In this document: one piece after another, positions 1 through 64,000 of the stretch
Layout of the letters: each line of letters begins with the position of its first letter
How positions within the stretch are numbered: the first letter of the stretch is position 1
NCBI RefSeq assembly: GCF_029643425.1
Contig: NZ_CP119106.1
Span: 2,170,001 to 2,234,000 of the forward strand
From: Isoptericola sp. AK164
GTDB lineage: Bacteria > Actinomycetota > Actinomycetes > Actinomycetales > Cellulomonadaceae
DNA length: 64,000 bases
Reading direction: 5' to 3'
Made by a program: the position numbers and the translations under genes
The notes under the pieces: model-generated
What the model was told of the DNA's origin: nothing
Seen by the model: the letters and a program-made list of their open reading frames with translations, nothing else
Database searches by the model: none

Positions 1-12
1 ACGATCGCAGGC

Positions 13-1035
13 GTGCGCACCCGACTGAGCGACCTGGCCGACCAGGCCGGGGTCTCCACCGCGACGGTGTCGCGCGTGCTCAACGGCAAGCCCGGTGTCG
101 CCAGCTCCACCCGCCAGGCCGTCCTGGCGGCCCTGGACGTGCTCGGCTACGAGCGCCCGTCGGCGCTGGCCGGCCGGTCGGCCGGCCTCGTCGGCCTCGT
201 GGTGCCCGAGCTCACCAACCCCGTCTTCCCGGCGTTCGCCCAGGCGGTGGAGTCGATCCTGGCGCAGCGAGGCTACACGCCGCTGCTGTGCACCCAGGCC
301 CCGGGAGGGACCACCGAGGACGAGTACGTCTCGACCCTCGTGGACCACTCGGTCGACGGCATCATCTTCATCTCCGGCCTGCACGCGGACACCCGCGCCA
401 GCCACGCGCGCTACGAGCTGCTGCGCGGCCAGGGCGTGCCGATCGTGCTCGTCAACGGCTACGCGCCGGGCATCGACGCCCCGTTCATCTCCCCCGACGA
501 CGCCGAGAGCATCGACGTGGCGGTCCAGCACCTGGTCACGCTGGGTCACCGCCGCATCGGGCTCGCCATCGGACCCGAGCGGTACGTGCCCGCCCAGCGC
601 AAGGTCGCGGCGTTCTCCGCGGCCCTGGTCCGGCACGGCCTGGCGTCCGACGAGGCCGCGGCCCGCTCGCACGCCATCAACACGCTGTACACCCTCGAGG
701 GCGGCCAGGCCGCCGCGGCCGACCTGTTCGCGTCGGGCCACACCGCCGTCGTCTGCGGCTCGGACATCATGGCGCTCGGCGCGGTCCGCGCCGCGAGGGC
801 CCAGGGCCTGGACGTGCCCGGGGACGTGTCGGTGGTGGGCTACGACGACGCCCCGCTCATCGCCTTCACGGAACCGCCGCTGACCACGGTCCGCCAGCCG
901 GTGGACGCCATGGCCAACGCGGCCGTCAGCGCGCTGCTGACCGAGATCGGCGGCGACCGCGCCCCCCGCACGGAGCTGCTCTTCTCCCCCGAGCTGGTCG
1001 TGCGCGGTTCCACCGGCCCCGCGCCCCGCGACTGA
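13..1035 (+). CDS. LacI-family transcriptional regulator
   Basis: Sugar-responsive DNA-binding repressor. The N-terminus (about residues 4-50) is a LacI helix-turn-helix: LSDLADQAGVSTATVSRVLN followed by the hinge region. The rest is a periplasmic-binding-protein-like ligand domain ending with the family's GYDDAPL and PPLTTVRQP blocks. The 340-residue length is normal. The GTG start at 13 sits near the window edge and the frame is open to base 1, so a slightly earlier start cannot be excluded. The next gene downstream in the same direction is an alpha-glucosidase, with a LacI-type inverted repeat between them, so control of alpha-glucoside use and of itself is the likely role (inference). Confidence 0.93.
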   Translation: MRTRLSDLADQAGVSTATVSRVLNGKPGVASSTRQAVLAALDVLGYERPSALAGRSAGLVGLVVPELTNPVFPAFAQAVESILAQRGYTPLLCTQAPGGTTEDEYVSTLVDHSVDGIIFISGLHADTRASHARYELLRGQGVPIVLVNGYAPGIDAPFISPDDAESIDVAVQHLVTLGHRRIGLAIGPERYVPAQRKVAAFSAALVRHGLASDEAAARSHAINTLYTLEGGQAAAADLFASGHTAVVCGSDIMALGAVRAARAQGLDVPGDVSVVGYDDAPLIAFTEPPLTTVRQPVDAMANAAVSALLTEIGGDRAPRTELLFSPELVVRGSTGPAPRD

Positions 1036-1124
1036 CCGCCCGTCAGACCGCCCGGCGAGGGTTGCCACCGCGACGGACCCGTCGCAGGCTGGGACGCGCC
1101 ACCGACGCGTCCAGGACGGCCCTC

Positions 1125-1143
1125 GCAGCAAGAAACTTGCAGC
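1125..1143. promoter_or_regulatory. Candidate LacI-family operator upstream of alpha-glucosidase
   Basis: Inverted repeat GCAGCAAG-AAA-CTTGCAGC: eight-base half sites with one mismatch around a three-base centre. It lies 53 bases before the alpha-glucosidase start. The CTTGCA half site resembles maltose/alpha-glucoside repressor operators of actinobacteria. Assignment to the adjacent LacI protein is inference. Confidence 0.5.
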
Positions 1144-1195
1144 AACGCTTACACTCGATCGCCGTACCCGCCACCGACCACAGCTGAGGACCCTC

Positions 1196-2974
1196 ATGGC
1201 CACCACCGAGCCGACCATCCCGACACCGGAGCGCCTCGCCGCGGGCGCCACGGTCCACGTCGGGTCCGAGACCGCCCGCGAATGGTGGCGGGACGCCGTC
1301 ATCTACCAGGTCTACCCGCGCTCGTTCGCCGACGGCAACGGGGACGGCATCGGCGACATCCCCGGCATCACGGCACGCCTCGACCACCTCCAGACCCTCG
1401 GCGTCGACGCCGTCTGGCTCTCACCCTTCTACCGCTCGCCGCAGAACGACGCCGGGTACGACGTCGCCGACTACCGCGACGTCGACCCGCTGTTCGGCAC
1501 CCTCGCCGACTTCGACGCGATGCTCGCCGGCGCCCACGCGCGCGGCATGCGCGTCGTCGTCGACCTCGTGCCGAACCACACCTCCGACCAGCACGTCTGG
1601 TTCCAGGCGGCACTGGCCTCCGCCCCGGGGTCCCCGGAGCGCGCGCGCTACATCTTCCGCGACGGCCGCGGGCCGGGCGGCGACGAGCCGCCGAACAACT
1701 GGCAGTCCATCTTCGGCGGCCCCGCCTGGACCCGGCTCGAGGCCTCGAGCACGGCCGACGGTGATGCCTACGACGAGCCCAGCCCGCAGTGGTACCTGCA
1801 CCTGTTCGACTCCACCCAGCCCGACCTCGACTGGAACCACCCCGAGGTGCGCACCGAGTTCACCGACGTGCTGCGGTTCTGGCTGGACAAGGGCGTCGAC
1901 GGCTTCCGCGTCGACGTCGCCCACGGCCTGGTCAAGGCCGACGGGCTGCCCGACTGGCACGGGCACGTGTCGATGGTCGACGGCGGCACCTCCGACGAGG
2001 CCGACCCCGGTGCCCCGGAGGACGGCTCGACCGGCGCCGGCAACCAGGGCCCGATGTTCGACCAGGACGGCGTGCACGAGATCTACCGCACCTGGCACGA
2101 CGTGCTCGCCGAGTACGACGGCGACCGCTGCCTGGTCGCCGAGGCCTGGGTGGAGCCGCTGTCCCGCCTGGCCCGGTACGTGCGCCCGGACGAGATGCAC
2201 CAGGCGTTCAACTTCTCGTTCCTCACCACCGGCTGGGACGCCGCCGCGCTGCGTCGCGTCGTCGCGGCGTCGTACGAGGCCAACGACGAGGTCGGCGCAC
2301 CCACCACCTGGGTGCTGTCCAACCACGACGTCGTCCGCCACGTCACGCGGCTCGGCCTGCCCGACGTCGGGGTGCGGCCGAACGGCGTCTTCGCCACCGA
2401 CCCGCAGCCCGACGAGGAGCTGGGGCTGCGCCGCGGCCGCGCCGCCACGCTGCTCATGCTCGGCCTGCCCGGCTCGGCGTACCTCTACCAGGGCGAGGAG
2501 CTCGGCCTGCCCGAGCACACCACGATGCCGAACGACGTGCGGCAGGACCCGGCACACTTCCGCACCGAGGGCGCCGAGGCCGGCCGCGACGGCTGCCGCG
2601 TGCCCCTGCCCTGGGCGGCCGACGCCGAGGGCTTCGGTTTCGGCCCGTCCGGCGAGCCCTGGCTGCCCCAGCCCGACTCCTACGCGCGCTACGCGGCGGA
2701 CGTCCAGTACGGCGTCGAGGGCTCGACCTTCGAGCTGTACCGGGCCGCCCTGGCGACCCGGCGCGCCGAGGGCCTCGGGCACGGCAGCCTGACCTGGCTG
2801 GCGGCGTTCGAGGACTCGGCCGACGTCGTCGCGTTCCGCAACGGCGACGTCGTCGTGCTGGCCAACCTCGGCACCGCACCGGTGGCGCTGCCCGACGGCG
2901 CGACCGCGCTGCTGGCCTCGGGCCCGGTGGACGGCGAGCTGCCCGCCGACACCACCGTGTGGCTGCGCGCCTGA
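1196..2974 (+). CDS. GH13 alpha-glucosidase (oligo-1,6-glucosidase type)
   Basis: Cytoplasmic hydrolysis of terminal alpha-glucosidic bonds in maltose, isomaltose or related oligosaccharides. The 592 residues show the GH13 conserved regions in order: region [15 protein letters not shown], region [11 protein letters not shown] with nucleophile Asp near 240, region [11 protein letters not shown] with acid/base Glu near 316, and region IV LSNHD with Asp near 378. There is no signal peptide. The ATG at 1196 gives a product of normal family length. It follows the LacI regulator in the same direction. Trehalose synthase-like GH13 enzymes share these motifs, so the exact substrate is not fixed by sequence. 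Confidence 0.92.
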
Positions 2975-2979
2975 CCCTC

Positions 2980-3000
2980 GCCCTCCGCCCTCCGCCCTCC
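2980..3000. repeat. Three tandem GCCCTCC heptamers
   Basis: Immediately after the alpha-glucosidase stop codon the heptamer GCCCTCC occurs three times in tandem. It is a short low-complexity repeat and may vary in copy number. No function is evident. Confidence 0.7.
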
Positions 3001-3013
3001 GCCCCCGGCATCC

Positions 3014-3075
3014 GCTGTGGGCGTGAAATATGCAGGTCTGGATCGGTCCAGACCTGCATATTTCATGCCCACAGC
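3014..3075. repeat. Long palindromic element, copy A
   Basis: Near-perfect hairpin: 29-base arms (3014-3042 and 3047-3075) with one mismatch around a TCGG loop. The arms carry GTGGGC, GTGAAATATGCAG and GTCTGGA. The inner 58 bases (3016-3073) match copy B at 5645-5702 at 53 positions by my hand alignment. It lies between two codirectional genes, downstream of the alpha-glucosidase. It could act as a terminator but is longer than usual and lacks a U tract. A dispersed REP/MITE-like element is the alternative. Confidence 0.85.
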
Positions 3076-3116
3076 ACGCGACGGCGGGCCGGCGAGCATG
3101 TCATAGGCTGCTGGCG

Positions 3117-3740
3117 ATGAGTACCACCGGGTCGTCGCGCCAGGTCCGCGTGCTGCGCGGCACCCTGGTGGCGACCCTGACCACCGGCGTCGCGCTGGCG
3201 TCGCACGTCGCCGGCGGCGGCTCCGTGCCCGGCTGGCTCGGTGTCGCCGCCCCCTGGGCGCTGTCCCTGTGGCTGTCCACGCTGCTGGCGGGTCGCCGGG
3301 TCGCGCGCTGGCGGACGACCGCGTCGGTCGTCGTCGGCCAGGTGCTCTTCCACACGCTGTTCGTGCTCGGCACCCCGACCGAGGCGGCCTACCCGTCCGG
3401 CCCGCACGCCGGGCACGCCGTGCTCGCGCCCTTCACGCCGTCGGCGACCACCGTCGACCTGATCCAGGCCGACGCCCGCATGTGGCTCTGGCACGTGGCG
3501 GCCGCTGCCGCGACGGTCGCCCTGCTCTTCCGGGGCGAGCTGTTCCTGCTCCGGCTGCGACGGGCCGCCACGACGGTCGCAGCACGGCTCGCACCCCGCT
3601 GGGTCGACCCGGCGGCCGTGGGGTACGAGGCCCCCGCCGTCCGGACCCTCGTGCCGGCCCGACGCCGCACGTCGAGCCTCCCCCGCCCCGAGCTGCGACC
3701 TCTGCAGCGCCGTGGACCCCCCGCCCTCTCCGCGCTCTGA
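3117..3740 (+). CDS. Hypothetical multi-pass membrane protein
   Basis: A 207-residue protein I cannot assign to a named family. It has about four hydrophobic stretches: LVATLTTGVALASHVAGG, GVAAPWALSLWLSTLLAG, VVVGQVLFHTLFVLG and WHVAAAAATVALLF. The C-terminal tail is arginine-rich and probably cytoplasmic. Histidines occur in or near the membrane segments and the HAGH loop. The start is ATG 3117, chosen because TAGGCT at 3104-3109 lies seven bases before it (leaderless pattern); an in-frame upstream ATG falls inside the palindrome. It is followed by a copper chaperone and a DyP peroxidase, so a copper- or heme-related role is possible but only inferred from neighbours. Confidence 0.8.
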   Translation: MSTTGSSRQVRVLRGTLVATLTTGVALASHVAGGGSVPGWLGVAAPWALSLWLSTLLAGRRVARWRTTASVVVGQVLFHTLFVLGTPTEAAYPSGPHAGHAVLAPFTPSATTVDLIQADARMWLWHVAAAAATVALLFRGELFLLRLRRAATTVAARLAPRWVDPAAVGYEAPAVRTLVPARRRTSSLPRPELRPLQRRGPPALSAL

Positions 3741-3847
3741 ACCCTTCCCCCGGGTCCGTCGAGCGACGGGCCCCGGACGCGCCGCGCCCGCACGCCATGG
3801 GCGGTGCCGCGCAGCGCGCCGACCCCAGAGACCTGAGAGGCACACCT

Positions 3848-4408
3848 GTGACCACCCGACGCACCACCACCACGCTCGCCCTGCTGCTCGCTGCCGGCTC
3901 CCTCGGCCTGGCGGGCTGCTCCACCGACGACGCCGCGGCCGAGGCGACCTCGACCGGGACCCCGACGACCGCCGCCGACGCGGTGTCGATCCAGGACGCC
4001 TGGGTCAAGGCGGCCGACGAGGGCATGACCGCCGGGTTCGGCGAGATCACCAACGGCGGCGAGGACGAGCTGACCATCGTGGCGGCCTCCACCGGGGCCG
4101 CGGCGATGATCGAGCTGCACGAGACCGCCGCCGACTCCTCCGGCGAGATGTCCATGACCGAGGTCGAGGGCGGCTTCGTCGTCCCCGCCGGGGACACGCT
4201 GATTCTGGAGCCCGGCGGGCACCACCTCATGCTCATGGACCTGGCGGATCCGATCCAGGCCGGCGACGAGGTGACGTTCACCCTGACCTTCGCCGACGAC
4301 TCGACGACCGAGCTCACCGCGACGGTCAAGGACTTCACCGGCGCCGAGGAGAGCTACGAGGGCGACGACCCCGACGGGGACCACGACACGGAGCACGAGG
4401 ACTCCTGA
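3848..4408 (+). CDS. PCu(A)C-type copper chaperone lipoprotein
   Basis: Extracytoplasmic copper chaperone, thought to deliver Cu(I) to membrane or secreted targets. The 186-residue product begins with a lipoprotein signal peptide ending in the lipobox LAGC at about residues 20-23. The mature domain has the family's metal-ligand spacing: His in IELHETAADSSGEMSM with downstream Met, then GGHHLMLMDL, matching the H-x(n)-M ... H-x-M pattern. The tail is rich in Asp, Glu and His. GTG 3848 is preferred because it places the signal peptide at the N-terminus. The stop overlaps the ATG of the DyP gene by one base, so the two are translationally coupled. Confidence 0.9.
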   Translation: MTTRRTTTTLALLLAAGSLGLAGCSTDDAAAEATSTGTPTTAADAVSIQDAWVKAADEGMTAGFGEITNGGEDELTIVAASTGAAAMIELHETAADSSGEMSMTEVEGGFVVPAGDTLILEPGGHHLMLMDLADPIQAGDEVTFTLTFADDSTTELTATVKDFTGAEESYEGDDPDGDHDTEHEDS

Positions 4409-5640
4409 TGGCGGCGTCCGACGAGGGCGCCCGCGGCCGGTCCGGTTCGACCCGGCGGCAGTTCCTCCTCGGAGGGGCTGCCGCCGGGTTCGGCGCGGTC
4501 GCCGCGCTGGGCGCCGAGCACGTCCTGGACCGGCCCGGGGCAGCGGCGCAGGACGCCCCCGTGCCGGTGCACGGCACCGAGACGGTCCCGTTCCACGGCG
4601 TCCACCAGGCCGGCATCACCACCGACGCCCAGGCGTACGCCACGTTCGTCGCCCTGGACCTGCACGACGACGTCGACCGCGAGGCGCTGGGACGCCTCAT
4701 GCGGATCCTGTCCGACGACGCCGCCCGGCTGACCCAGGGCGAGGCGGCGCTGGCGGACACCGAGCCCGAGCTCGCGGTGGCGCCCGCACGGCTGACGGTC
4801 ACCTTCGGGTTCGGCCCCCGGTTCGTCGAGCGGGCCCGGGGTGCCGCGCCGTCGTGGCTCCACCCCCTGCCCGCGTTCGAGATCGACCGGCTCGAACCCG
4901 GCTTCAGCGACGGTGACCTGCTGCTGCAGGTGACCGCGGACGACCAGCTCACCGTGTCCCACGCGACACGGATGCTGCTCAAGGACGCCCGCGGTTTCGC
5001 CGACGTGCGCTGGACGCAGCGCGGGTTCCGCCGCGCCCACGGGTCGGTCGCCCCCGGCACGACGATGCGGAACCTGTTCGGCCAGGTGGACGGCACCGCC
5101 AACCCGGTGCCGGGCACGGCCGACTTCGACGAGGTCGTGTGGGTCACCGAGGGCTGGATGGCCGGCGGCACGAGCGCCGTCGTGCGCCGCATCCACATGG
5201 ACCTCGACGAGTGGGACACGGTCGGTCGGGCCGGACGGGAGCAGTCGGTGGGCCGCACCCAGGCCACCGGCGCCCCGCTGACCGGGACCCGGGAGCACGA
5301 CGAGCCCGACTTCGCCGCGCGGACCGACGCGGGCTTCTCCGTGATCCCGGAGTTCTCGCACCTGCGGCGGGCCCGCGGAGTCGACGAGGGTCGCCACGAC
5401 CGGATCTTCCGGCGCGGCTACAACTACGACGACGCCCCGAGCGGGGACCACGTGTCGGACGCGGGGCTGATCTTCGCGTGCTTCCAGGCCGACGTGGACG
5501 AGCAGTTCACGCCGATGCAGCGCAGGCTCGCCGAGCTCGACCTGCTGAACCGGTGGACGACGCCGATCGGGTCGTCCGTGTTCGCGATCCCGCCGGGGTG
5601 CGAGCCGGGCGGGTTCGTCGGCGACACCCTGCTCTCGTAG
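4408..5640 (+). CDS. Tat-exported DyP-type heme peroxidase (EfeB-like)
   Basis: Dye-decolorizing peroxidase: heme-dependent oxidation of phenolics or dyes with H2O2, exported folded. The 410 residues open with a Tat motif (STRRQFLLGG) and a hydrophobic core ending near AAAQDA. The signature GQVDGTANP supplies the GxxDG catalytic Asp. Downstream are RRIHMDLDEWD and FSHLRRARG (candidate heme-ligand His region) and RRGYNYDD, typical of the family. The ATG overlaps the stop of the copper chaperone. EfeB-type DyPs often travel with EfeU/EfeO iron genes; here the partner is a copper chaperone instead. The gene ends two bases before palindrome copy B. Confidence 0.92.
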   Translation: MAASDEGARGRSGSTRRQFLLGGAAAGFGAVAALGAEHVLDRPGAAAQDAPVPVHGTETVPFHGVHQAGITTDAQAYATFVALDLHDDVDREALGRLMRILSDDAARLTQGEAALADTEPELAVAPARLTVTFGFGPRFVERARGAAPSWLHPLPAFEIDRLEPGFSDGDLLLQVTADDQLTVSHATRMLLKDARGFADVRWTQRGFRRAHGSVAPGTTMRNLFGQVDGTANPVPGTADFDEVVWVTEGWMAGGTSAVVRRIHMDLDEWDTVGRAGREQSVGRTQATGAPLTGTREHDEPDFAARTDAGFSVIPEFSHLRRARGVDEGRHDRIFRRGYNYDDAPSGDHVSDAGLIFACFQADVDEQFTPMQRRLAELDLLNRWTTPIGSSVFAIPPGCEPGGFVGDTLLS

Positions 5641-5641
5641 C

Positions 5642-5705
5642 CGTTGTGGGCATGAAATCTGCAGGTCTGGACCGGTCCAGACCTGCGGATTTCATGCCCA
5701 CAACG
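5642..5705. repeat. Long palindromic element, copy B
   Basis: 32-base arms (5642-5673 and 5674-5705) with one mismatch and no loop; the centre is GGTCTGGACC/GGTCCAGACC. The 58-base core repeats copy A, with only five substitutions. It starts directly after the DyP stop codon and sits between the convergent DyP and dus genes, where it could terminate both. Copies A and B bracket the whole 2.5-kb copper/DyP cassette. Confidence 0.88.
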
Positions 5706-5721
5706 AAAGAGGGGCGGTCGG

Positions 5722-6963
5722 TCAACCGCCGGAGACGCTGAGCTCGGCCTCGCGCAGCTTCGCCTCGAACTCCGCGTCGAGCTCGCGCGAGTCCAGCCAG
5801 CCGTAGGGCAGGTGCGGCTTCTTCGGGCTGCCGGCGCGGCCGCGCGGCCCCTCGGCCTCCTCGCCCGGGTACGGCAAAGAGAGGTCGAGGCCGTCCAGCC
5901 GATCGCGCAGCTCGGCGAGGGTGGAGATCATCGCCAGCCCGCGGCGGGCGTCTCCCCCGACGGGGTACCCCTTGAGGTACCAGGCCATGTGCTTGCGCAG
6001 GTCGCGCATGCCCTTGTCCTCGTCGCCGTCGTAGTAGGCGATCATCAGCTCGCCGTGGCGGTAGATCGTGTCCGCGACCTCCCGCAGGCCCGGCCGGACC
6101 CGCAGGTCGGAGCCGTGGAACGCGGCGGCGAGGTCGGCGAACAGCCACGGGCGGCCCTGGCAGCCCCGGCCGACGACGACGCCGTCCGCGCCGGTCTCGC
6201 GCACCATGCGCACGGCGTCCTCGGCGGCCCAGACGTCGCCGTTGCCGAGCACAGGGATGGTGCGCACCTCCTCCTTGAGCCGCGCGATCGCGGTCCAGTC
6301 GGCGGTGCCGGAGTAGTGCTGCGCGGCGGTGCGCGCGTGCAGCGCGACGGCGGCGGCGCCGAGCGACTCGGCCGTCCGGCCGGCCTCGAGGTAGGTCAGG
6401 TGGTCGTCGTCGATGCCCTTGCGCATCTTGACCGTCACCGGCAGACCGTACGGCTCGGCGGCGTCCACGGCGGCGCGCACGATGCCGGTGAAGAGCTCAC
6501 GCTTCCACGGCACCGCCGCGCCGCCGCCCCTGCGCGTCACCTTGGGAACCGGGCAGCCGAAGTTCAGGTCGATGTGGTCGGCGCGGTCCTCGCCGGCGAT
6601 GATCCGCACGGCCTCGCCCACCGTGGCCGGGTCGACGCCGTAGACCTGCGCCGACCGCGGCGTCTCGTCCTCGCCGAAGGTGACGATGCGCAGCGCCTCG
6701 GTGTTGCGCTCCACCAGCGCGCGCGAGGTCACCATCTCCGCGACGTACAGGCCCGGGTCGAACCCGGTCGACTCCCCGGCCTGACGGCACAGGGTGCGGA
6801 AGGCCCGGTTCGTCACGCCCGCCATGGGGGCCAGCACCACCGGGGTGTCCACGGTGATCGGACCGATCTGCAGCGGCGGGAGCACACGGGTGTCCGACGC
6901 CGGAGCGTCCGTGGCGGGCGCGGGCTGCGGCGTCGTGCGGGTCGGGTCGAGCGTGGAAGTCAC
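5722..6963 (-). CDS. dus: tRNA-dihydrouridine synthase (DusB-like)
   Basis: Flavin- and NADPH-dependent reduction of uridine to dihydrouridine in tRNA D-loops. The TIM-barrel start reads VVLAPMAGVTNRAFR, followed by YVAEMVTSRA. The catalytic-cysteine block is DLNFGCPVPKVTRRGGG, and the phosphate-binding region is GNGDVWAAEDA with GADGVVVGRGCQGRPW. The length (413 residues) is slightly above the usual 330-390 because of an N-terminal Thr/Pro/Ala-rich extension. GTG 6963 is chosen because GACAAT (6976-6971) lies seven bases before it; ATG 6972 would add three residues and is the alternative. Confidence 0.93.
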   Translation of the reverse strand: MTSTLDPTRTTPQPAPATDAPASDTRVLPPLQIGPITVDTPVVLAPMAGVTNRAFRTLCRQAGESTGFDPGLYVAEMVTSRALVERNTEALRIVTFGEDETPRSAQVYGVDPATVGEAVRIIAGEDRADHIDLNFGCPVPKVTRRGGGAAVPWKRELFTGIVRAAVDAAEPYGLPVTVKMRKGIDDDHLTYLEAGRTAESLGAAAVALHARTAAQHYSGTADWTAIARLKEEVRTIPVLGNGDVWAAEDAVRMVRETGADGVVVGRGCQGRPWLFADLAAAFHGSDLRVRPGLREVADTIYRHGELMIAYYDGDEDKGMRDLRKHMAWYLKGYPVGGDARRGLAMISTLAELRDRLDGLDLSLPYPGEEAEGPRGRAGSPKKPHLPYGWLDSRELDAEFEAKLREAELSVSGG

Positions 6964-7102
6964 GCCCGCCATTGTCCCATCGGGACCGCACCGCGCGCTG
7001 TGACGCCGACGACGTGGCGCCCGTCACCATCCGGCGCTCTCGGGTCGCACCGACCGATCCCCGCTGACATGGTGGCGCGAGCCCCCGAACGAAAGGAAAC
7101 GC

Positions 7103-7258
7103 ATGGCACTCTGGCTCATCCTCATCATCGCCGGGCTCGTCTCGCTCGTCCTCGGCCTGGTCGGCCTCGGCCAGTTCTTCGTCTGGGCCGGCGTCATCGC
7201 CATGGTGGTGGGCGTCGTGCTCGTGGTCGTCGGCAAGGGGAACCGCAAGGTCGGATGA
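7103..7258 (+). CDS. Small hydrophobic membrane protein 1
   Basis: A 51-residue protein almost entirely membrane-embedded: MALWLILIIAGLVSLVLG, then GLGQFFVWAGVIAMVVGVVLVVV and a basic tail GKGNRKVG. The ribosome site GAAAGGAAA (7091-7099) precedes ATG 7103. It is a paralogue of the next gene (shared LWLILII, LGL, G, FxxWxGV and terminal valine run). Similar tiny hydrophobic proteins of unknown function are common in actinobacteria. No function is proposed. Confidence 0.75.
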   Translation: MALWLILIIAGLVSLVLGLVGLGQFFVWAGVIAMVVGVVLVVVGKGNRKVG

Positions 7259-7316
7259 CGGTCGGGCGGCGCGGACACCCGTCCTCTCCGCCCCGAACAT
7301 GCGGTCCGTCCCGCTT

Positions 7317-7354
7317 CGTGACAAGGTCACGTGATGCGCGGCAGGACCTGCCGC
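7317..7354. promoter_or_regulatory. Two adjacent palindromes upstream of small membrane protein 2
   Basis: CGTGAC-AAG-GTCACG (7317-7331) is followed by GCGGCAGG-A-CCTGCCGC (7338-7354), both perfect. They lie between the two small membrane-protein genes, 21 bases before the second start. They could be a terminator for the first gene or a regulator-binding site for the second. No regulator can be named. Confidence 0.5.
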
Positions 7355-7374
7355 CCTCAACGAAGGAGGTCAAC

Positions 7375-7518
7375 GTGCCCCTCTGGCTCATTCTCATCAT
7401 CATCGGTGTCGTGCTGCTGGTCCTCGGGCTCACCGGCATCGCAGAGTTCCTGCTCTGGGTCGGTGTCGCCGTGCTGGTCGTCAGCCTGGTCCTGGCCCTG
7501 GTGAGACGAGCGAAATGA
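7375..7518 (+). CDS. Small hydrophobic membrane protein 2
   Basis: A 47-residue paralogue of the preceding protein: starts VPLWLILIIIGVVLLVLGL, continues TGIAEFLLWVGVAVLVVSLVLALV and ends RRAK. A strong ribosome site GAAGGAGG (7362-7369) precedes GTG 7375, which strongly supports translation despite the small size. Two transmembrane helices are likely with a short turn between. It is followed by a bidirectional terminator. Function unknown. Confidence 0.78.
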   Translation: MPLWLILIIIGVVLLVLGLTGIAEFLLWVGVAVLVVSLVLALVRRAK

Positions 7519-7568
7519 CGTCCTGAGCACCCGGCGACCTCGCCGGACCCGCTGACGCGGGACACGCA

Positions 7569-7603
7569 GAACGGGGGCCGTCCCACCAGGACGGCCCCCG
7601 TTC
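7569..7603. terminator. Bidirectional intrinsic terminator
   Basis: Perfect 15-bp stem (GAACGGGGGCCGTCC with its complement) and a five-base CACCA loop, between the small membrane gene (+) and glyQS (-). Placement between convergent genes and stem strength support a terminator for both. Confidence 0.85.
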
Positions 7604-7626
7604 GTGCGTCGGCGCAGCGATGCGGG

Positions 7627-9021
<1,395 letters not shown>

Positions 9022-9219
9022 GGATCACTCCTGGGTGTCGACCCCGCAGGTGGCTCCGGCGGGGCGTACGTTCACGGTGGGGTTCGGTGCCACGACGGGC
9101 ACCGGTGGTCCAGCGTACCGGTCGGTGCCGCACCCCCGCCGGGACGCTCACGGGTGCGTGCGCCGCGCAGCCTGCGGAGCACGCCGGCGGTAGCGTGACT
9201 CACGTCGCACCCGACAGCT

Positions 9220-9256
9220 TTGACTTTCATTCTCAACAAGGTCGAGAATCGTTCTC
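9220..9256 (+). promoter_or_regulatory. znuA promoter with Zur-like operator
   Basis: A -35-like TTGACT (9220-9225) and a -10-like GAGAAT (9244-9249) are 18 bases apart, and the znuA ATG follows the -10 by seven bases. The palindrome GAGAA-TCG-TTCTC (9244-9256) covers the -10 and abuts the start codon. A second arm, ATTCTC at 9229-9234, pairs with GAGAAT across nine bases. The A/T-rich GAAATCGTTTTC-like symmetry fits actinobacterial Zur boxes. With zur in the same operon, zinc-dependent autorepression is the likely control. Confidence 0.7.
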
Positions 9257-10264
9257 ATGAACCGTCGTGCCACGCTCGGCCTCGCCGCCGCGCTCCCCCT
9301 GAGCCTCGTCCTGACCGCCTGCGCCACCGACAGCGGCGGCAGCGACGACGCAGGGGCCGACGGCGTGCAGGTCCTCGCCTCGTTCTACCCGCTGCAGTAC
9401 GTGGCCGAGCAGGTCGGCGGCGACCTCGTCAGCGTCGACAACCTCACGCCCCCCGCGGCGGACCCGCACGACCTCGAGCTGGCGCCCGCCCAGGTGCGCG
9501 AGCTCGGCGAGGCCTCCCTCGTCGTCTACCTGTCGGGCTTCCAGCCCGCCGTGGACGAGGGCGTGGAGGCACGTTCGCCGGAGCACGTCGTCGACGCCGC
9601 GGACGTCGTCACGCTGGAGGAGAACCCCGGGACCGTCCTGCACATGGACGAGGTCGACGAGGAGGGCCACGAGGGCGAGACGGCCGAGGAGCACGCCGAG
9701 CACGCCGAGGAGGGCGAGGACGACCACGACCACGGCGCCCTCGACCCGCACTTCTGGCTCGACCCCACCCTGCTGGAGCCGGTCGCCGACGCCGTCGCCA
9801 CCGAGCTCTCCGCGGCGGACCCGGACAACGCCGAGACCTACGCGGCCAACGCCGAGGCGCTGAAGTCCACCCTGGACGACCTCGACGCCGAGTTCGCCAC
9901 CGCGCTGGAGCCCTGCGCCGGCGAGACGCTCGTGACGAGCCACGCCGCGTTCGGGTACCTCGCCGAGCGCTACGGCCTGACCCAGATCGGCATCGCGGCG
10001 ATCGACCCGGAGGCCGAGCCCTCCCCCGCGCGCCTGCGCGAGATCGGCGAGGTCGTCGCGGACAACGACGTGCAGACGATCTTCACCGAGACCCTCACCA
10101 GCCCCAAGGTCGCCGAGACCCTCGCCGACGACCTCGGCGTCGCCACCGCCGTGCTCGACCCGCTCGAGGGCCTGTCCACGGAGGACCTCGACGCCGGAGC
10201 GGACTACGTTGCTGTCATGGACGAGAACCTGGTGACGATCACCGACGGCCTGGGGTGCGCATGA
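9257..10264 (+). CDS. znuA: Zinc ABC transporter substrate-binding lipoprotein
   Basis: Captures Zn(II) outside the membrane for the ZnuBC transporter. The 335 residues start with a lipoprotein signal peptide and lipobox LTAC (about residues 19-22). Zinc-site blocks are PPAADPHDLELAP, the His/Asp/Glu-rich flexible loop around residues 138-160 (HAEHAEEGEDDHDHG), DPHFWLDP, and TSHAAFGYLAERYGL. ATG 9257 directly follows the Zur-like palindrome; an upstream in-frame ATG at 9220 would not yield a clean signal peptide. The stop overlaps znuC (ATGA). Confidence 0.95.
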   Translation: MNRRATLGLAAALPLSLVLTACATDSGGSDDAGADGVQVLASFYPLQYVAEQVGGDLVSVDNLTPPAADPHDLELAPAQVRELGEASLVVYLSGFQPAVDEGVEARSPEHVVDAADVVTLEENPGTVLHMDEVDEEGHEGETAEEHAEHAEEGEDDHDHGALDPHFWLDPTLLEPVADAVATELSAADPDNAETYAANAEALKSTLDDLDAEFATALEPCAGETLVTSHAAFGYLAERYGLTQIGIAAIDPEAEPSPARLREIGEVVADNDVQTIFTETLTSPKVAETLADDLGVATAVLDPLEGLSTEDLDAGADYVAVMDENLVTITDGLGCA

Positions 10265-11067
10265 CGGCTCCGGCCATCGACGTCCGCGACCTCCACGTCC
10301 ACCTGGGCGCCAGCCACGTGCTGCGCGGGGTCGACCTGCGCGTGGACCACGGCGAGGTCGTCGCGCTGCTCGGCGCCAACGGGTCGGGCAAGTCCACCCT
10401 GGTGCGGACCGTCGTCGGCGTGCTGGAGCCGACCCGCGGCGAGGTGGACCTGCTGGGCCACCGGCTCGGCGACGACGTGCCCTGGCAGCGCGTGGGCTAC
10501 GTGCCGCAGCGCGTGAGCGCAGCTGCCGGCGTCCCGTCGACCGCGGCCGAGGTCGTCGCCTCCGGGCTCCTGCACGGCCGCCGGCTCGCCCTGCCGCGCG
10601 GATGGCGCCGTCTGGCACGCGAGGCGCTGGAGCAGGTCGGCCTGGCCGACCGCGCCGACCACGCCACGGGCCAGCTCTCCGGCGGCCAGCAGCAGCGGGT
10701 CCTCATCGCCCGCGCGCTGGTCCGCAAGCCGGAGCTGCTCGTCCTGGACGAGCCGGTCGCCGGCGTGGACCGGCCCAGCCAGGAGGCGTTCGCCGCCACC
10801 ATGGCCCGCCTGGTCGACGACGGCCTGACGGTCCTCGTCGTGCTGCACGAGCTCGGCGAGCTCGCCGGCCTCATCAGCCGCGCCGTCGTCCTGCGGCACG
10901 GACAGGTCGTGCACGACGGCGCTCCTCCGCGCCCGCACGCCGAGCACGGGTCGCGCGAGCACGAGCACGTCCACCCCCACACCTCCGAGGTACCGGTCGT
11001 CGGCGCCCACGACGTCGGGCTCTCCGACGGCCCGCTGCTGACCGGCGAGCAGGAGGCCCGCCCATGA
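10261..11067 (+). CDS. znuC: Zinc ABC transporter ATP-binding protein
   Basis: ATPase subunit powering zinc import. The 268 residues carry Walker A GANGSGKST (about 37-45), a Q-loop near VGYVPQRV, signature LSGGQQQR and Walker B LLVLDEPVAGVD. The H-loop is VVLHELGEL. The C-terminal tail is unusually His/Glu-rich (HAEHGSREHEHVHPHTSE), a plausible zinc-sensing or buffering extension. ATG 10261 overlaps the znuA stop by four bases and its own stop overlaps znuB in the same way. Confidence 0.95.
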   Translation: MTAPAIDVRDLHVHLGASHVLRGVDLRVDHGEVVALLGANGSGKSTLVRTVVGVLEPTRGEVDLLGHRLGDDVPWQRVGYVPQRVSAAAGVPSTAAEVVASGLLHGRRLALPRGWRRLAREALEQVGLADRADHATGQLSGGQQQRVLIARALVRKPELLVLDEPVAGVDRPSQEAFAATMARLVDDGLTVLVVLHELGELAGLISRAVVLRHGQVVHDGAPPRPHAEHGSREHEHVHPHTSEVPVVGAHDVGLSDGPLLTGEQEARP

Positions 11068-11993
11068 GCGAGATCGCGTCCATGCTCACCGACCCCCTCA
11101 TGCAGCGCGCCCTGCTGGCCGCCCTGCTCGTCGGGGCTGCCGCCCCGGTGGTCGGCACCTACCTCGTCCAGCGCCGTCTCGCCCTGCTCGGCGACGGCAT
11201 CGGCCACGTCGCGCTGACCGGCGTGGCCCTCGGCTGGCTCGTCGGCTCGGCCATGGGCCTGGTCCCCAACGACGTGCTCGCCATCCCCGGCGCGGTGGTG
11301 GCCGCCGTCGTCGGCTCCGTCCTCATCGAGGTGGTCCGGCGGCGCGGGCGCACCTCGGGCGACCTCGCCCTGGCCATCATGTTCTACGGGGGCATCGCCG
11401 GCGGCGTCCTCATCATCACCGTCGCCGGCGGCTCGTCGGGCAGCCTCATGGCCTACCTGTTCGGGTCGATCTCGACGGTCACCACCACCGACCTGATCCT
11501 CACCGTGGTGCTGTGCCTGGTGATCCTCGCCGTCGGCGTCGGGCTGCGTCCGGCGCTGTTCTCGGTGAGCCACGACGAGGAGTTCGCCGTCTCCTCCGGC
11601 CTGCCGGTGTGGGCGCTCAACATGGCCGTGGCCGTCCTCGCCGCGCTGACCGTCACGGTCGCGATGCGGGTGGTCGGGCTGTTGCTCGTCTCCGCCCTGA
11701 TGATCGTGCCGGTCGCGATCGGCCAGCTCGTGACGCACTCGTTCCGCCGCACCATGGGCGTGGGCTCCGTGGTCGGGGTCGTCGTGTGCGTGACCGGCCT
11801 GAGCATCAGCTACTGGTACCCGCTCTCCCCCGGCGCCCTCATCGTGGTGCTCGCCATCGGCGTCTACGCCGTCGTGGCGGGACTGCACCCGCTCCTCGCA
11901 CGCCGCCGCCCCGCCGGCGACCCGCACCCGGACATCCCCGACGACGTCCAGGTTGCCCCCCGGGCACCCGCGGACGCAGACTGCACACCATGA
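11064..11993 (+). CDS. znuB: Zinc ABC transporter permease
   Basis: Membrane subunit of the zinc importer (ABC-3 family). The 309 residues form about eight or nine hydrophobic helices: GAAAPVVGTYLVQRR, LLGDGIGHVALTGVALG, AYLFGSISTVTTTDL and VVGLLLVSALMIVPVA are typical family blocks. The C-terminus is a charged cytosolic tail. It sits in a four-gene run with ATGA overlaps on both sides, so expression should be tightly coupled to znuA/znuC and zur. Confidence 0.94.
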   Translation: MSEIASMLTDPLMQRALLAALLVGAAAPVVGTYLVQRRLALLGDGIGHVALTGVALGWLVGSAMGLVPNDVLAIPGAVVAAVVGSVLIEVVRRRGRTSGDLALAIMFYGGIAGGVLIITVAGGSSGSLMAYLFGSISTVTTTDLILTVVLCLVILAVGVGLRPALFSVSHDEEFAVSSGLPVWALNMAVAVLAALTVTVAMRVVGLLLVSALMIVPVAIGQLVTHSFRRTMGVGSVVGVVVCVTGLSISYWYPLSPGALIVVLAIGVYAVVAGLHPLLARRRPAGDPHPDIPDDVQVAPRAPADADCTP

Positions 11994-12400
11994 ACCAGCC
12001 GCTGCGCATGACCAAGCAGCGGGCCGCCGTCGCCGAGGTCCTGGACGCCAGCGACGAGTTCCGCAGCGCGCAGCAGCTCCACGAGCTGCTGCGCGACCGC
12101 GGCGACACCGTCGGGCTCGCCACCGTGTACCGCACCCTGCAGGCCCTGGCCGACGGCGGGGACGTGGACGTGCTGCGCACGGACGACGGCGAGGCGCTCT
12201 ACCGGCGCTGCGCACGCGCCGAGCACCACCACCACCTGGTGTGCCGCTCCTGCGGGCGCGCGGTGGAGATCGACGGCCCCACGGTCGAGGCCTGGGCGGC
12301 CGAGGTCGGGGCGTCCCAGGGCTTCTCCGACATCGAGCACACGATCGAGCTCTGGGGCACCTGCGCCCAGTGCCGCGCGAACGTGACGAAGTCGAGTTAG
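11990..12400 (+). CDS. zur: Zinc uptake regulator, Fur family
   Basis: Zinc-sensing repressor of the Fur superfamily, 136 residues. The winged-helix part contains LRMTKQRAAVAEVLDAS and VGLATVYRTLQALADGGDVD. Metal sites include RCARAEHHHHLVCRSCGRAVE (first CxxC plus the HHHH segment) and the second CxxC in GTCAQCRANV, the structural zinc pair. ATG 11990 overlaps the znuB stop. It ends the zinc operon. Its TAG stop lies inside the iron box that begins the siderophore operon. Confidence 0.93.
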   Translation: MNQPLRMTKQRAAVAEVLDASDEFRSAQQLHELLRDRGDTVGLATVYRTLQALADGGDVDVLRTDDGEALYRRCARAEHHHHLVCRSCGRAVEIDGPTVEAWAAEVGASQGFSDIEHTIELWGTCAQCRANVTKSS

Positions 12401-12415
12401 GTCAGGCATACCTTC
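12397..12415 (+). promoter_or_regulatory. DtxR/IdeR-like iron box before the siderophore-uptake operon
   Basis: TTAGGTCAGGCATACCTTC matches the 19-base DtxR/IdeR consensus (TTAGGTTAGSCTAACCTAA) at about 14 positions by eye. It overlaps the zur stop codon and lies just upstream of a CAGAAT -10-like hexamer (12422-12427) that precedes ATG 12434 by six bases. Iron-dependent repression of the downstream operon is the likely role. Confidence 0.7.
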
Positions 12416-12433
12416 CTCGGGCAGAATGGGGCC

Positions 12434-12979
12434 ATGCTCACCGCCCCGCTGCTCGCCGCCGCGTCCTCGGACGCCGAGCGGCACGGCGTGTTCACCCTCG
12501 AGGGCTTCCCGTACTGGATCGTCTACGTCGCGGCCTTCGGCATCGTCATGGCCCGCGCCCAGGCGACGTACTGGCTGGGGCGCGGCGTCGCCCGGGGCGT
12601 CGGCGGCACGCGGGTCGCCCGGCTGCTGACCGGGCCGCGCGCCGCCCGCGTCATCGAGCAGATCCACCGGTGGGGCCCGCCGGCGGTGACCTTCTCCTTC
12701 CTGACCGTCGGGGTGCAGACCGTCGTCAACCTCGCCGCGGGCTACCTCCGCATGCCGTTCGCCCGCTACCTGGTCGCCCTGGTCTTCGGCTGCCTGATCT
12801 GGGCGGCGATCTGGACGACCGTCGGCACCGCGGTCGTCTGGGGCGCCATCCTGCTGTTCCTGCACCAGCCCGCCGTGCTGGCGGCCCTGGTCGTGCTCGG
12901 CCTCGCCACGACCGCGTGGCTGCTGTCCCGCCGTCGTGCCCGCGACAAGGACCCCCAGCCGCAGCCGGAGGAGGTCTGA
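12434..12979 (+). CDS. VTT/DedA-like membrane protein
   Basis: Integral membrane protein of 181 residues resembling the DedA/VTT fold. It has a helix around YWIVYVAAFGIVMARAQATYW with the downstream segment YWLGRGVARG. A re-entrant-type region follows: FSFLTVGVQTVVNLAAGYLRMPFARY, then LVFGCLIWAAIWTTVG. The last helix is followed by a basic tail. It is the first gene of the iron-box operon, and its TGA overlaps the ATG of the first FecCD permease. DedA-type proteins are linked to lipid or undecaprenyl-phosphate flipping; a role in siderophore handling is only suggested by position. Confidence 0.78.
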   Translation: MLTAPLLAAASSDAERHGVFTLEGFPYWIVYVAAFGIVMARAQATYWLGRGVARGVGGTRVARLLTGPRAARVIEQIHRWGPPAVTFSFLTVGVQTVVNLAAGYLRMPFARYLVALVFGCLIWAAIWTTVGTAVVWGAILLFLHQPAVLAALVVLGLATTAWLLSRRRARDKDPQPQPEEV

Positions 12980-14016
12980 TGCTCGCCGCCCCCGCCGCGG
13001 TCCCGGTCTCCGGGGCCGAGCAGGTCGCCCGACGCGCGCGACGCCGGGTCCTGGCGTGCGTGCTCGCCCTCGTGGCGCTGGCGCTCGTGGTGCTCCTGAG
13101 CCTGGTGCTCGGCGTGCGGGACGTGTCCCTGCCCGTCGTGTGGCAGGCGCTCACCGACCCCGTGGCGGGGAACGTCGACCACCAGGTGATCGCCGGCCAG
13201 CGGGTGCCGCGCGCCCTGGTCGGCATCGCCGCCGGGCTCGCCCTCGGCGTCGCCGGCGCCGTCATCCAGGGCGTCACCCGCAACCCCATCGCCGACCCGG
13301 GGCTGCTCGGACTGAACTCCGGCGCCTCCTTCGCCGTCGTCTGCGCCGTCTGGCTGCTCGGCCTCACCGCACCGTCGCAGTTCGTCTGGTTCGCCTTCCT
13401 GGGCGCCGCGGGGGCGGCCGCGCTGGTCTTCTCGATCGGTGCCGGACAGCCGGTCAAGCTCGCCCTCGTCGGGGCGACCGTCACCGCGCTCATCACCCCG
13501 CTCATCACGCTGGTGCTGCTGCGCGACCAGCAGGCGTTCAACCTCTACCGCTTCTGGGCCGTCGGGTCCCTCACGGGTCGCGGGACCGAGACGCTCCTGG
13601 TGGTGCTGCCGTTCCTCGCCGTCGGCGTGGTCCTGGCCGCCGGCCTCGCGCACCGGCTCAACATGCTCGCCCTCGGCGACGACATCGCCCGCGGGCTCGG
13701 CCAGCGCGTCGGCGTCACCCGGACCGTGGCCGGCGTGACGATCGTGCTGCTCGCCGGGGCCGCCACCTCCCTGGCCGGGCCCATCGCCCTGGTCGGCCTC
13801 GCCGTCCCGCACGCCGCCCGTCGCCTGGTCGGCACCGACTACCGCTGGGTGATCACGCTGTCGGCGCTGCTCGGACCGGTGATGCTGCTCGGCGCCGACG
13901 TCATCGGCCGGCTGGTGCTGCCGCACAGCGAGCTGGAGGCCGGCGTCGTCGCCGCGGCGCTCGGCGCCCCCGTCCTCGTCGCGGTCGCCCGCGGCAAGAA
14001 GGTCGCGGGGGTGTGA
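12979..14016 (+). CDS. Ferric-siderophore ABC transporter permease 1 (FecCD family)
   Basis: One half of the heterodimeric channel importing ferric siderophores. The 345 residues include the FecCD hallmarks RVPRALVGIAAGLALGVAGA, IQGVTRNPIADPGLLGLNSG, RFWAVGSLTGRG and GPIALVGLAVPHAARRLVG. About ten transmembrane segments are expected. The start overlaps the preceding gene (TGATG), and the stop is one base before the second permease. FecCD permeases of this type serve siderophores, heme or cobalamin; the iron box favours a siderophore. Confidence 0.93.
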   Translation: MLAAPAAVPVSGAEQVARRARRRVLACVLALVALALVVLLSLVLGVRDVSLPVVWQALTDPVAGNVDHQVIAGQRVPRALVGIAAGLALGVAGAVIQGVTRNPIADPGLLGLNSGASFAVVCAVWLLGLTAPSQFVWFAFLGAAGAAALVFSIGAGQPVKLALVGATVTALITPLITLVLLRDQQAFNLYRFWAVGSLTGRGTETLLVVLPFLAVGVVLAAGLAHRLNMLALGDDIARGLGQRVGVTRTVAGVTIVLLAGAATSLAGPIALVGLAVPHAARRLVGTDYRWVITLSALLGPVMLLGADVIGRLVLPHSELEAGVVAAALGAPVLVAVARGKKVAGV

Positions 14017-14017
14017 G

Positions 14018-15067
14018 ATGACCACGACTCTCCCTCCCGCCACCGCCGTCTCCCCGGTCGTCCGGCTCCGCGCCCGCCGCCGCCGTCGGCGCACGCTCGT
14101 GCTCGGCGTGCTCGCGGTGGTGATCGTCGCGCTGGCGGCCCTCGCCCTGACGCTCGGCGCCGCCTCGCTGTCCCCGGGCCGGGCGCTGCTGGCCGCCGTG
14201 GGCGTCGGCGACGACGGCGACCTGTTCATCGTGCAGCGGCTCCGGCTCCCCCGGCTCGCCGCCGCCCTGCTGGCCGGCGCCGCGTTCGGCCTCGCCGGCG
14301 CGCTGTTCCAGTCGACGCTGCGCAACCCGCTGGCCAGCCCCGACATCCTCGGCATCGCCACCGGCGCGTCCGTCGGCGCGGTGTACGCGATGCTCGGACT
14401 GGGCCTGACCGGGCTCGCCGTGTCGGCGGGCGCGTTCGGCGGCGCGGCCGTCATCGCGCTGCTCATCTGGTTCTTCGCCTGGCGCCAGGGACTGCACTCC
14501 ATCCGGTTCGTGCTCGTCGGGGTGGGCTTCGCCTACCTCGCCTCGTCGGTCCTGGCCTGGATGCTCGCGAGCGCCGACCAGCGCGACGCCGCGTCGGCCC
14601 TGGTGTGGACCGTGGGCAGCGTGGCGGACGTGCGCGGCACCCCCCTCGTCGTGCTCGGCCTGGGCCTCGCCGCCCTGGCGCTGGTCGTCGCGCTGATCTC
14701 CCGGTGGCAGGCGCCCCTGGCACTCGGCGACGACCACGCCCGCGGACTCGGCGTGCCAACCGACGCGGCCCGGATCGGCTCGCTGCTCGCCGCGGTCGGG
14801 CTCGTCGCGCTGGCGACCTCCGTCGTCGGCCCCCTGGCGTTCGTCGCGCTCGTCGCCCCCGCCATCGCCCGACGCCTCCTCGACGACGGCGGTCCCGCCC
14901 TGTCCGTGTCCGTCGCCACGGGCGCCACCCTGGTGCTCGCCGCCGACATCGTCGCGGAGAACGGCCTGCTCGGCGTGGCCGCCCCGACCGGCATCGTCAC
15001 CGGGCTGGTCGGCGCCCCGTACCTGCTGTGGCTGCTGGCCACCCACGAGAAGAGAACTCGCGCATGA
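14018..15067 (+). CDS. Ferric-siderophore ABC transporter permease 2 (FecCD family)
   Basis: Partner permease, 349 residues. It begins with an Arg-rich cytosolic stretch, then helices with family blocks QRLRLPRLAAALLAGAAFGL, GALFQSTLRNPLASPDILGI, LVWTVGSVADVRG and GPLAFVALVAPAIARRLL. The RNP(L/I)A(S/D)P element is shared with permease 1. The stop overlaps the ATPase gene by four bases. With permease 1 it forms the membrane pore for the ATPase at 15064. Confidence 0.93.
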   Translation: MTTTLPPATAVSPVVRLRARRRRRRTLVLGVLAVVIVALAALALTLGAASLSPGRALLAAVGVGDDGDLFIVQRLRLPRLAAALLAGAAFGLAGALFQSTLRNPLASPDILGIATGASVGAVYAMLGLGLTGLAVSAGAFGGAAVIALLIWFFAWRQGLHSIRFVLVGVGFAYLASSVLAWMLASADQRDAASALVWTVGSVADVRGTPLVVLGLGLAALALVVALISRWQAPLALGDDHARGLGVPTDAARIGSLLAAVGLVALATSVVGPLAFVALVAPAIARRLLDDGGPALSVSVATGATLVLAADIVAENGLLGVAAPTGIVTGLVGAPYLLWLLATHEKRTRA

Positions 15068-15945
15068 TCGACATCCCGCACCGCCCCGACGTCCGCCCGG
15101 CGCCGACCGCCGCCGGGGCGCTCGTCGCGCACGGCGTCTCGATCGGCTACGACGGCCACCGGGTCATCGACGGTCTCGACCTGACGCTGCCCGCCGGGAA
15201 GGTGACCGCCGTCGTCGGCCCGAACGCCTGCGGCAAGTCCACGCTGCTGCGTGGACTGGCCCGCCTGCACCCCCTGGAGGCCGGGCGCGTGACGCTGGGC
15301 GACCGGGACGTCACCTCGATGCCCCGCAAGGAGCTGGCCCGGTCCGTCGGCGTGCTGCCGCAGACGTCGGTCGCGCCCGACGGCGTCCGGGTCGCGGAGC
15401 TCGTCGGGCGGGGCCGCTACCCGCACCAGGGCTGGTTCGGGCGGCACTCCAGCGACGACGACGCCGTGGTGCTGCGGTCGCTGGAGGCCACCGGGGTCGC
15501 CGACCTCGCCGACCGGCCCGTGGCCGAGCTGTCCGGCGGCCAGCGGCAGCGGGTCTGGGTCGCCATGGTGCTCGCCCAGGAGACCGACGTCGTACTGCTC
15601 GACGAGCCGACGACGTTCCTCGACGTCGCCCACCAGGTCGAGCTGCTCGACCTGCTGACCGACCTCAACGCCGAGCGCGGCACGACCGTGGTGATGGTGC
15701 TGCACGAGCTGAACCTCGCCGCCCGCTACGCCGACCATCTCGTGGTGATGAGCGCCGGCCGGGTGGTGGCCGAGGGGTCTCCGGCCGAGGTCCTCGACGC
15801 CCGCACGGTGCTCGACGCCTTCGGCCTCGACGCGAAGGTCGTCCCGGACCCGGTCGCGGGCACGCCACTCATCGTGCCGGTGGGGCGGCACCGCCGCGCC
15901 GACGGGTCCCTCGCGCCGGACGGGTCGGCCGAGCACGGTCGCTGA
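15064..15945 (+). CDS. Ferric-siderophore ABC transporter ATP-binding protein (FecE/FepC-like)
   Basis: ATPase of the siderophore importer, 293 residues. Walker A GPNACGKST (about 54-62), with the NACGKST variant common in FepC/FecE proteins. Signature LSGGQRQR, Walker B VVLLDEPTTFLDVAHQ, H-loop VMVLHELNLAARYAD. ATG 15064 overlaps the permease stop. Only a short gap with its own iron box separates it from the binding-protein gene, so the binding protein is probably transcribed both by readthrough and from its own promoter. Confidence 0.94.
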   Translation: MIDIPHRPDVRPAPTAAGALVAHGVSIGYDGHRVIDGLDLTLPAGKVTAVVGPNACGKSTLLRGLARLHPLEAGRVTLGDRDVTSMPRKELARSVGVLPQTSVAPDGVRVAELVGRGRYPHQGWFGRHSSDDDAVVLRSLEATGVADLADRPVAELSGGQRQRVWVAMVLAQETDVVLLDEPTTFLDVAHQVELLDLLTDLNAERGTTVVMVLHELNLAARYADHLVVMSAGRVVAEGSPAEVLDARTVLDAFGLDAKVVPDPVAGTPLIVPVGRHRRADGSLAPDGSAEHGR

Positions 15946-16031
15946 GGAGTGCCGCTGGGCGCGGCCCGGTGAGACACCTCACATCACGATTCGTCCACGA
16001 GGCGGCCACGGGGTTCCGAGGAGCACCGAGA

Positions 16032-16050
16032 TGAGGTTAGCCTTCCCTCA
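16032..16050 (+). promoter_or_regulatory. DtxR/IdeR-like iron box before the siderophore-binding protein
   Basis: TGAGGTTAGCCTTCCCTCA matches about 14 of 19 positions of the DtxR/IdeR consensus, with the core AGGTTAGCCT intact. It is embedded in a perfect inverted repeat AGATGAGG-(9)-CCTCATCT (16029-16053). It lies 46 bases before the GTG start of the lipoprotein gene. Confidence 0.72.
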
Positions 16051-16095
16051 TCTGAACGCCGTCGCGGCGCGCCGCGACCACACCGAGGAGAACCC

Positions 16096-17172
16096 GTGCT
16101 TCGTCGCCGCTCCCTGACCACCGCCGTCGGCCTCGCCGCCGTCGGCGCCCTGACGCTGACCGCCTGCTCCGGCGGGAGCGACCCGGAGACGGACTCCGCC
16201 GAGGAGACCGCCGCGGCCGAGGAGTCGACCGAGGACGCCGGCGGCGCCACGGACGAGTTCCCGGTCACGATCTCCCACGCCCTGGGCGAGACGACGATCG
16301 AGTCCGAGCCGCAGCGCGTGGCCACCTGGGGCTGGGGCTCCACCGAGGCGGCGCTGGCCGTCGGCGTCGCACCCGTCGGTGTCGCCGAGCAGGTCTTCAC
16401 CGTCGGCGAGCAGGCGCTCGTGCCGTGGGTCGCCGAGGAGTACGAGGCGCTCGGCGCCGAGGAGCCGGTCATCTTCACCGATCCCGAAGCGGGCGCGTCC
16501 GTGCCCTACGAGGAGTTCGTCGAGGCCGACCCCGACCTCATCCTGGCGCCCTACTCCGGTGTGACCGAGGAGCAGTACGAGGTGCTCTCCGACATCGCGC
16601 CCGTCGTGGCCTACCCGGAGGGCCCCTGGACCACGCCGTGGGACGAGATCATCACCATCACCGCCGAGGCCCTGGGCCGCTCCGCGGCCGGTGAGCAGGT
16701 CCTGACGGACATCGACACCTATTTCGCCGACCTCGCCGCCGAGCACCCCGCGTTCGAGGGCAAGACCTTCGCCGCCGTCGTCGACTCCCCCTCCGAGGGC
16801 CTGGTGTACGTCTACACCCCGGCCGACCCCCGCGTGAGCATCCTCGAGGGCCTCGGCGTCGTCTCGGCCCCGTCGGTCACCGAGCTCGACTCCTCCGACG
16901 GCGGGTTCTTCTACACGCTGTCCTACGAGGAGCTCGACAGGCTCGAGTCGGACTTCCTCATCGCCTACACGTACACCGAGGAGGAGGCCGAGACCTTCGG
17001 CGAGTCCGACGAGCTCCAGGCGATCCCCGCGATCGCCGACGGCAACGTCGTCAAGGTCGTCGGCAACGTCGCCGTCTCGTCCGTCTCGCCGCCCACGGCC
17101 CTGTCCTACGACTGGCCCGACGGCGTGCCCGCCATCGTCGACCAGCTCGCGGAGCTCTACCCCGAGAGCTGA
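16096..17172 (+). CDS. Ferric-siderophore substrate-binding lipoprotein
   Basis: Extracellular binding protein (FecB/FepB class, type III fold) feeding the FecCD/FecE transporter. The 358 residues start with a lipoprotein signal peptide and lipobox LTAC (about 18-21), an acidic linker, then ISHALGETTIESEPQRVATW, VGVAPVGVAEQ, LILAPYSGVTEEQYEVLSDI and the conserved FFYTLSYEELDRLESD block. GTG 16096 has the ribosome site GAGGAG (16085-16090). An iron box lies upstream and a very long hairpin follows the stop. Confidence 0.93.
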   Translation: MLRRRSLTTAVGLAAVGALTLTACSGGSDPETDSAEETAAAEESTEDAGGATDEFPVTISHALGETTIESEPQRVATWGWGSTEAALAVGVAPVGVAEQVFTVGEQALVPWVAEEYEALGAEEPVIFTDPEAGASVPYEEFVEADPDLILAPYSGVTEEQYEVLSDIAPVVAYPEGPWTTPWDEIITITAEALGRSAAGEQVLTDIDTYFADLAAEHPAFEGKTFAAVVDSPSEGLVYVYTPADPRVSILEGLGVVSAPSVTELDSSDGGFFYTLSYEELDRLESDFLIAYTYTEEEAETFGESDELQAIPAIADGNVVKVVGNVAVSSVSPPTALSYDWPDGVPAIVDQLAELYPES

Positions 17173-17187
17173 GCCGGCACGGCACGT

Positions 17188-17286
17188 CGCCGCACAGGTG
17201 ATGCCCGTCCGAGGTCGTCGATCCCGAAGTGGAGGGCCCCCTGGGGCCCGTGAACGCGACCGCGGACGGGCATCACCTGTGCGGCG
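17188..17286. repeat. 99-base long inverted repeat between convergent genes
   Basis: The arms 17188-17211 and 17263-17286 are perfectly complementary over 24 bases (core CACAGGTGATGCCCGTCCG). The stem continues inward with one mismatch and five more pairs (GGTCG/CGACC). A separate inner hairpin GGGCCCC-CT-GGGGCCC occupies 17234-17249. It fills the gap between the binding-protein gene (+) and uppS (-), abutting the uppS stop. It may terminate both genes but is far longer than an ordinary terminator, so a MITE-like origin is also possible. Confidence 0.85.
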
Positions 17287-18084
17287 TCAGGCCGAGGCGC
17301 CCGGCGTGTCCACCGCTCCCCCGTAGCGCCGGTCCCGCCGCGCGAACTCCTCGACCGCCCGCCACAGGTGCCGCCGGTCCACCTCCGGCCACGGCTCGGG
17401 CAGGAACACCATCTCCGCGTAGGCCGCCTGCCAGATCATGAAGTTGCTGGTGCGCTGCTCGCCGGAGGACCGCAGGAACAGGTCGACGTCGGGCAGGTCC
17501 GGCTCGTCGAGGTACTGCTGGACCGTCTTCTCGGTGACGCGGGCCGGGTTGATCTTCCCCTCGGCGGCGTCCCGGGCGATGGCGGCCGCGGCGTCGGCGA
17601 TCTCGGCCCGCCCGCCGTAGTTGACGCACATCGTCAGCGTGCAGCGGTCGTTGTCCTTGGTCATCTCCTCGGCACGCTGCAGCTCGTCGATCACGGAGCC
17701 CCACAGCTTCGGCCGGCGGCCGGCCCAGCGGATCCGGACTCCCCAGGAGGCCATCTCGTCCCGGCGTCGGCGGATGACGTCGCGGTTGAAGCCGAGCAGG
17801 AACTTCACCTCCTCGGGCGACCGCTTCCAGTTCTCGGTGCTGAACGCGTAGGCCGAGACGTGCTTGACGCCGATCTGCACGGCGCCCGCCACGACGTCGA
17901 GCAGGGACTTCTCGCCCTCCTTGTGCCCCTCGATCCGGGACAGCCCCCGCGCGTTGGCCCACCGGCCGTTGCCGTCCATGACGATCGCGACGTGGTTCGG
18001 CACGAACTGGGCGGGGATGTCCGGCGGGGTGGCACCTGACGGGTGCGGGTACGGCTCGTCGTAGGGGCGGGCGGCGCGGGGCAT
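17287..18084 (-). CDS. uppS: Isoprenyl diphosphate synthase (cis-prenyltransferase)
   Basis: Makes the polyprenyl (undeca- or decaprenyl) diphosphate carrier for cell-wall synthesis by adding isopentenyl units in cis. The 265 residues carry the UPPS motifs: [13 protein letters not shown] with the catalytic Asp, [36 protein letters not shown] and [17 protein letters not shown]. The start ATG 18084 overlaps the recO stop (TGATG). The recO-uppS pair is conserved in actinobacteria, matching Rv2362c-Rv2361c of M. tuberculosis. Chain length of the product cannot be read from sequence. Confidence 0.95.
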
Positions 18085-18818
18085 CAGGCCTCTCTCTCGA
18101 TCAGACGCAAGGAGCGCAGGGTGCGCTCCAGGTAGAACTGCGAGTAGGCGGCGACGAGGCCGTCCGCCTCGCTGCGGTGCCGGGAGTCCGCGGCGTCGGC
18201 GACGTCCCAGTCGCCGGCGAGCAGCGCGGCCAGCAGCACGAAGGTCTCCGGTGCGGGCGACGGCGAGCCCGGCGGACGGCAGCGGGTGCACACGGCACCG
18301 CCCTGGGCGACGGCGAAGGCGTGGTGCGGTCCCGGCTCGCCGCAGCGGGCGCACTCGGTGAACGACGGCGCCCACCCGGCCACGGCCAGCGCCCGCAGCA
18401 GGTAGGAGTTGAGCACGAGTCCCGGGGCGTGCGCCCGCGCGGACAGGGCCCGCAGGGCGCCGACGAGCAGCCAGTACTGCTGGACGGCGGGTTCGTGCTC
18501 CTGCGAGACGAGCCGGTCGGCCGTCTCCAGCATGGCGGCGCCCGCGGTGTACAGCACGTAGTCGGCACTGATCTGCCGGGCGAAGGGCCCGATCGTCTCG
18601 ACCTGGGTCACCGAGTCCAGGCTGCGTCCGGTGTGGAGCTGGACGTCGACGGCCATGAAGGGTTCGAGCCGGGCGCCGAACTTCGACGACGTGCGCCGCA
18701 CCCCCCGCCCGACGGCGCGGACCTTGCCGTGCTCGCGGGTCAGGAACGTGATGATGCGGTCGGCCTCGCCCAGCTTCTGGGTGCGCAGCACGATCGCGTC
18801 GTCTCGGTACAGGGGCAC
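18084..18818 (-). CDS. recO: DNA repair protein RecO
   Basis: Recombination mediator that helps RecA displace SSB in the RecFOR pathway. The 244 residues begin with the OB fold [20 protein letters not shown] and [20 protein letters not shown]. The C-terminal part carries a zinc-binding pair, CARCGEPGP and CTRCRPP. The start is GTG 18818, which lies in the 3' arm of a 14-bp palindrome whose loop holds the -10-like GACAAT six bases upstream. The length is typical. It is translationally coupled to uppS. Confidence 0.94.
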
Positions 18819-18844
18819 CTGGTCATTGTCCCAGGTGCCCCTGT
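18809..18844 (-). promoter_or_regulatory. Palindrome enclosing the recO -10 and start codon
   Basis: Perfect 14-bp arms (ACAGGGGCACCTGG and complement, 18809-18822 and 18831-18844) flank an eight-base loop. On the minus strand the loop contains GACAAT (18830-18825), six bases before GTG 18818, which lies in the far arm. At DNA level it could be an operator or, in leuA readthrough RNA, a hairpin hiding the recO start and terminating leuA transcripts. Confidence 0.75.
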
Positions 18845-18855
18845 CAGCGCGGGAC

Positions 18856-20773
<1,918 letters not shown>

Positions 20774-20844
20774 CCTCACACCGTACACCGTCTGTGTGCC
20801 GGGTCACCCTGGCCGTCCACGGCTGTGTCACGTCGCGGGAACGT

Positions 20845-20876
20845 TGCCTACCTCGCCGGGAATCTGCCTACCTCGC
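20845..20876. repeat. Direct repeat upstream of leuA
   Basis: TGCCTACCTCGC occurs at 20845-20856 and 20865-20876, a 20-base period (about two helical turns). It lies about 60 bases upstream of the leuA -10-like hexamer. It may be a regulator-binding array; the same octamer TACCTCGC appears inverted inside the attenuator hairpin. Confidence 0.5.
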
Positions 20877-20884
20877 GGGGCGTT

Positions 20885-22663
20885 TCAGCGGCGGGTGCGC
20901 AGCGCGGCGTCGACCGACGGGTCGCCCAGCGCGCCCAGCCAGTCGAGCAGCGCCGGGTAGGTCGAGGGGTTCGCCGCGACGTGCGGCCGCAGGTGGGGTG
21001 CCTCCTGGACGATCTGCGCGAGCTGCTCCAGCGGCGTGTGCGGGTCGAGCGCCTGCTCGGGGGTCCAGGGGCTGCCGGGCACGTGGGTGACCGGCGGCAG
21101 CATCTGCGTGGACTCGGCCGGCGCCGCACCCTGCTGGACCGGCTGCTGCACGGCGGTCGCGTCGGCCACCGACGGGGCCCCGTGCGCGGACGGCTGCTCA
21201 CCCGTCGCGGCCGAGCGCACCGGCGACATCTGCTGCGTCGCGTCCGTGCCCGCCGCCCAGGTTCCCCGCCAGCGCGAGCCCGGCTCGGTCTCGGCTGCCT
21301 GCGCGGGCTCGGGCTGTGCGGGCTCGGGCTGTGCGGCCTCCGCGTAGCCGGGGTGCGCCGGCTGTGCCGGCTGCGCGGGCTCGGCGTAGCCCGGCTGCGC
21401 GTAGCCCGGCTGCGCACCGAACGGCTGCTGCGGCCGGCCGGGCACCGGCTGCGCGGAACCCTGCGGGTCGGCCGCGAGGAACGTCGCAACCGACGGCGGC
21501 ACGATGAGCGCGGCGAGCACCAGGGCGGGCAGCGCGAGCGCCAGCAGCAGCTCCTCCACCCGCGAGGCCGTCCCGATCCCGGCACGTGCCACGAGGATGA
21601 CGACGCCGAGCACGACGACGACGCACGCGGCCCCGACCGCCGTCGCGTGACCGCCGCGCGGGTCGCGCAGCAGGGCGCGCCGCGCCAGGAGCGCCACCAC
21701 GACGACGAGCACGCCGACGATCAGCCGCAGCACCGGCTCGACCTCGATCCGCCCGGCCACGAGCTGGACCACGGCCACGACCACGACGAAGGCCGCGACC
21801 AGCAGCATCAGCTCGAACGCCTGGACCGCGACGCGGATCCAGCGCGACGCGGTGGCCACGACCGGTTCCCCGACGACGGCGTCCCACCGGGCCAGCACCG
21901 GCACGACGGCGGTCGCGGCCACGGCGGGCAGGAGGAGCAGGCCGAAGCGCAGCCCGTGGACCGACTCGAGCCAGACCCCGACCGCACCGCCGCCGAGCAT
22001 CGTCACCTCGACCGCCACGGCGGCCCCGAGGACGAGGAGCACGACGCCGGCCGCGTCGTCCCCGCGCAGGAACCGCCGCGCGGTCGCCCAGAGCAGACCG
22101 AGGACCAGGAGCGCGCCGAGCGCGGATCCGACCACGTCGGGCCAGGCCACGCCGTCGACCAGGGTCAGCACGGGGGTCGCGACGGCACCCACGGCGACCA
22201 CCACGGCGGCCCCGGTCATCAGCCGCACGTCGGGTACCGCGGCGGCGAGCACGGCTCCCGCCAGCCCGACGGCGAGCCCGCCGCCGACCGCACCGGTGTC
22301 GGCGGACGCCCGGACGAGATCGAGCACGAGGTACAGCAGCGTGACCAGACCGTAGGGTGCCAGGCCCCACCACCGCGCGGTCGGTGCGGCGAGACGCTTC
22401 CAGCCCCCGGTCAGCACCCCGGCACGGTCGGCGTAGGTGGCGACGATCACCACGACGGCGGCGACCGTGGCCAGCACGACCCAGAGCAGGTCGCTGCCTC
22501 GCGCGGCCACGGCGCCGTCGACACCGCGCAGGGTGACGATCGCCCAGGGCAGCGGCAGGGCCACCAGCAGCGCGACCACGGCGACGACGTCGCGCACGAT
22601 CTCCCGGGTCGGCACCCCGGCGAACGGCGAACGGCGCTGCTCGACGACGACGACGTCGGACAT
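20885..22663 (-). CDS. Membrane protein with C-terminal variant leucine-rich repeat
   Basis: A 592-residue protein. Residues about 20-390 hold roughly ten to twelve hydrophobic helices (for example VVAVVALLVALPLPWAIVTL and SDLLWVVLATVAAVVVIVA), with no catalytic motif I recognise. A Pro/Ala/Gln-rich linker with YAEPAQPAQPAHPG-like repeats follows. The last 50 or so residues match the variant leucine-rich repeat: PLEQLAQIVQEAPHLRPHVA, then NPSTYPALLDWLGALGDPSV. ATG 22663 is preferred over longer readings because it has AAGGAG upstream. vLRR tails of this kind are common in Cellulomonas-like genomes. Function unknown. Confidence 0.82.
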   Translation of the reverse strand: MSDVVVVEQRRSPFAGVPTREIVRDVVAVVALLVALPLPWAIVTLRGVDGAVAARGSDLLWVVLATVAAVVVIVATYADRAGVLTGGWKRLAAPTARWWGLAPYGLVTLLYLVLDLVRASADTGAVGGGLAVGLAGAVLAAAVPDVRLMTGAAVVVAVGAVATPVLTLVDGVAWPDVVGSALGALLVLGLLWATARRFLRGDDAAGVVLLVLGAAVAVEVTMLGGGAVGVWLESVHGLRFGLLLLPAVAATAVVPVLARWDAVVGEPVVATASRWIRVAVQAFELMLLVAAFVVVVAVVQLVAGRIEVEPVLRLIVGVLVVVVALLARRALLRDPRGGHATAVGAACVVVVLGVVILVARAGIGTASRVEELLLALALPALVLAALIVPPSVATFLAADPQGSAQPVPGRPQQPFGAQPGYAQPGYAEPAQPAQPAHPGYAEAAQPEPAQPEPAQAAETEPGSRWRGTWAAGTDATQQMSPVRSAATGEQPSAHGAPSVADATAVQQPVQQGAAPAESTQMLPPVTHVPGSPWTPEQALDPHTPLEQLAQIVQEAPHLRPHVAANPSTYPALLDWLGALGDPSVDAALRTRR

Positions 22664-22760
22664 GTCGGTGACTCCTTGCGTTGACCTACCCGGACCGGAA
22701 CCGGTCCTGGACGTTTCTACCCGACCGGACCGTGCCACGTCTCCCCCGGACGCGGCACGG

Positions 22761-24350
22761 TCAGATCCCGAGCTGGTACACCCCCCAGTACGCGGCCGTG
22801 ACCAGCAACAACGCCGACCCGACGAGCACGGCCCACAGCGTGAGGTGCGCCACGGCACCGCGGGCGACGACGACGTCGCGCTCGGCGCGGTGGCGCACCC
22901 GGACGTCGCCGACACGCTGCAGCAGGACGGCGGCGGCCACCGCGGCCACGGCGCCGAGCAGCCGCACGGCGATCCAGCCGCCCTGGACGACGAGGGCGTC
23001 GCGCTCGTAGTCGATGGCGAGCCGCGCCACCGCGACGAGGTAGACGGCCAGGCCGCACACCGTGGCCACCGACACCACACCGAGGGCGACCAGCGGCGGT
23101 CCCACTCCCGGCGCGAAGCGCCCGTTCGGCGGCGCGGAGCGGTGCAGCACCCGCCGGGCCAGCGACACCACGCCCCAGGCCACGAGCGCGAGCACGACGA
23201 GGCCGGTCCCCCCGACGACGACGGCGACCACGACGTCGCCGTTGCCCCACCAGCGCGGCTGCGGCACGGGGGCGGCCAGGTAGAGCTGCTGGGGAGCGTC
23301 CCCGGCGATGCGCGGTGCGGCGTCGGCGGTGCCCGGCAGCCCTTGGACCCACGCGGCCAGGTCGCGGGGGAAGTGCGGGTGCAGCGGCGCCTCGGCGTCC
23401 TTCGGGGCGTCGGCGGGGAGCTCGTCCCGCAGCCGGATGCCGTGGTCGGCGCCGGCGTAGTACCGCACCGTCACCGGCGCCCCCGACCCGACGGCCGTGT
23501 CGGCGAGGATCAGCCGCACGCCCTGCTCGATGGGCATCGACGGGTCGGCCGTGCCGTAGACGACCAGCAGCGGCGCGGTCTGGTCCTCCAGCCACGGGCG
23601 CACGTCGAAGTCGGCGTAGTCGAACCCGCCGCCGGGGAGCTGCATCCCGACCGCACGCGGGATGGCGCGGAACACCTGGCCGGGCACCCCGGTGTTGCGC
23701 AGATAGTTGTCGACGGCGAAGGCGGCCTGCTCGCGGGGCGGCACGACGGGCGCGGAGACCAGCACCGTGAAGGCGACGTCGGGGTCCTCGACCTGCATCA
23801 CCGGGACGATCCAGGTGCCCTCGGACTCGCCGTAGGCGCCGACCCGCTCGGGGTCCACGCCGTCGACGGTGCGCAGCAGCCCGACCGAGCGCAGGTAGTC
23901 CTCGGCCATCGCCTCGTAGTCGCGCTCGCGGGTGGAGTAGGTGTCCAGCCGCTTGTCGGGCACGAGCGTGGCCACGCCGGCGCTGGCCAGCAGCTCGGCG
24001 GTGTCGACGAACGCCTCCTCGGCGGCGCCGGTCCCGGCGCCGTGCACGAACACCACGCCGGGGCGGTCCGGCAGCACCGCGCCGTCCGCGTCCAGCGGCC
24101 GGCGCAGCAGCCCGTCGACGGTGGTGTCCCCGAGGTCGACCGTCACCGGGGTGGTGCGCACGGCGTGGTCGCCGACCTCACCGACGTCGCCGGTCGCCGC
24201 GGGCTCGGTGGACTCGATGGTGGTGGCGGACCGCGTCGGCACGATGTGGTCGCGCACGGGGACGGGGTGCCACTGCGGACCGGCCAGGGAGCCCACCACG
24301 GCGAGCCCGACCAACAGGGCCAGGCTGGCCGCGAACGTCCGGAACACCAC
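22761..24350 (-). CDS. Membrane-anchored alpha/beta hydrolase
   Basis: A 529-residue protein with an N-terminal membrane helix (FAASLALLVGLAVVGSLAG). An extracellular alpha/beta-hydrolase domain spans about 70-340: PGVVFVHGAGTGAAEE gives the oxyanion region, YGESEGTW the nucleophile elbow GxSxG, LLVVYGTADPSMP the Asp, and AGADHGI the His. About four transmembrane helices close the protein (about 370-529). The GTG start at 24350 lies seven bases after TAGCAT (24363-24358). Substrate unknown; esterase or acyl-transfer activity is possible. It is followed by the vLRR membrane gene in the same direction. Confidence 0.85.
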   Translation of the reverse strand: MVFRTFAASLALLVGLAVVGSLAGPQWHPVPVRDHIVPTRSATTIESTEPAATGDVGEVGDHAVRTTPVTVDLGDTTVDGLLRRPLDADGAVLPDRPGVVFVHGAGTGAAEEAFVDTAELLASAGVATLVPDKRLDTYSTRERDYEAMAEDYLRSVGLLRTVDGVDPERVGAYGESEGTWIVPVMQVEDPDVAFTVLVSAPVVPPREQAAFAVDNYLRNTGVPGQVFRAIPRAVGMQLPGGGFDYADFDVRPWLEDQTAPLLVVYGTADPSMPIEQGVRLILADTAVGSGAPVTVRYYAGADHGIRLRDELPADAPKDAEAPLHPHFPRDLAAWVQGLPGTADAAPRIAGDAPQQLYLAAPVPQPRWWGNGDVVVAVVVGGTGLVVLALVAWGVVSLARRVLHRSAPPNGRFAPGVGPPLVALGVVSVATVCGLAVYLVAVARLAIDYERDALVVQGGWIAVRLLGAVAAVAAAVLLQRVGDVRVRHRAERDVVVARGAVAHLTLWAVLVGSALLLVTAAYWGVYQLGI

Positions 24351-24416
24351 CTACCGGATGCTACTCGGGAGGCCCCGGCCGGACCGCCGTGACGCCCCGG
24401 AGTACACGGAAGGTCG

Positions 24417-25367
24417 TCAGAAGCCGAGGCGCTGGAGCTGCTTCGGGTCGCGCTGCCAGTCCTTGGCGACCTTCACGTGCAGGTCGAGGTAGATCCGCGC
24501 GCCGAGGAGCTTCTCGATGCCCTCCCGGGCCTGGGACCCGACCTCGCGCAGCCGCGAGCCGCCGCGGCCGATGATGATGCCCTTCTGGCTCTCGCGCTCG
24601 ACGAACAGGTTCACGCGCACGTCCAGCAGCGGCGGCTTGCCCGAGGAGTCGTCGCCGGAACCCTCGCGCGGCACGATCTCCTCGACCACGACCGCCAGCG
24701 AGTGCGGCAGCTCGTCGCGGATGCCCTCCAGGGCCGCCTCGCGCACGAGCTCGGCGATCATCGTCTCCTCGGGCTCGTCGGTCAGCTCGCCGCCCGGGTA
24801 GAGGTCGGGCCCCTCGGGCAGGTGGGCGACCAGGACCTCGGTGAGCTCGGCGACCTGGAAGCCGTCCTGTGCCGAGACCGGCACGATGGCCGACCAGTCC
24901 CGGTCCATCGACCGGGCGAGCTGGTCCACGGCCATGAGCTGCTCGGCCAGCGCCGCGCGACCGACCAGGTCGGCCTTGGTCACGATCGCCACGACGGGGA
25001 CGGCGGTGCGCCCCTCCATGAGCGGGGCGAGCTGGTTCGCGATGTACCTGTCCCCGGGGCCGATCTTCTGGTCCGCGGGCAGGCAGAAGCCGACGACGTC
25101 CACCTCGCTGAGGGTGTCGACGACGAGCGTGTTCAGCCGCTCCCCCAGCAGGGTGCGGGGCCGGTGCAGCCCCGGGGTGTCCACGAGCACCATCTGGGCG
25201 TCGTCGCGCTGGACGATCCCGCGGATCGTGTGCCGGGTCGTCTGGGGACGCGCCGACATGATCGCGACCTTCTGCCCCACCAGCGCGTTGGTCAGGGTCG
25301 ACTTGCCGACGTTCGGGCGGCCGACCAGGCAGGCGAAGCCGGAGCGGTGCGGGTTCTCGTGGGTCAT
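24417..25367 (-). CDS. era: GTPase Era
   Basis: Essential GTPase in 16S rRNA maturation and 30S assembly. The 316 residues show G1 GRPNVGKST (about 16-24), the switch region [13 protein letters not shown]3 DTPGL, G4 TKAD and G5-like VSAQDG. The C-terminal KH domain has [21 protein letters not shown] and ends with LQRLGF. The ATG at 25367 overlaps the stop of the CBS-domain gene by four bases. The ybeY-CBS-era run is conserved in actinobacteria and couples ribosome-maturation functions. Confidence 0.96.
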
Positions 25368-26695
25368 ACGGCGTCCTTCTGGTCGTGCGGCACGAGGTCG
25401 TCGTCCTCGTCCGCTGCTGGTAGGGCGATCCGGCGCACCAGCAGGCTGGCGAGCTGCTTGCGGCGTCCCTCGACGCGCTCGGCCTCGAGCCGCAGAGCGC
25501 CGACGTCGGCCGAGGACCCGGCCAGCGGGACCTTGCCGAGGGCCTTGGCGAGCAGGCCGCCGGCGGTGTCGACGTCGTCGTCGTCGAGACGCAGGTCGAA
25601 CAGCTCGCCGAGCTCGTCCACCGGCAGGCGGGCGGGGATGCGCCACAGGCCGTCGCCGAGGTCCTCCGGCTCGGGCTCGGCGACGGTGTCGTGCTCGTCG
25701 GTCAGCTCGCCGACCAGCTCCTCGACGATGTCCTCGACCGTGACCAGCCCGGCGACGCCGCCGTACTCGTCGACGACGATGGCGATGTGCGAGCGGCGCG
25801 CCTGCATCTCGCGCAGCAGGTCGTCGGCCGGCTTGGACTCGGGGACGAACACGGCCTCGCGCGCCACGTCCCGCACGGGCCAGTCCGCCGCCCCGGGGTC
25901 GTTCTCGATCCGCCGGGCGACGTCCTTGAGGTAGACGACGCCGACGAGGTCGTCGACCGTCCGGCCCACGACGGGCACGCGGGAGAAGCCGGAGCGCAGG
26001 AACAGCCGCATCGCCTTCGCCAGCGACGTGTCGGTGCCGGTGGTCACCATGTCGGTGCGCGGCACCATCACCTCGCGGGCGAGGGTGTCGCCGAGCTGCA
26101 GGGCCGAGCGCAGGAGCTCGCGCTCCGGTTCCTCGATCGCCTCGTTCTCCCGGACGCGGTCGGCCATGTCCTGCAGCTCGTCGGTCTCCGGGATCGCCAC
26201 GTCGGCGGCGCGGTCGCGCCGCGGCACCCAGGACACGGCCCGGTGCACCACGGACAGCGGCCCGGCGAGCATCACCAGCGCGGTCGTCGGACGGTGGTGG
26301 GCCCACGTGCGCGGGCTGAGCCGCACCACGAGGATCCCCGCGAGCACACCGACCACGGCGGCCCCGACCAGCACCTCCCACCACCGGTCGAACCAGTGCG
26401 CGAGCAGCAGCGTGGCCGAGGCGACCGACAGGGTCTCGGCCAGCACGCGCACCAGCGCGAACGAGCCCGCGGCCCGGGGGTCGGCCGCGAGCAGCTGGGC
26501 CCGCCGCACGTTGCGCCGTCGACGCGGCCCGGGCGAGCCGCCGTGGGGTCCGGGCTCCTCGAGGGCGAGGGCCAAGGAGACCTTGGTGACCCGTTCGACG
26601 GCGGCCTCGCCCGCACTGAGCAGGGCGGACAGGCCGAGCGCCACGACGAGCACGGCCCACAGCAGCAGGTCGGGGACGTCCACCGCGCCGCTCAC
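25364..26695 (-). CDS. CNNM/CorC-type CBS-domain membrane protein
   Basis: Hemolysin-C/CorC family, probably Mg2+ or Co2+ efflux or its regulation. The 443 residues have an N-terminal DUF21-like membrane domain (about 1-180; [21 protein letters not shown]). Two CBS domains follow (about 205-325; [13 protein letters not shown] and the signature [20 protein letters not shown]). The C-terminal CorC/HlyC domain (about 340-420) contains [15 protein letters not shown]. The GTG at 26695 overlaps the ybeY stop (GTGA); an upstream extension inside ybeY is not needed. Confidence 0.92.
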
Positions 26696-27144
26696 CGCCC
26701 GGCCAGGAAGGTGAGCAGGAGCCGCCGCTGCAGCGCGAACATCTCGCGCTCCTCGTCGGGTTCGGCGTGGTCGTAGCCGAGCAGGTGCAGGATCCCGTGC
26801 GTGGTCAGCAGCAGGAGCTCCTCGACCGTGGAGTGCCCGGCGGCGCGGGCCTGGGCGGCCGCCACCTCGGGGCACAGCACGATGTCGCCGAGGGTGCCGG
26901 GCGGGGTCTCCTCGCCCTCGCGGCCGGGCCGCAGCTCGTCCATGGGGAAGGAGAGCACGTCGGTGGGGCCGGGCTCGTCCATCCACTGCACGTGCAGGTC
27001 GGTCATCGCAGCCGTGTCGACGAGCACGATGGACAGCTCGGCGGCGGGGTGGACGTGCAGCTCGTCGAGGGCGAACCGGGCCAGCGCGGCGAACTCGGCC
27101 TCGTCGACCTCGACGCCGGACTCGTTGTTGACCTCGATGCTCAC
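26692..27144 (-). CDS. ybeY: Endoribonuclease YbeY
   Basis: Zinc-dependent RNase for 16S rRNA 3'-end maturation and ribosome quality control. The 150 residues show [21 protein letters not shown] and the metal-binding signature [14 protein letters not shown] 27144 overlaps the PhoH stop by four bases, and the ybeY stop overlaps the CBS-domain gene in the same way. Size is normal. Confidence 0.96.
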
Positions 27145-29267
27145 CGGCGTCCTCCTCGGTCGTGGCGGCCGGGCCGACGGCGGTCGTCGGCCGGGCGGGT
27201 GCTGTCCCAGCGGGCGTAGGCGTCGACGATGTCGCTGACCAGGCGGTGTCGGACCACGTCGGTGCTGGTGAGCCGGCAGAACTCGACGTCGTCGACGCCG
27301 GTGAGGATGTCCTCGACCACGCGCAGGCCCGACGTGGTGCCGCCCGGCAGGTCGACCTGGGTGGCGTCGCCGGTGATGACCATCGTCGAGCCGAAGCCGA
27401 GCCGGGTGAGGAACATCTTCATCTGCTCGGCCGAGGTGTTCTGCGCCTCGTCCAGGATGATGAAGGCGTCGTTGATGGTGTTGTGCGTGACGAGGAAGTC
27501 GTCGGTGACGTAGAGAGAGTCCTCGGCGGCGACCTGGATGCACATCGTGTCCTGGACGCCCGCAGGCAGGATCGAGTCGACGGCGCGCATCGGACGTCCC
27601 CCTCCGAGCGCGGCGTACGTCCGCGCCTTGCGGGTGAGGCGGAACGGAGTGACGCCGTCGGGCAGGCGGATCTCGACGACGTAGGCGTCGCAGCGATACG
27701 GGACCGGTCGTTCCCTGGCCCGTCCGGGCTTCCGCCCCTCGGCCTCCCGCACGCGGGTCGTGGCGACACCACCGAGCGACCGGACGAGATGGACGACGTC
27801 GTCCCGGAGTCGGCGCGACGTGGTCGTGTACTGCACCCGGCAGGTCCGCCCGTCCTGCGTCACCGGTCCGCCGTCGGTGTCCAGGAGTCCCTGCAGGACC
27901 GCCAGGCGCACCTCGACGGCGTTGATCTTGTACGCCTCGGGCACGAACTTCGTGGCCGACTTCCGACCGTCGAGACCCAGCTCGCGCAGGATCGTCTTCA
28001 CCGGGTTCGCCACGATGACGCCACCGCGGTGCCCGTGGACGTGTCGCAGCACGTAGCCGTACTCCCCGTGCGGAACCAGCTCGATGTCGGGCAGTGCGGA
28101 CTCCAGGGCGTCGGCGAGCTCGGGGTCCGCCGTCGTGTACGACGGCGTCGCACGCGAGGAGAACGATCCGTCGCCGAGCATCAGGCCCAGCGCGTACGGG
28201 TCCATCGGCACGTCGCGCTCCGGCATCTCGACCGGATCGACGACGGGTAGTTCGAATCGGCGTGTGTGTCCGTACCACTCACGCCCGATCATCTCCTGCG
28301 TCTCCAGTGTCCGGCTCCGCCCCCGACGCTTGTCCGACTGGGTCCGGACGGTCCACAGGTGCTCGCCGCAGCAGACGGTCGACGACCCGTCCGACGCCGT
28401 CACCCGATAGGTCTGCTTCGGCCCCTGCGGGTAGATGCCGACGACGGGTGTCGGACGCCCGTCGGACCCCACCACCAGGTCACCCACCTGCAGCGATCCG
28501 AACGGTCGGAAGCCGTCAGGGGTCAGGACCTCGGCGTCGTAGGGCTGGGCACGGCCGCGCATGTACGCCAGCGGCGCGACCTCGATGGTGCCGGACTCGA
28601 CCAGCCGTGGGATCGCGTCGGGGTCGAGCATGTCGTGCAGCGCGTCGTACAGCGGCCGCAGGTACGGGTCGATCTTGTCGCTCAACGATCCGGGCAGGTA
28701 GCCGAGCTTCTCCCCCGCCTCGACCGCGGGCCGGGTGAGCACGATCCGGTTGATCTGCTTGGCCTGCAGCGCCTGCACGGCCTTCGCCATCGCCAGGTAG
28801 GTCTTGCCGGTCCCGGCGGGGCCGATGCCGAAGGTGATCGTGTTGGCCGCGATGGCCTCCACGTAGCGCTTCTGCCCGACGGTCTTCGGGCGGATCGTGC
28901 GACCGCGCCCGGAGAGGATGTCGTGGGTGAGCACCTCGGCGGGCCGCTGCGCGGCGGCGGAGGTCAGCATCGAGACCGAGCGGGAGACCACCTCGGGGGT
29001 CAGCGGGGTCCCGGCCTCGACGACCTCGACCAGCTCGTCCAGCAGGCGAGCCACCAGGGCGACGTCGCCGGCGGGGCCGTGGACGGAGATCTCGTTGCCG
29101 CGGGCGTGCACGTCCACGCCACCGAACCCGTCCTCGATCGCGCGGAGCACCGTGTCGCCGCTGCCCAGCAGCGCCACCATCGGCACGTGCGGGGGGACGA
29201 CGACGCGGTGCTCGGTGGCGTGCCGCGGGTGGTCGGTCAGGGGGCTGTCGGAGGCGGCGGACGTCAT
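27141..29267 (-). CDS. PhoH-family ATPase interrupted by an intein
   Basis: PhoH-like P-loop ATPase, probably linked to RNA metabolism through its ybeY neighbour. Without the insert it is 351 residues, normal for the family. The N-terminal extein has a KH-like part, [18 protein letters not shown], Walker [16 protein letters not shown] (about 149-163) and [18 protein letters not shown], ending APLAYMRGR at 239. The C-terminal extein resumes [14 protein letters not shown] with Walker B and [19 protein letters not shown]. The intein (residues 240-596) is in frame, so the precursor is 708 residues. ATG 29267 is used; ATG 29285 is possible. It overlaps ybeY. Confidence 0.93.
27480..28550 (-). mobile_element. 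Class 3-like intein with LAGLIDADG endonuclease domain in PhoH
   Basis: A 357-residue protein-splicing element between MRGR and TINDAF, just before the Walker B strand. It starts [13 protein letters not shown], so no Cys/Ser/Thr nucleophile is at position 1. Block B contains GEHLW (His 64, Trp 66), block F MCIQV (Cys 337), block G LVTHN (Thr 355, His 356, Asn 357), and the +1 residue is Thr. This fits the Trp-Cys-Thr signature of class 3 inteins. Two dodecapeptide-type motifs, [10 protein letters not shown] (121-130) and [10 protein letters not shown] (219-228), mark a LAGLIDADG homing endonuclease. All motifs are intact, so splicing and possibly homing are likely (inference). Confidence 0.9.
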
Positions 29268-29269
29268 GC

Positions 29270-29623
29270 TCAGGCGGGACTCCATCCCAGCTGGGTGCCG
29301 GCCAGGACGTGGCCGTGCACGTGGAAGACGCTCTGGCCCGCGCGCGGGCCGGAGTTGAAGATGAACCGGTACTGGCCGTCGGCCAGCTCGTGCGCCACGT
29401 TGTCGGCGACACCGACGACCTCGGCGAGCAGGTCCGGGTCGGCCGCGGCCAGGACGGACACGTCCCCGTGGTGCTCCTTGGGCACCACGAGCACGTGGAC
29501 GGGAGCCTGCGGGTCGATGTCCCGGAAGGCCACGACCCGGTCGGTGTCGGCCACGACGTCGGCGGGCAGGTCGCCGGCGACGATCTTGCAGAAGAGGCAG
29601 TCCGCCTCGGTCTCCGTCGTCAT
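29270..29623 (-). CDS. HIT-family nucleotide-binding protein
   Basis: Small histidine-triad hydrolase acting on nucleotide phosphoramidates or aminoacyl-adenylates. The 117 residues begin CLFCKIVAGDLPADVV, a Cys pair seen in zinc-binding HIT members. The active-site triad is QSVFHVHGHVLAG (HxHxH). ATG 29623 follows TAGCGT (29635-29630) by six bases, indicating a leaderless transcript. That promoter probably also reads the PhoH-ybeY-CBS-era run downstream, since phoH starts two bases after this stop. Confidence 0.94.
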   Translation of the reverse strand: MTTETEADCLFCKIVAGDLPADVVADTDRVVAFRDIDPQAPVHVLVVPKEHHGDVSVLAAADPDLLAEVVGVADNVAHELADGQYRFIFNSGPRAGQSVFHVHGHVLAGTQLGWSPA

Positions 29624-29632
29624 GCGTCCACG

Positions 29633-30409
29633 CTACCGCCAGCGGCCCGTGCGGTCGCTGAGAATCGCGACGGCGACGGGTCCGGCGGTCGAGGTGCGCA
29701 GCACGTGCGGACCCAACCGGGCCGTCACGGCACCGGCGTCGGCGAGGGCGGTGACCTCCTCGGCGGAGATGCCGCCCTCGGGACCCACGACGAGGTCGAC
29801 CTCGGGCGCCTCGGCCGAGCCGTCCGCCGCCGTGGGCAGCGGGACGTCCGCGAGCGGCGTCACCGCCTCCTCGTGCAGCACGACGACGGCACCGCCCGCG
29901 GCGACGACCTCGCGCACCCGGTCGGCGAGCCCGCGGGTGGTCACGTGCTCGTGCACGGGCGGCAGCCAGGCCCGACGGGACTGCTTGACCGCCGCGAGCA
30001 CGGTCGCGGCCCACTTGGCGCGCGCCTTCTCGGCCCGCGGGCCGCGCCAGACGACCACGGACCGGTCGGCCTGCCACGGCACGACGGCGTCGACCCCGAC
30101 CTCCACGGCCGCCTCGACGGCCTGGTGGTCGCGGTCGCCCTTGGCCAGCGCCTGGACCAGCGCGAGCCGCACGGCAGGGGCGGGCTCGTGCCGCACGTCC
30201 TCGACGCGCAGGGTGACCTCGCCGCCGTCGACGGCCTCGACCACACCGAGCACGCGGGTGCCCGCGCCGTCGACCACGTCGAGCCGCTCCCCCGGGCGGC
30301 GCCGCTGGACGACGCCGGCGTGCCGGCCCTCCGGCCCGCCGAGGACGTAGGTCGCCCCCGGCGCCGGCGCAGACGCCACGCCGGCGTCGACGAAGACGGG
30401 CGCGCTCAC
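29633..30409 (-). CDS. rsmE: 16S rRNA (uracil-1498 N3) methyltransferase
   Basis: SPOUT-class SAM methyltransferase modifying U1498 of 16S rRNA. The 258 residues include the PUA-like N-terminal part (GPEGRHAGVVQRRRPGERLD) and LVQALAKGDRDHQAVEAAVE. The knot region is DLVVGPEGGISAEEV, RLGPHVLRTSTAGPVA and the C-terminal AILSDRTGRWR. GTG 30409 is chosen because it gives the usual short N-terminus. The downstream order rsmE-HIT-phoH matches other actinobacteria. Confidence 0.95.
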   Translation of the reverse strand: MSAPVFVDAGVASAPAPGATYVLGGPEGRHAGVVQRRRPGERLDVVDGAGTRVLGVVEAVDGGEVTLRVEDVRHEPAPAVRLALVQALAKGDRDHQAVEAAVEVGVDAVVPWQADRSVVVWRGPRAEKARAKWAATVLAAVKQSRRAWLPPVHEHVTTRGLADRVREVVAAGGAVVVLHEEAVTPLADVPLPTAADGSAEAPEVDLVVGPEGGISAEEVTALADAGAVTARLGPHVLRTSTAGPVAVAILSDRTGRWR

Positions 30410-30504
30410 GACGCACGCCCCTCGCGCGAGCCCTGCGGTGCCTCGCTCCGGCACACCTCGTGCCTCGGCGTACCTCCTCGGGAGCTCCTCGCGCTCACGG
30501 TTCC

Positions 30505-31626
30505 TCAGCGCCCGGCGAACTTGTCCCGCAGGCGCGAGAACACGCCGGGGTGCGCGGCCGCGAGCCGCGGGTCGGGACGCTCCTCGTCGCGCAGCTCGGC
30601 GAGCTTGCGCAGCAGCTCGGTCTGCTCCTCGTCGAGGGAGGTCGGGACCTGCACGTCGATGTGGACGTTCAGGTCGCCGCGGCCGTTCGCGTGCAGGTGC
30701 CCGACGCCGAGACCCTTGAGCGTGACGACCTCGCCCGGCTGCGTGCCCGGACGCAGGTCGATCTCCTGCTGACCGTCGAGGGTGGACAGCTCCAGCACGG
30801 TGCCCAGGGCGGCCGCGGTCACCGGCACCGGCAGGGTGCAGTGCAGGTCGTCGCCGCGACGCACGAAGGTGTCGTGCGCCTTCTCGCGGATCTCGACGTA
30901 CAGGTCGCCGGCCGGGCCACCGCCCGGGCCGACCTCCCCCTGGGAGGACAGCTTGATGCGCGTGCCGGTGTCGACACCGGCGGGCACGTTCACCGTCAGC
31001 GACCGGCGCGAGCGCACCCGGCCCTCGCCGGAGCACTCGGCGCACGGCTCGGGGATGACGGTGCCGAAGCCCTGGCAGGCCGCGCAGGGCGCGGTGGTCA
31101 TGACCTGGCCCAGGAAGGACCGGGCCACGCGCTGGACGTTGCCCTGGCCGTGGCAGACCTCGCAGGTGCGCACGTCGGTGCCGGGCCGGCAGCCGTTGCC
31201 GCCGCACGTCCCGCACACCACGGCCGTGTCGACCTGCAGCTCGCGCTTGCCGCCGAACGTCGCCTCGGTGAGGTCGATGTCCATGCGCACCAGGGCGTCC
31301 TGGCCGCGCCGTGCGCGCGGCACGGGGCCGGACGGCTGGCCGCCGCCGAAGAACGTCTCGAAGATGTCCTGGAACCCGAAGCCCTGGCCGAAGCCGGCGC
31401 CGGCGCCGCCGCCGGGCGCGCTCGGGTCGACGCCCATGTCGTACTGCTCGCGCTTGTCGCGGTTCGACAGCACCTCGTAGGCACGGGCGACGTCCTTGAA
31501 CTTCTCCTCGCCCTCGGCACCCGCGACGTCGGGGTGGAGCTCGCGGGCCAGGCGACGGTACGCCTTCTTGATCTGCTCGGGGGTGGCGTCACGCTCGACG
31601 CCGAGGATCTCGTAGTAGTCGGTCAC
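30505..31626 (-). CDS. dnaJ: Chaperone DnaJ
   Basis: J-domain co-chaperone of DnaK. The 373 residues show the J domain (about 1-66) with HPD in RRLARELHPDVAG, and a Gly/Phe-rich linker with GAGFGQGFGF. The zinc-finger domain has four CxxCxGxG-type repeats (CGTCGGNGC, CEVCHGQG, CAACQGFG, CAECSGEG). The C-terminal substrate domains end FAGR. It lies 49 bases downstream of hrcA in the same direction, the standard hrcA-dnaJ2 pairing, and should share CIRCE/HrcA control. Confidence 0.96.
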   Translation of the reverse strand: MTDYYEILGVERDATPEQIKKAYRRLARELHPDVAGAEGEEKFKDVARAYEVLSNRDKREQYDMGVDPSAPGGGAGAGFGQGFGFQDIFETFFGGGQPSGPVPRARRGQDALVRMDIDLTEATFGGKRELQVDTAVVCGTCGGNGCRPGTDVRTCEVCHGQGNVQRVARSFLGQVMTTAPCAACQGFGTVIPEPCAECSGEGRVRSRRSLTVNVPAGVDTGTRIKLSSQGEVGPGGGPAGDLYVEIREKAHDTFVRRGDDLHCTLPVPVTAAALGTVLELSTLDGQQEIDLRPGTQPGEVVTLKGLGVGHLHANGRGDLNVHIDVQVPTSLDEEQTELLRKLAELRDEERPDPRLAAAHPGVFSRLRDKFAGR

Positions 31627-31675
31627 AGGTCTCTCTTCGATGACGTGGAGAAGGTCTGGTCAGGGATACCGGTGG

Positions 31676-32716
31676 TCAGTTCGGCAGGACGCGCGACAGG
31701 TAGCGTGCCACGGCGCGGACCGAGGCGATGGTGCCCGGGTAGTCCATGCGGGTCGGGCCGATGGAGCCGAGGGAGGCGACGGTGTCGCCGTCGCTACCGT
31801 ATCCGGAGGCGACGACGGAGGTCTCGGTGAGACCGTCGAGGCGGTTCTCCCGCCCGATGCGGACCCCGACGCCGTCGCCGGCCATCTCGGTCAGCAGCCC
31901 CAGCAGCACCACCTGCTCCTCGAGCGCCTCGAGCACGGGACTGAGCCCCTGCTCGAACGTGGCCTCGGAGCGGACGAGGTTGGCGGTGCCCGCCAGCACG
32001 ATCCGCTCCTCGTTCTCCTCGCCGAGGGTCTCCACGACGAGGTCCGCGACGGCCTGGGTCACCCCGCTCAGGTGGGGGCCCACGGACTCGACCAGGCCCG
32101 CGAAGGCCGCGGGGAGGTCGGCCAGCCGCTTGCCCGCGGCGGCCGCGTTGAACCGGGCCCGCAGCTCGCCGAGGGTCGCCTCGTCGAGGTCGTCGCCCGC
32201 GTCGGAGCCGTCGGGACGCACGGGCAGCTCGCAGTAGCGCTGCTCGACCCGGCCGGTGTCGGTGATGACCACGACCAGGATCCGGGACTCCGCCACGGGC
32301 ACGAGCTCGAGGTGACGCAGCCCGGACCGCCGCAGCGACGGGTACTGCACGACGGCGACCTGGCCGGTGAGCTGGGCGATGAGCCGCCCGGCCCGGGTCA
32401 GGACGTCGTCGAGGTCCACGGCCTCGGACAGGAAGGTCTCGATGGCCCGCTTCTGGGGCACGTTGAGGGGTCGCACCTCGGCGAGGCGGTCGACGAACAC
32501 CCGGTAGCCGGCGTCCGTGGGCACGCGCCCGGCGGACGTGTGCGGCTGGGCGATGTACCCGGCGTCCTCGAGCGCGGCCATGTCGTTGCGGATGGTGGCC
32601 GGGGACACGCCGAGGCCGTGGCGTTCGGTGAGCATGCGCGACCCGACGGGCTCACGCGTGGTGACGTAGTCCTCGACGATGGCGCGCAGTACTGCGAGCC
32701 GACGTTCCTCGCTCAT
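31676..32716 (-). CDS. hrcA: Heat-inducible transcription repressor HrcA
   Basis: Repressor of class I heat-shock genes. The 346 residues show the N-terminal winged helix: [39 protein letters not shown] and [24 protein letters not shown]-like C-terminal domain follows, ending [20 protein letters not shown] 32716 has GGGGAGG just upstream; longer readings add an unrelated N-terminus. A CIRCE element lies upstream, so autoregulation is expected. Confidence 0.95.
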
Positions 32717-32748
32717 CTCGACCTCCCCTCGCTCGGCGCCCCGGGGGG

Positions 32749-32775
32749 TTAGCACTCTCCAGGGCTGAGTGCCAT
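32749..32775. promoter_or_regulatory. CIRCE operator
   Basis: TTAGCACTC-(9 bases)-GAGTGCCAT: the left half is a perfect CIRCE half site and the right half matches seven of nine positions. It lies 33 bases upstream of the hrcA start. HrcA binding and repression of hrcA-dnaJ is expected. Confidence 0.88.
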
Positions 32776-32819
32776 CTTACGCGTCTCCCCCGACGGTCCG
32801 GCCGCTCACCCCCCGTCGG

Positions 32820-32831
32820 TGAGGTACCTCA
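32820..32831. promoter_or_regulatory. Perfect 12-base palindrome TGAGGTACCTCA
   Basis: Sits in the 271-base divergent region between hrcA (-) and the small gene at 32988 (+). Besides CIRCE and this palindrome I see no other structured signal there. It may be an operator for the small gene; no regulator can be named. Confidence 0.4.
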
Positions 32832-32987
32832 TCCCGGCGACGACCCCACGACGGCCCGGAGCGCCACGTCTCCCCCACCGGTCCGCCGGCGAAGACCGGT
32901 CGGACGACCGATCCACGCCCCTACCTCAGGGACCGAACCTGGAGTCATCGCGGAGCCACCCCGGCCCGCCGACCAGGGAGGGTCACC

Positions 32988-33194
32988 ATGTCCCCGGAGC
33001 AGCTTCACCAGATGTACCGCCTGCAGGAGGCCGAGGCCGTCCGCGAGGCGGAGCACCGCCGTCGGGCGGCCGAGCGCGCCGCGCAGGACGTGCCGCGGCA
33101 CCGCCGCCACCCCGAACCGGCCCCGCGCCCCCGCGTCCTGGTGCTCCTCGACCGCCTGCGCATGGCCCGGGCCCGTGCGGTCCGCGCAGCCTGA
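32988..33194 (+). CDS. Small charged hypothetical protein
   Basis: A 68-residue protein, very rich in Arg, Ala and Glu. Residues about 5-40 look like one long amphipathic or coiled helix (LHQMYRLQEAEAVREAEHRR), then a Pro/Arg linker and a short C-terminal helix (VLVLLDRLRMARARAV). GGGAGG upstream (32975-32980) supports ATG 32988. It lies 34 bases before the LAL regulator in the same direction. I recognise no family. Confidence 0.62.
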   Translation: MSPEQLHQMYRLQEAEAVREAEHRRRAAERAAQDVPRHRRHPEPAPRPRVLVLLDRLRMARARAVRAA

Positions 33195-33228
33195 GGCGTA
33201 CCGCCCCGGGGGCTGGCAGCATGACTCC

Positions 33229-36090
33229 ATGAGGGTCAGCCGGGTCCCGCTGATCGGCCGCGAGACCGAGCTCGCGACGTTGCGTGGCCTCCTCGAGGAG
33301 GCCACGCACGGCGACGGGCAGTGCGTGGTCGTGGGCGGGGAGGCCGGGATCGGCAAGACGCGCCTCGTCGAGGAGCTCCTCGACGGGTCCGGTGCCGGCC
33401 CGGCCTTCGTCCTGCGGGGCCAGTGCGCCGACTCCGGCGCCGGCCCCGTGCCGTACGCCGGGCTCGAGGGTCTGCTGCGGGACGCCGTCACCGCGCTGGG
33501 ACCCGAGGCCACGCTGGAGGCCGCCGGACCGGCGGCGGACGCCCTCGGCGTCGTGCTCCCCGAGCTGGTCGCGGTCCGGGCCGACGGGGAGGCCGGGCGT
33601 CTGCCGGAGGCCCTCGCCGCACTGCTCACCACGCTCGCCGGGAGACGACCCGTCGTGGTCGTGATCGAGGACCTGCACTGGTCCGACGACGCCACCCGCG
33701 GCTGCGTGGCCCGCCTCGCCCGCACCGCCCCCGGCCGTCGGCTGCTGCTGGTGGTCACCTACCGCAGCGACGACGTCGGACGGACCCACCCCCTGCGGGC
33801 CGCGCTCGCGGAGATCGAGCGGGCCCGGCTCGCCACCCGGGTCGAGGTCCCGTGGCTCGCCGCCCACGACGTCGTCGCCCTGTTCCGGGCGCACCTCGAG
33901 GCCGGAGCCGTCGACCTCGAGGAGATCGTCGACCGCAGCCAGGGTGTGCCGTTCTACGTCGAGGAGCTCGCCACCGGGGTCGGCGTCACCCTGCCCGAGT
34001 CGGTGCGCGACCTGATGCTCCTGCGGTACTCGCGCCTCGGCCGCGACGCGCAGGAGTTCTGCCGCACCGTGGCCGCCGCCGGGCAGAGCGTCGGGCACGA
34101 GCTGCTCGCCGCGGCGCTCGGCGACGAGGCCGTCCGGGACGCGGAGCCCGCCGCCCGCGAGTCCGTCGAGGCCGGGGTCCTCGTCGTCGACGCCGACGGC
34201 TACCGGTTCCGGCACGCCCTGATGCAGGAGGCCGTGGCCACCGAGCTGCTGCCCAGCGAGAGCCGGCGCCTGCACACCGCCTACGCCCGCGCCCTGGAGA
34301 CCCGGCCGGCCACCATCGCCCGCCTCGCGGAGATCGCGGACCACTGGTGGCGTGCCCGCGTGCCGGACCGGGCGCTCGCCGCGTGCGTGGCGGGCCAGGC
34401 CGCGGCCGGCGAGTACGCGGCGACGTCCACGGCCGTCGCCCTGGGCGAACGGGCGCTCGAGCTGTGGGACCTGGTCGCGGACCCCGAGGAGGTCGCGGGC
34501 ACCACCCACGCCGAGCTCATGCGGCGGGTGGCCTGGGCGCTGCACGTCGGGTCCCAGGCCGAGCGCGCGCTCGCGCTCGCGCGCCAGGCCCTCGACGAGT
34601 GGCCGCCGGAGGACCCGGCCGGGCGTGTCTCCGCCTACGTGACGCTGTCCACGGCCGCCGAGGTCACCGGGTCCGACGAGGGGCGGCGCCTGCTCGACCA
34701 CGCCCTGGAGGAGATCCCGGACGACGACGTCGCCGGGCGCGCCGCCCTGCTCACGGAGTCCGCCCGGGGCGCGATGATGGAAGGGCTCGAGGACCGGGCC
34801 ATCGAGCTCGCGAACCGGGGGCTGGCGGCCGCCGAGGAGGCCGGGGACCGCCGCCTGCAGGCACGGTGCGTCAACATCCGCGCGGTCAGCCGCGTGATCA
34901 CCGGTGACATGGACGGGCTCGAGGACTTCGCCCTCGACCGCGCGCTCGCCGGCGACGACTGGGACGCGCTGATGAAGCACTTCGTCAACGCCTCCGAGGC
35001 CACGCTGCGCGTCGGCAGGGCGCACCGGGCGCTGGAGATCGCCGAGGAGGGGGCCGCCCGGGCGCGGGAGCGGGGCACCGGGATCGGGATGCGGTCGCGG
35101 ATCGAGGGCAACGGCATCGAGGCGCTGGTCGACCTCGGCCGCTGGGACGAGGCGGCGGCCTGGTTCGAGCGCACCGTCCCCCTGCTGGGACGCAGCGTCT
35201 TCACCGTCACCCTCACCGAGCTCTGGGCCTGGCTCCTGCTGTGGCGCGGGGAGGTCGAGCAGGCGGAGTCCGTGGTCCGGACGTACCGGGCGTCCTGGGA
35301 ACGGCACGGCCGGATCGAGCTGCAGGTGCGCTCGCTGCTCACCACCACGCTGGCGGACCTGGCCCTCGAGCGCGGGGACGTGGACGAGGCCCTCCGTGTC
35401 GTGGCCGACGCCGTGGCCGACCCCCTGCAGCGTCGGTCGGCGTCGTCGCTGCTGCCGATCCTCGGGATCGCGGCCCGGGCGCTGGCCGCGGCGGGGGCCG
35501 CCGGACGCGACGTGGACCGGGCCCCGTACCGCGCGGCGCTCGCCGACTGCTCCGGGTGGCCGACCCACGGCGTGTGGTCGGCGGTGTTCGCGGCCGAGCT
35601 CGGCGAGAGCCCGTGGTCCGCGGTGGCCTCCCTCGGGCCCGACGACGGCGCCCCGGCGTACCTGCGCCCCTACGCCCGCTACCGCGAGGGCGCCGGTCTC
35701 CTGGCCGCAGGGGACCGGCCCGGCGGCCGTGTCGCGCTGGAGTCGGCGGTCCGGGAGGCCGAGACGATCGGGGGCGGGCTGGTGGCCCGGCACGCGGCCG
35801 GGCTCCTGGCCGGGGCCGGTGCGGCCTCGCCGTCGCGGCGTCGGCCGGACGAGGCGGCCGACCGGCTCACCGACCGCGAGCGCCAGGTGCTGGAGCTGGT
35901 CGCCGAGGGGCTGACGAACGGCCAGATCGCCGAGCGGCTGTACATCTCCCGCAAGACCGCCTCGGTGCACGTCTCGGCCATCCTGCGCAAGCTCGGGGTG
36001 TCCAGCCGCACCGAGGCCGCCGTCGTGGCCCGGTCCGGGACGGCCGGTGCCGAGCGTGTCGACCCCACGGGCCGGGCGCCGTCTGCCTAG
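33229..36090 (+). CDS. Large ATP-binding LuxR-type regulator (LAL family)
   Basis: A 953-residue MalT/LAL-like activator. The N-terminal AAA/STAND ATPase has Walker A GGEAGIGKT (about 41-49) and Walker B VVVVIEDLHWSDD. The middle (about 400-830) is helical and TPR-like. The C-terminus carries a LuxR helix-turn-helix: LTDRERQVLELVAEGLTNGQ, then YISRKTASVHVSAILRKLGV. ATG 33229 follows CAGCAT (33217-33222) by six bases, so a leaderless transcript is likely. The ligand and targets are unknown; neighbours give no clear hint. Confidence 0.93.
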   Translation: MRVSRVPLIGRETELATLRGLLEEATHGDGQCVVVGGEAGIGKTRLVEELLDGSGAGPAFVLRGQCADSGAGPVPYAGLEGLLRDAVTALGPEATLEAAGPAADALGVVLPELVAVRADGEAGRLPEALAALLTTLAGRRPVVVVIEDLHWSDDATRGCVARLARTAPGRRLLLVVTYRSDDVGRTHPLRAALAEIERARLATRVEVPWLAAHDVVALFRAHLEAGAVDLEEIVDRSQGVPFYVEELATGVGVTLPESVRDLMLLRYSRLGRDAQEFCRTVAAAGQSVGHELLAAALGDEAVRDAEPAARESVEAGVLVVDADGYRFRHALMQEAVATELLPSESRRLHTAYARALETRPATIARLAEIADHWWRARVPDRALAACVAGQAAAGEYAATSTAVALGERALELWDLVADPEEVAGTTHAELMRRVAWALHVGSQAERALALARQALDEWPPEDPAGRVSAYVTLSTAAEVTGSDEGRRLLDHALEEIPDDDVAGRAALLTESARGAMMEGLEDRAIELANRGLAAAEEAGDRRLQARCVNIRAVSRVITGDMDGLEDFALDRALAGDDWDALMKHFVNASEATLRVGRAHRALEIAEEGAARARERGTGIGMRSRIEGNGIEALVDLGRWDEAAAWFERTVPLLGRSVFTVTLTELWAWLLLWRGEVEQAESVVRTYRASWERHGRIELQVRSLLTTTLADLALERGDVDEALRVVADAVADPLQRRSASSLLPILGIAARALAAAGAAGRDVDRAPYRAALADCSGWPTHGVWSAVFAAELGESPWSAVASLGPDDGAPAYLRPYARYREGAGLLAAGDRPGGRVALESAVREAETIGGGLVARHAAGLLAGAGAASPSRRRPDEAADRLTDRERQVLELVAEGLTNGQIAERLYISRKTASVHVSAILRKLGVSSRTEAAVVARSGTAGAERVDPTGRAPSA

Positions 36091-36099
36091 GCTCACGGC

Positions 36100-36969
36100 G
36101 TGCACGATCGCTACGGCTCCGACGTCCTGTCCTCCTCCCCCGGCGCGCCCGGCGGCTCGGCCCACCACCGCGCGCGGCCGACCACGCGGCCGCAGCCGGC
36201 CGAGCACGGCCTCGTGGTCGAGGAGGTGACCAGCGGCTGGGTCGGCGCCGTGACCCGCGTGGAGAAGTCCGGCGGCGTGCACCTCGTGGTGCTGGAGGAC
36301 CGCCGCGGCCGGACCCGGTCCTTCCCGCTGGGCAAGGGGTTCTGGGTCGACGGGCAGCCGGTCGAGCTCACCGCGCCGGTCACCTCCCGGGCACCGGCCG
36401 CGCCGACGCGGACGGCCTCCGGCTCCGTCGCGGTGCACGGGGCTCGTGCCCGCGTCGCGCGCGGGTCGCGCATCTGGGTGGAGGGCAAGCACGACGCCGA
36501 GCTCGTGGAGAAGGTGTGGGGCGACGACCTGCGCATCGAGGGCGTCGTGGTCGAGATGCTCGACGGCGTGGACCACCTGGCCGAGGCCCTCGCCGAGTTC
36601 TCCCCGACGCCCGAGCGCCGGGTCGGGGTGCTGGTGGACCACCTCGTGCCGGGAGCCAAGGAGCAGCGGATCGCGGCGGAGGCGCTGCGCACGGTCCCGG
36701 ACGGCACCGTCCTGGTGCTCGGGCACCCCTACGTGGACGTCTGGCAGGCCGTGAAGCCTGCCCGGGTCGGCCTGGAGTCGTGGCCGACCATCGAGCGCGG
36801 CACCGAGTGGAAGCGCGGCATCCTGCGCGAGCTGGGCTGGCCCGGAAGCTCGACCGCGGACGTCGGGCGGGCCTGGCAGCGGATCCTGGGCTCGGTACGC
36901 GACTTCCGCGACCTCGACCCGGCCCTCCTGGGCCGGGTCGAGGAGCTCATCGACTTCGTGACGGCGTGA
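36100..36969 (+). CDS. DUF3097 family protein
   Basis: A 289-residue protein of the actinobacterial DUF3097 family, function unknown. An N-terminal beta-rich segment (about 40-90; GLVVEEVTSGWVGAVTRVEK) precedes a TOPRIM-like region: SRIWVEGKHDAELVEKVWGD, VVEMLDGVDHLAEAL, VGVLVDHLVPGAKE and LGHPYVDVWQAVKP. The acidic residues in EGKHDAE and LVDH are reminiscent of TOPRIM metal sites (inference). GTG 36100 follows TAGGCT (36088-36093) by six bases. Confidence 0.88.
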   Translation: MHDRYGSDVLSSSPGAPGGSAHHRARPTTRPQPAEHGLVVEEVTSGWVGAVTRVEKSGGVHLVVLEDRRGRTRSFPLGKGFWVDGQPVELTAPVTSRAPAAPTRTASGSVAVHGARARVARGSRIWVEGKHDAELVEKVWGDDLRIEGVVVEMLDGVDHLAEALAEFSPTPERRVGVLVDHLVPGAKEQRIAAEALRTVPDGTVLVLGHPYVDVWQAVKPARVGLESWPTIERGTEWKRGILRELGWPGSSTADVGRAWQRILGSVRDFRDLDPALLGRVEELIDFVTA

Positions 36970-36980
36970 TCAGACGCTGA

Positions 36981-37511
36981 TCAGACCATGCCGTCGCGCT
37001 GGGCGTAGTGGTTGACCTTCTCGGAGATGTTCACCACCGCCTGGAAGACCTCCAGACCGATCCGCCAGACCGCCAGGTAGACCAGCGCGCCGATCCAGCC
37101 GAACAGGATGGTGAAGAGCCCGACGTACCACTGGTCGGAGAACAGCGTGGCGATGCCGGCGATGAAGGAGAACAGCCAGCCGATGGCGACCAGGATCGTC
37201 AGGATGACGTAGACGATCTTGACGATCTTCGGCGTGACGTAGTTGCTGAACGAGAAGTCGAACAGGGAGCCGATCAGCCCCTTGGTGTCGTCGCGCGCCA
37301 CGCCGGCGGCCGACGACGCCGCGCTCGCGTAGAACGGCTGCTGGCCGCCCTGGTGGCCCGACGGCGGCGGGTAGGACGCCGCCGGCTGCCCGGAGTGCTG
37401 CTGCCCGGTGTACGGCTGCTGGTACGGCTGCTGCGCGGGGTCAGGCTGCGACGGCTGCCCGCCGTAGGGGTCCTCGGGTCGTCCGGGCTGCTGCGGGGGG
37501 TTCTCGGACAT
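36981..37511 (-). CDS. DUF4282 membrane protein
   Basis: A 176-residue protein. The N-terminal 75 residues are a Pro/Gln/Gly/Tyr-rich cytosolic tail. The DUF4282 part (about 85-170) contains GLIGSLFDFSFSNYVTPKIV and two to three helices: VYVILTILVAIGWLFSFIAG and YVGLFTILFGWIGALVYLAV. It closes with WRIGLEVFQAVVNISE. GGAGGAACG precedes ATG 37511. It is convergent with the DUF3097 gene (11-base gap) and divergent from two DUF4870 genes. Function unknown. Confidence 0.88.
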   Translation of the reverse strand: MSENPPQQPGRPEDPYGGQPSQPDPAQQPYQQPYTGQQHSGQPAASYPPPSGHQGGQQPFYASAASSAAGVARDDTKGLIGSLFDFSFSNYVTPKIVKIVYVILTILVAIGWLFSFIAGIATLFSDQWYVGLFTILFGWIGALVYLAVWRIGLEVFQAVVNISEKVNHYAQRDGMV

Positions 37512-37640
37512 CGTTCCTCCTGCTCGGGATGCGGTTGCCGAGCACCACTGTCGTGCCGCGGGCACGGCCTCGCCACCGGAGCCGCCGTCCACGGAGCCAC
37601 CACGATGGGTTTTCGTCCCCCGTGCTGCCAGGATGGAGGC

Positions 37641-38036
37641 ATGACGCAGAACCCGCCTCCCACCGGCCCGCCCGCGGGCCCACGACCGCTGTCCCCGCCC
37701 GACGAACGCACCTGGGCGATCATGGCCCACATCGGCCCGCTGCTCGTCGGGATCATCACGGCGGGGTCGCTGGGCTTCGTGGCCCCGCTCGTGATCTGGC
37801 TCGCCCTGCGCGACCGCAGCGCGTTCGTGGCCGACCAGGCCAAGGAGGCGCTGAACTTCCAGATCACGCTGCTCATCGGCCAGGTCGTCGGCTGGCTGAC
37901 CGTCTGGCTGCTGGTCGGGTGGCTGGTCCTCGCCGTGGTGTGGGTCCTGGGCATCGTGTTCGCGATCATCGCGGCGATCACCGTCAACCGGTACGAGGCC
38001 TACCGCTACCCCCTGACCCTGCGGCTGGTGAAGTGA
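37641..38036 (+). CDS. DUF4870 membrane protein 1
   Basis: A 131-residue protein with a Pro-rich N-terminal tail. The DUF4870 signature is ERTWAIMAHIGPLLVGIITA, DRSAFVADQAKEALNFQITL and ITVNRYEAYRYPLTLRLVK, with three transmembrane helices. ATG 37641 follows CAGGAT (37629-37634) by six bases (leaderless pattern). It is a close paralogue of the next gene. Function unknown; the family resembles Tic20-like small membrane proteins. Confidence 0.88.
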   Translation: MTQNPPPTGPPAGPRPLSPPDERTWAIMAHIGPLLVGIITAGSLGFVAPLVIWLALRDRSAFVADQAKEALNFQITLLIGQVVGWLTVWLLVGWLVLAVVWVLGIVFAIIAAITVNRYEAYRYPLTLRLVK

Positions 38037-38153
38037 CCGGGTGAAATCGCGGACCGCCGGTCCGGGACGTCCCACCGGTGCCCTCCTGCCCGGTAGGTTC
38101 GCCCGATGTGTCCGGTGCGGCAAGCGCGCCGCCCGTCGAAGGAGAGGAAGCAG

Positions 38154-38633
38154 ATGACCGAGTCGACTCCAGACCCGCACGCCGACCAGCGCCCGCAGCA
38201 GCCCGAGGGACAGCAGCCGCAGCAGCCCCCGCAGGGCTACCAGCAGGGCTACCAGCAGCCCCCGCAGGGCCAGCCGGGCTACCCGCAGGGCGCCGCCGCA
38301 CCCCAGCCGGTCGCCCCGTCGGAGGAGCGGACCTGGTCGATCATCGCGCACGCCGGCGGCATCCTCGTGGGCTTCCTCGCCCCGCTGATCGTCTGGCTCG
38401 TGTACAAGGACCGCAGCGCGCGCCTGGACGACCAGGGCAAGGAGGCGCTGAACTTCCAGCTCACGATGCTCATCGGCTACGTCGTGGGGTGGATCCTCAC
38501 GATCATCATCGTCGGTGGGTTGATCGTCTTCGCCGCCTGGGTGTGCACGATCGTCTTCGGCATCCTGGGGGCGATGGCCGCCTCGCGCGACGAGTGGTAC
38601 CGCTACCCGTTCAAGATCACGTTCATCAAGTGA
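38154..38633 (+). CDS. DUF4870 membrane protein 2
   Basis: A 159-residue paralogue of the preceding gene with a Gln/Pro/Gly/Tyr-rich N-terminal tail (repeats such as QGYQQGYQQPPQG). The DUF4870 core is ERTWSIIAHAGGILVGFLAP, YKDRSARLDDQGKEALNFQL and RDEWYRYPFKITFIK. Unlike paralogue 1 it has a clear ribosome site, GGAGAGGAAG (38141-38150), and a longer tail. Function unknown. Confidence 0.88.
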   Translation: MTESTPDPHADQRPQQPEGQQPQQPPQGYQQGYQQPPQGQPGYPQGAAAPQPVAPSEERTWSIIAHAGGILVGFLAPLIVWLVYKDRSARLDDQGKEALNFQLTMLIGYVVGWILTIIIVGGLIVFAAWVCTIVFGILGAMAASRDEWYRYPFKITFIK

Positions 38634-39928
38634 TCAGGCGGTCAGCTCGCGCACGACCGCGTCGGCCAGGAGCCGTCCGCGCCGCGTGAGCACCGCCCGG
38701 CCCCGCACGGCCGCCGCCCCGTCGAGCAGCCCGGACGCGACCAGTCCGGCGACGGCGCGGCGGCCGTCGGCGTCCAGCACGTCCAGGTCCAGCCCGTCGG
38801 CGAGCCGGACCCCGAGCATCACCCGCTCCAGGTGCGCCTCGTCGCGGGTCAGCACCTCGCGCCCCGCCCCCGGCGAGCGCCCCTGGCCGAGCAGCGTCGC
38901 GTAGCGCAGCGGGTGCTTGACGTTCCACCAGCGCACCCCCGCCGCGCCGTCGGCGGCACCGCTGCCTCCCGCACCGCCGTCGGACGCCCCGACGTAGGAG
39001 TGCGCCCCGGGGCCGATGCCCCACCAGTCGTCCCCGCGCCAGTAGGCCAGGTTGTGCCGGCACGCCTGCTCCAGGCCGCGCGACCAGTTGCTGACCTCGT
39101 ACCAGCCCAGGCCGGCCGCCGTGAGCAGGTCGTCGGCGAGCTCGTACTTGGCGGCCTGGTCGTCCTCGTCCGGGAGGGTCAGCTGACCGCGCCGCACCTG
39201 GGCGGCCATCTTCGTCCCGGGCTCGACGACCAGCGCGTACGCGGACACGTGGTCGACGCCGGTGGCCAGGGCGGCCTCGACCGACGTCCGCCAGTCGTCC
39301 AGCGACTCCCCCGGGGTGCCGTAGATGAGGTCGACCGAGACGGCGAGCCCGGCCTCGCGGGCCCAGCGCACGACGTCGGGCAGCCGCGCGGGGTCGTGGG
39401 TGCGCTCGAGCGTCGCCAGGACGCGCGGCACCGCGGACTGCATGCCGAACGAGACCCGCGTGAACCCGGCCTCGGCCAGGGTCGCCAGCGAGCCGGGCGT
39501 CACCGAGTCGGGGTTCGCCTCGGTCGTCACCTCGGCGTCGGGGGCCAGGCCCCAGGCCGACCGCACGCCGTCCAGGATCCGCACCAGGTCGCCGGCCGGC
39601 AGCATCGTCGGCGTCCCGCCGCCGAAGAACACCGTCGACACGGGCCGGTCGCCCAGACCGGCGGCGTCGAGCACGCGCGCGGCCAGGTCGACCTCGCCGA
39701 GCGCCGTCGTGGCGTACTCGTGCTGCGACGCACCGCCCCCGAGCTCGGACGCGGTGTAGGTGTTGAAGTCGCAGTAGCCGCAGCGCACCGAGCAGAACGG
39801 CACGTGCACGTACACGCCGAACCGGGAGCGCGACGAGGCGTCGTCGGTCTCGGCGCCCGCCGTCCGGGCCACGAGCTCGGGCAGGGCGCCGTCCGCCGGG
39901 ACGGGTTCGCCGTCGGGCAGCGCGGGCA

Positions 39929-39929
<1 letters not shown>
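38634..39929 (-). CDS. hemW: Radical SAM heme chaperone HemW
   Basis: Heme chaperone related to coproporphyrinogen oxidase HemN. The 431 residues show the radical-SAM cluster VPFCSVRCGYCDFNTYT (CxxxCxxC), FFGGGTPTML, TTEANPDSVTPGSL and FGMQSAVPRVLATLERTHD. The HemW heme-binding signature RHNLAYWRGDDWWGIGPGAH is also present. The GTG at 39929 overlaps the lepA stop by one base. It follows lepA, as in many actinobacteria. Convergent with the DUF4870 gene, with abutting stops. Confidence 0.93.
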
Positions 39930-41806
<1,877 letters not shown>

Positions 41807-41900
41807 GTCTCCGTCGGGTCGATGCTGGACTGCTGGGCCCGGTCATTGTCCCACGGTCCCGCGGCGCCCCCCTGCTCGCGGCCCGGTCGGTGCCCCGAGC

Positions 41901-43271
41901 TCAGGACCCGAGCACGGTCCAGCCGTGGGCGGGCACCCGCACCGCGTCGCCCTCGAGCGCACCCGTGCCGGCCAGCACCTGCCGCGAGCCCGCGGCCGGG
42001 ACCGTGACCTCGTCGTCGCCGAGGTGCAGGACCGTGACGACGGCGTCGGCGTCGCGCGCCGTGCGCAGCACGATCGTCGGGTTGGCCACCTGCACGACGT
42101 CGGTGACCGCGGTGCGCAGCCAGGGCCGGCGCCGGCGCAGCGCGACCAGCTCGCGGGTGACCGCCAGGACCGCGGCCGCCTCGGCCGACAGGTCCTGCGG
42201 ACCCGGGGGCCGCTCGGCGAGCTCGGGCCGCACGGCGTCGTCGCCGCCGAGCCGTTCCTCCTTGACGCCGTGCAGCCCCAGCTCGTCCCCGGCGTAGAAC
42301 GACGGCGTCCCCGCGACGGTGCACAGGACCGCGAGCGCGTGCGGCACGTGCCGGTCCCCGACGGCGTCGGCGATCCGGGTCACGTCGTGGTTGCCGACGA
42401 ACGTGCTCGGGACGAACGTGCGCAGGAACTGCGCGTGCCGCCCGAGCGCGTGGGCGAGCTCGAACAGGTTCTGGTCGGCGATCGCGTGCCAGATCCCCTG
42501 CCACAGCTCGTACTGGGTCACCGAGTCCACGGTCGACGCAGCCACGATCCCGGGCAGGTCGCCGTGGATCACCTCGCCGGTGAACCACGCCTCGGGGTGG
42601 CGCTCGCGGACCCGTGGCAGCACCCGTGCCCAGAAGGCCGGCGGCACGGCGTAGGCGGCGTCCAGCCGCCAGCCGTCGACACCGCGGTCGAGCCAGTAGG
42701 TCATGGCCTCGACGACGAGGTCCTCGACGGCCGGCGAGCCGTGGTCCAGCGCGACGAGCTGGTCGTGGCCCTCGAACACGGCGACCGGCACCGGGTCCCC
42801 CGGCCGCCACGTCGCAGGATCGACGGCGTCGCGGTCGACGCGGAACAGCGCCGCCGCCGGTGACCCCGGCCCCTCGGCCTCCAGCGCCCGCACCGCCGGG
42901 TGCTCGCGCCCGACGTGGTGGAAGACGCCGTCGAGCAGCACCCGCACGCCCCGGGCGTGGGCGGCGTCGACGAGGCGCTGCAGGTCGGCCTCGTCGCCGA
43001 GCCGCGGGTCGACGCGCAGGTGGTCGACCGTGTCGTACCCGTGCGTCGACGAGGCGAACACGGGCCCGAGCAGCAGGCCGTTCAGCCCGAGCGCGACGAC
43101 GTGGTCGAGCCACGCCTCGATCCGCCCCAGCCGGTGCACGACAGCCGTGCCGTCGGCACCCTCGGCCGGACGGACCGGCGCGCCCACGAAGCCCAGGGGG
43201 TAGACGTGCCACCACATCGCGTGCGCGACCCAGCCGGGTTCGGCCGGGCGCGCTCCGTCGTCGTCGGTCAT
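41901..43271 (-). CDS. GH13 alpha-amylase-family glycosidase
   Basis: Cytoplasmic alpha-glucan-active enzyme, 456 residues, shorter than the alpha-glucosidase at 1196. Conserved regions: RVLLDGVFHHVG, GWRLDAAYAV with nucleophile Asp, WFTGEVIHGD with Glu, and FVGNHDVTRI with Asp. The substrate is not identifiable; cyclomaltodextrinase or maltodextrin-active amylase is likely. ATG 43271 follows TAGGTT (43283-43278) by six bases. It lies between the transglutaminase trio and lepA in the same direction. Confidence 0.88.
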   Translation of the reverse strand: MTDDDGARPAEPGWVAHAMWWHVYPLGFVGAPVRPAEGADGTAVVHRLGRIEAWLDHVVALGLNGLLLGPVFASSTHGYDTVDHLRVDPRLGDEADLQRLVDAAHARGVRVLLDGVFHHVGREHPAVRALEAEGPGSPAAALFRVDRDAVDPATWRPGDPVPVAVFEGHDQLVALDHGSPAVEDLVVEAMTYWLDRGVDGWRLDAAYAVPPAFWARVLPRVRERHPEAWFTGEVIHGDLPGIVAASTVDSVTQYELWQGIWHAIADQNLFELAHALGRHAQFLRTFVPSTFVGNHDVTRIADAVGDRHVPHALAVLCTVAGTPSFYAGDELGLHGVKEERLGGDDAVRPELAERPPGPQDLSAEAAAVLAVTRELVALRRRRPWLRTAVTDVVQVANPTIVLRTARDADAVVTVLHLGDDEVTVPAAGSRQVLAGTGALEGDAVRVPAHGWTVLGS

Positions 43272-43296
43272 GCCGCCAACCTATCCGGCGCCCGTC

Positions 43297-44136
43297 TCAC
43301 GCCAGGCGGGTGATCTCGACGGTGACGTCCAGCTCGCTCGCGCCGGGACCGGCGTAGACGCCCTTGAGCGGGGGGACGTCGCCGTACTGGCGCCCGCGGC
43401 CGACGACGACGTGGTCCTCCCCGGCGTACCGCCGGTTCGTGGGGTCGTAGGCCACCCACTGCCCGACCCACCACTCCAGCCAGGCGTGCGACTCGCCGGT
43501 CTCGGGCACCCCGATCTCGGCGTCGGCCTGCGGGTGCAGGTACCCGGAGACGTAGCGCGCCGGGATGCCGAGCGACCGCAGCGCACCGATGCCCAGGTGT
43601 GCCATGTCCTGGCAGACCCCCTCGCGCGAGGCCCACGCGTCCGCCGCGGGGGTGTGCACGGTGGTCACCCCCGGCACGTACTCCAGGCGGTCGCGCACCG
43701 CCAGGCAGACCGCCTCGGCCGCGGGGCCGGGGTCCAGTCCCCCGGCCGCCTCCAGCGCGAGCGCCGCGACGTCGTCGGGCACCGCCGTGGTCGGGGTGTG
43801 ACCGAGGTAGCCGGCGTGCTCGTCCAGGACGGCGGGACCGCCGAGGTCCTCCCAGCCGACCGCGGACCGCGCGGGTCCCGGTGCCGTCACCTCGACGGTC
43901 GCGTCGGCGACGATCCGCAGGCTCCCGTGCGGGCGCAGCACCTCGAACAGGGTGACGTGGGTGCCCCAGTAGTCGCGGTAGGAGTCGGTCCAGGTGGACG
44001 GCTCGACGTCGACGCGGGCCGACCGTACGACCTGGTGGTCGTCGTCGGCCGGTCGCATCCGCGCCTCGTTGTACGACGCCGTCACGTCCCCGGCGTAGTC
44101 GAAGCTCGTCGTGTGCACCACGCGCAGCAGGCTCAC
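43297..44136 (-). CDS. Transglutaminase-like protein
   Basis: A 279-residue protein with the bacterial transglutaminase N-terminal domain (LLRVVHTTSFDYAGDVTASY). The protease-like core has catalytic Cys in SREGVCQDMAHLGIGALRSL, His in GESHAWLEWWVG and Asp in WVAYDPTNRR. GTG 44136 overlaps the stop of the alpha-E gene by four bases. Together with the alpha-E and ATP-grasp genes upstream it forms a widely conserved trio of unknown pathway, thought to involve peptide ligation and hydrolysis. Confidence 0.92.
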   Translation of the reverse strand: MSLLRVVHTTSFDYAGDVTASYNEARMRPADDDHQVVRSARVDVEPSTWTDSYRDYWGTHVTLFEVLRPHGSLRIVADATVEVTAPGPARSAVGWEDLGGPAVLDEHAGYLGHTPTTAVPDDVAALALEAAGGLDPGPAAEAVCLAVRDRLEYVPGVTTVHTPAADAWASREGVCQDMAHLGIGALRSLGIPARYVSGYLHPQADAEIGVPETGESHAWLEWWVGQWVAYDPTNRRYAGEDHVVVGRGRQYGDVPPLKGVYAGPGASELDVTVEITRLA

Positions 44137-45065
44137 AGCGCCTCCCCCACCCAGGCCGTCGTCGCCGACGACGGGAAGTACCGGTCACGGATCGCGTCCG
44201 ACGCCCGCGAGCACGCCTGCTGGACCTGCTCCAGCGTGGCGGGCAGGTCCTCGAGGGTGTCGGTGCGGCGGGCGAACTCCAGCCGCGCCCGCACGATGCC
44301 CAGCTGGCGGACCGCCTCGTCGCTGATCTCGCGGCGGCTCTCGACCGGTTCGAGCGCGCGCAGCGCCCGGTCGGCGGCACCGAGGGCGTAGACGATCGAG
44401 CGCGGGAACAGCCGGTCGCGCACGAGGAACCCGGCGGCGTCGACGTCGGAGGTGCGGCCGCGGTGGGCCCGCAGGTAGGCCTCGTGGGCGCCGCAGGAGC
44501 GCAGCACCGTCGTCCATCCCGGCCCCGCGGCCCCGAGCCGCGCCTGGGTGGTCAGCAGGCGGGCCGTCATGTCGGCCCGCTCGAGCGACTGGCCCAGCAC
44601 CATGAAGTGCCAGGTGGCGTCGTGCGGGGTCGCGGAGTCCATCAGTCCCGCCACCACCGCGGCCCGCTGACGCACCCAGCCGAAGAACTCGTGCGCCCCG
44701 ACGCGACGGCCGACGACCGAGACCTCGTTGCGCGTGGTGTTGAGCGTCTCCCACAGCTCGGTGGAGACGATCTCGCGGGCCCGACGGGCGTTCTCCCGGG
44801 CCGCGACCAGCGCACCGGCGATGGCCGACGGGTTGGACCGGTCGTGGGCCAGCAGCCGCACGACGGCGTCGCGCCCGACGACGGCGTCGTCCGACGGGGC
44901 GGGGTGGTCCATGATCGCCAGCAGCGACCGGCACGCCAGGGACTCCTCCGCCCACGGCTCCTCGGAGAGCATCTGCACGTGCACGTCGAGGATCCGGGCG
45001 GTGTCGTCCGCCCGCTCGACGTACCGGCCGATCCAGAACAGGGACTCGGCGATCCGGCTCAGCAC
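44133..45065 (-). CDS. Alpha-E domain protein (DUF403)
   Basis: A 310-residue all-helical protein of the alpha-E family: LSRIAESLFWIGRYVERADD, LACRSLLAIMDHP, LWETLNTTRNEV, GQSLERADMTARLL, LRSCGAHEAYLRAHRG and RLFPRSIVYALGAADRALR. Biochemical role unknown. GTG 45065 has the ribosome site AGGAGG, which lies inside the 3' end of the ATP-grasp gene; the two genes overlap by seven bases. Coupled to the transglutaminase downstream. Confidence 0.92.
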   Translation of the reverse strand: MLSRIAESLFWIGRYVERADDTARILDVHVQMLSEEPWAEESLACRSLLAIMDHPAPSDDAVVGRDAVVRLLAHDRSNPSAIAGALVAARENARRAREIVSTELWETLNTTRNEVSVVGRRVGAHEFFGWVRQRAAVVAGLMDSATPHDATWHFMVLGQSLERADMTARLLTTQARLGAAGPGWTTVLRSCGAHEAYLRAHRGRTSDVDAAGFLVRDRLFPRSIVYALGAADRALRALEPVESRREISDEAVRQLGIVRARLEFARRTDTLEDLPATLEQVQQACSRASDAIRDRYFPSSATTAWVGEAL

Positions 45066-46639
45066 GGGGGCACCTCCTGTTGCTGCTGCTGTTGCTGCTG
45101 GTGGTGCAGGTCGACGACGTCGGCCGGGTTGGTCGCGATCGGCACCCCGGCCTCGGCCGGACGCGGGGAGGCGGCGTCGTCGGTCGTCGGGGCGGCGCCG
45201 TGGTCGCGAGGGTGCTCGAGCACCCAGGTGTCCTTCGACCCGCCGCCCTGGGAGCTGTTGACCACGAGCTGGCCCTCCCCGAGCGCCACCCGGGTCAGCC
45301 CGCCGGGCAGCACCCAGACGTCGTCGCCGTCGTTGACCGCGAACGGGCGCAGGTCCACGTGCCGGGGCCGGAAGGCGCCGTCGACGTAGGTCGGGGTGGT
45401 GGACAGCTGCACCACCGGCTGGGCGATCCAGCCGCGCGGGTCGGCGACCAGCCGAGCGCGCAGGGCGGCCAGCTCGTCGGCCGAGGCGTCCGGGCCGACG
45501 ACGATCCCCTTGCCCCCGGCACCGTCGACGGGTTTGACGACCATCTCGTCGAGCCGTTCGAGCACCTCGGTCAGCGACCCCGGCTCCTCGAGGCGCCAGG
45601 TGTCGACGTTCTGCAGCACCGGCTCCTCGGACAGGTAGTAGCGCACCAGGTCCGGCAGGTAGGTGTAGACCAGCTTGTCGTCGGCGACGCCGTTGCCGAG
45701 GCCGTTGGCCAGCGCCACCGTGCCGCGGCGGGCGCAGTCGACCAGGCCCGGCACCCCGAGCACGGAGTCGGCCCGGAACTGCACGGGGTCGAGGAACGCG
45801 TCGTCGACGCGGCGGTAGATCACGTCGACGCGCTGGGGGCCGCTCGTGGTGCGCATGTAGACGCGCCCGGCGGCGCAGTACAGGTCCCGCCCCTCGACGA
45901 GCTCGACCCCCATGAGCCGCGCCAGCAGCGCGTGCTCGTAGTAGGCGGAGTTGAACACCCCGGGCGTGAGGACCACGACCGTCGGGTCCGGCGTGCCGTC
46001 GGGGGCCGCGGCCACCAGCGCGGACCGCAGCCGGCGCGGGTACTCCACGACGCTGCGCACCCGCAGCTCGGAGAACAGCTCGGGGACCGTGCGGACCATC
46101 GCCTGCCGGTTCGCCAGCACGTAGCTGACGCCGGAGGGCACCCGCACGTTGTCCTCCAGCACCCGGAACTCCCCGGCCTCGTCGCGGATCAGGTCGACCC
46201 CGGCGACGTGGCACCGCACGCCGTTGGCCGGGACGATGCCGTGCGCCGCCCGCTGGAACTCGCCGCTGGACTCGATGAGCCGACGCGGGACCACGCCGTC
46301 GCGCACCGCGTGCTGCGGGCCGTAGACGTCGGCGAGGAACGCCTCGAGGGCCCGCACCCGCTGCTGCACGCCCCGGCTGATCCGGTCCCACTCGTCCGGC
46401 TCGACGACACGGGGCACCACGTCCAGCGGGAAGGGCCGCTCCTCGCCCGCGACGTCGAAGGTGATGCCCTGGGCCAGGAAGGAGCGCGCCAGCGTGTCCG
46501 AGCGGGCGGCGACCTCCTCGGGCGACAACGAGGCGAAGGTGGCGTGCACCTGCTCGTAGCGGGGCCGCACCGCGCGCTCACGGTCGATGAGCTCGTCGAA
46601 CGCCGGGCCCAGGGGGTAGTCGTCGAACAGGTCCGCCAT
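45059..46639 (-). CDS. Circularly permuted ATP-grasp type 2 protein
   Basis: A 526-residue protein of the DUF404/DUF407 circularly permuted ATP-grasp family, predicted to make a peptide or amide bond at the cost of ATP. Typical blocks: GVDLIRDEAGEFRVLEDNVR, PSGVSYVLANRQAMVRT, GRVYMRTTSGPQRVDVIYRR and VKPVDGAGGKGIVVGP, with the ATP-binding Lys. The C-terminus is odd: eight consecutive Gln followed by EVPPC. ATG 46639 follows TAGCGT (46651-46646) by six bases, so this is the promoter of the trio. Confidence 0.93.
   Translation of the reverse strand: MADLFDDYPLGPAFDELIDRERAVRPRYEQVHATFASLSPEEVAARSDTLARSFLAQGITFDVAGEERPFPLDVVPRVVEPDEWDRISRGVQQRVRALEAFLADVYGPQHAVRDGVVPRRLIESSGEFQRAAHGIVPANGVRCHVAGVDLIRDEAGEFRVLEDNVRVPSGVSYVLANRQAMVRTVPELFSELRVRSVVEYPRRLRSALVAAAPDGTPDPTVVVLTPGVFNSAYYEHALLARLMGVELVEGRDLYCAAGRVYMRTTSGPQRVDVIYRRVDDAFLDPVQFRADSVLGVPGLVDCARRGTVALANGLGNGVADDKLVYTYLPDLVRYYLSEEPVLQNVDTWRLEEPGSLTEVLERLDEMVVKPVDGAGGKGIVVGPDASADELAALRARLVADPRGWIAQPVVQLSTTPTYVDGAFRPRHVDLRPFAVNDGDDVWVLPGGLTRVALGEGQLVVNSSQGGGSKDTWVLEHPRDHGAAPTTDDAASPRPAEAGVPIATNPADVVDLHHQQQQQQQQEVPPC
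45077..45100 (-). repeat. Trinucleotide (CAG/CAA) repeat encoding poly-Gln
   Basis: Eight Gln codons (six CAG, two CAA) at the very end of the ATP-grasp gene, just upstream of the ribosome site for the alpha-E gene. Such a tract is prone to slippage in whole codons and so could vary in length without breaking the frame. Confidence 0.85.
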
Positions 46640-46718
46640 GCAGTCACGCTAGTGGTCCCGTCCGACCGGCGTGTTCCCGCGACGTTTCGGCCGCGTGTCG
46701 CGCCGTAGGCTGTCCGGC

Positions 46719-47246
46719 ATGGCGAGCCACCGGTGGACGAGACTCCTGCGTGAGGCGGCGCGCGCCGTCGGGTCGGCGGTCGCGCGGTCGCGACGACGCC
46801 CGACGGCGCCCCCGGGCCGGCAGGCGCCCGCCGGTGCCGTGCGCTACCCGGGGGACTTCACCGGCGTCGTGCGGCCCGTGTACTCCCCGCACCTGGACGG
46901 TGCGCCGGACCCCGGCGAGATCGTGTGGACCTGGGTGCCGTTCGAGGAGGACCACAGCCGCGGCAAGGACCGGCCGGTGCTGCTGATCGGCCACGACGGC
47001 CCGTGGCTGCTCGCCCTGCAGCTGACCAGCAAGGACCACGACCGCGACGCGGCCACGGAGGCCCGGTACGGCCGGCTGTGGATGGACATCGGGTCCGGGC
47101 CGTGGGACGCCCGGGGCCGGCCCAGCGAGGTGCGGGTGAACCGCGTCGTGCGGGTGGCGCCCGACGCCGTGCGCCGCGAGGGTGCGGTGCTGGACGCCGC
47201 GACCTTCCGCCAGGTCGTCGACACGATGAGCCGCGCCCGTCGCTGA
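46719..47246 (+). CDS. PemK/MazF-family protein
   Basis: A 175-residue protein with a basic N-terminal extension (about 1-45) and a PemK/MazF-like beta-barrel: [40 protein letters not shown] and [20 protein letters not shown]. MazF toxins are ribosome-independent mRNA interferases, but no antitoxin-sized gene adjoins it, so it may have another role. ATG 46719 follows TAGGCT (46706-46711) by seven bases. It lies between the ATP-grasp trio and rpsT. Confidence 0.85.
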
Positions 47247-47437
47247 CGCGACGTCGGTCACACCGTTTCTCCCGGGAGGGTCGCGGCTGGTACCGTAGAT
47301 CTCTGCGTGTCCGCCCAGGTCGGCGGGCACCGCCGCAGGTCCTCTCCACGGGGTTCCCCACCCCCAGTCCCGGATGTGCGGCCGCCCTCTACGACCTATC
47401 CGCTCGCCGACAGGCGAACACACCAGGAAGTTCTCTC

Positions 47438-47698
47438 GTGGCAAACATCAAGTCCCAGATCAAGCGCAACCTGCAGAACGAGAAGGCGCGCCTGCGGAAC
47501 CGCTCCGTGAAGTCGGAGCTCAAGACTCACGTCCGCAAGGTCCGCAAGGCCGTCGCCGCCGGCGACAAGGAGGCCGCCACCGAGGCGCTCCGCGTCGCGT
47601 CGCGCAAGCTCGACAAGGCTGTCTCGAAGGGTGTCATCCACCCCAACCAGGCCGCGAACCGCAAGTCGGCCATCTCGAAGGCCGTCGACGCGCTCTGA
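47438..47698 (+). CDS. rpsT: 30S ribosomal protein S20
   Basis: Small-subunit protein S20, 86 residues, binding 16S rRNA. It starts [20 protein letters not shown], continues with a Lys/Arg-rich helical stretch and ends [17 protein letters not shown] 47438 has AGGAAG upstream. The 191-base region before it holds a promoter-like GGTACCGTAGAT (about 47288-47299) and then a long leader of about 140 bases, which may carry a control element. It is followed by a strong terminator. Confidence 0.97.
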
Positions 47699-47730
47699 CG
47701 CTCACCGGCCGCCCCGCGCGGCCGTGACGT

Positions 47731-47768
47731 CGAACGCCCCTGCCCCCGTCCGGGTGCAGGGGCGTTCG
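47731..47768. terminator. Intrinsic terminator between rpsT and holA
   Basis: Perfect 13-bp stem CGAACGCCCCTGC / GCAGGGGCGTTCG with a 12-base C/G-rich loop, between convergent rpsT (+) and holA (-). Its stem resembles in design the terminator at 7569-7603 (GAACG... ...CGTTC). Confidence 0.85.
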
Positions 47769-47782
47769 TGCGTCCGGGACCG

Positions 47783-48796
47783 TCAGGACCGTCCGCCGGA
47801 GCGCGCGATCGTCAGCACCGCGGTCTCCACGGCGTAGACGGGGTCGCGCCCGCCGCCCTTGACGTCGGCGTCGGCCTTGGCCACCGCGGTGATGGCGGTG
47901 GCCAGCCCCTCCGGCGTCCACCGGGACAGGTCCCGCTGGGCGTTGCGCACCTGCCAGTCCTGCAGGCCGAGCTCGCGCGCCGTCGTCGTCCCCCCGCGGA
48001 TCGCCGCCACGCGGGCCAGCGTCCGCAGCCGCAGCGCCAGCGCCGCCACGACGGGCACGGGGTCGGCCCCGGTGGCCAGGGCGTGCCGCAGCAGCGCCAC
48101 CGCGGCCCCGGCGTCGCCGGCCACCGCGGCGTCGGCCACCTTGAAACCGGTCGCCTCCACGCGGCCGCCGTAGTACCGGTCCACCGTCTCGGCGGAGATC
48201 GTGCCCGTGGTGTCCGCGACGAGCTGGGAGCAGGCCGCCGCGAGCTCGCGCAGGTCGTTGCCCAGCGCGTCGACCAGCGCCCGCACCGCGGCCTGCTCGG
48301 CACGGCGCCGCGCGGCACGGAACTCGCCGCCGACGAACGCCACCTTGTCCGCGTCCTTGCTCACGGCGTCGCACTGCAGCACCGGCGCACCGGACCCGGT
48401 GATCGCGTCGAGCATCTTCTTGCCGCGGTTCCCCCCGCCGTGCACCACCACCACGACCGTCTCCGGGTCGGGTGCGGCCACGTAGTCGACGACGTCGGCC
48501 ACGAGGTCGTCGGTGCACGCCTCCGCCCCCCGCACGACCACGACCTTCGCCTCGCCGAACAGCGACGGGCTGGCCGCCACCGTGAGCTGGCCGGCCGCGT
48601 AGGTCGGCGCGTCCAGCTCGGCACGCTCGACCTCCGGGTCGCGCTCGCGGGCGAGTGCCACCACGCCGTCCACCGCGCGCTCGGCCAGCAGGCCCTCGGG
48701 GCCGCGGACCAGGACCACCGGAGCGAGGGTCGGGTCGTTCCAGGGGCGCTGGTTCGCGGAGGTCTTCGCGGGGCGGGAGCGGGAGGCGGGCGGCAC
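47783..48796 (-). CDS. holA: DNA polymerase III subunit delta
   Basis: Clamp-loader subunit that opens the beta clamp. The 337 residues show the HolA pattern: PVVLVRGPEGLLAERAVDGV, FGEAKVVVVRGAEACTDDLV, VVVVVHGGGNRGKKMLDAIT, FVGGEFRAARRRAEQAAVRA and the C-terminal region RDLSRWTPEGLATAITAVAK. The start is GTG 48796, six bases after CAGGCT (48808-48803). A longer reading is open upstream but crosses the divergent glycosyltransferase gene. Confidence 0.94.
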   Translation of the reverse strand: MPPASRSRPAKTSANQRPWNDPTLAPVVLVRGPEGLLAERAVDGVVALARERDPEVERAELDAPTYAAGQLTVAASPSLFGEAKVVVVRGAEACTDDLVADVVDYVAAPDPETVVVVVHGGGNRGKKMLDAITGSGAPVLQCDAVSKDADKVAFVGGEFRAARRRAEQAAVRALVDALGNDLRELAAACSQLVADTTGTISAETVDRYYGGRVEATGFKVADAAVAGDAGAAVALLRHALATGADPVPVVAALALRLRTLARVAAIRGGTTTARELGLQDWQVRNAQRDLSRWTPEGLATAITAVAKADADVKGGGRDPVYAVETAVLTIARSGGRS

Positions 48797-48874
48797 GGGA
48801 CCAGCCTGCCAGACCCGACCGACACGACGGCGCAGCCCGGAGTACGCCCGGAGCGCGCCCGGTAGCCTGTCCCG

Positions 48875-50014
48875 GTGCCTCGGACCCTCGTCGTCACCAA
48901 CGACTTCCCGCCGCGCCAGGGCGGCATCGAGACGTTCGTCCACGCGATGACCTCGCGCTTCGACCCCGACGACGTGGTCGTGTACACCTCCTCGACCCCG
49001 GGCCAGGCGGAGTACGACCGCACCCTGCCCCACCCCGTCGTCCGGGCACGGACCCGCATGCTGCTGCCGACCCCGGCGCGGACCCGCGAGGTCGCCCGGC
49101 TCGTGGACGCTCACGGGTGCGACACGGTCTGGTTCGGCGCCGCCGCGCCCCTGGGCCTCATGGCACCGGCGCTGCGGCGGCGCACGGCCGTGCGCCGGAT
49201 GGTGGCCACCACCCACGGCCACGAGCTGTGGTGGGCCCGCGTCCCCGGCACCCGGGCGGCCCTGCGCCGCATCGGCCGGTCCGTCGACCACCTCACCTAC
49301 CTCTCGGACCGCACCGTCGGGGTGCTGGCCGACGCCGTCGGCGCCGAGGCCGCCGCCCGTGCCGTGCGCCTCTCCCCCGGCGTCGACCCCTCGACCTTCG
49401 CCGGCACCGACCCCGCCGGCGGCCGCGCGGTCCGCGAGCGCCACGGCATCCCGGCCGACGCTCCCGTGGTGCTGTGCGCCGCCCGGCTGGTCGAGCGCAA
49501 GGGCCAGGACACCCTGGTGCGCGCCCTGCCCGCCGTGCTGCGCGAGATCCCCGACGCCCGGCTGCTCCTGGTCGGCGACGGTCCCGCCGCCGGCCGGCTG
49601 CGCCGTCTCGTGGACGAGCACGGCGTGTCCGACCACGTCGTCCTCGCCGGGGGGCACCCGCACGCGGCGATGCCGGCCTTCTACAGCGCTGCGGACGTGT
49701 TCGCCGGGCCGTCGCGCACCCGGCGCGGCGGGCTCGAGGTCGAGGGGCTCGGCATCGTCTACCTCGAGGCCCAGGCCGCCGGTCTGCCCGTCGTCGTGGG
49801 CGACTCCGGCGGGGCACCCGACGCGGTGCGCGACGGCGTCACCGGGTTCGTCGTCGACGGCACCGACCCGGACGACGTCGCGGCCCGTCTGGTCGAGCTC
49901 CTCGCGGACCCGGTGCGGAGCCGGCGGATGGGTGCCGCCGGGCCGGGCTGGGTCGAGGACGCCTGGACCTGGGACGAACGGTTCGAGATCCTGCACGGCC
50001 TCCTCACCGGGTGA
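48875..50014 (+). CDS. GT4-family glycosyltransferase (PimB-like)
   Basis: Retaining GT-B glycosyltransferase, 379 residues. It starts TLVVTNDFPPRQGGIETFVH, a block shared with phosphatidylinositol mannosyltransferase PimB and related enzymes. The nucleotide-sugar site is around LCAARLVERKGQDTLVRALP and LLLVGDGPAAGRL. The E-x7-E-like region is GGLEVEGLGIVYLEAQAAGL, followed by PVVVGDSGGAPDAV. A mannosyl transfer to PI-mannoside in the envelope is the best guess. GTG 48875 follows TAGCCT (48863-48868) by six bases. Divergent from holA. Confidence 0.88.
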   Translation: MPRTLVVTNDFPPRQGGIETFVHAMTSRFDPDDVVVYTSSTPGQAEYDRTLPHPVVRARTRMLLPTPARTREVARLVDAHGCDTVWFGAAAPLGLMAPALRRRTAVRRMVATTHGHELWWARVPGTRAALRRIGRSVDHLTYLSDRTVGVLADAVGAEAAARAVRLSPGVDPSTFAGTDPAGGRAVRERHGIPADAPVVLCAARLVERKGQDTLVRALPAVLREIPDARLLLVGDGPAAGRLRRLVDEHGVSDHVVLAGGHPHAAMPAFYSAADVFAGPSRTRRGGLEVEGLGIVYLEAQAAGLPVVVGDSGGAPDAVRDGVTGFVVDGTDPDDVAARLVELLADPVRSRRMGAAGPGWVEDAWTWDERFEILHGLLTG

Positions 50015-50087
50015 AGCGCGCCCGGCCGCCACGACCGCGCCGCGTGCCGCTGCGGCGCACGTCGGGGCGCCGTGCTTGCATGGCCCG

Positions 50088-52298
50088 GTGACCCCCTCCA
50101 CCACCGACGTCCCGCCGCTGCCGACGCCCCGCACCCGGCTCGTGGGCCGTGAGCAGGAGGTCCGCACCGTCCTCGACGCGGTGGACGCCTCGACCCAGGC
50201 GGTCGTGACGATCACCGGGATCGGCGGCAGCGGCAAGACGACGCTCGCCACCGAGATCCTCCGGCACCTCACCGTCCAGTTCGCCCGCCGCTGGTTCGTC
50301 GACCTGACCCGTCTCGACCGTGCCGAGGACCTGGCGGGGCACGTGTGCCACCGGCTCGGCGTGCGCCGCGGGACGACGGGGCCGCTCGCGGTCCTCGAGG
50401 AGGAGCTCGGTCGGGCGCCCGCCCTGCTCGTGCTCGACAACTGCGAGCACCTGCTCGACGCCGTGGCCGAGCTGGTCGGCTCCCTGAGCGCCACGTGCCC
50501 GGAGCTGACCGTGCTGGCCACCAGTCGTCGTCCCCTCGACGTCCCGGCCGAGCGCACCGTCGCGCTCGGGCCGCTGCCCGTCACCGGGCCCGACGGGGGC
50601 CCGGGTGCCGCGGTCGAGCTGCTCGTCGAGCGCGCCCGGACGGCGGGTGCGGACCTGTCCGCCGACGACGTCGCCCCGGACGGCCCGACCGCGGCGCACC
50701 TGGCCGCGGTCTGCCGCCGGCTGGACGGCCTGCCGCTGCCGATCGTGCTGGCCGCGACGCACCTGCGCACGATGCATCCCGCCGAGCTGGCCGAACGGGT
50801 GGAGCGCGACCTGACCCTGCCGGCGATGCGGGGCGGGGCGGACCACCAGCGCACCATGGCGGCGTCGATCGACTGGAGCCTCGACCTGCTGGCGACCTCG
50901 CACCGGGACCTCCTGCTGCGCGCCGGGGTGTTCGTCGGCGCCTTCGACGCCGACGACTGCCGTGCCGTGTGCCGCCCGGACGGCACGCCGGAGGAGGTCG
51001 ACGACGGGCTGCGCGAGCTGGTGGAGCACTCGCTGCTGACGGCCGACACCTCGGCGGCGCCGACGCGCTACCGGATGCTCGCCGTGGTGCGCGAGCACGC
51101 CCGACGCCGCCTCGGCGCCGGTCCGACGGACCGGCTGGCCGTCGCCCACCGTGTCCACCTGACGACGACGATCGGCGTCACGCCGTCGAGCTCGCCGTTC
51201 TACACACCGGCCGACGTGGCCCGGCTGGAGGTCGTCCACGACGACGCGGTGGCGGCGCTGGACCGGGCCGTCCGAGACGAGGACGCCGCGGCCGTCGTCG
51301 GTCTGCTCATGGCGCTGATGCGGTTCTGGCGCGTCACGGGCCGGATCCGGTTCGGGCTGGACCACGCCGCCCGGGCCTCGGTCGGGCTGGACGGGTTCGG
51401 CCTGGCGGTCGTGCACCTCGTCCGCGCCGACCTGGAGCGACTGCTCGGGCTTCTCGACGACGCCGACGAGCACGTGCGGGCCGGGCTGGCGATCGTCCGG
51501 GCCGGGGGTGCGGCCACGGCGCACGCCCTGCCCACCGGGCTGGGGATCCGCGGCGACCTCCTGTCCGCGCGGGGCCGGCACGACGACGCCCTCGCGCTGT
51601 ACGACGAGATCCGTGCGCTGTACGACCCCGTGGACCGTCCGCAGCTGCACGGCGTCTGGTGCGCGAACGTCGGCGGGATCCTCCTCGCCGCGGGGCGCGA
51701 CGCGGAGGCCGAGCCCCGGCTGCTCGAGGCGCGCCGCGTCCTGGGCGGGCAGCCCCCGGTCTGGCTCGCCGGACGCGTGCACGGCCACCTGGGCACGCTG
51801 GCCCGCCGGGCCGGGGACCTCGACGCCGCCCGCGAGCTGGTGCTGGCCGGGCTGGACGAGCTGGCACCGTTCGGCGCGCTGGCCGAGGCAGCCCCGCTGG
51901 TCGACGAGCTCGCCGCCGTCCTGCGGGCGGACGGGCGCCCCCGGGACGCGGAGGAGTGCGCCCGCGCGGCGGCGTCGATGCGCCGCCGCGTCGGGTCGAC
52001 GAGCGCCCGGCACGACGGTCCGGGCGAGCACGGACCGGACGTCGCCGACGTGACCGCGCTGGTGCGGGACGTCCGCACCGCCCCGGCGCCGGCCGACGCG
52101 CTCACGGCGCGCGAGCGCGAGGTGGCCGACCTGGTCGCCGAGGGCCTGACGAACCCGCAGATCGCCCGACGGCTGGTCATCTCTCCGGGCACGGCACGCA
52201 CCCACGTCGAACGCATCCGCACCAAGCTCGGGGTGTCCTCCCGGGTGCACGTCGCACGCTGGGTGCTCGAGAGATACGTCGATCGACGGACGCGCTGA
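50088..52298 (+). CDS. NTPase-LuxR transcriptional regulator
   Basis: A 736-residue STAND-type regulator. The N-terminal NB-ARC-like ATPase has Walker A GIGGSGKTT (about 42-50) and Walker B ALLVLDNCEHLLDAV. The winged-helix arm contains MAASIDWSLDLLATSHRDLL, and a TPR-like middle part follows (about 380-640). The C-terminal LuxR domain reads LTAREREVADLVAEGLTNPQ, then VISPGTARTHVERIRTKLGV. It differs from the LAL protein at 33229 in ATPase subtype. The GTG start at 50088 is supported by the canonical N-terminus; no clear ribosome site precedes it. It is downstream of, and codirectional with, the glycosyltransferase. Confidence 0.92.
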   Translation: MTPSTTDVPPLPTPRTRLVGREQEVRTVLDAVDASTQAVVTITGIGGSGKTTLATEILRHLTVQFARRWFVDLTRLDRAEDLAGHVCHRLGVRRGTTGPLAVLEEELGRAPALLVLDNCEHLLDAVAELVGSLSATCPELTVLATSRRPLDVPAERTVALGPLPVTGPDGGPGAAVELLVERARTAGADLSADDVAPDGPTAAHLAAVCRRLDGLPLPIVLAATHLRTMHPAELAERVERDLTLPAMRGGADHQRTMAASIDWSLDLLATSHRDLLLRAGVFVGAFDADDCRAVCRPDGTPEEVDDGLRELVEHSLLTADTSAAPTRYRMLAVVREHARRRLGAGPTDRLAVAHRVHLTTTIGVTPSSSPFYTPADVARLEVVHDDAVAALDRAVRDEDAAAVVGLLMALMRFWRVTGRIRFGLDHAARASVGLDGFGLAVVHLVRADLERLLGLLDDADEHVRAGLAIVRAGGAATAHALPTGLGIRGDLLSARGRHDDALALYDEIRALYDPVDRPQLHGVWCANVGGILLAAGRDAEAEPRLLEARRVLGGQPPVWLAGRVHGHLGTLARRAGDLDAARELVLAGLDELAPFGALAEAAPLVDELAAVLRADGRPRDAEECARAAASMRRRVGSTSARHDGPGEHGPDVADVTALVRDVRTAPAPADALTAREREVADLVAEGLTNPQIARRLVISPGTARTHVERIRTKLGVSSRVHVARWVLERYVDRRTR

Positions 52299-52392
52299 GC
52301 GGCCGCCGCCCACCAGGATGGGCGCAGGTCCCCCGGCTTCCTCGAGACGGCGCCGCGGGGACGGGGTCGTCTCCCCCACGACCTCTGATGCG

Positions 52393-52424
52393 CCGGTGGC
52401 GCCGGCTCCGGCCGGTGCCACCGG
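52393..52424. terminator. Intrinsic terminator between LuxR regulator and comEC
   Basis: A 14-bp stem (CCGGTGGC outer arm with GCCGGC inner arm, one G-U pair) and a four-base loop, between the convergent LuxR regulator (+) and comEC (-). Confidence 0.75.
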
Positions 52425-52437
52425 TGTCCCCCCAGGA

Positions 52438-54885
52438 TCAGCCGGCGCATGCCAGGGCCAGGCCTCCCGCCCGCACGGACAGCGAGGCCGTGCCGCACCG
52501 GTCGGTGCGCACCACCTCGGACCCGACCGCGCGATACAGGTCCAGCGCGGTCCGGGTGGGATGGCCGTAGTCGTTCTGCCCCACCGAGACCAGGACGACC
52601 CCGGGGGCCAGCCGCCGCGCCAGGTCGGCCGACTGCGCGGCCGACCCGTGGTGGGCCATCTTGACGACCTCGACGGCACCGTCGGGATACCCGCCGGCGG
52701 CCAGGTCCGCGGCGAGGCGCTCCTGCCCCGGCTCCTCCAGGTCACCCAGCGCCACGACGTCGACCCCGGCGGCCGTGCGCAGGGCGATCGCGACGCTGGC
52801 CTCGTTGGCCCCGCCGGCCCCGGCGTCGGCGCCGAGCACCGTCCAGGCCACGTCGCCCGCCGTGCCCTGACGGGCGGCCGCGGCCACCTCGACGGGCACC
52901 TCGTGCCGGGCCAGCGCGACCCGGGTCCGGCGGGCGGCGTCCGCCGGGTCGTCGAGGGGCGAGACGAGGGCCGCCACGACGGTCCGACCCGCCAGCACGC
53001 CCTCCAGACCGCCGACGTGGTCGGCGTGGAAGTGGCTCAGGACCAGCAGGTCGACGCGGTCCACGCCGAGCCGTCGCAGGCACCGTGCGGCACCGTCCCC
53101 GGGCGGTCCGACGTCGACCACGACGGCCGCACGCGGCCCGCTGCGCACGACCAGCGCGTCGCCCTGTCCGACGTCGCACGCGGCCACCTGCCAGTCGGGC
53201 GGGACGCCGGCCGCCGGCCCGGTGCGTGGCGCGACGACGAGCACCGTCCCGAGCGCCACCCCGAGGACCGTGACGAGGACGACGGCACCCGCCGTCGCCG
53301 CGCCCCCGGGCCTCCGGACCCGCCCGCCGCGGGCGCCGGGAGACCGGCGTGACCGGTGCGCGCGACGCACCCGGCGCCGCAGGGCCGACAACCGGTCGGC
53401 CGGTGCCCGGCCCACCGGCCAGCCCCGCCCCGGGGGCCGCCGCAGCACGAACGTGAGCACGACGGCGGTCGCGAGGGCGAGCAGCACCGCGCCGCCCGGT
53501 CCGGCGAGCCAGGGCAGGCGTGCCCCGGGCAGCGCCGCGGCGGTGGTGGCGACGGTCGCGATCCAGCCGGTCGGGATCCCGGCCAGCCACGCCACGGCAC
53601 CGGCAGCACCGGGGGCCCACGGCGCCGCGAGCGTGGCCACCAGCCCCAGGACGGTCGCCGGGACGAGGGCCGGGGCGGCGAGGAGGTTCGCGAGCACGGC
53701 GGTGGACGGCAGCGCCGGGTCCAGCAGGATCAGCACCGGGCCGCACGCCGCCTGGGCGGCCAGGGGGACCGCCAGCGCGAACGCGAGACTCCGTCCGCAC
53801 CACGGGGCCAGGCGCCGCGACAGCGGCCCGGTCAGCAGAACGATCCCGGCCGTGGCGGCGCAGGACAGCGCGAACCCGAACGAGCGGGCCTGCCACGGGT
53901 CGACGACGAGCAGCACCGTGGCGGCGGTCGCCAGCGCCGGGAACCCGGCCGCGGGGCGGCCCAGGACCAGGGCGACCAGCGTCACGGCGCAGGTCCAGGC
54001 GGCCCGGAGCACGCTCGGCTCGGGACGCACCAGGAGCACGAACCCGACGCCGACCGCCGCCAGCAGCCCGACGCGGACCGCGGGCGGGGCCCGCAGCGCC
54101 ACGCACGCGGCGCCGGCGGCCGTGAGCACGATGGCGAAGTGGCTGCCCGAGACGGCCGTGACGTGGGTCAGGCCGGCGACGCGCAACGCGTCCTCGAGCT
54201 CGGCCGGCACGCGGGAGGTGTCCCCGACGGCGGCTCCGGGCACCAGGCCGCGCGCCTGGTCGGACAACCCGTCGGTGACGTCGAGCAGGGCGGTGCGCAG
54301 GGTGTGGGTCACCCGGCCGGACGGACCCGGCGGCGCGCTCTCGGCCACGGGGGTCGTCGCCCGCCCGGCGGCCACGACCCCCGCGCCGAAGGACGGCGGG
54401 GCCAGCCGGACCCGCGGGCGCACCGCGGCCCCGAAGCGGGGCGGGTCCCCCGGGGCCGTGACCAGGACGTGCCCGACGGCGGCGGAACGCACGCCCCGCG
54501 CGACGACCGTGTCGACGGCGAGCACCCACCGGGAACCGTCCCCGTGCACCGCCGCACGGGCCGAGGAGACCACGCGCCCGTCGACGGTGGCGGTCGCGCC
54601 GTCCTCGGCGAGCCCGGCCAGCGGACCCCGCGCCGCGGTCTGCACCGCCACCGAGGCCGCGACGGCGACGAGGCACGCCGCCACCAGCGCCCCGTGCGCG
54701 ACCACCGGACCGACCGGGCCGCCGCGCCGTCGGACGCCGGCAGCGGCCGCCGCCGCGCACCCCAGCGCCACGAGGGCCCCGACGACCGTCAGCGGACGGG
54801 CCGCCGCGGTCCACGGACCCGTCAGGGTCCACGCGACGACCCACGCCGTGGCCACGACCGGCACGAGGCGCAGGTCCGGGCTCAC
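52438..54885 (-). CDS. comEC: DNA internalization protein ComEC/Rec2
   Basis: Membrane channel for single-stranded DNA uptake in competence. The 815 residues have an N-terminal DUF4131 part (about 1-190) and a multi-helix Competence domain (about 220-500; GLTHVTAVSGSHFAIVLTA, PSVLRAAWTCAVTLVALVLG). The C-terminal metallo-beta-lactamase-like nuclease domain (about 560-815) contains DVGQGDALVV, SHFHADHVGG and KMAHHGSAAQS. Metal-binding His and Asp residues are intact, suggesting a working protein. GTG 54885 overlaps the comEA stop by four bases. Confidence 0.93.
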   Translation of the reverse strand: MSPDLRLVPVVATAWVVAWTLTGPWTAAARPLTVVGALVALGCAAAAAAGVRRRGGPVGPVVAHGALVAACLVAVAASVAVQTAARGPLAGLAEDGATATVDGRVVSSARAAVHGDGSRWVLAVDTVVARGVRSAAVGHVLVTAPGDPPRFGAAVRPRVRLAPPSFGAGVVAAGRATTPVAESAPPGPSGRVTHTLRTALLDVTDGLSDQARGLVPGAAVGDTSRVPAELEDALRVAGLTHVTAVSGSHFAIVLTAAGAACVALRAPPAVRVGLLAAVGVGFVLLVRPEPSVLRAAWTCAVTLVALVLGRPAAGFPALATAATVLLVVDPWQARSFGFALSCAATAGIVLLTGPLSRRLAPWCGRSLAFALAVPLAAQAACGPVLILLDPALPSTAVLANLLAAPALVPATVLGLVATLAAPWAPGAAGAVAWLAGIPTGWIATVATTAAALPGARLPWLAGPGGAVLLALATAVVLTFVLRRPPGRGWPVGRAPADRLSALRRRVRRAHRSRRSPGARGGRVRRPGGAATAGAVVLVTVLGVALGTVLVVAPRTGPAAGVPPDWQVAACDVGQGDALVVRSGPRAAVVVDVGPPGDGAARCLRRLGVDRVDLLVLSHFHADHVGGLEGVLAGRTVVAALVSPLDDPADAARRTRVALARHEVPVEVAAAARQGTAGDVAWTVLGADAGAGGANEASVAIALRTAAGVDVVALGDLEEPGQERLAADLAAGGYPDGAVEVVKMAHHGSAAQSADLARRLAPGVVLVSVGQNDYGHPTRTALDLYRAVGSEVVRTDRCGTASLSVRAGGLALACAG

Positions 54886-55808
54886 AGCACCACGAGGTCG
54901 CGCAGGTCCTCCAGGAGCACCGGGCCGATGCCGGACACCTCGGCGAGCTCGTCGAACCGGGTGAAGGGCCCGTGCTCGTCACGCCAGGCGACGATCCGGT
55001 CGGCGAGGACCGGGCCAACGCCGGGCAGCGCCGTCAGCGCCGTGGCGTCCGCGGCGTTCAGCGGCACGGGGGCGACGGCTTCGGCCCCCGCCGCCGTCCC
55101 TGCGGGCGGTGCCGCCACGCGCGGCTCCTCCCCGGGCGCCGGCACGTGCACCTGCTCGCCGTCCACGACGGAACGGGCCAGGTTCAGGGCGGTCAGGTCC
55201 GCCGTGCCCGTGGCACCGCCGGCGGCCTCGACCGCGTCGGCCACCCGGGCCCCGGTCGGCACGGTGACCAGGCCGGGGTCGGCGACCTGGCCGATGACGT
55301 GCACCACCACACCCCTGCCCGTCGCCGAGCCGCCCGAGCCGCCCGGGCCGGCTCCGGGGCTCGCCGGCCCGGGCGGGGTCCCGGCCGGTGCGGGGTCGAC
55401 CGATACGGGGCCGCCCGAGGCGGGGCCGCCCGGAGCGGGGTCCGTCGGTGCGCCGCCGACGGGCACCCCCAGCGGCGCCACGTCCTGACGGGGCCAGAGC
55501 GCGACACCTCCCACGACGAGCCCGAGGGCCAGCAGGACGACGGCGGCCGCGGTGGCGACCGGTCCGGCCAGCGCCCACCGGCGACGGCCCCCGTCCGGCG
55601 CGTCGTCCACCGGGTGGCCGTGCGCGGCGCTGTAGGCCGCGGCGACGTGGCCGCCGGAACGCCGAGCGCGCAACCGCTCGACGAGCTCGTCGGGGCCGTC
55701 GTCGTCCGTGGGAGTGGCGAGCGCGGCGCGCAGGGCCTCCAGACGTCCCCCGACGGGGTCGTCCGTGGCGTCCGGGGGCTCGGTCGGGTGGTGGTGTGCC
55801 GTGGTCAC
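54882..55808 (-). CDS. comEA: Competence DNA receptor ComEA
   Basis: Membrane-anchored DNA-binding protein delivering DNA to ComEC. The 308 residues have a cytosolic N-terminus, one membrane helix (GPVATAAAVVLLALGLVVGG), a Pro/Gly/Ala-rich linker and an SLBB domain (VVVHVIGQVADPGLVTVPTG). Two helix-hairpin-helix motifs close it: LTALPGVGPVLADRIVAWRD and LAEVSGIGPVLLEDLRDL. GTG 55808 follows TAGCGT (55820-55815) by six bases. Confidence 0.93.
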   Translation of the reverse strand: MTTAHHHPTEPPDATDDPVGGRLEALRAALATPTDDDGPDELVERLRARRSGGHVAAAYSAAHGHPVDDAPDGGRRRWALAGPVATAAAVVLLALGLVVGGVALWPRQDVAPLGVPVGGAPTDPAPGGPASGGPVSVDPAPAGTPPGPASPGAGPGGSGGSATGRGVVVHVIGQVADPGLVTVPTGARVADAVEAAGGATGTADLTALNLARSVVDGEQVHVPAPGEEPRVAAPPAGTAAGAEAVAPVPLNAADATALTALPGVGPVLADRIVAWRDEHGPFTRFDELAEVSGIGPVLLEDLRDLVVL

Positions 55809-55899
55809 GCGGCGACGCTAGGGCGCTCCCGCCGTCGGCCGCCGGGCCCGGCCCGTGCGGTGGTGGACGCGCGCCCCTGGGGGTGACGCACGCCGCGCG

Positions 55900-56811
55900 C
55901 TACCAGGGGCCGCCGGGCTCCAGGTCGTGCACGTGCCCGCCCCGGTCGACGACCACGACGGCCAGCGCCCCGGGTCCGACGTGCGCGCCGAGGACGGCGC
56001 TGACGGGGGTCACCACCGGGGTGAACCCCAGGCGCCCCGCCAGGGCGTCGGCGACCTCGGCCGCCTGGTCGGGCGCGCCGAGATGGTGCACCGCCACCGC
56101 GGGACGGGTCGCCGTGCGGACCTGCTCCAGCGCGATCGCCACCAGCCGGGCCACGGAGGCCCGCCGGGTGCGCACCCGCTGGACGAGGTCGATCCCGCCG
56201 TCGTCCAGGGCGAGGATGGGCCGCACGCCCAGCGCCGTGCCCAGCGCGGCGGCCGGGGCGGAGAGCCGCCCGCCGCGACGCAGGTGGTCCAGGGAATCCA
56301 CGAGGAAGGTCGTGCGCGCCGAGGCGGCGACCTCGGCCGCGCGGCGCGCCACGTGGGCCGCGTCGCACCCGGCGGCGGCGCAGCGGGCGGCCTCGTCGGC
56401 CGCGAAGCCGAGACCCATCGCCGCGGTGCGGGAGTCCACGACGCGTACCGGCAGCATGGCACGCTGCCCGGCCCGCTCGGCGGTCTCCACCGTGCCCGAC
56501 AGCTTCCCGGACAGGTGCACCGAGACCACGGCACGGGCCCCCTGGGCAGCCAGGTCGCCGTAGGCGGCGGTGAGCTCGGCCGTCGTCGGCTGCGACGTGG
56601 TCAGCCGCTCCCCGGCGGCGATCCGCTCGGCCACGTCCGCCGGCCGGACGTCCAGGCCCTCGCGCAGCTCCGTGTCGTCCGTCACCACGTGCAGGGGGAC
56701 GACGACGGGCGCCAGCTCCCGGGGCAGCAGGACGTCGGCGGGCAGGTCTCCTGGGCCGGGCAGGCAGGCGGTCGAGTCGGTCACGACGCGGACGGCCGGT
56801 AGGTCACGCAT
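55900..56811 (-). CDS. DegV-family fatty-acid-binding protein
   Basis: A 303-residue DegV protein; family members bind a fatty acid and serve fatty-acid kinase systems. It starts VRVVTDSTACLPG, followed by TSQPTTAELTAAYGDL, VVSVHLSGKLSGTVETAERA and FLVDSLDHLRRGGRLSAPAA. The conserved Thr and Ser lid residues are present. ATG 56811 is preferred; TACACT (about 56826-56821) is a possible -10, and GTG 56838 would add nine residues. No FakA partner is in the window. Confidence 0.9.
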   Translation of the reverse strand: MRDLPAVRVVTDSTACLPGPGDLPADVLLPRELAPVVVPLHVVTDDTELREGLDVRPADVAERIAAGERLTTSQPTTAELTAAYGDLAAQGARAVVSVHLSGKLSGTVETAERAGQRAMLPVRVVDSRTAAMGLGFAADEAARCAAAGCDAAHVARRAAEVAASARTTFLVDSLDHLRRGGRLSAPAAALGTALGVRPILALDDGGIDLVQRVRTRRASVARLVAIALEQVRTATRPAVAVHHLGAPDQAAEVADALAGRLGFTPVVTPVSAVLGAHVGPGALAVVVVDRGGHVHDLEPGGPW

Positions 56812-56897
56812 GTCGCCACGAGTGTAGCCACCCGGCACCGCCCGGTCGCGCCGGACCCGGATCGCATCCGACGGCGCGACGCGATAGCGTGCCGCCC

Positions 56898-57053
56898 ATG
56901 CCCGACGACGTCCCGTCCGCCGCTCCCGAGGCGGCCCGGGCAGGGGCGCTCGTCACGGTCGGCGAGGCCACCACGGGTGCGGAAGGAAGGTACGTGGCGC
57001 GACGTGCCCGACACCACCGCACCGGCCACCGGCACGATCCCCGCGCGGGATGA
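56898..57053 (+). CDS. Possible small protein
   Basis: A 51-residue ORF, MPDDVPSAAPEAARAGALVT followed by VGEATTGAEG and an Arg/His-rich end. TAGCGT (56885-56890) lies seven bases before ATG 56898 and a strong terminator begins five bases after its stop, which favours a real transcription unit. I recognise no family, and the C-terminal His/Arg run looks unlike a folded domain. It could also be the remnant of a longer gene. Confidence 0.4.
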   Translation: MPDDVPSAAPEAARAGALVTVGEATTGAEGRYVARRARHHRTGHRHDPRAG

Positions 57054-57057
57054 GTCC

Positions 57058-57094
57058 GCCGTCGGGCGCCGGACGGGTTCCGGTGCCCGACGGC
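57058..57094. terminator. Intrinsic terminator between small ORF and glgP
   Basis: A 15-bp stem with one G-U pair (GCCGTCGGGCGCCGG / CCGGTGCCCGACGGC) and the seven-base loop ACGGGTT. It lies 11 bases beyond the glgP stop and five after the small ORF stop, so it can serve both directions. Confidence 0.82.
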
Positions 57095-57104
57095 GGCACG
57101 ACGC

Positions 57105-59582
<2,478 letters not shown>

Positions 59583-59764
59583 ACGAGCGACACTACCCAT
59601 GCCGTCGGCCGGTGTCCTCGCAGAGCCGCGACCGACCCCGGAACGTCACCTGCGCGAACCACGGACGTCACATGGTGCGCGGGGCGCGCCGCCCGTCCCG
59701 GTCGGACCCGGGATGCCGCTAGAGTCCTGGTCATCCCGCCGCCGTGACCTTGGAGCACCCCCCG

Positions 59765-60547
59765 ATGAGCCCCTTCCTCCCTGCCGTCTCGCGACGTGTC
59801 CTAGGCCTCCTGCTGAGCCTCGTCGTCGCGCTGGCCGGGACGGTCGTCGCCGCTCCCGCCGCGACGGCGGCCGACACGACCCCGCCCACGAAGCCCGAGA
59901 TCACGCTCGAGCGCTGGCAGCGCCCGAAGGAGCCGGACTTCTCGGGCTACTGGCTGTGGAAGCCGCGCGCGACCTGGTCCGCCGCCCAGGACAGCCACGG
60001 GGTCACCGGGTACCACGTTCAGCTGCGGTTCCCGGGCGGTCGCTGGCACACACCGGCGCGGGGCAGGTGGCGCTCTCCCGACAAGCGCCACTACCGCGTC
60101 CAGCTCGAGCCCGGTCACCAGGCCTGCTTCCGCGTCCGGGCCCGCGACGCCGCCGGGAACGTGAGCCGGTGGTCGAAGCGGCGGTGCACCGCCGCGCCGC
60201 TGACGCCGCTGATGGACTTCCAGAGCACCGCGCTGGTGCAGGACAACGGTGCGTCGACCCATGAGTACGCCTACCTCAGCACCGAGGTGGGGCCGACCAG
60301 GACCGAGGCGAAGTTCACGGACGTCCGCGGTGTCCGCCTCCGGGTGCGCACCGGCCCGAAGGCCGGGCGCGCCACGGTGTACGTCGGACGCCAGCGCCTC
60401 GGCACGATCGACGCCCGCGCCTCGACCGGCAAGTGGCGCACGATCAAGATCCGCATCCCCCGTGAGGACGCCCACAGCGGCCGCATCCGCTTCGTGCCAC
60501 GCACGAAGGCCCCCGTCAAGGTCCGGTTCGTCTGGCCGATCAGCTGA
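59765..60547 (+). CDS. Secreted FN3-like protein of unknown function
   Basis: A 260-residue exported protein. A signal peptide (about 1-35; RRVLGLLLSLVVALAGTVVA then APAATAADT) precedes a fibronectin-type-III-like domain with the hallmark CFRVRARDAAGNVSRWSKRR. The C-terminal beta-rich domain (about 160-260) contains GVRLRVRTGPKAGRATVYVG and ends KVRFVWPIS. ATG 59765 has GGAG nine bases upstream. A TAGAGT hexamer at 59720-59725 may be its -10. No catalytic motif is visible. It is convergent with jetC, with a 12-base gap. Confidence 0.82.
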   Translation: MSPFLPAVSRRVLGLLLSLVVALAGTVVAAPAATAADTTPPTKPEITLERWQRPKEPDFSGYWLWKPRATWSAAQDSHGVTGYHVQLRFPGGRWHTPARGRWRSPDKRHYRVQLEPGHQACFRVRARDAAGNVSRWSKRRCTAAPLTPLMDFQSTALVQDNGASTHEYAYLSTEVGPTRTEAKFTDVRGVRLRVRTGPKAGRATVYVGRQRLGTIDARASTGKWRTIKIRIPREDAHSGRIRFVPRTKAPVKVRFVWPIS

Positions 60548-60559
60548 GGGGCCCGCGGC

Positions 60560-63500
60560 TCAGGCACCCACCAGGGTCACGAGCCGCGAGCGCCCCGCCG
60601 GGTCCTTGACCGCCTGCAGCACGACGTCGACGTGCGGCTCCAGCGCGCTGACCTTGTCGAGCGGCGCACCGATGACGAGCTGGAAGCCCAGACCCTGCCA
60701 CGCCCCGACGGCGCGCCCCGCGAACCGCGCGTCGGCCTTGATGAAGGCCTCGTCGAGGAACACCGGCGCGTACCGCGGCCGGTCGGCCCCCGCGTCGCCG
60801 AGCTGGTAGCGCAGCGCCGCACCGACGATGAACGCCACCAGTTCCTGGGACTCCCCGCCGGACTTGCCGGCGATGTGGTCGTAGACCGAGACGTGCCGGC
60901 CCTCGAGGTCGACGCACTCGGCGCTGATCCGCACGTGCTCGCGCACGTCCACGAGCCGACGTCGTTCCGGCGAGTCGGGGCGGATGCGGTCGACGAGCCG
61001 GGCCATCCGTTCGTAGCGCCGCTGCCGCTCGGCGGGAGTCTGCTCCCCCGGGTCCGCGGCGAGCTCCCGCAGCCGGCGACGGAACGAGACGACGTCGCGC
61101 GCCTCGGTCACCTGGGCGGTGATGCGCAACCGGTGGTTCTCGTCACGGAAGGGCAGGGTCGCCAGGATCTGGTTGACCGGCTCCATGCGTTCGCGGATCT
61201 CGGCGACCGACCGGCTCATCACGTTGCCCAGCAGGGTCAGGTCGTGCCCGGACAGGCGCCCGAGGGTCCGCGACCAGCGTTCGGTCAGCTCGTACAGGCG
61301 CTGGTCCTCGATCTCGGCCAGGATGCGGGCGAAGTCGTCGTAGGAGTCGTCCGGGTCCGTGCCGAGGTTGGGGTTCGGCCACGCGTCGCAGAACCGCTCG
61401 AAGACACCGCGCAACGCGGTCCGGGCCGCCTCGGCCGCGGCCACGGCGGCCTCCCGGTCACGCACGAGCTCACGGGCCACGGCGGTGGTCGCCTGGTCCA
61501 GCGCGGCCAGCGGCAACCGGTCGGGGTCGCCCGGGGCCACCGCGGCCAGCGCCGACTCCAGCCGACGCGCCTGCGCTTCGGTGCACGCGGCGCCGGTGCG
61601 CTCGGCCTCCTCGACGGCGTCGGTCACCTGGTCGACGAGGTCGGTGATGGACGCCCACTGCTCGCCGAGCTCGCGGACGCGGTTCTCGGCGTCGGCGCGC
61701 TCGCGGTACAGCTCGGTCAGCCGGGTGCGCAGCTCCTGCTCGTCCTCGCCGAGCGCGCGCACGACGCCGGACCCGTCGCGCAGCGCGGCGAGGCGCTCCT
61801 GCCGCGCGGCGAGCGCCTCCTCGGCACCGGCGACGTCGACCTCCTCCCAGGTCGTCCGCACGACCTGCCCGGCGGCCACGAACTGGTCGGTGTGCGCCGC
61901 CTGCCGCAGCCGTGCACCCTCCAGGGACGCACCGGCCTCCTGCAGCGCCGTGCGCGCGGCCTCGATGTCAGTGGCCAGACGGTCCCGGCGCCGGGCGTTG
62001 GAGAAGCCCAGCACGGAGCCTCGCGGGCTGCCGCCGTGCGCGCCGCGGGCGCCGTCGGCGATCTGCCCGGTGCGGGTCAGGGCACGGCGGTGGTGGTGCA
62101 GCTCGGCGGGGTCGTCGACGCACACGTGGTCGTAGCGCCGCGCGAGCCGGTCGGCCAGCCAGCCGCCGAACGGCCCGGCCTTGATCTCCAGGCGACCCGG
62201 CAGCGTGCGCGGGTCGGCGTCGTCACCCATCGGCCGATGGGTGGGCACACCTTCGAAACGCAGCCGGCGGCGCAGCGGCACGGTGTCGATGGCGGCCCGG
62301 AAGTCGGCCAGCCGGTCGGCGTCGACGAGCAGCGTCGTGGCGAACCCGCCGAGGGCCAGGCCGATGGCGTCGCGCCAGGGTTCGTACTCGCCGCGCACCT
62401 CGAGCAGCTCGCCGACGAACGGCAGCTCGTCGGTCCCGAGCCCGGCGGCCTCGGCCAGCGCGACCCGGGCGGCGTGGTCCTCCGCCGAGACGTTGCCCCG
62501 GCGGCGGGACAGCGAGGCGGCCTCCTGCTCCAGGCGGGCCAGCCGCTGCTCGGCGTCGGTCACCGCCTGCCGCGCGCCGTACACCGCGTCCTCGAGCTCG
62601 GCCGCCCGCTCGGTCCGCTGCTCCACGAGCTCGCGCGCGGCGCGGTGCACGCGGTCCAGGTCGCGCCGCGAGGACACCGACTCCTCGAGCACGGCGAGCG
62701 GGGTGTCGAGCCCGGCGCGGGCGGTGCGCACCTGCGCCAGCTCCTCGGTGCGCCGCCGGACCTCGCGCTCGGCGGCCTCGATCGCGTCGCCGCCCGAGCG
62801 CCGCAGGGCGGCACGGGTCTCCTCGAGGTCGGACTCGGCGGTGGCGATCCGCGCCGCGGCCGCCGTGCGCCGCTCCTCGGCCGCCCGGTGAGCCGTCCGG
62901 TTGACCTCCTCCTCGGCGCGGACGAGCGCGAGCCGGCGCCGGTCGCGCCACACCGCGAACGGCGTCGTCCCCGCGGCGGGTCCGCTCCCGGTCACGCCCA
63001 GCGTGTCCAGCAGGGCGACCGAGTCCTCGGCGTCGTCGATCCGCTCGCGCAGCTCGACCATGGGCCGCAGCACCTCGACCTGGCGGGTCGCGGTGAGCAT
63101 CTCGCTGCGGACGGCGCTCAGCTCGTCGAAGTGCTCGACGGCACGGTCGGCGACCTCGAGCGTCTCCGGCTCGGTGAGCACCATCGCCTTGTACAGCGCG
63201 TCGACGGTGGTGATCGCCTGACCGGCCTGGATGCGGCCCAGCAGCTGCATCGCCTTGTGGCCGTCCCCGGCCGCGCCGATGCCGAGCGCGGCGTGCAGCC
63301 GGGTGGCGAAGGCGATGTCGGTGTCGAACGGGGTGAGCCCGGCCTCGGTGAGGCCGCCCCGGGCGAACCGGCCGGCGGCCAGGGGTTCCAGCGCGCGCAG
63401 GTCGAACGCGCCGTCGGCGGTGGCCCGCACGACGACGCACTCCTCGTTGCGGGTCGCGCCACGCGGCACGTACCAGGCCCGCAGGGCGGTGAAGACCTCG

Positions 63501-63928
63501 CCGGACTGGTCCGTCCAGGACATCGCGATCGCCGTCCAGGTGTCCACGCCGTCGCCGCGCAGCACCTGCTCGCGGCTGGTGGCGCCGTCGGCCCGCGAGT
63601 CGTCGAGCTTGCCGCGCGCGTAGGACAGCACGTTGCGCTGCTCGCGCCCTCGTGCCCGACCGGCCGCGGCGCCGTTGGAGGCGCCGTTGAACGGGGTGGT
63701 GTGGCTCATCATGAGCGCGATGTAGGCGTCCAGCAGCGTGGACTTGCCCGAACCGGAGGCGCCGGACAGCAGCGTCGCGCGCGCGGAGAACCGCACCTCG
63801 TGGTGCCCGTGGTAGCCGCCCCAGTTGACGAGCTGCATCGAGGTGGCCGTCCACTGGCGGCCGTCCGAGGCGGCGGGGATGAGCCCGAACAGCGAGTCGC
63901 TCATGCGGGCCGTCGACGTCATGGTCAC
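60560..63928 (-). CDS. jetC: Wadjet-type SMC-like ATPase JetC
   Basis: A 1122-residue SMC/MukB-like ATPase matching JetC of the Wadjet plasmid-defence system, which extrudes DNA loops and marks small circles for cleavage by JetD. The head has MQLVNWGGYHGHHEVRF then Walker A GASGSGKSTLLDAY (about 56-69). A long coiled region fills the middle (about 300-950, with a hinge-like break near 500-650). The C-terminal head has ABC signature GKSGGESQEL (about 1020), Walker B YAPVFLDEAFIKAD (about 1050) and GLGFQLVIGAPLDKVSALEP. GTG 63928 overlaps the stop of the upstream gene. No jetD follows it. Confidence 0.88.
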   Translation of the reverse strand: MTMTSTARMSDSLFGLIPAASDGRQWTATSMQLVNWGGYHGHHEVRFSARATLLSGASGSGKSTLLDAYIALMMSHTTPFNGASNGAAAGRARGREQRNVLSYARGKLDDSRADGATSREQVLRGDGVDTWTAIAMSWTDQSGEVFTALRAWYVPRGATRNEECVVVRATADGAFDLRALEPLAAGRFARGGLTEAGLTPFDTDIAFATRLHAALGIGAAGDGHKAMQLLGRIQAGQAITTVDALYKAMVLTEPETLEVADRAVEHFDELSAVRSEMLTATRQVEVLRPMVELRERIDDAEDSVALLDTLGVTGSGPAAGTTPFAVWRDRRRLALVRAEEEVNRTAHRAAEERRTAAAARIATAESDLEETRAALRRSGGDAIEAAEREVRRRTEELAQVRTARAGLDTPLAVLEESVSSRRDLDRVHRAARELVEQRTERAAELEDAVYGARQAVTDAEQRLARLEQEAASLSRRRGNVSAEDHAARVALAEAAGLGTDELPFVGELLEVRGEYEPWRDAIGLALGGFATTLLVDADRLADFRAAIDTVPLRRRLRFEGVPTHRPMGDDADPRTLPGRLEIKAGPFGGWLADRLARRYDHVCVDDPAELHHHRRALTRTGQIADGARGAHGGSPRGSVLGFSNARRRDRLATDIEAARTALQEAGASLEGARLRQAAHTDQFVAAGQVVRTTWEEVDVAGAEEALAARQERLAALRDGSGVVRALGEDEQELRTRLTELYRERADAENRVRELGEQWASITDLVDQVTDAVEEAERTGAACTEAQARRLESALAAVAPGDPDRLPLAALDQATTAVARELVRDREAAVAAAEAARTALRGVFERFCDAWPNPNLGTDPDDSYDDFARILAEIEDQRLYELTERWSRTLGRLSGHDLTLLGNVMSRSVAEIRERMEPVNQILATLPFRDENHRLRITAQVTEARDVVSFRRRLRELAADPGEQTPAERQRRYERMARLVDRIRPDSPERRRLVDVREHVRISAECVDLEGRHVSVYDHIAGKSGGESQELVAFIVGAALRYQLGDAGADRPRYAPVFLDEAFIKADARFAGRAVGAWQGLGFQLVIGAPLDKVSALEPHVDVVLQAVKDPAGRSRLVTLVGA

Positions 63929-64000
63929 GCGATCTCCTGCGTCTCGTCGGGACGGTGGTCGGTGCCCGCGTCGGCACCGTCGGCGGCACCGGTGCCTGTG
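63925..64000 (-). CDS. C-terminal end of the gene before jetC (probable jetB)
   Basis: The last 24 codons of a minus-strand gene running off the window, ending GTGAADGADAGTDHRPDETQEIA then TGA at 63927-63925. The four-base GTGA overlap with jetC shows they are cotranscribed. In Wadjet operons jetB (DUF4194) precedes jetC; identity is inferred from position only, since the visible tail is an unconserved acidic stretch. Confidence 0.55.
   Translation of the reverse strand, partial: TGTGAADGADAGTDHRPDETQEIA

Follow-up and report, generated by a model that had tools for sequence, protein, structure and literature searches.

Class 3 inteins are marked by a triplet of Trp B:12, Cys F:4 and Thr G:5 (PMC5222942, PMC5050341). 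Inteins of this class have already been published from mycobacterial PhoH proteins: those of Mycobacterium fortuitum and M. xenopi were aligned as class 3 (PMC6195587), and a further PhoH intein is listed for M. smegmatis (PMC7360933). The intein described here, found in a window of 64,000 nucleotides from Isoptericola sp. AK164 (the whole stretch of DNA that was analysed), is a further case, with the same host protein and the same triplet as its mycobacterial counterparts. Four Mycobacteriaceae inteins, aligned in place of the published sequences themselves, occupy the same point of PhoH and are 58-61% identical to that of the window. Our literature search on class 3 inteins and PhoH inteins brought up no published study of PhoH intein splicing.

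For the structural side of the comparison, class 3 inteins of known structure include DnaBi1 of M. smegmatis and the DnaB1 intein of M. chimaera, both of which share the Trp-Cys-Thr triplet, the block B His and the terminal His-Asn with the window's intein (PMC6195587, PMC7664689). Their splicing half matches ours by sequence, while the host protein differs; moreover, the matched DnaB-type chains, at 139-146 residues, are too short to hold an endonuclease, whereas the window's intein has one. In block B, DnaBi1 has a DxxH motif where the window's intein has CxxH (PMC6195587). The class 3 inteins of phages, mycobacteriophages among them (PMC5050341), include full-length relatives, which sit in other host proteins (terminase, helicases) among the listed rows that we inspected.

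The phoH gene and its insert

What does the locus itself look like? From the letters alone, a sequence-only reading had proposed that PhoH is interrupted by 357 in-frame residues at 27480-28550, leaving a protein of 351 residues, and these coordinates proved exact: the insert measures 1071 bp, and there is no stop codon within its 357-residue frame (Table 1). It follows directly after the MRGR of PhoH, and the tenth residue past its end is the D of DEAQ, which agrees with the claimed position a few residues before this motif. The translation likewise contains the predicted Ala1, the block B sequence His64-Leu65-Trp66 (HLW), Cys337 within MCIQV and the terminal Thr355-His356-Asn357 of VTHN. The two LAGLIDADG-type motifs, which had been called intact, carry Asp127 and Asp226. 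The third-position GC content is 0.888 in the intein vs 0.966 in the exteins, and no second match to the PhoH intein occurs in its own genome at E <= 1.

The gene was also said to lie between a HIT gene and ybeY, and Pfam matches identify both neighbours as such. In the window, the order of transcription is HrcA, DnaJ, RNA methyltransferase, HIT, PhoH, YbeY, CorC-like and Era-like; no Rfam match reaches the gathering score within it. The literature describes YbeY and YbeZ/PhoH-like proteins as acting together in 16S rRNA biogenesis, and in many Terrabacteria their genes adjoin era (PMC10582724).

Table 1. Features of the phoH locus, in positions of the window
Feature	Positions	Strand	Details and evidence
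HIT-domain gene, directly upstream of phoH	29270..29623	-	Pfam HIT 2.5e-23
phoH precursor gene	27141..29267	-	ATG at 29267, stop ending at 27141; 708 aa with insert, 351 aa without; open-frame analysis; Pfam PhoH 1.3e-87
N-extein, 239 aa, with P-loop GPAGTGKT (Walker A)	28551..29267	-	translation
Predicted class 3 intein, 357 aa, Ala1 to Asn357	27480..28550	-	frame, Pfam, PDB matches, residue invariance
N-terminal splicing part, about residues 1-110, boundary approximate	28221..28550	-	PDB intein matches to residues 6-84; His64, Trp66 invariant
Cys61; His64; Trp66	28368-28370; 28359-28361; 28353-28355	-	in N-terminal splicing part
Predicted LAGLIDADG homing endonuclease part, about residues 111-309, boundaries approximate	27624..28220	-	Pfam LAGLIDADG_3 213-274; PI-SceI matches 118-270
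Asp127; Asp226	28170-28172; 27873-27875	-	in endonuclease part
C-terminal splicing part, about residues 310-357	27480..27623	-	Cys337, Thr355, His356, Asn357 invariant in 82/82
Cys337; Thr355-His356-Asn357	27540-27542; 27480-27488	-	in C-terminal splicing part
C-extein, 112 aa, first residue Thr+1, with DEAQ (Walker B)	27144..27479	-	translation
ybeY, directly downstream of phoH	26692..27144	-	Pfam YbeY 2.2e-38

A profile search of the insert, suggested beforehand for both the Hint and the LAGLIDADG domains, bore out the second and fell short for the first. LAGLIDADG_3 (E 1.6e-13, 51.1 bits, cut-off 22.5) and Hom_end (4.4e-5, 24.0 bits, cut-off 21.1) score above the Pfam cut-offs, in line with two intact motifs, but the splicing-domain models stay under theirs (Hom_end_hint 21.9 vs 32.1; Hint_2 15.1 vs 28.4), although inteins of solved structure do match. 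In the PDB, the splicing half matches the gp41-1 intein (1e-11) and, with E-values between 6.9e-6 and 3.8e-5, three chains named replicative DNA helicase. We take the PDB chains 6bs8 and 6rix/6riy to be the DnaBi1 and M. chimaera DnaB1 inteins. Residues 118-270 are matched by PI-SceI, which likewise holds a LAGLIDADG endonuclease inside an intein but splices by the class 1 route, with Cys1. For a set of 42 PhoH inteins (the window's and 41 chosen from 80 PhoH intein loci of genome contigs), Pfam at E <= 0.01 gave LAGLIDADG_3 in 42/42, Hom_end_hint in 31, Hom_end in 21 and Hint_2 in 18, and a profile built from this set matched gp41-1 (6.6e-17), PI-SceI (1.8e-13) and the three helicase-named chains (8.5e-9 to 4.6e-8). 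The class 1 model Intein_splicing had no match in the window's own genome; in a control it matched 6/14 genomes.

Class 3 signature, splicing and the alternatives

The triplet that defines the class corresponds to Trp66, Cys337 and Thr355 of the insert. We followed these residues through 82 PhoH inteins, comprising the 80 best-scoring of at least 346 relatives on genome contigs, the window's own and a Nonomuraea record, a set that is biased to intact copies because the best matches were taken. All three are invariant in 82/82, as are Asp127 and Asp226 of the endonuclease; His64, the terminal His356-Asn357 and Thr+1 are each kept in every copy as well. Each of the 82 is also flanked by MRGR and T[LI]N and lacks an internal stop, as checked by script, and their lengths range from 353 to 362 residues. 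Position 1 is Ala in 73/82, including the window's intein, which thus has no nucleophile there, and Ser in the remaining nine. These nine carry the Ser alongside the full class 3 triplet.

The invariance of the signature, the homology to solved inteins and the precise intein-free alleles described below support the proposed identification of the insert as a class 3 intein that carries a LAGLIDADG homing endonuclease and lies just before Walker B of PhoH, and suggest that it is genuine and probably active. Judged from these sequence comparisons, we put the probability at roughly 0.9 that it is a mobile class 3 intein, equipped with its own homing endonuclease, that both splices and homes in the core of the PhoH ATPase. 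By analogy with class 3 inteins and LAGLIDADG enzymes that have been characterised, Cys337 in block F would attack the Arg(-1)-Ala1 bond after translation and take over the N-extein, which would then be handed on to Thr+1. Asn357 would cyclise with the help of His356, and an acyl shift would join the exteins into a PhoH of 351 residues. At the level of DNA, the LAGLIDADG domain would cut intein-free phoH alleles around MRGR/(S or T)LN, and repair of the cut allele would copy the intein in.

Unspliced PhoH would presumably be inactive, and splicing could thereby serve as a switch of the protein. A conditional form of splicing, for instance one gated by redox state, in which a bond between Cys337 and Cys61 forms under oxidation and holds PhoH off until the cell is reduced, is however unlikely. 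What speaks for it is the residue itself, as Cys61, which opens the block B TxxH motif, is Cys in 77/82 PhoH inteins (Ser in 5/82), together with the precedent of DnaBi1, where the catalytic cysteine bonds another cysteine of the intein under H2O2 and splicing stops, and where the block B equivalent, Asp62, is described as lying near Ala1 (PMC6195587). On the other hand, the partner in DnaBi1 is another residue, Cys48; the intein is absent from 15 of 18 genomes of the genus; and a Cys at the position of Cys61 is not specific to PhoH, being present in 65/152 viral relatives among the matches listed (by regular expression, with the position not found in 4/152), which weakens its case as a PhoH-specific redox partner. 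Somewhat more doubtful still is the extended proposal that PhoH inteins act through Cys61 and Cys337 as a redox gate on ribosome maturation, leaving the partner of YbeY interrupted between its Walker A and Walker B motifs, while the one homing site in PhoH lets the element pass back and forth between phages and actinobacteria.

An intein-derived element that proceeds by another route, either class 2-like with Thr+1 attacking directly or mostly cleaving, we regard as very improbable. Inteins with a class 3 signature could use either route until their Cys F:4 has been tested (PMC5222942), but Cys337, Trp66 and Thr355 do not vary among the 82 copies, and the three such inteins assayed in that study needed Cys F:4. 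There is even less to be said for a decayed intein that has lost splicing and PhoH with it: one published class 3-type intein has been called a pseudogene (PMC3196547), yet here the frame is open, all signature residues are kept, and sequence constraint rejects a remnant. Compared with the 95% identical copy of I. sediminis, dN/dS is 0.08 in the splicing part, 0.03 in the N-extein and 0.027 in the C-extein. The endonuclease part, at 0.375, is under weaker constraint (Fisher p 0.035 against the splicing part, for nonsynonymous vs synonymous changes, from rounded counts), and its activity is therefore less sure. Finally, we give practically no credence to an additional normal domain of PhoH that is never removed, since the open frame, its sole recommendation, is outweighed by intein homology and by PhoH proteins of the genus that lack the insert and read through its exact point.

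Distribution and transfer of the PhoH intein

PhoH is present in 18/18 genomes of the genus. Three hold a full intein, namely the window's, one 95% identical and one 79% identical to it, and the other 15 have an intact, empty phoH site, with the frame reading straight through the insertion point and a +1 residue that is Ser in 12 and Thr in three. Thus, as expected of a mobile intein, the insertion is precise and in frame, and intein-free alleles exist; the comparison with close relatives that had been called for shows that the insert is not common to all of them. In the family, an intein match at E <= 1e-30 was found in 3 of the 221 genomes scanned for the intein. Four further loci of the same genus (L004, L007, L008, L016) show weaker, partial intein matches of about 33-36% in a DnaB-helicase-like protein, its start being judged by eye. 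In the genome of L007, three such matches lie inside one open frame of 1328 residues, and more than one intein is therefore likely there.

The history of the intein was compared with that of its host protein in quick trees, with groups named only after the first tree had been seen. In the intein tree (83 rows), the window's and two other Promicromonosporaceae inteins group with 15 from Micromonosporaceae (SH-aLRT 100), which bear Micromonospora and Verrucosispora titles; two further Micromonosporaceae inteins, from Symbioplanes and Paractinoplanes, fall apart from these 15. In the extein tree (80 rows, 3/83 being omitted as too short), the 17 Micromonosporaceae lie on one side of a branch (98), with the Promicromonosporaceae outside. 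On 32 chosen rows, holding all 17 Micromonosporaceae inteins together was rejected (p-AU 0.017), and so was holding together the exteins of the three Promicromonosporaceae-type and 15 Micromonospora rows (p-AU 6.6e-5); the intein thus has a history unlike that of its host protein, which is the second mark of a mobile intein. As a control, six Micrococcales rows were held as one clade, which was rejected for inteins (p 0.025) and exteins (p 0.0001) alike and is therefore uninformative about transfer; as the exteins, too, reject this clade, the extein tree departs from taxonomy in places.

The conflict between the two trees makes horizontal transfer between actinobacterial families likely, and pairwise identities agree with it: the window's intein is 78.4% identical to that of Micromonospora okii and 78.7% to that of Krasilnikoviella, the corresponding values for the last 160 residues of the N-extein being 73.8% and 90.0%. 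Within 30 bases downstream of the site, two bases separate the Micromonospora majority from that of the empty genus alleles; at both, the three intein-bearing alleles have the Micromonospora base. From 90 bases on, the flanks of the intein alleles are mostly genus-like (12-13/15, then 16-18/20). Few as they are, the two Micromonospora-like sites would be consistent with conversion over a short tract, or with selection for Thr+1.

Outside Actinomycetota, three bins labelled as Melainabacteria, Myxococcales and Truepera (L069, L082, L112) also hold PhoH inteins at this site, which may reflect binning error. The Nonomuraea record (L044, NZ_LT559118.1) is named plasmid I; at 11.85 Mb it is chromosome-sized and carries phoH, so that this label is probably wrong. 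A search of plasmids gave a full-length relative with 33% identity, carried by those of Enterobacter, Citrobacter, Klebsiella and an uncultured bacterium; in the record of the last, the place of the intein match is annotated traD.

Among viral relatives, a motif search found the same PhoH insertion site in one of the 152 loci among the matches listed. This locus (L208/L281) lies on a 100 kb IMG/VR viral contig and its intein is 49% identical to the window's; by eye, none of the neighbouring open frames of at least 100 aa gave a HIT- or YbeY-like product. A search of IMG/VR viral contigs with the junction pattern matched this contig and a second one of 65 kb (L280/L282), with a full-length intein, 39% identical, that has HLW, CQCISV and VTHN. 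Both contigs are metagenomic and classed as viral by IMG/VR. A single-sequence scan of viral contigs gave no confirmed relative. In phages, tblastn found full-length relatives with up to 42.1% identity among the 40 of 775 records listed; with the viral precursor as query, 4/1836 phage records cover at least 80% of it, none of them among the 25 listed, so that an isolated phage with this insertion may exist.

Several viral candidates lie elsewhere. The intein-bearing genes of Eggerthella phage LE2-3 and Caudovirales GX15bay are annotated PhoH, and their flanks are not MRGR/TLN; the match in Vibrio phage 1.244, its translation judged by eye, is not at the window's PhoH site either. In other viral contigs, genes that appear PhoH-type by eye hold class 3-type inteins at other points, directly behind the P-loop lysine in L137 and L166 and behind a YLPG motif in L177, and one viral relative (L141) has a stop codon within its intein frame.

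The window thus adds one more class 3 intein, apparently intact and equipped with an endonuclease, in an ATPase with a presumed role alongside YbeY in ribosome maturation. A phage origin of class 3 inteins has been proposed (Tori and Perler 2011, as cited in PMC5050341 and PMC6195587), and the two viral contigs, with their inteins at this same PhoH site, are consistent with it. Within Actinomycetota, the PhoH intein is a likely case of transfer between families, and a genus in which most sites are empty allows occupied and empty phoH to be compared in a natural setting.
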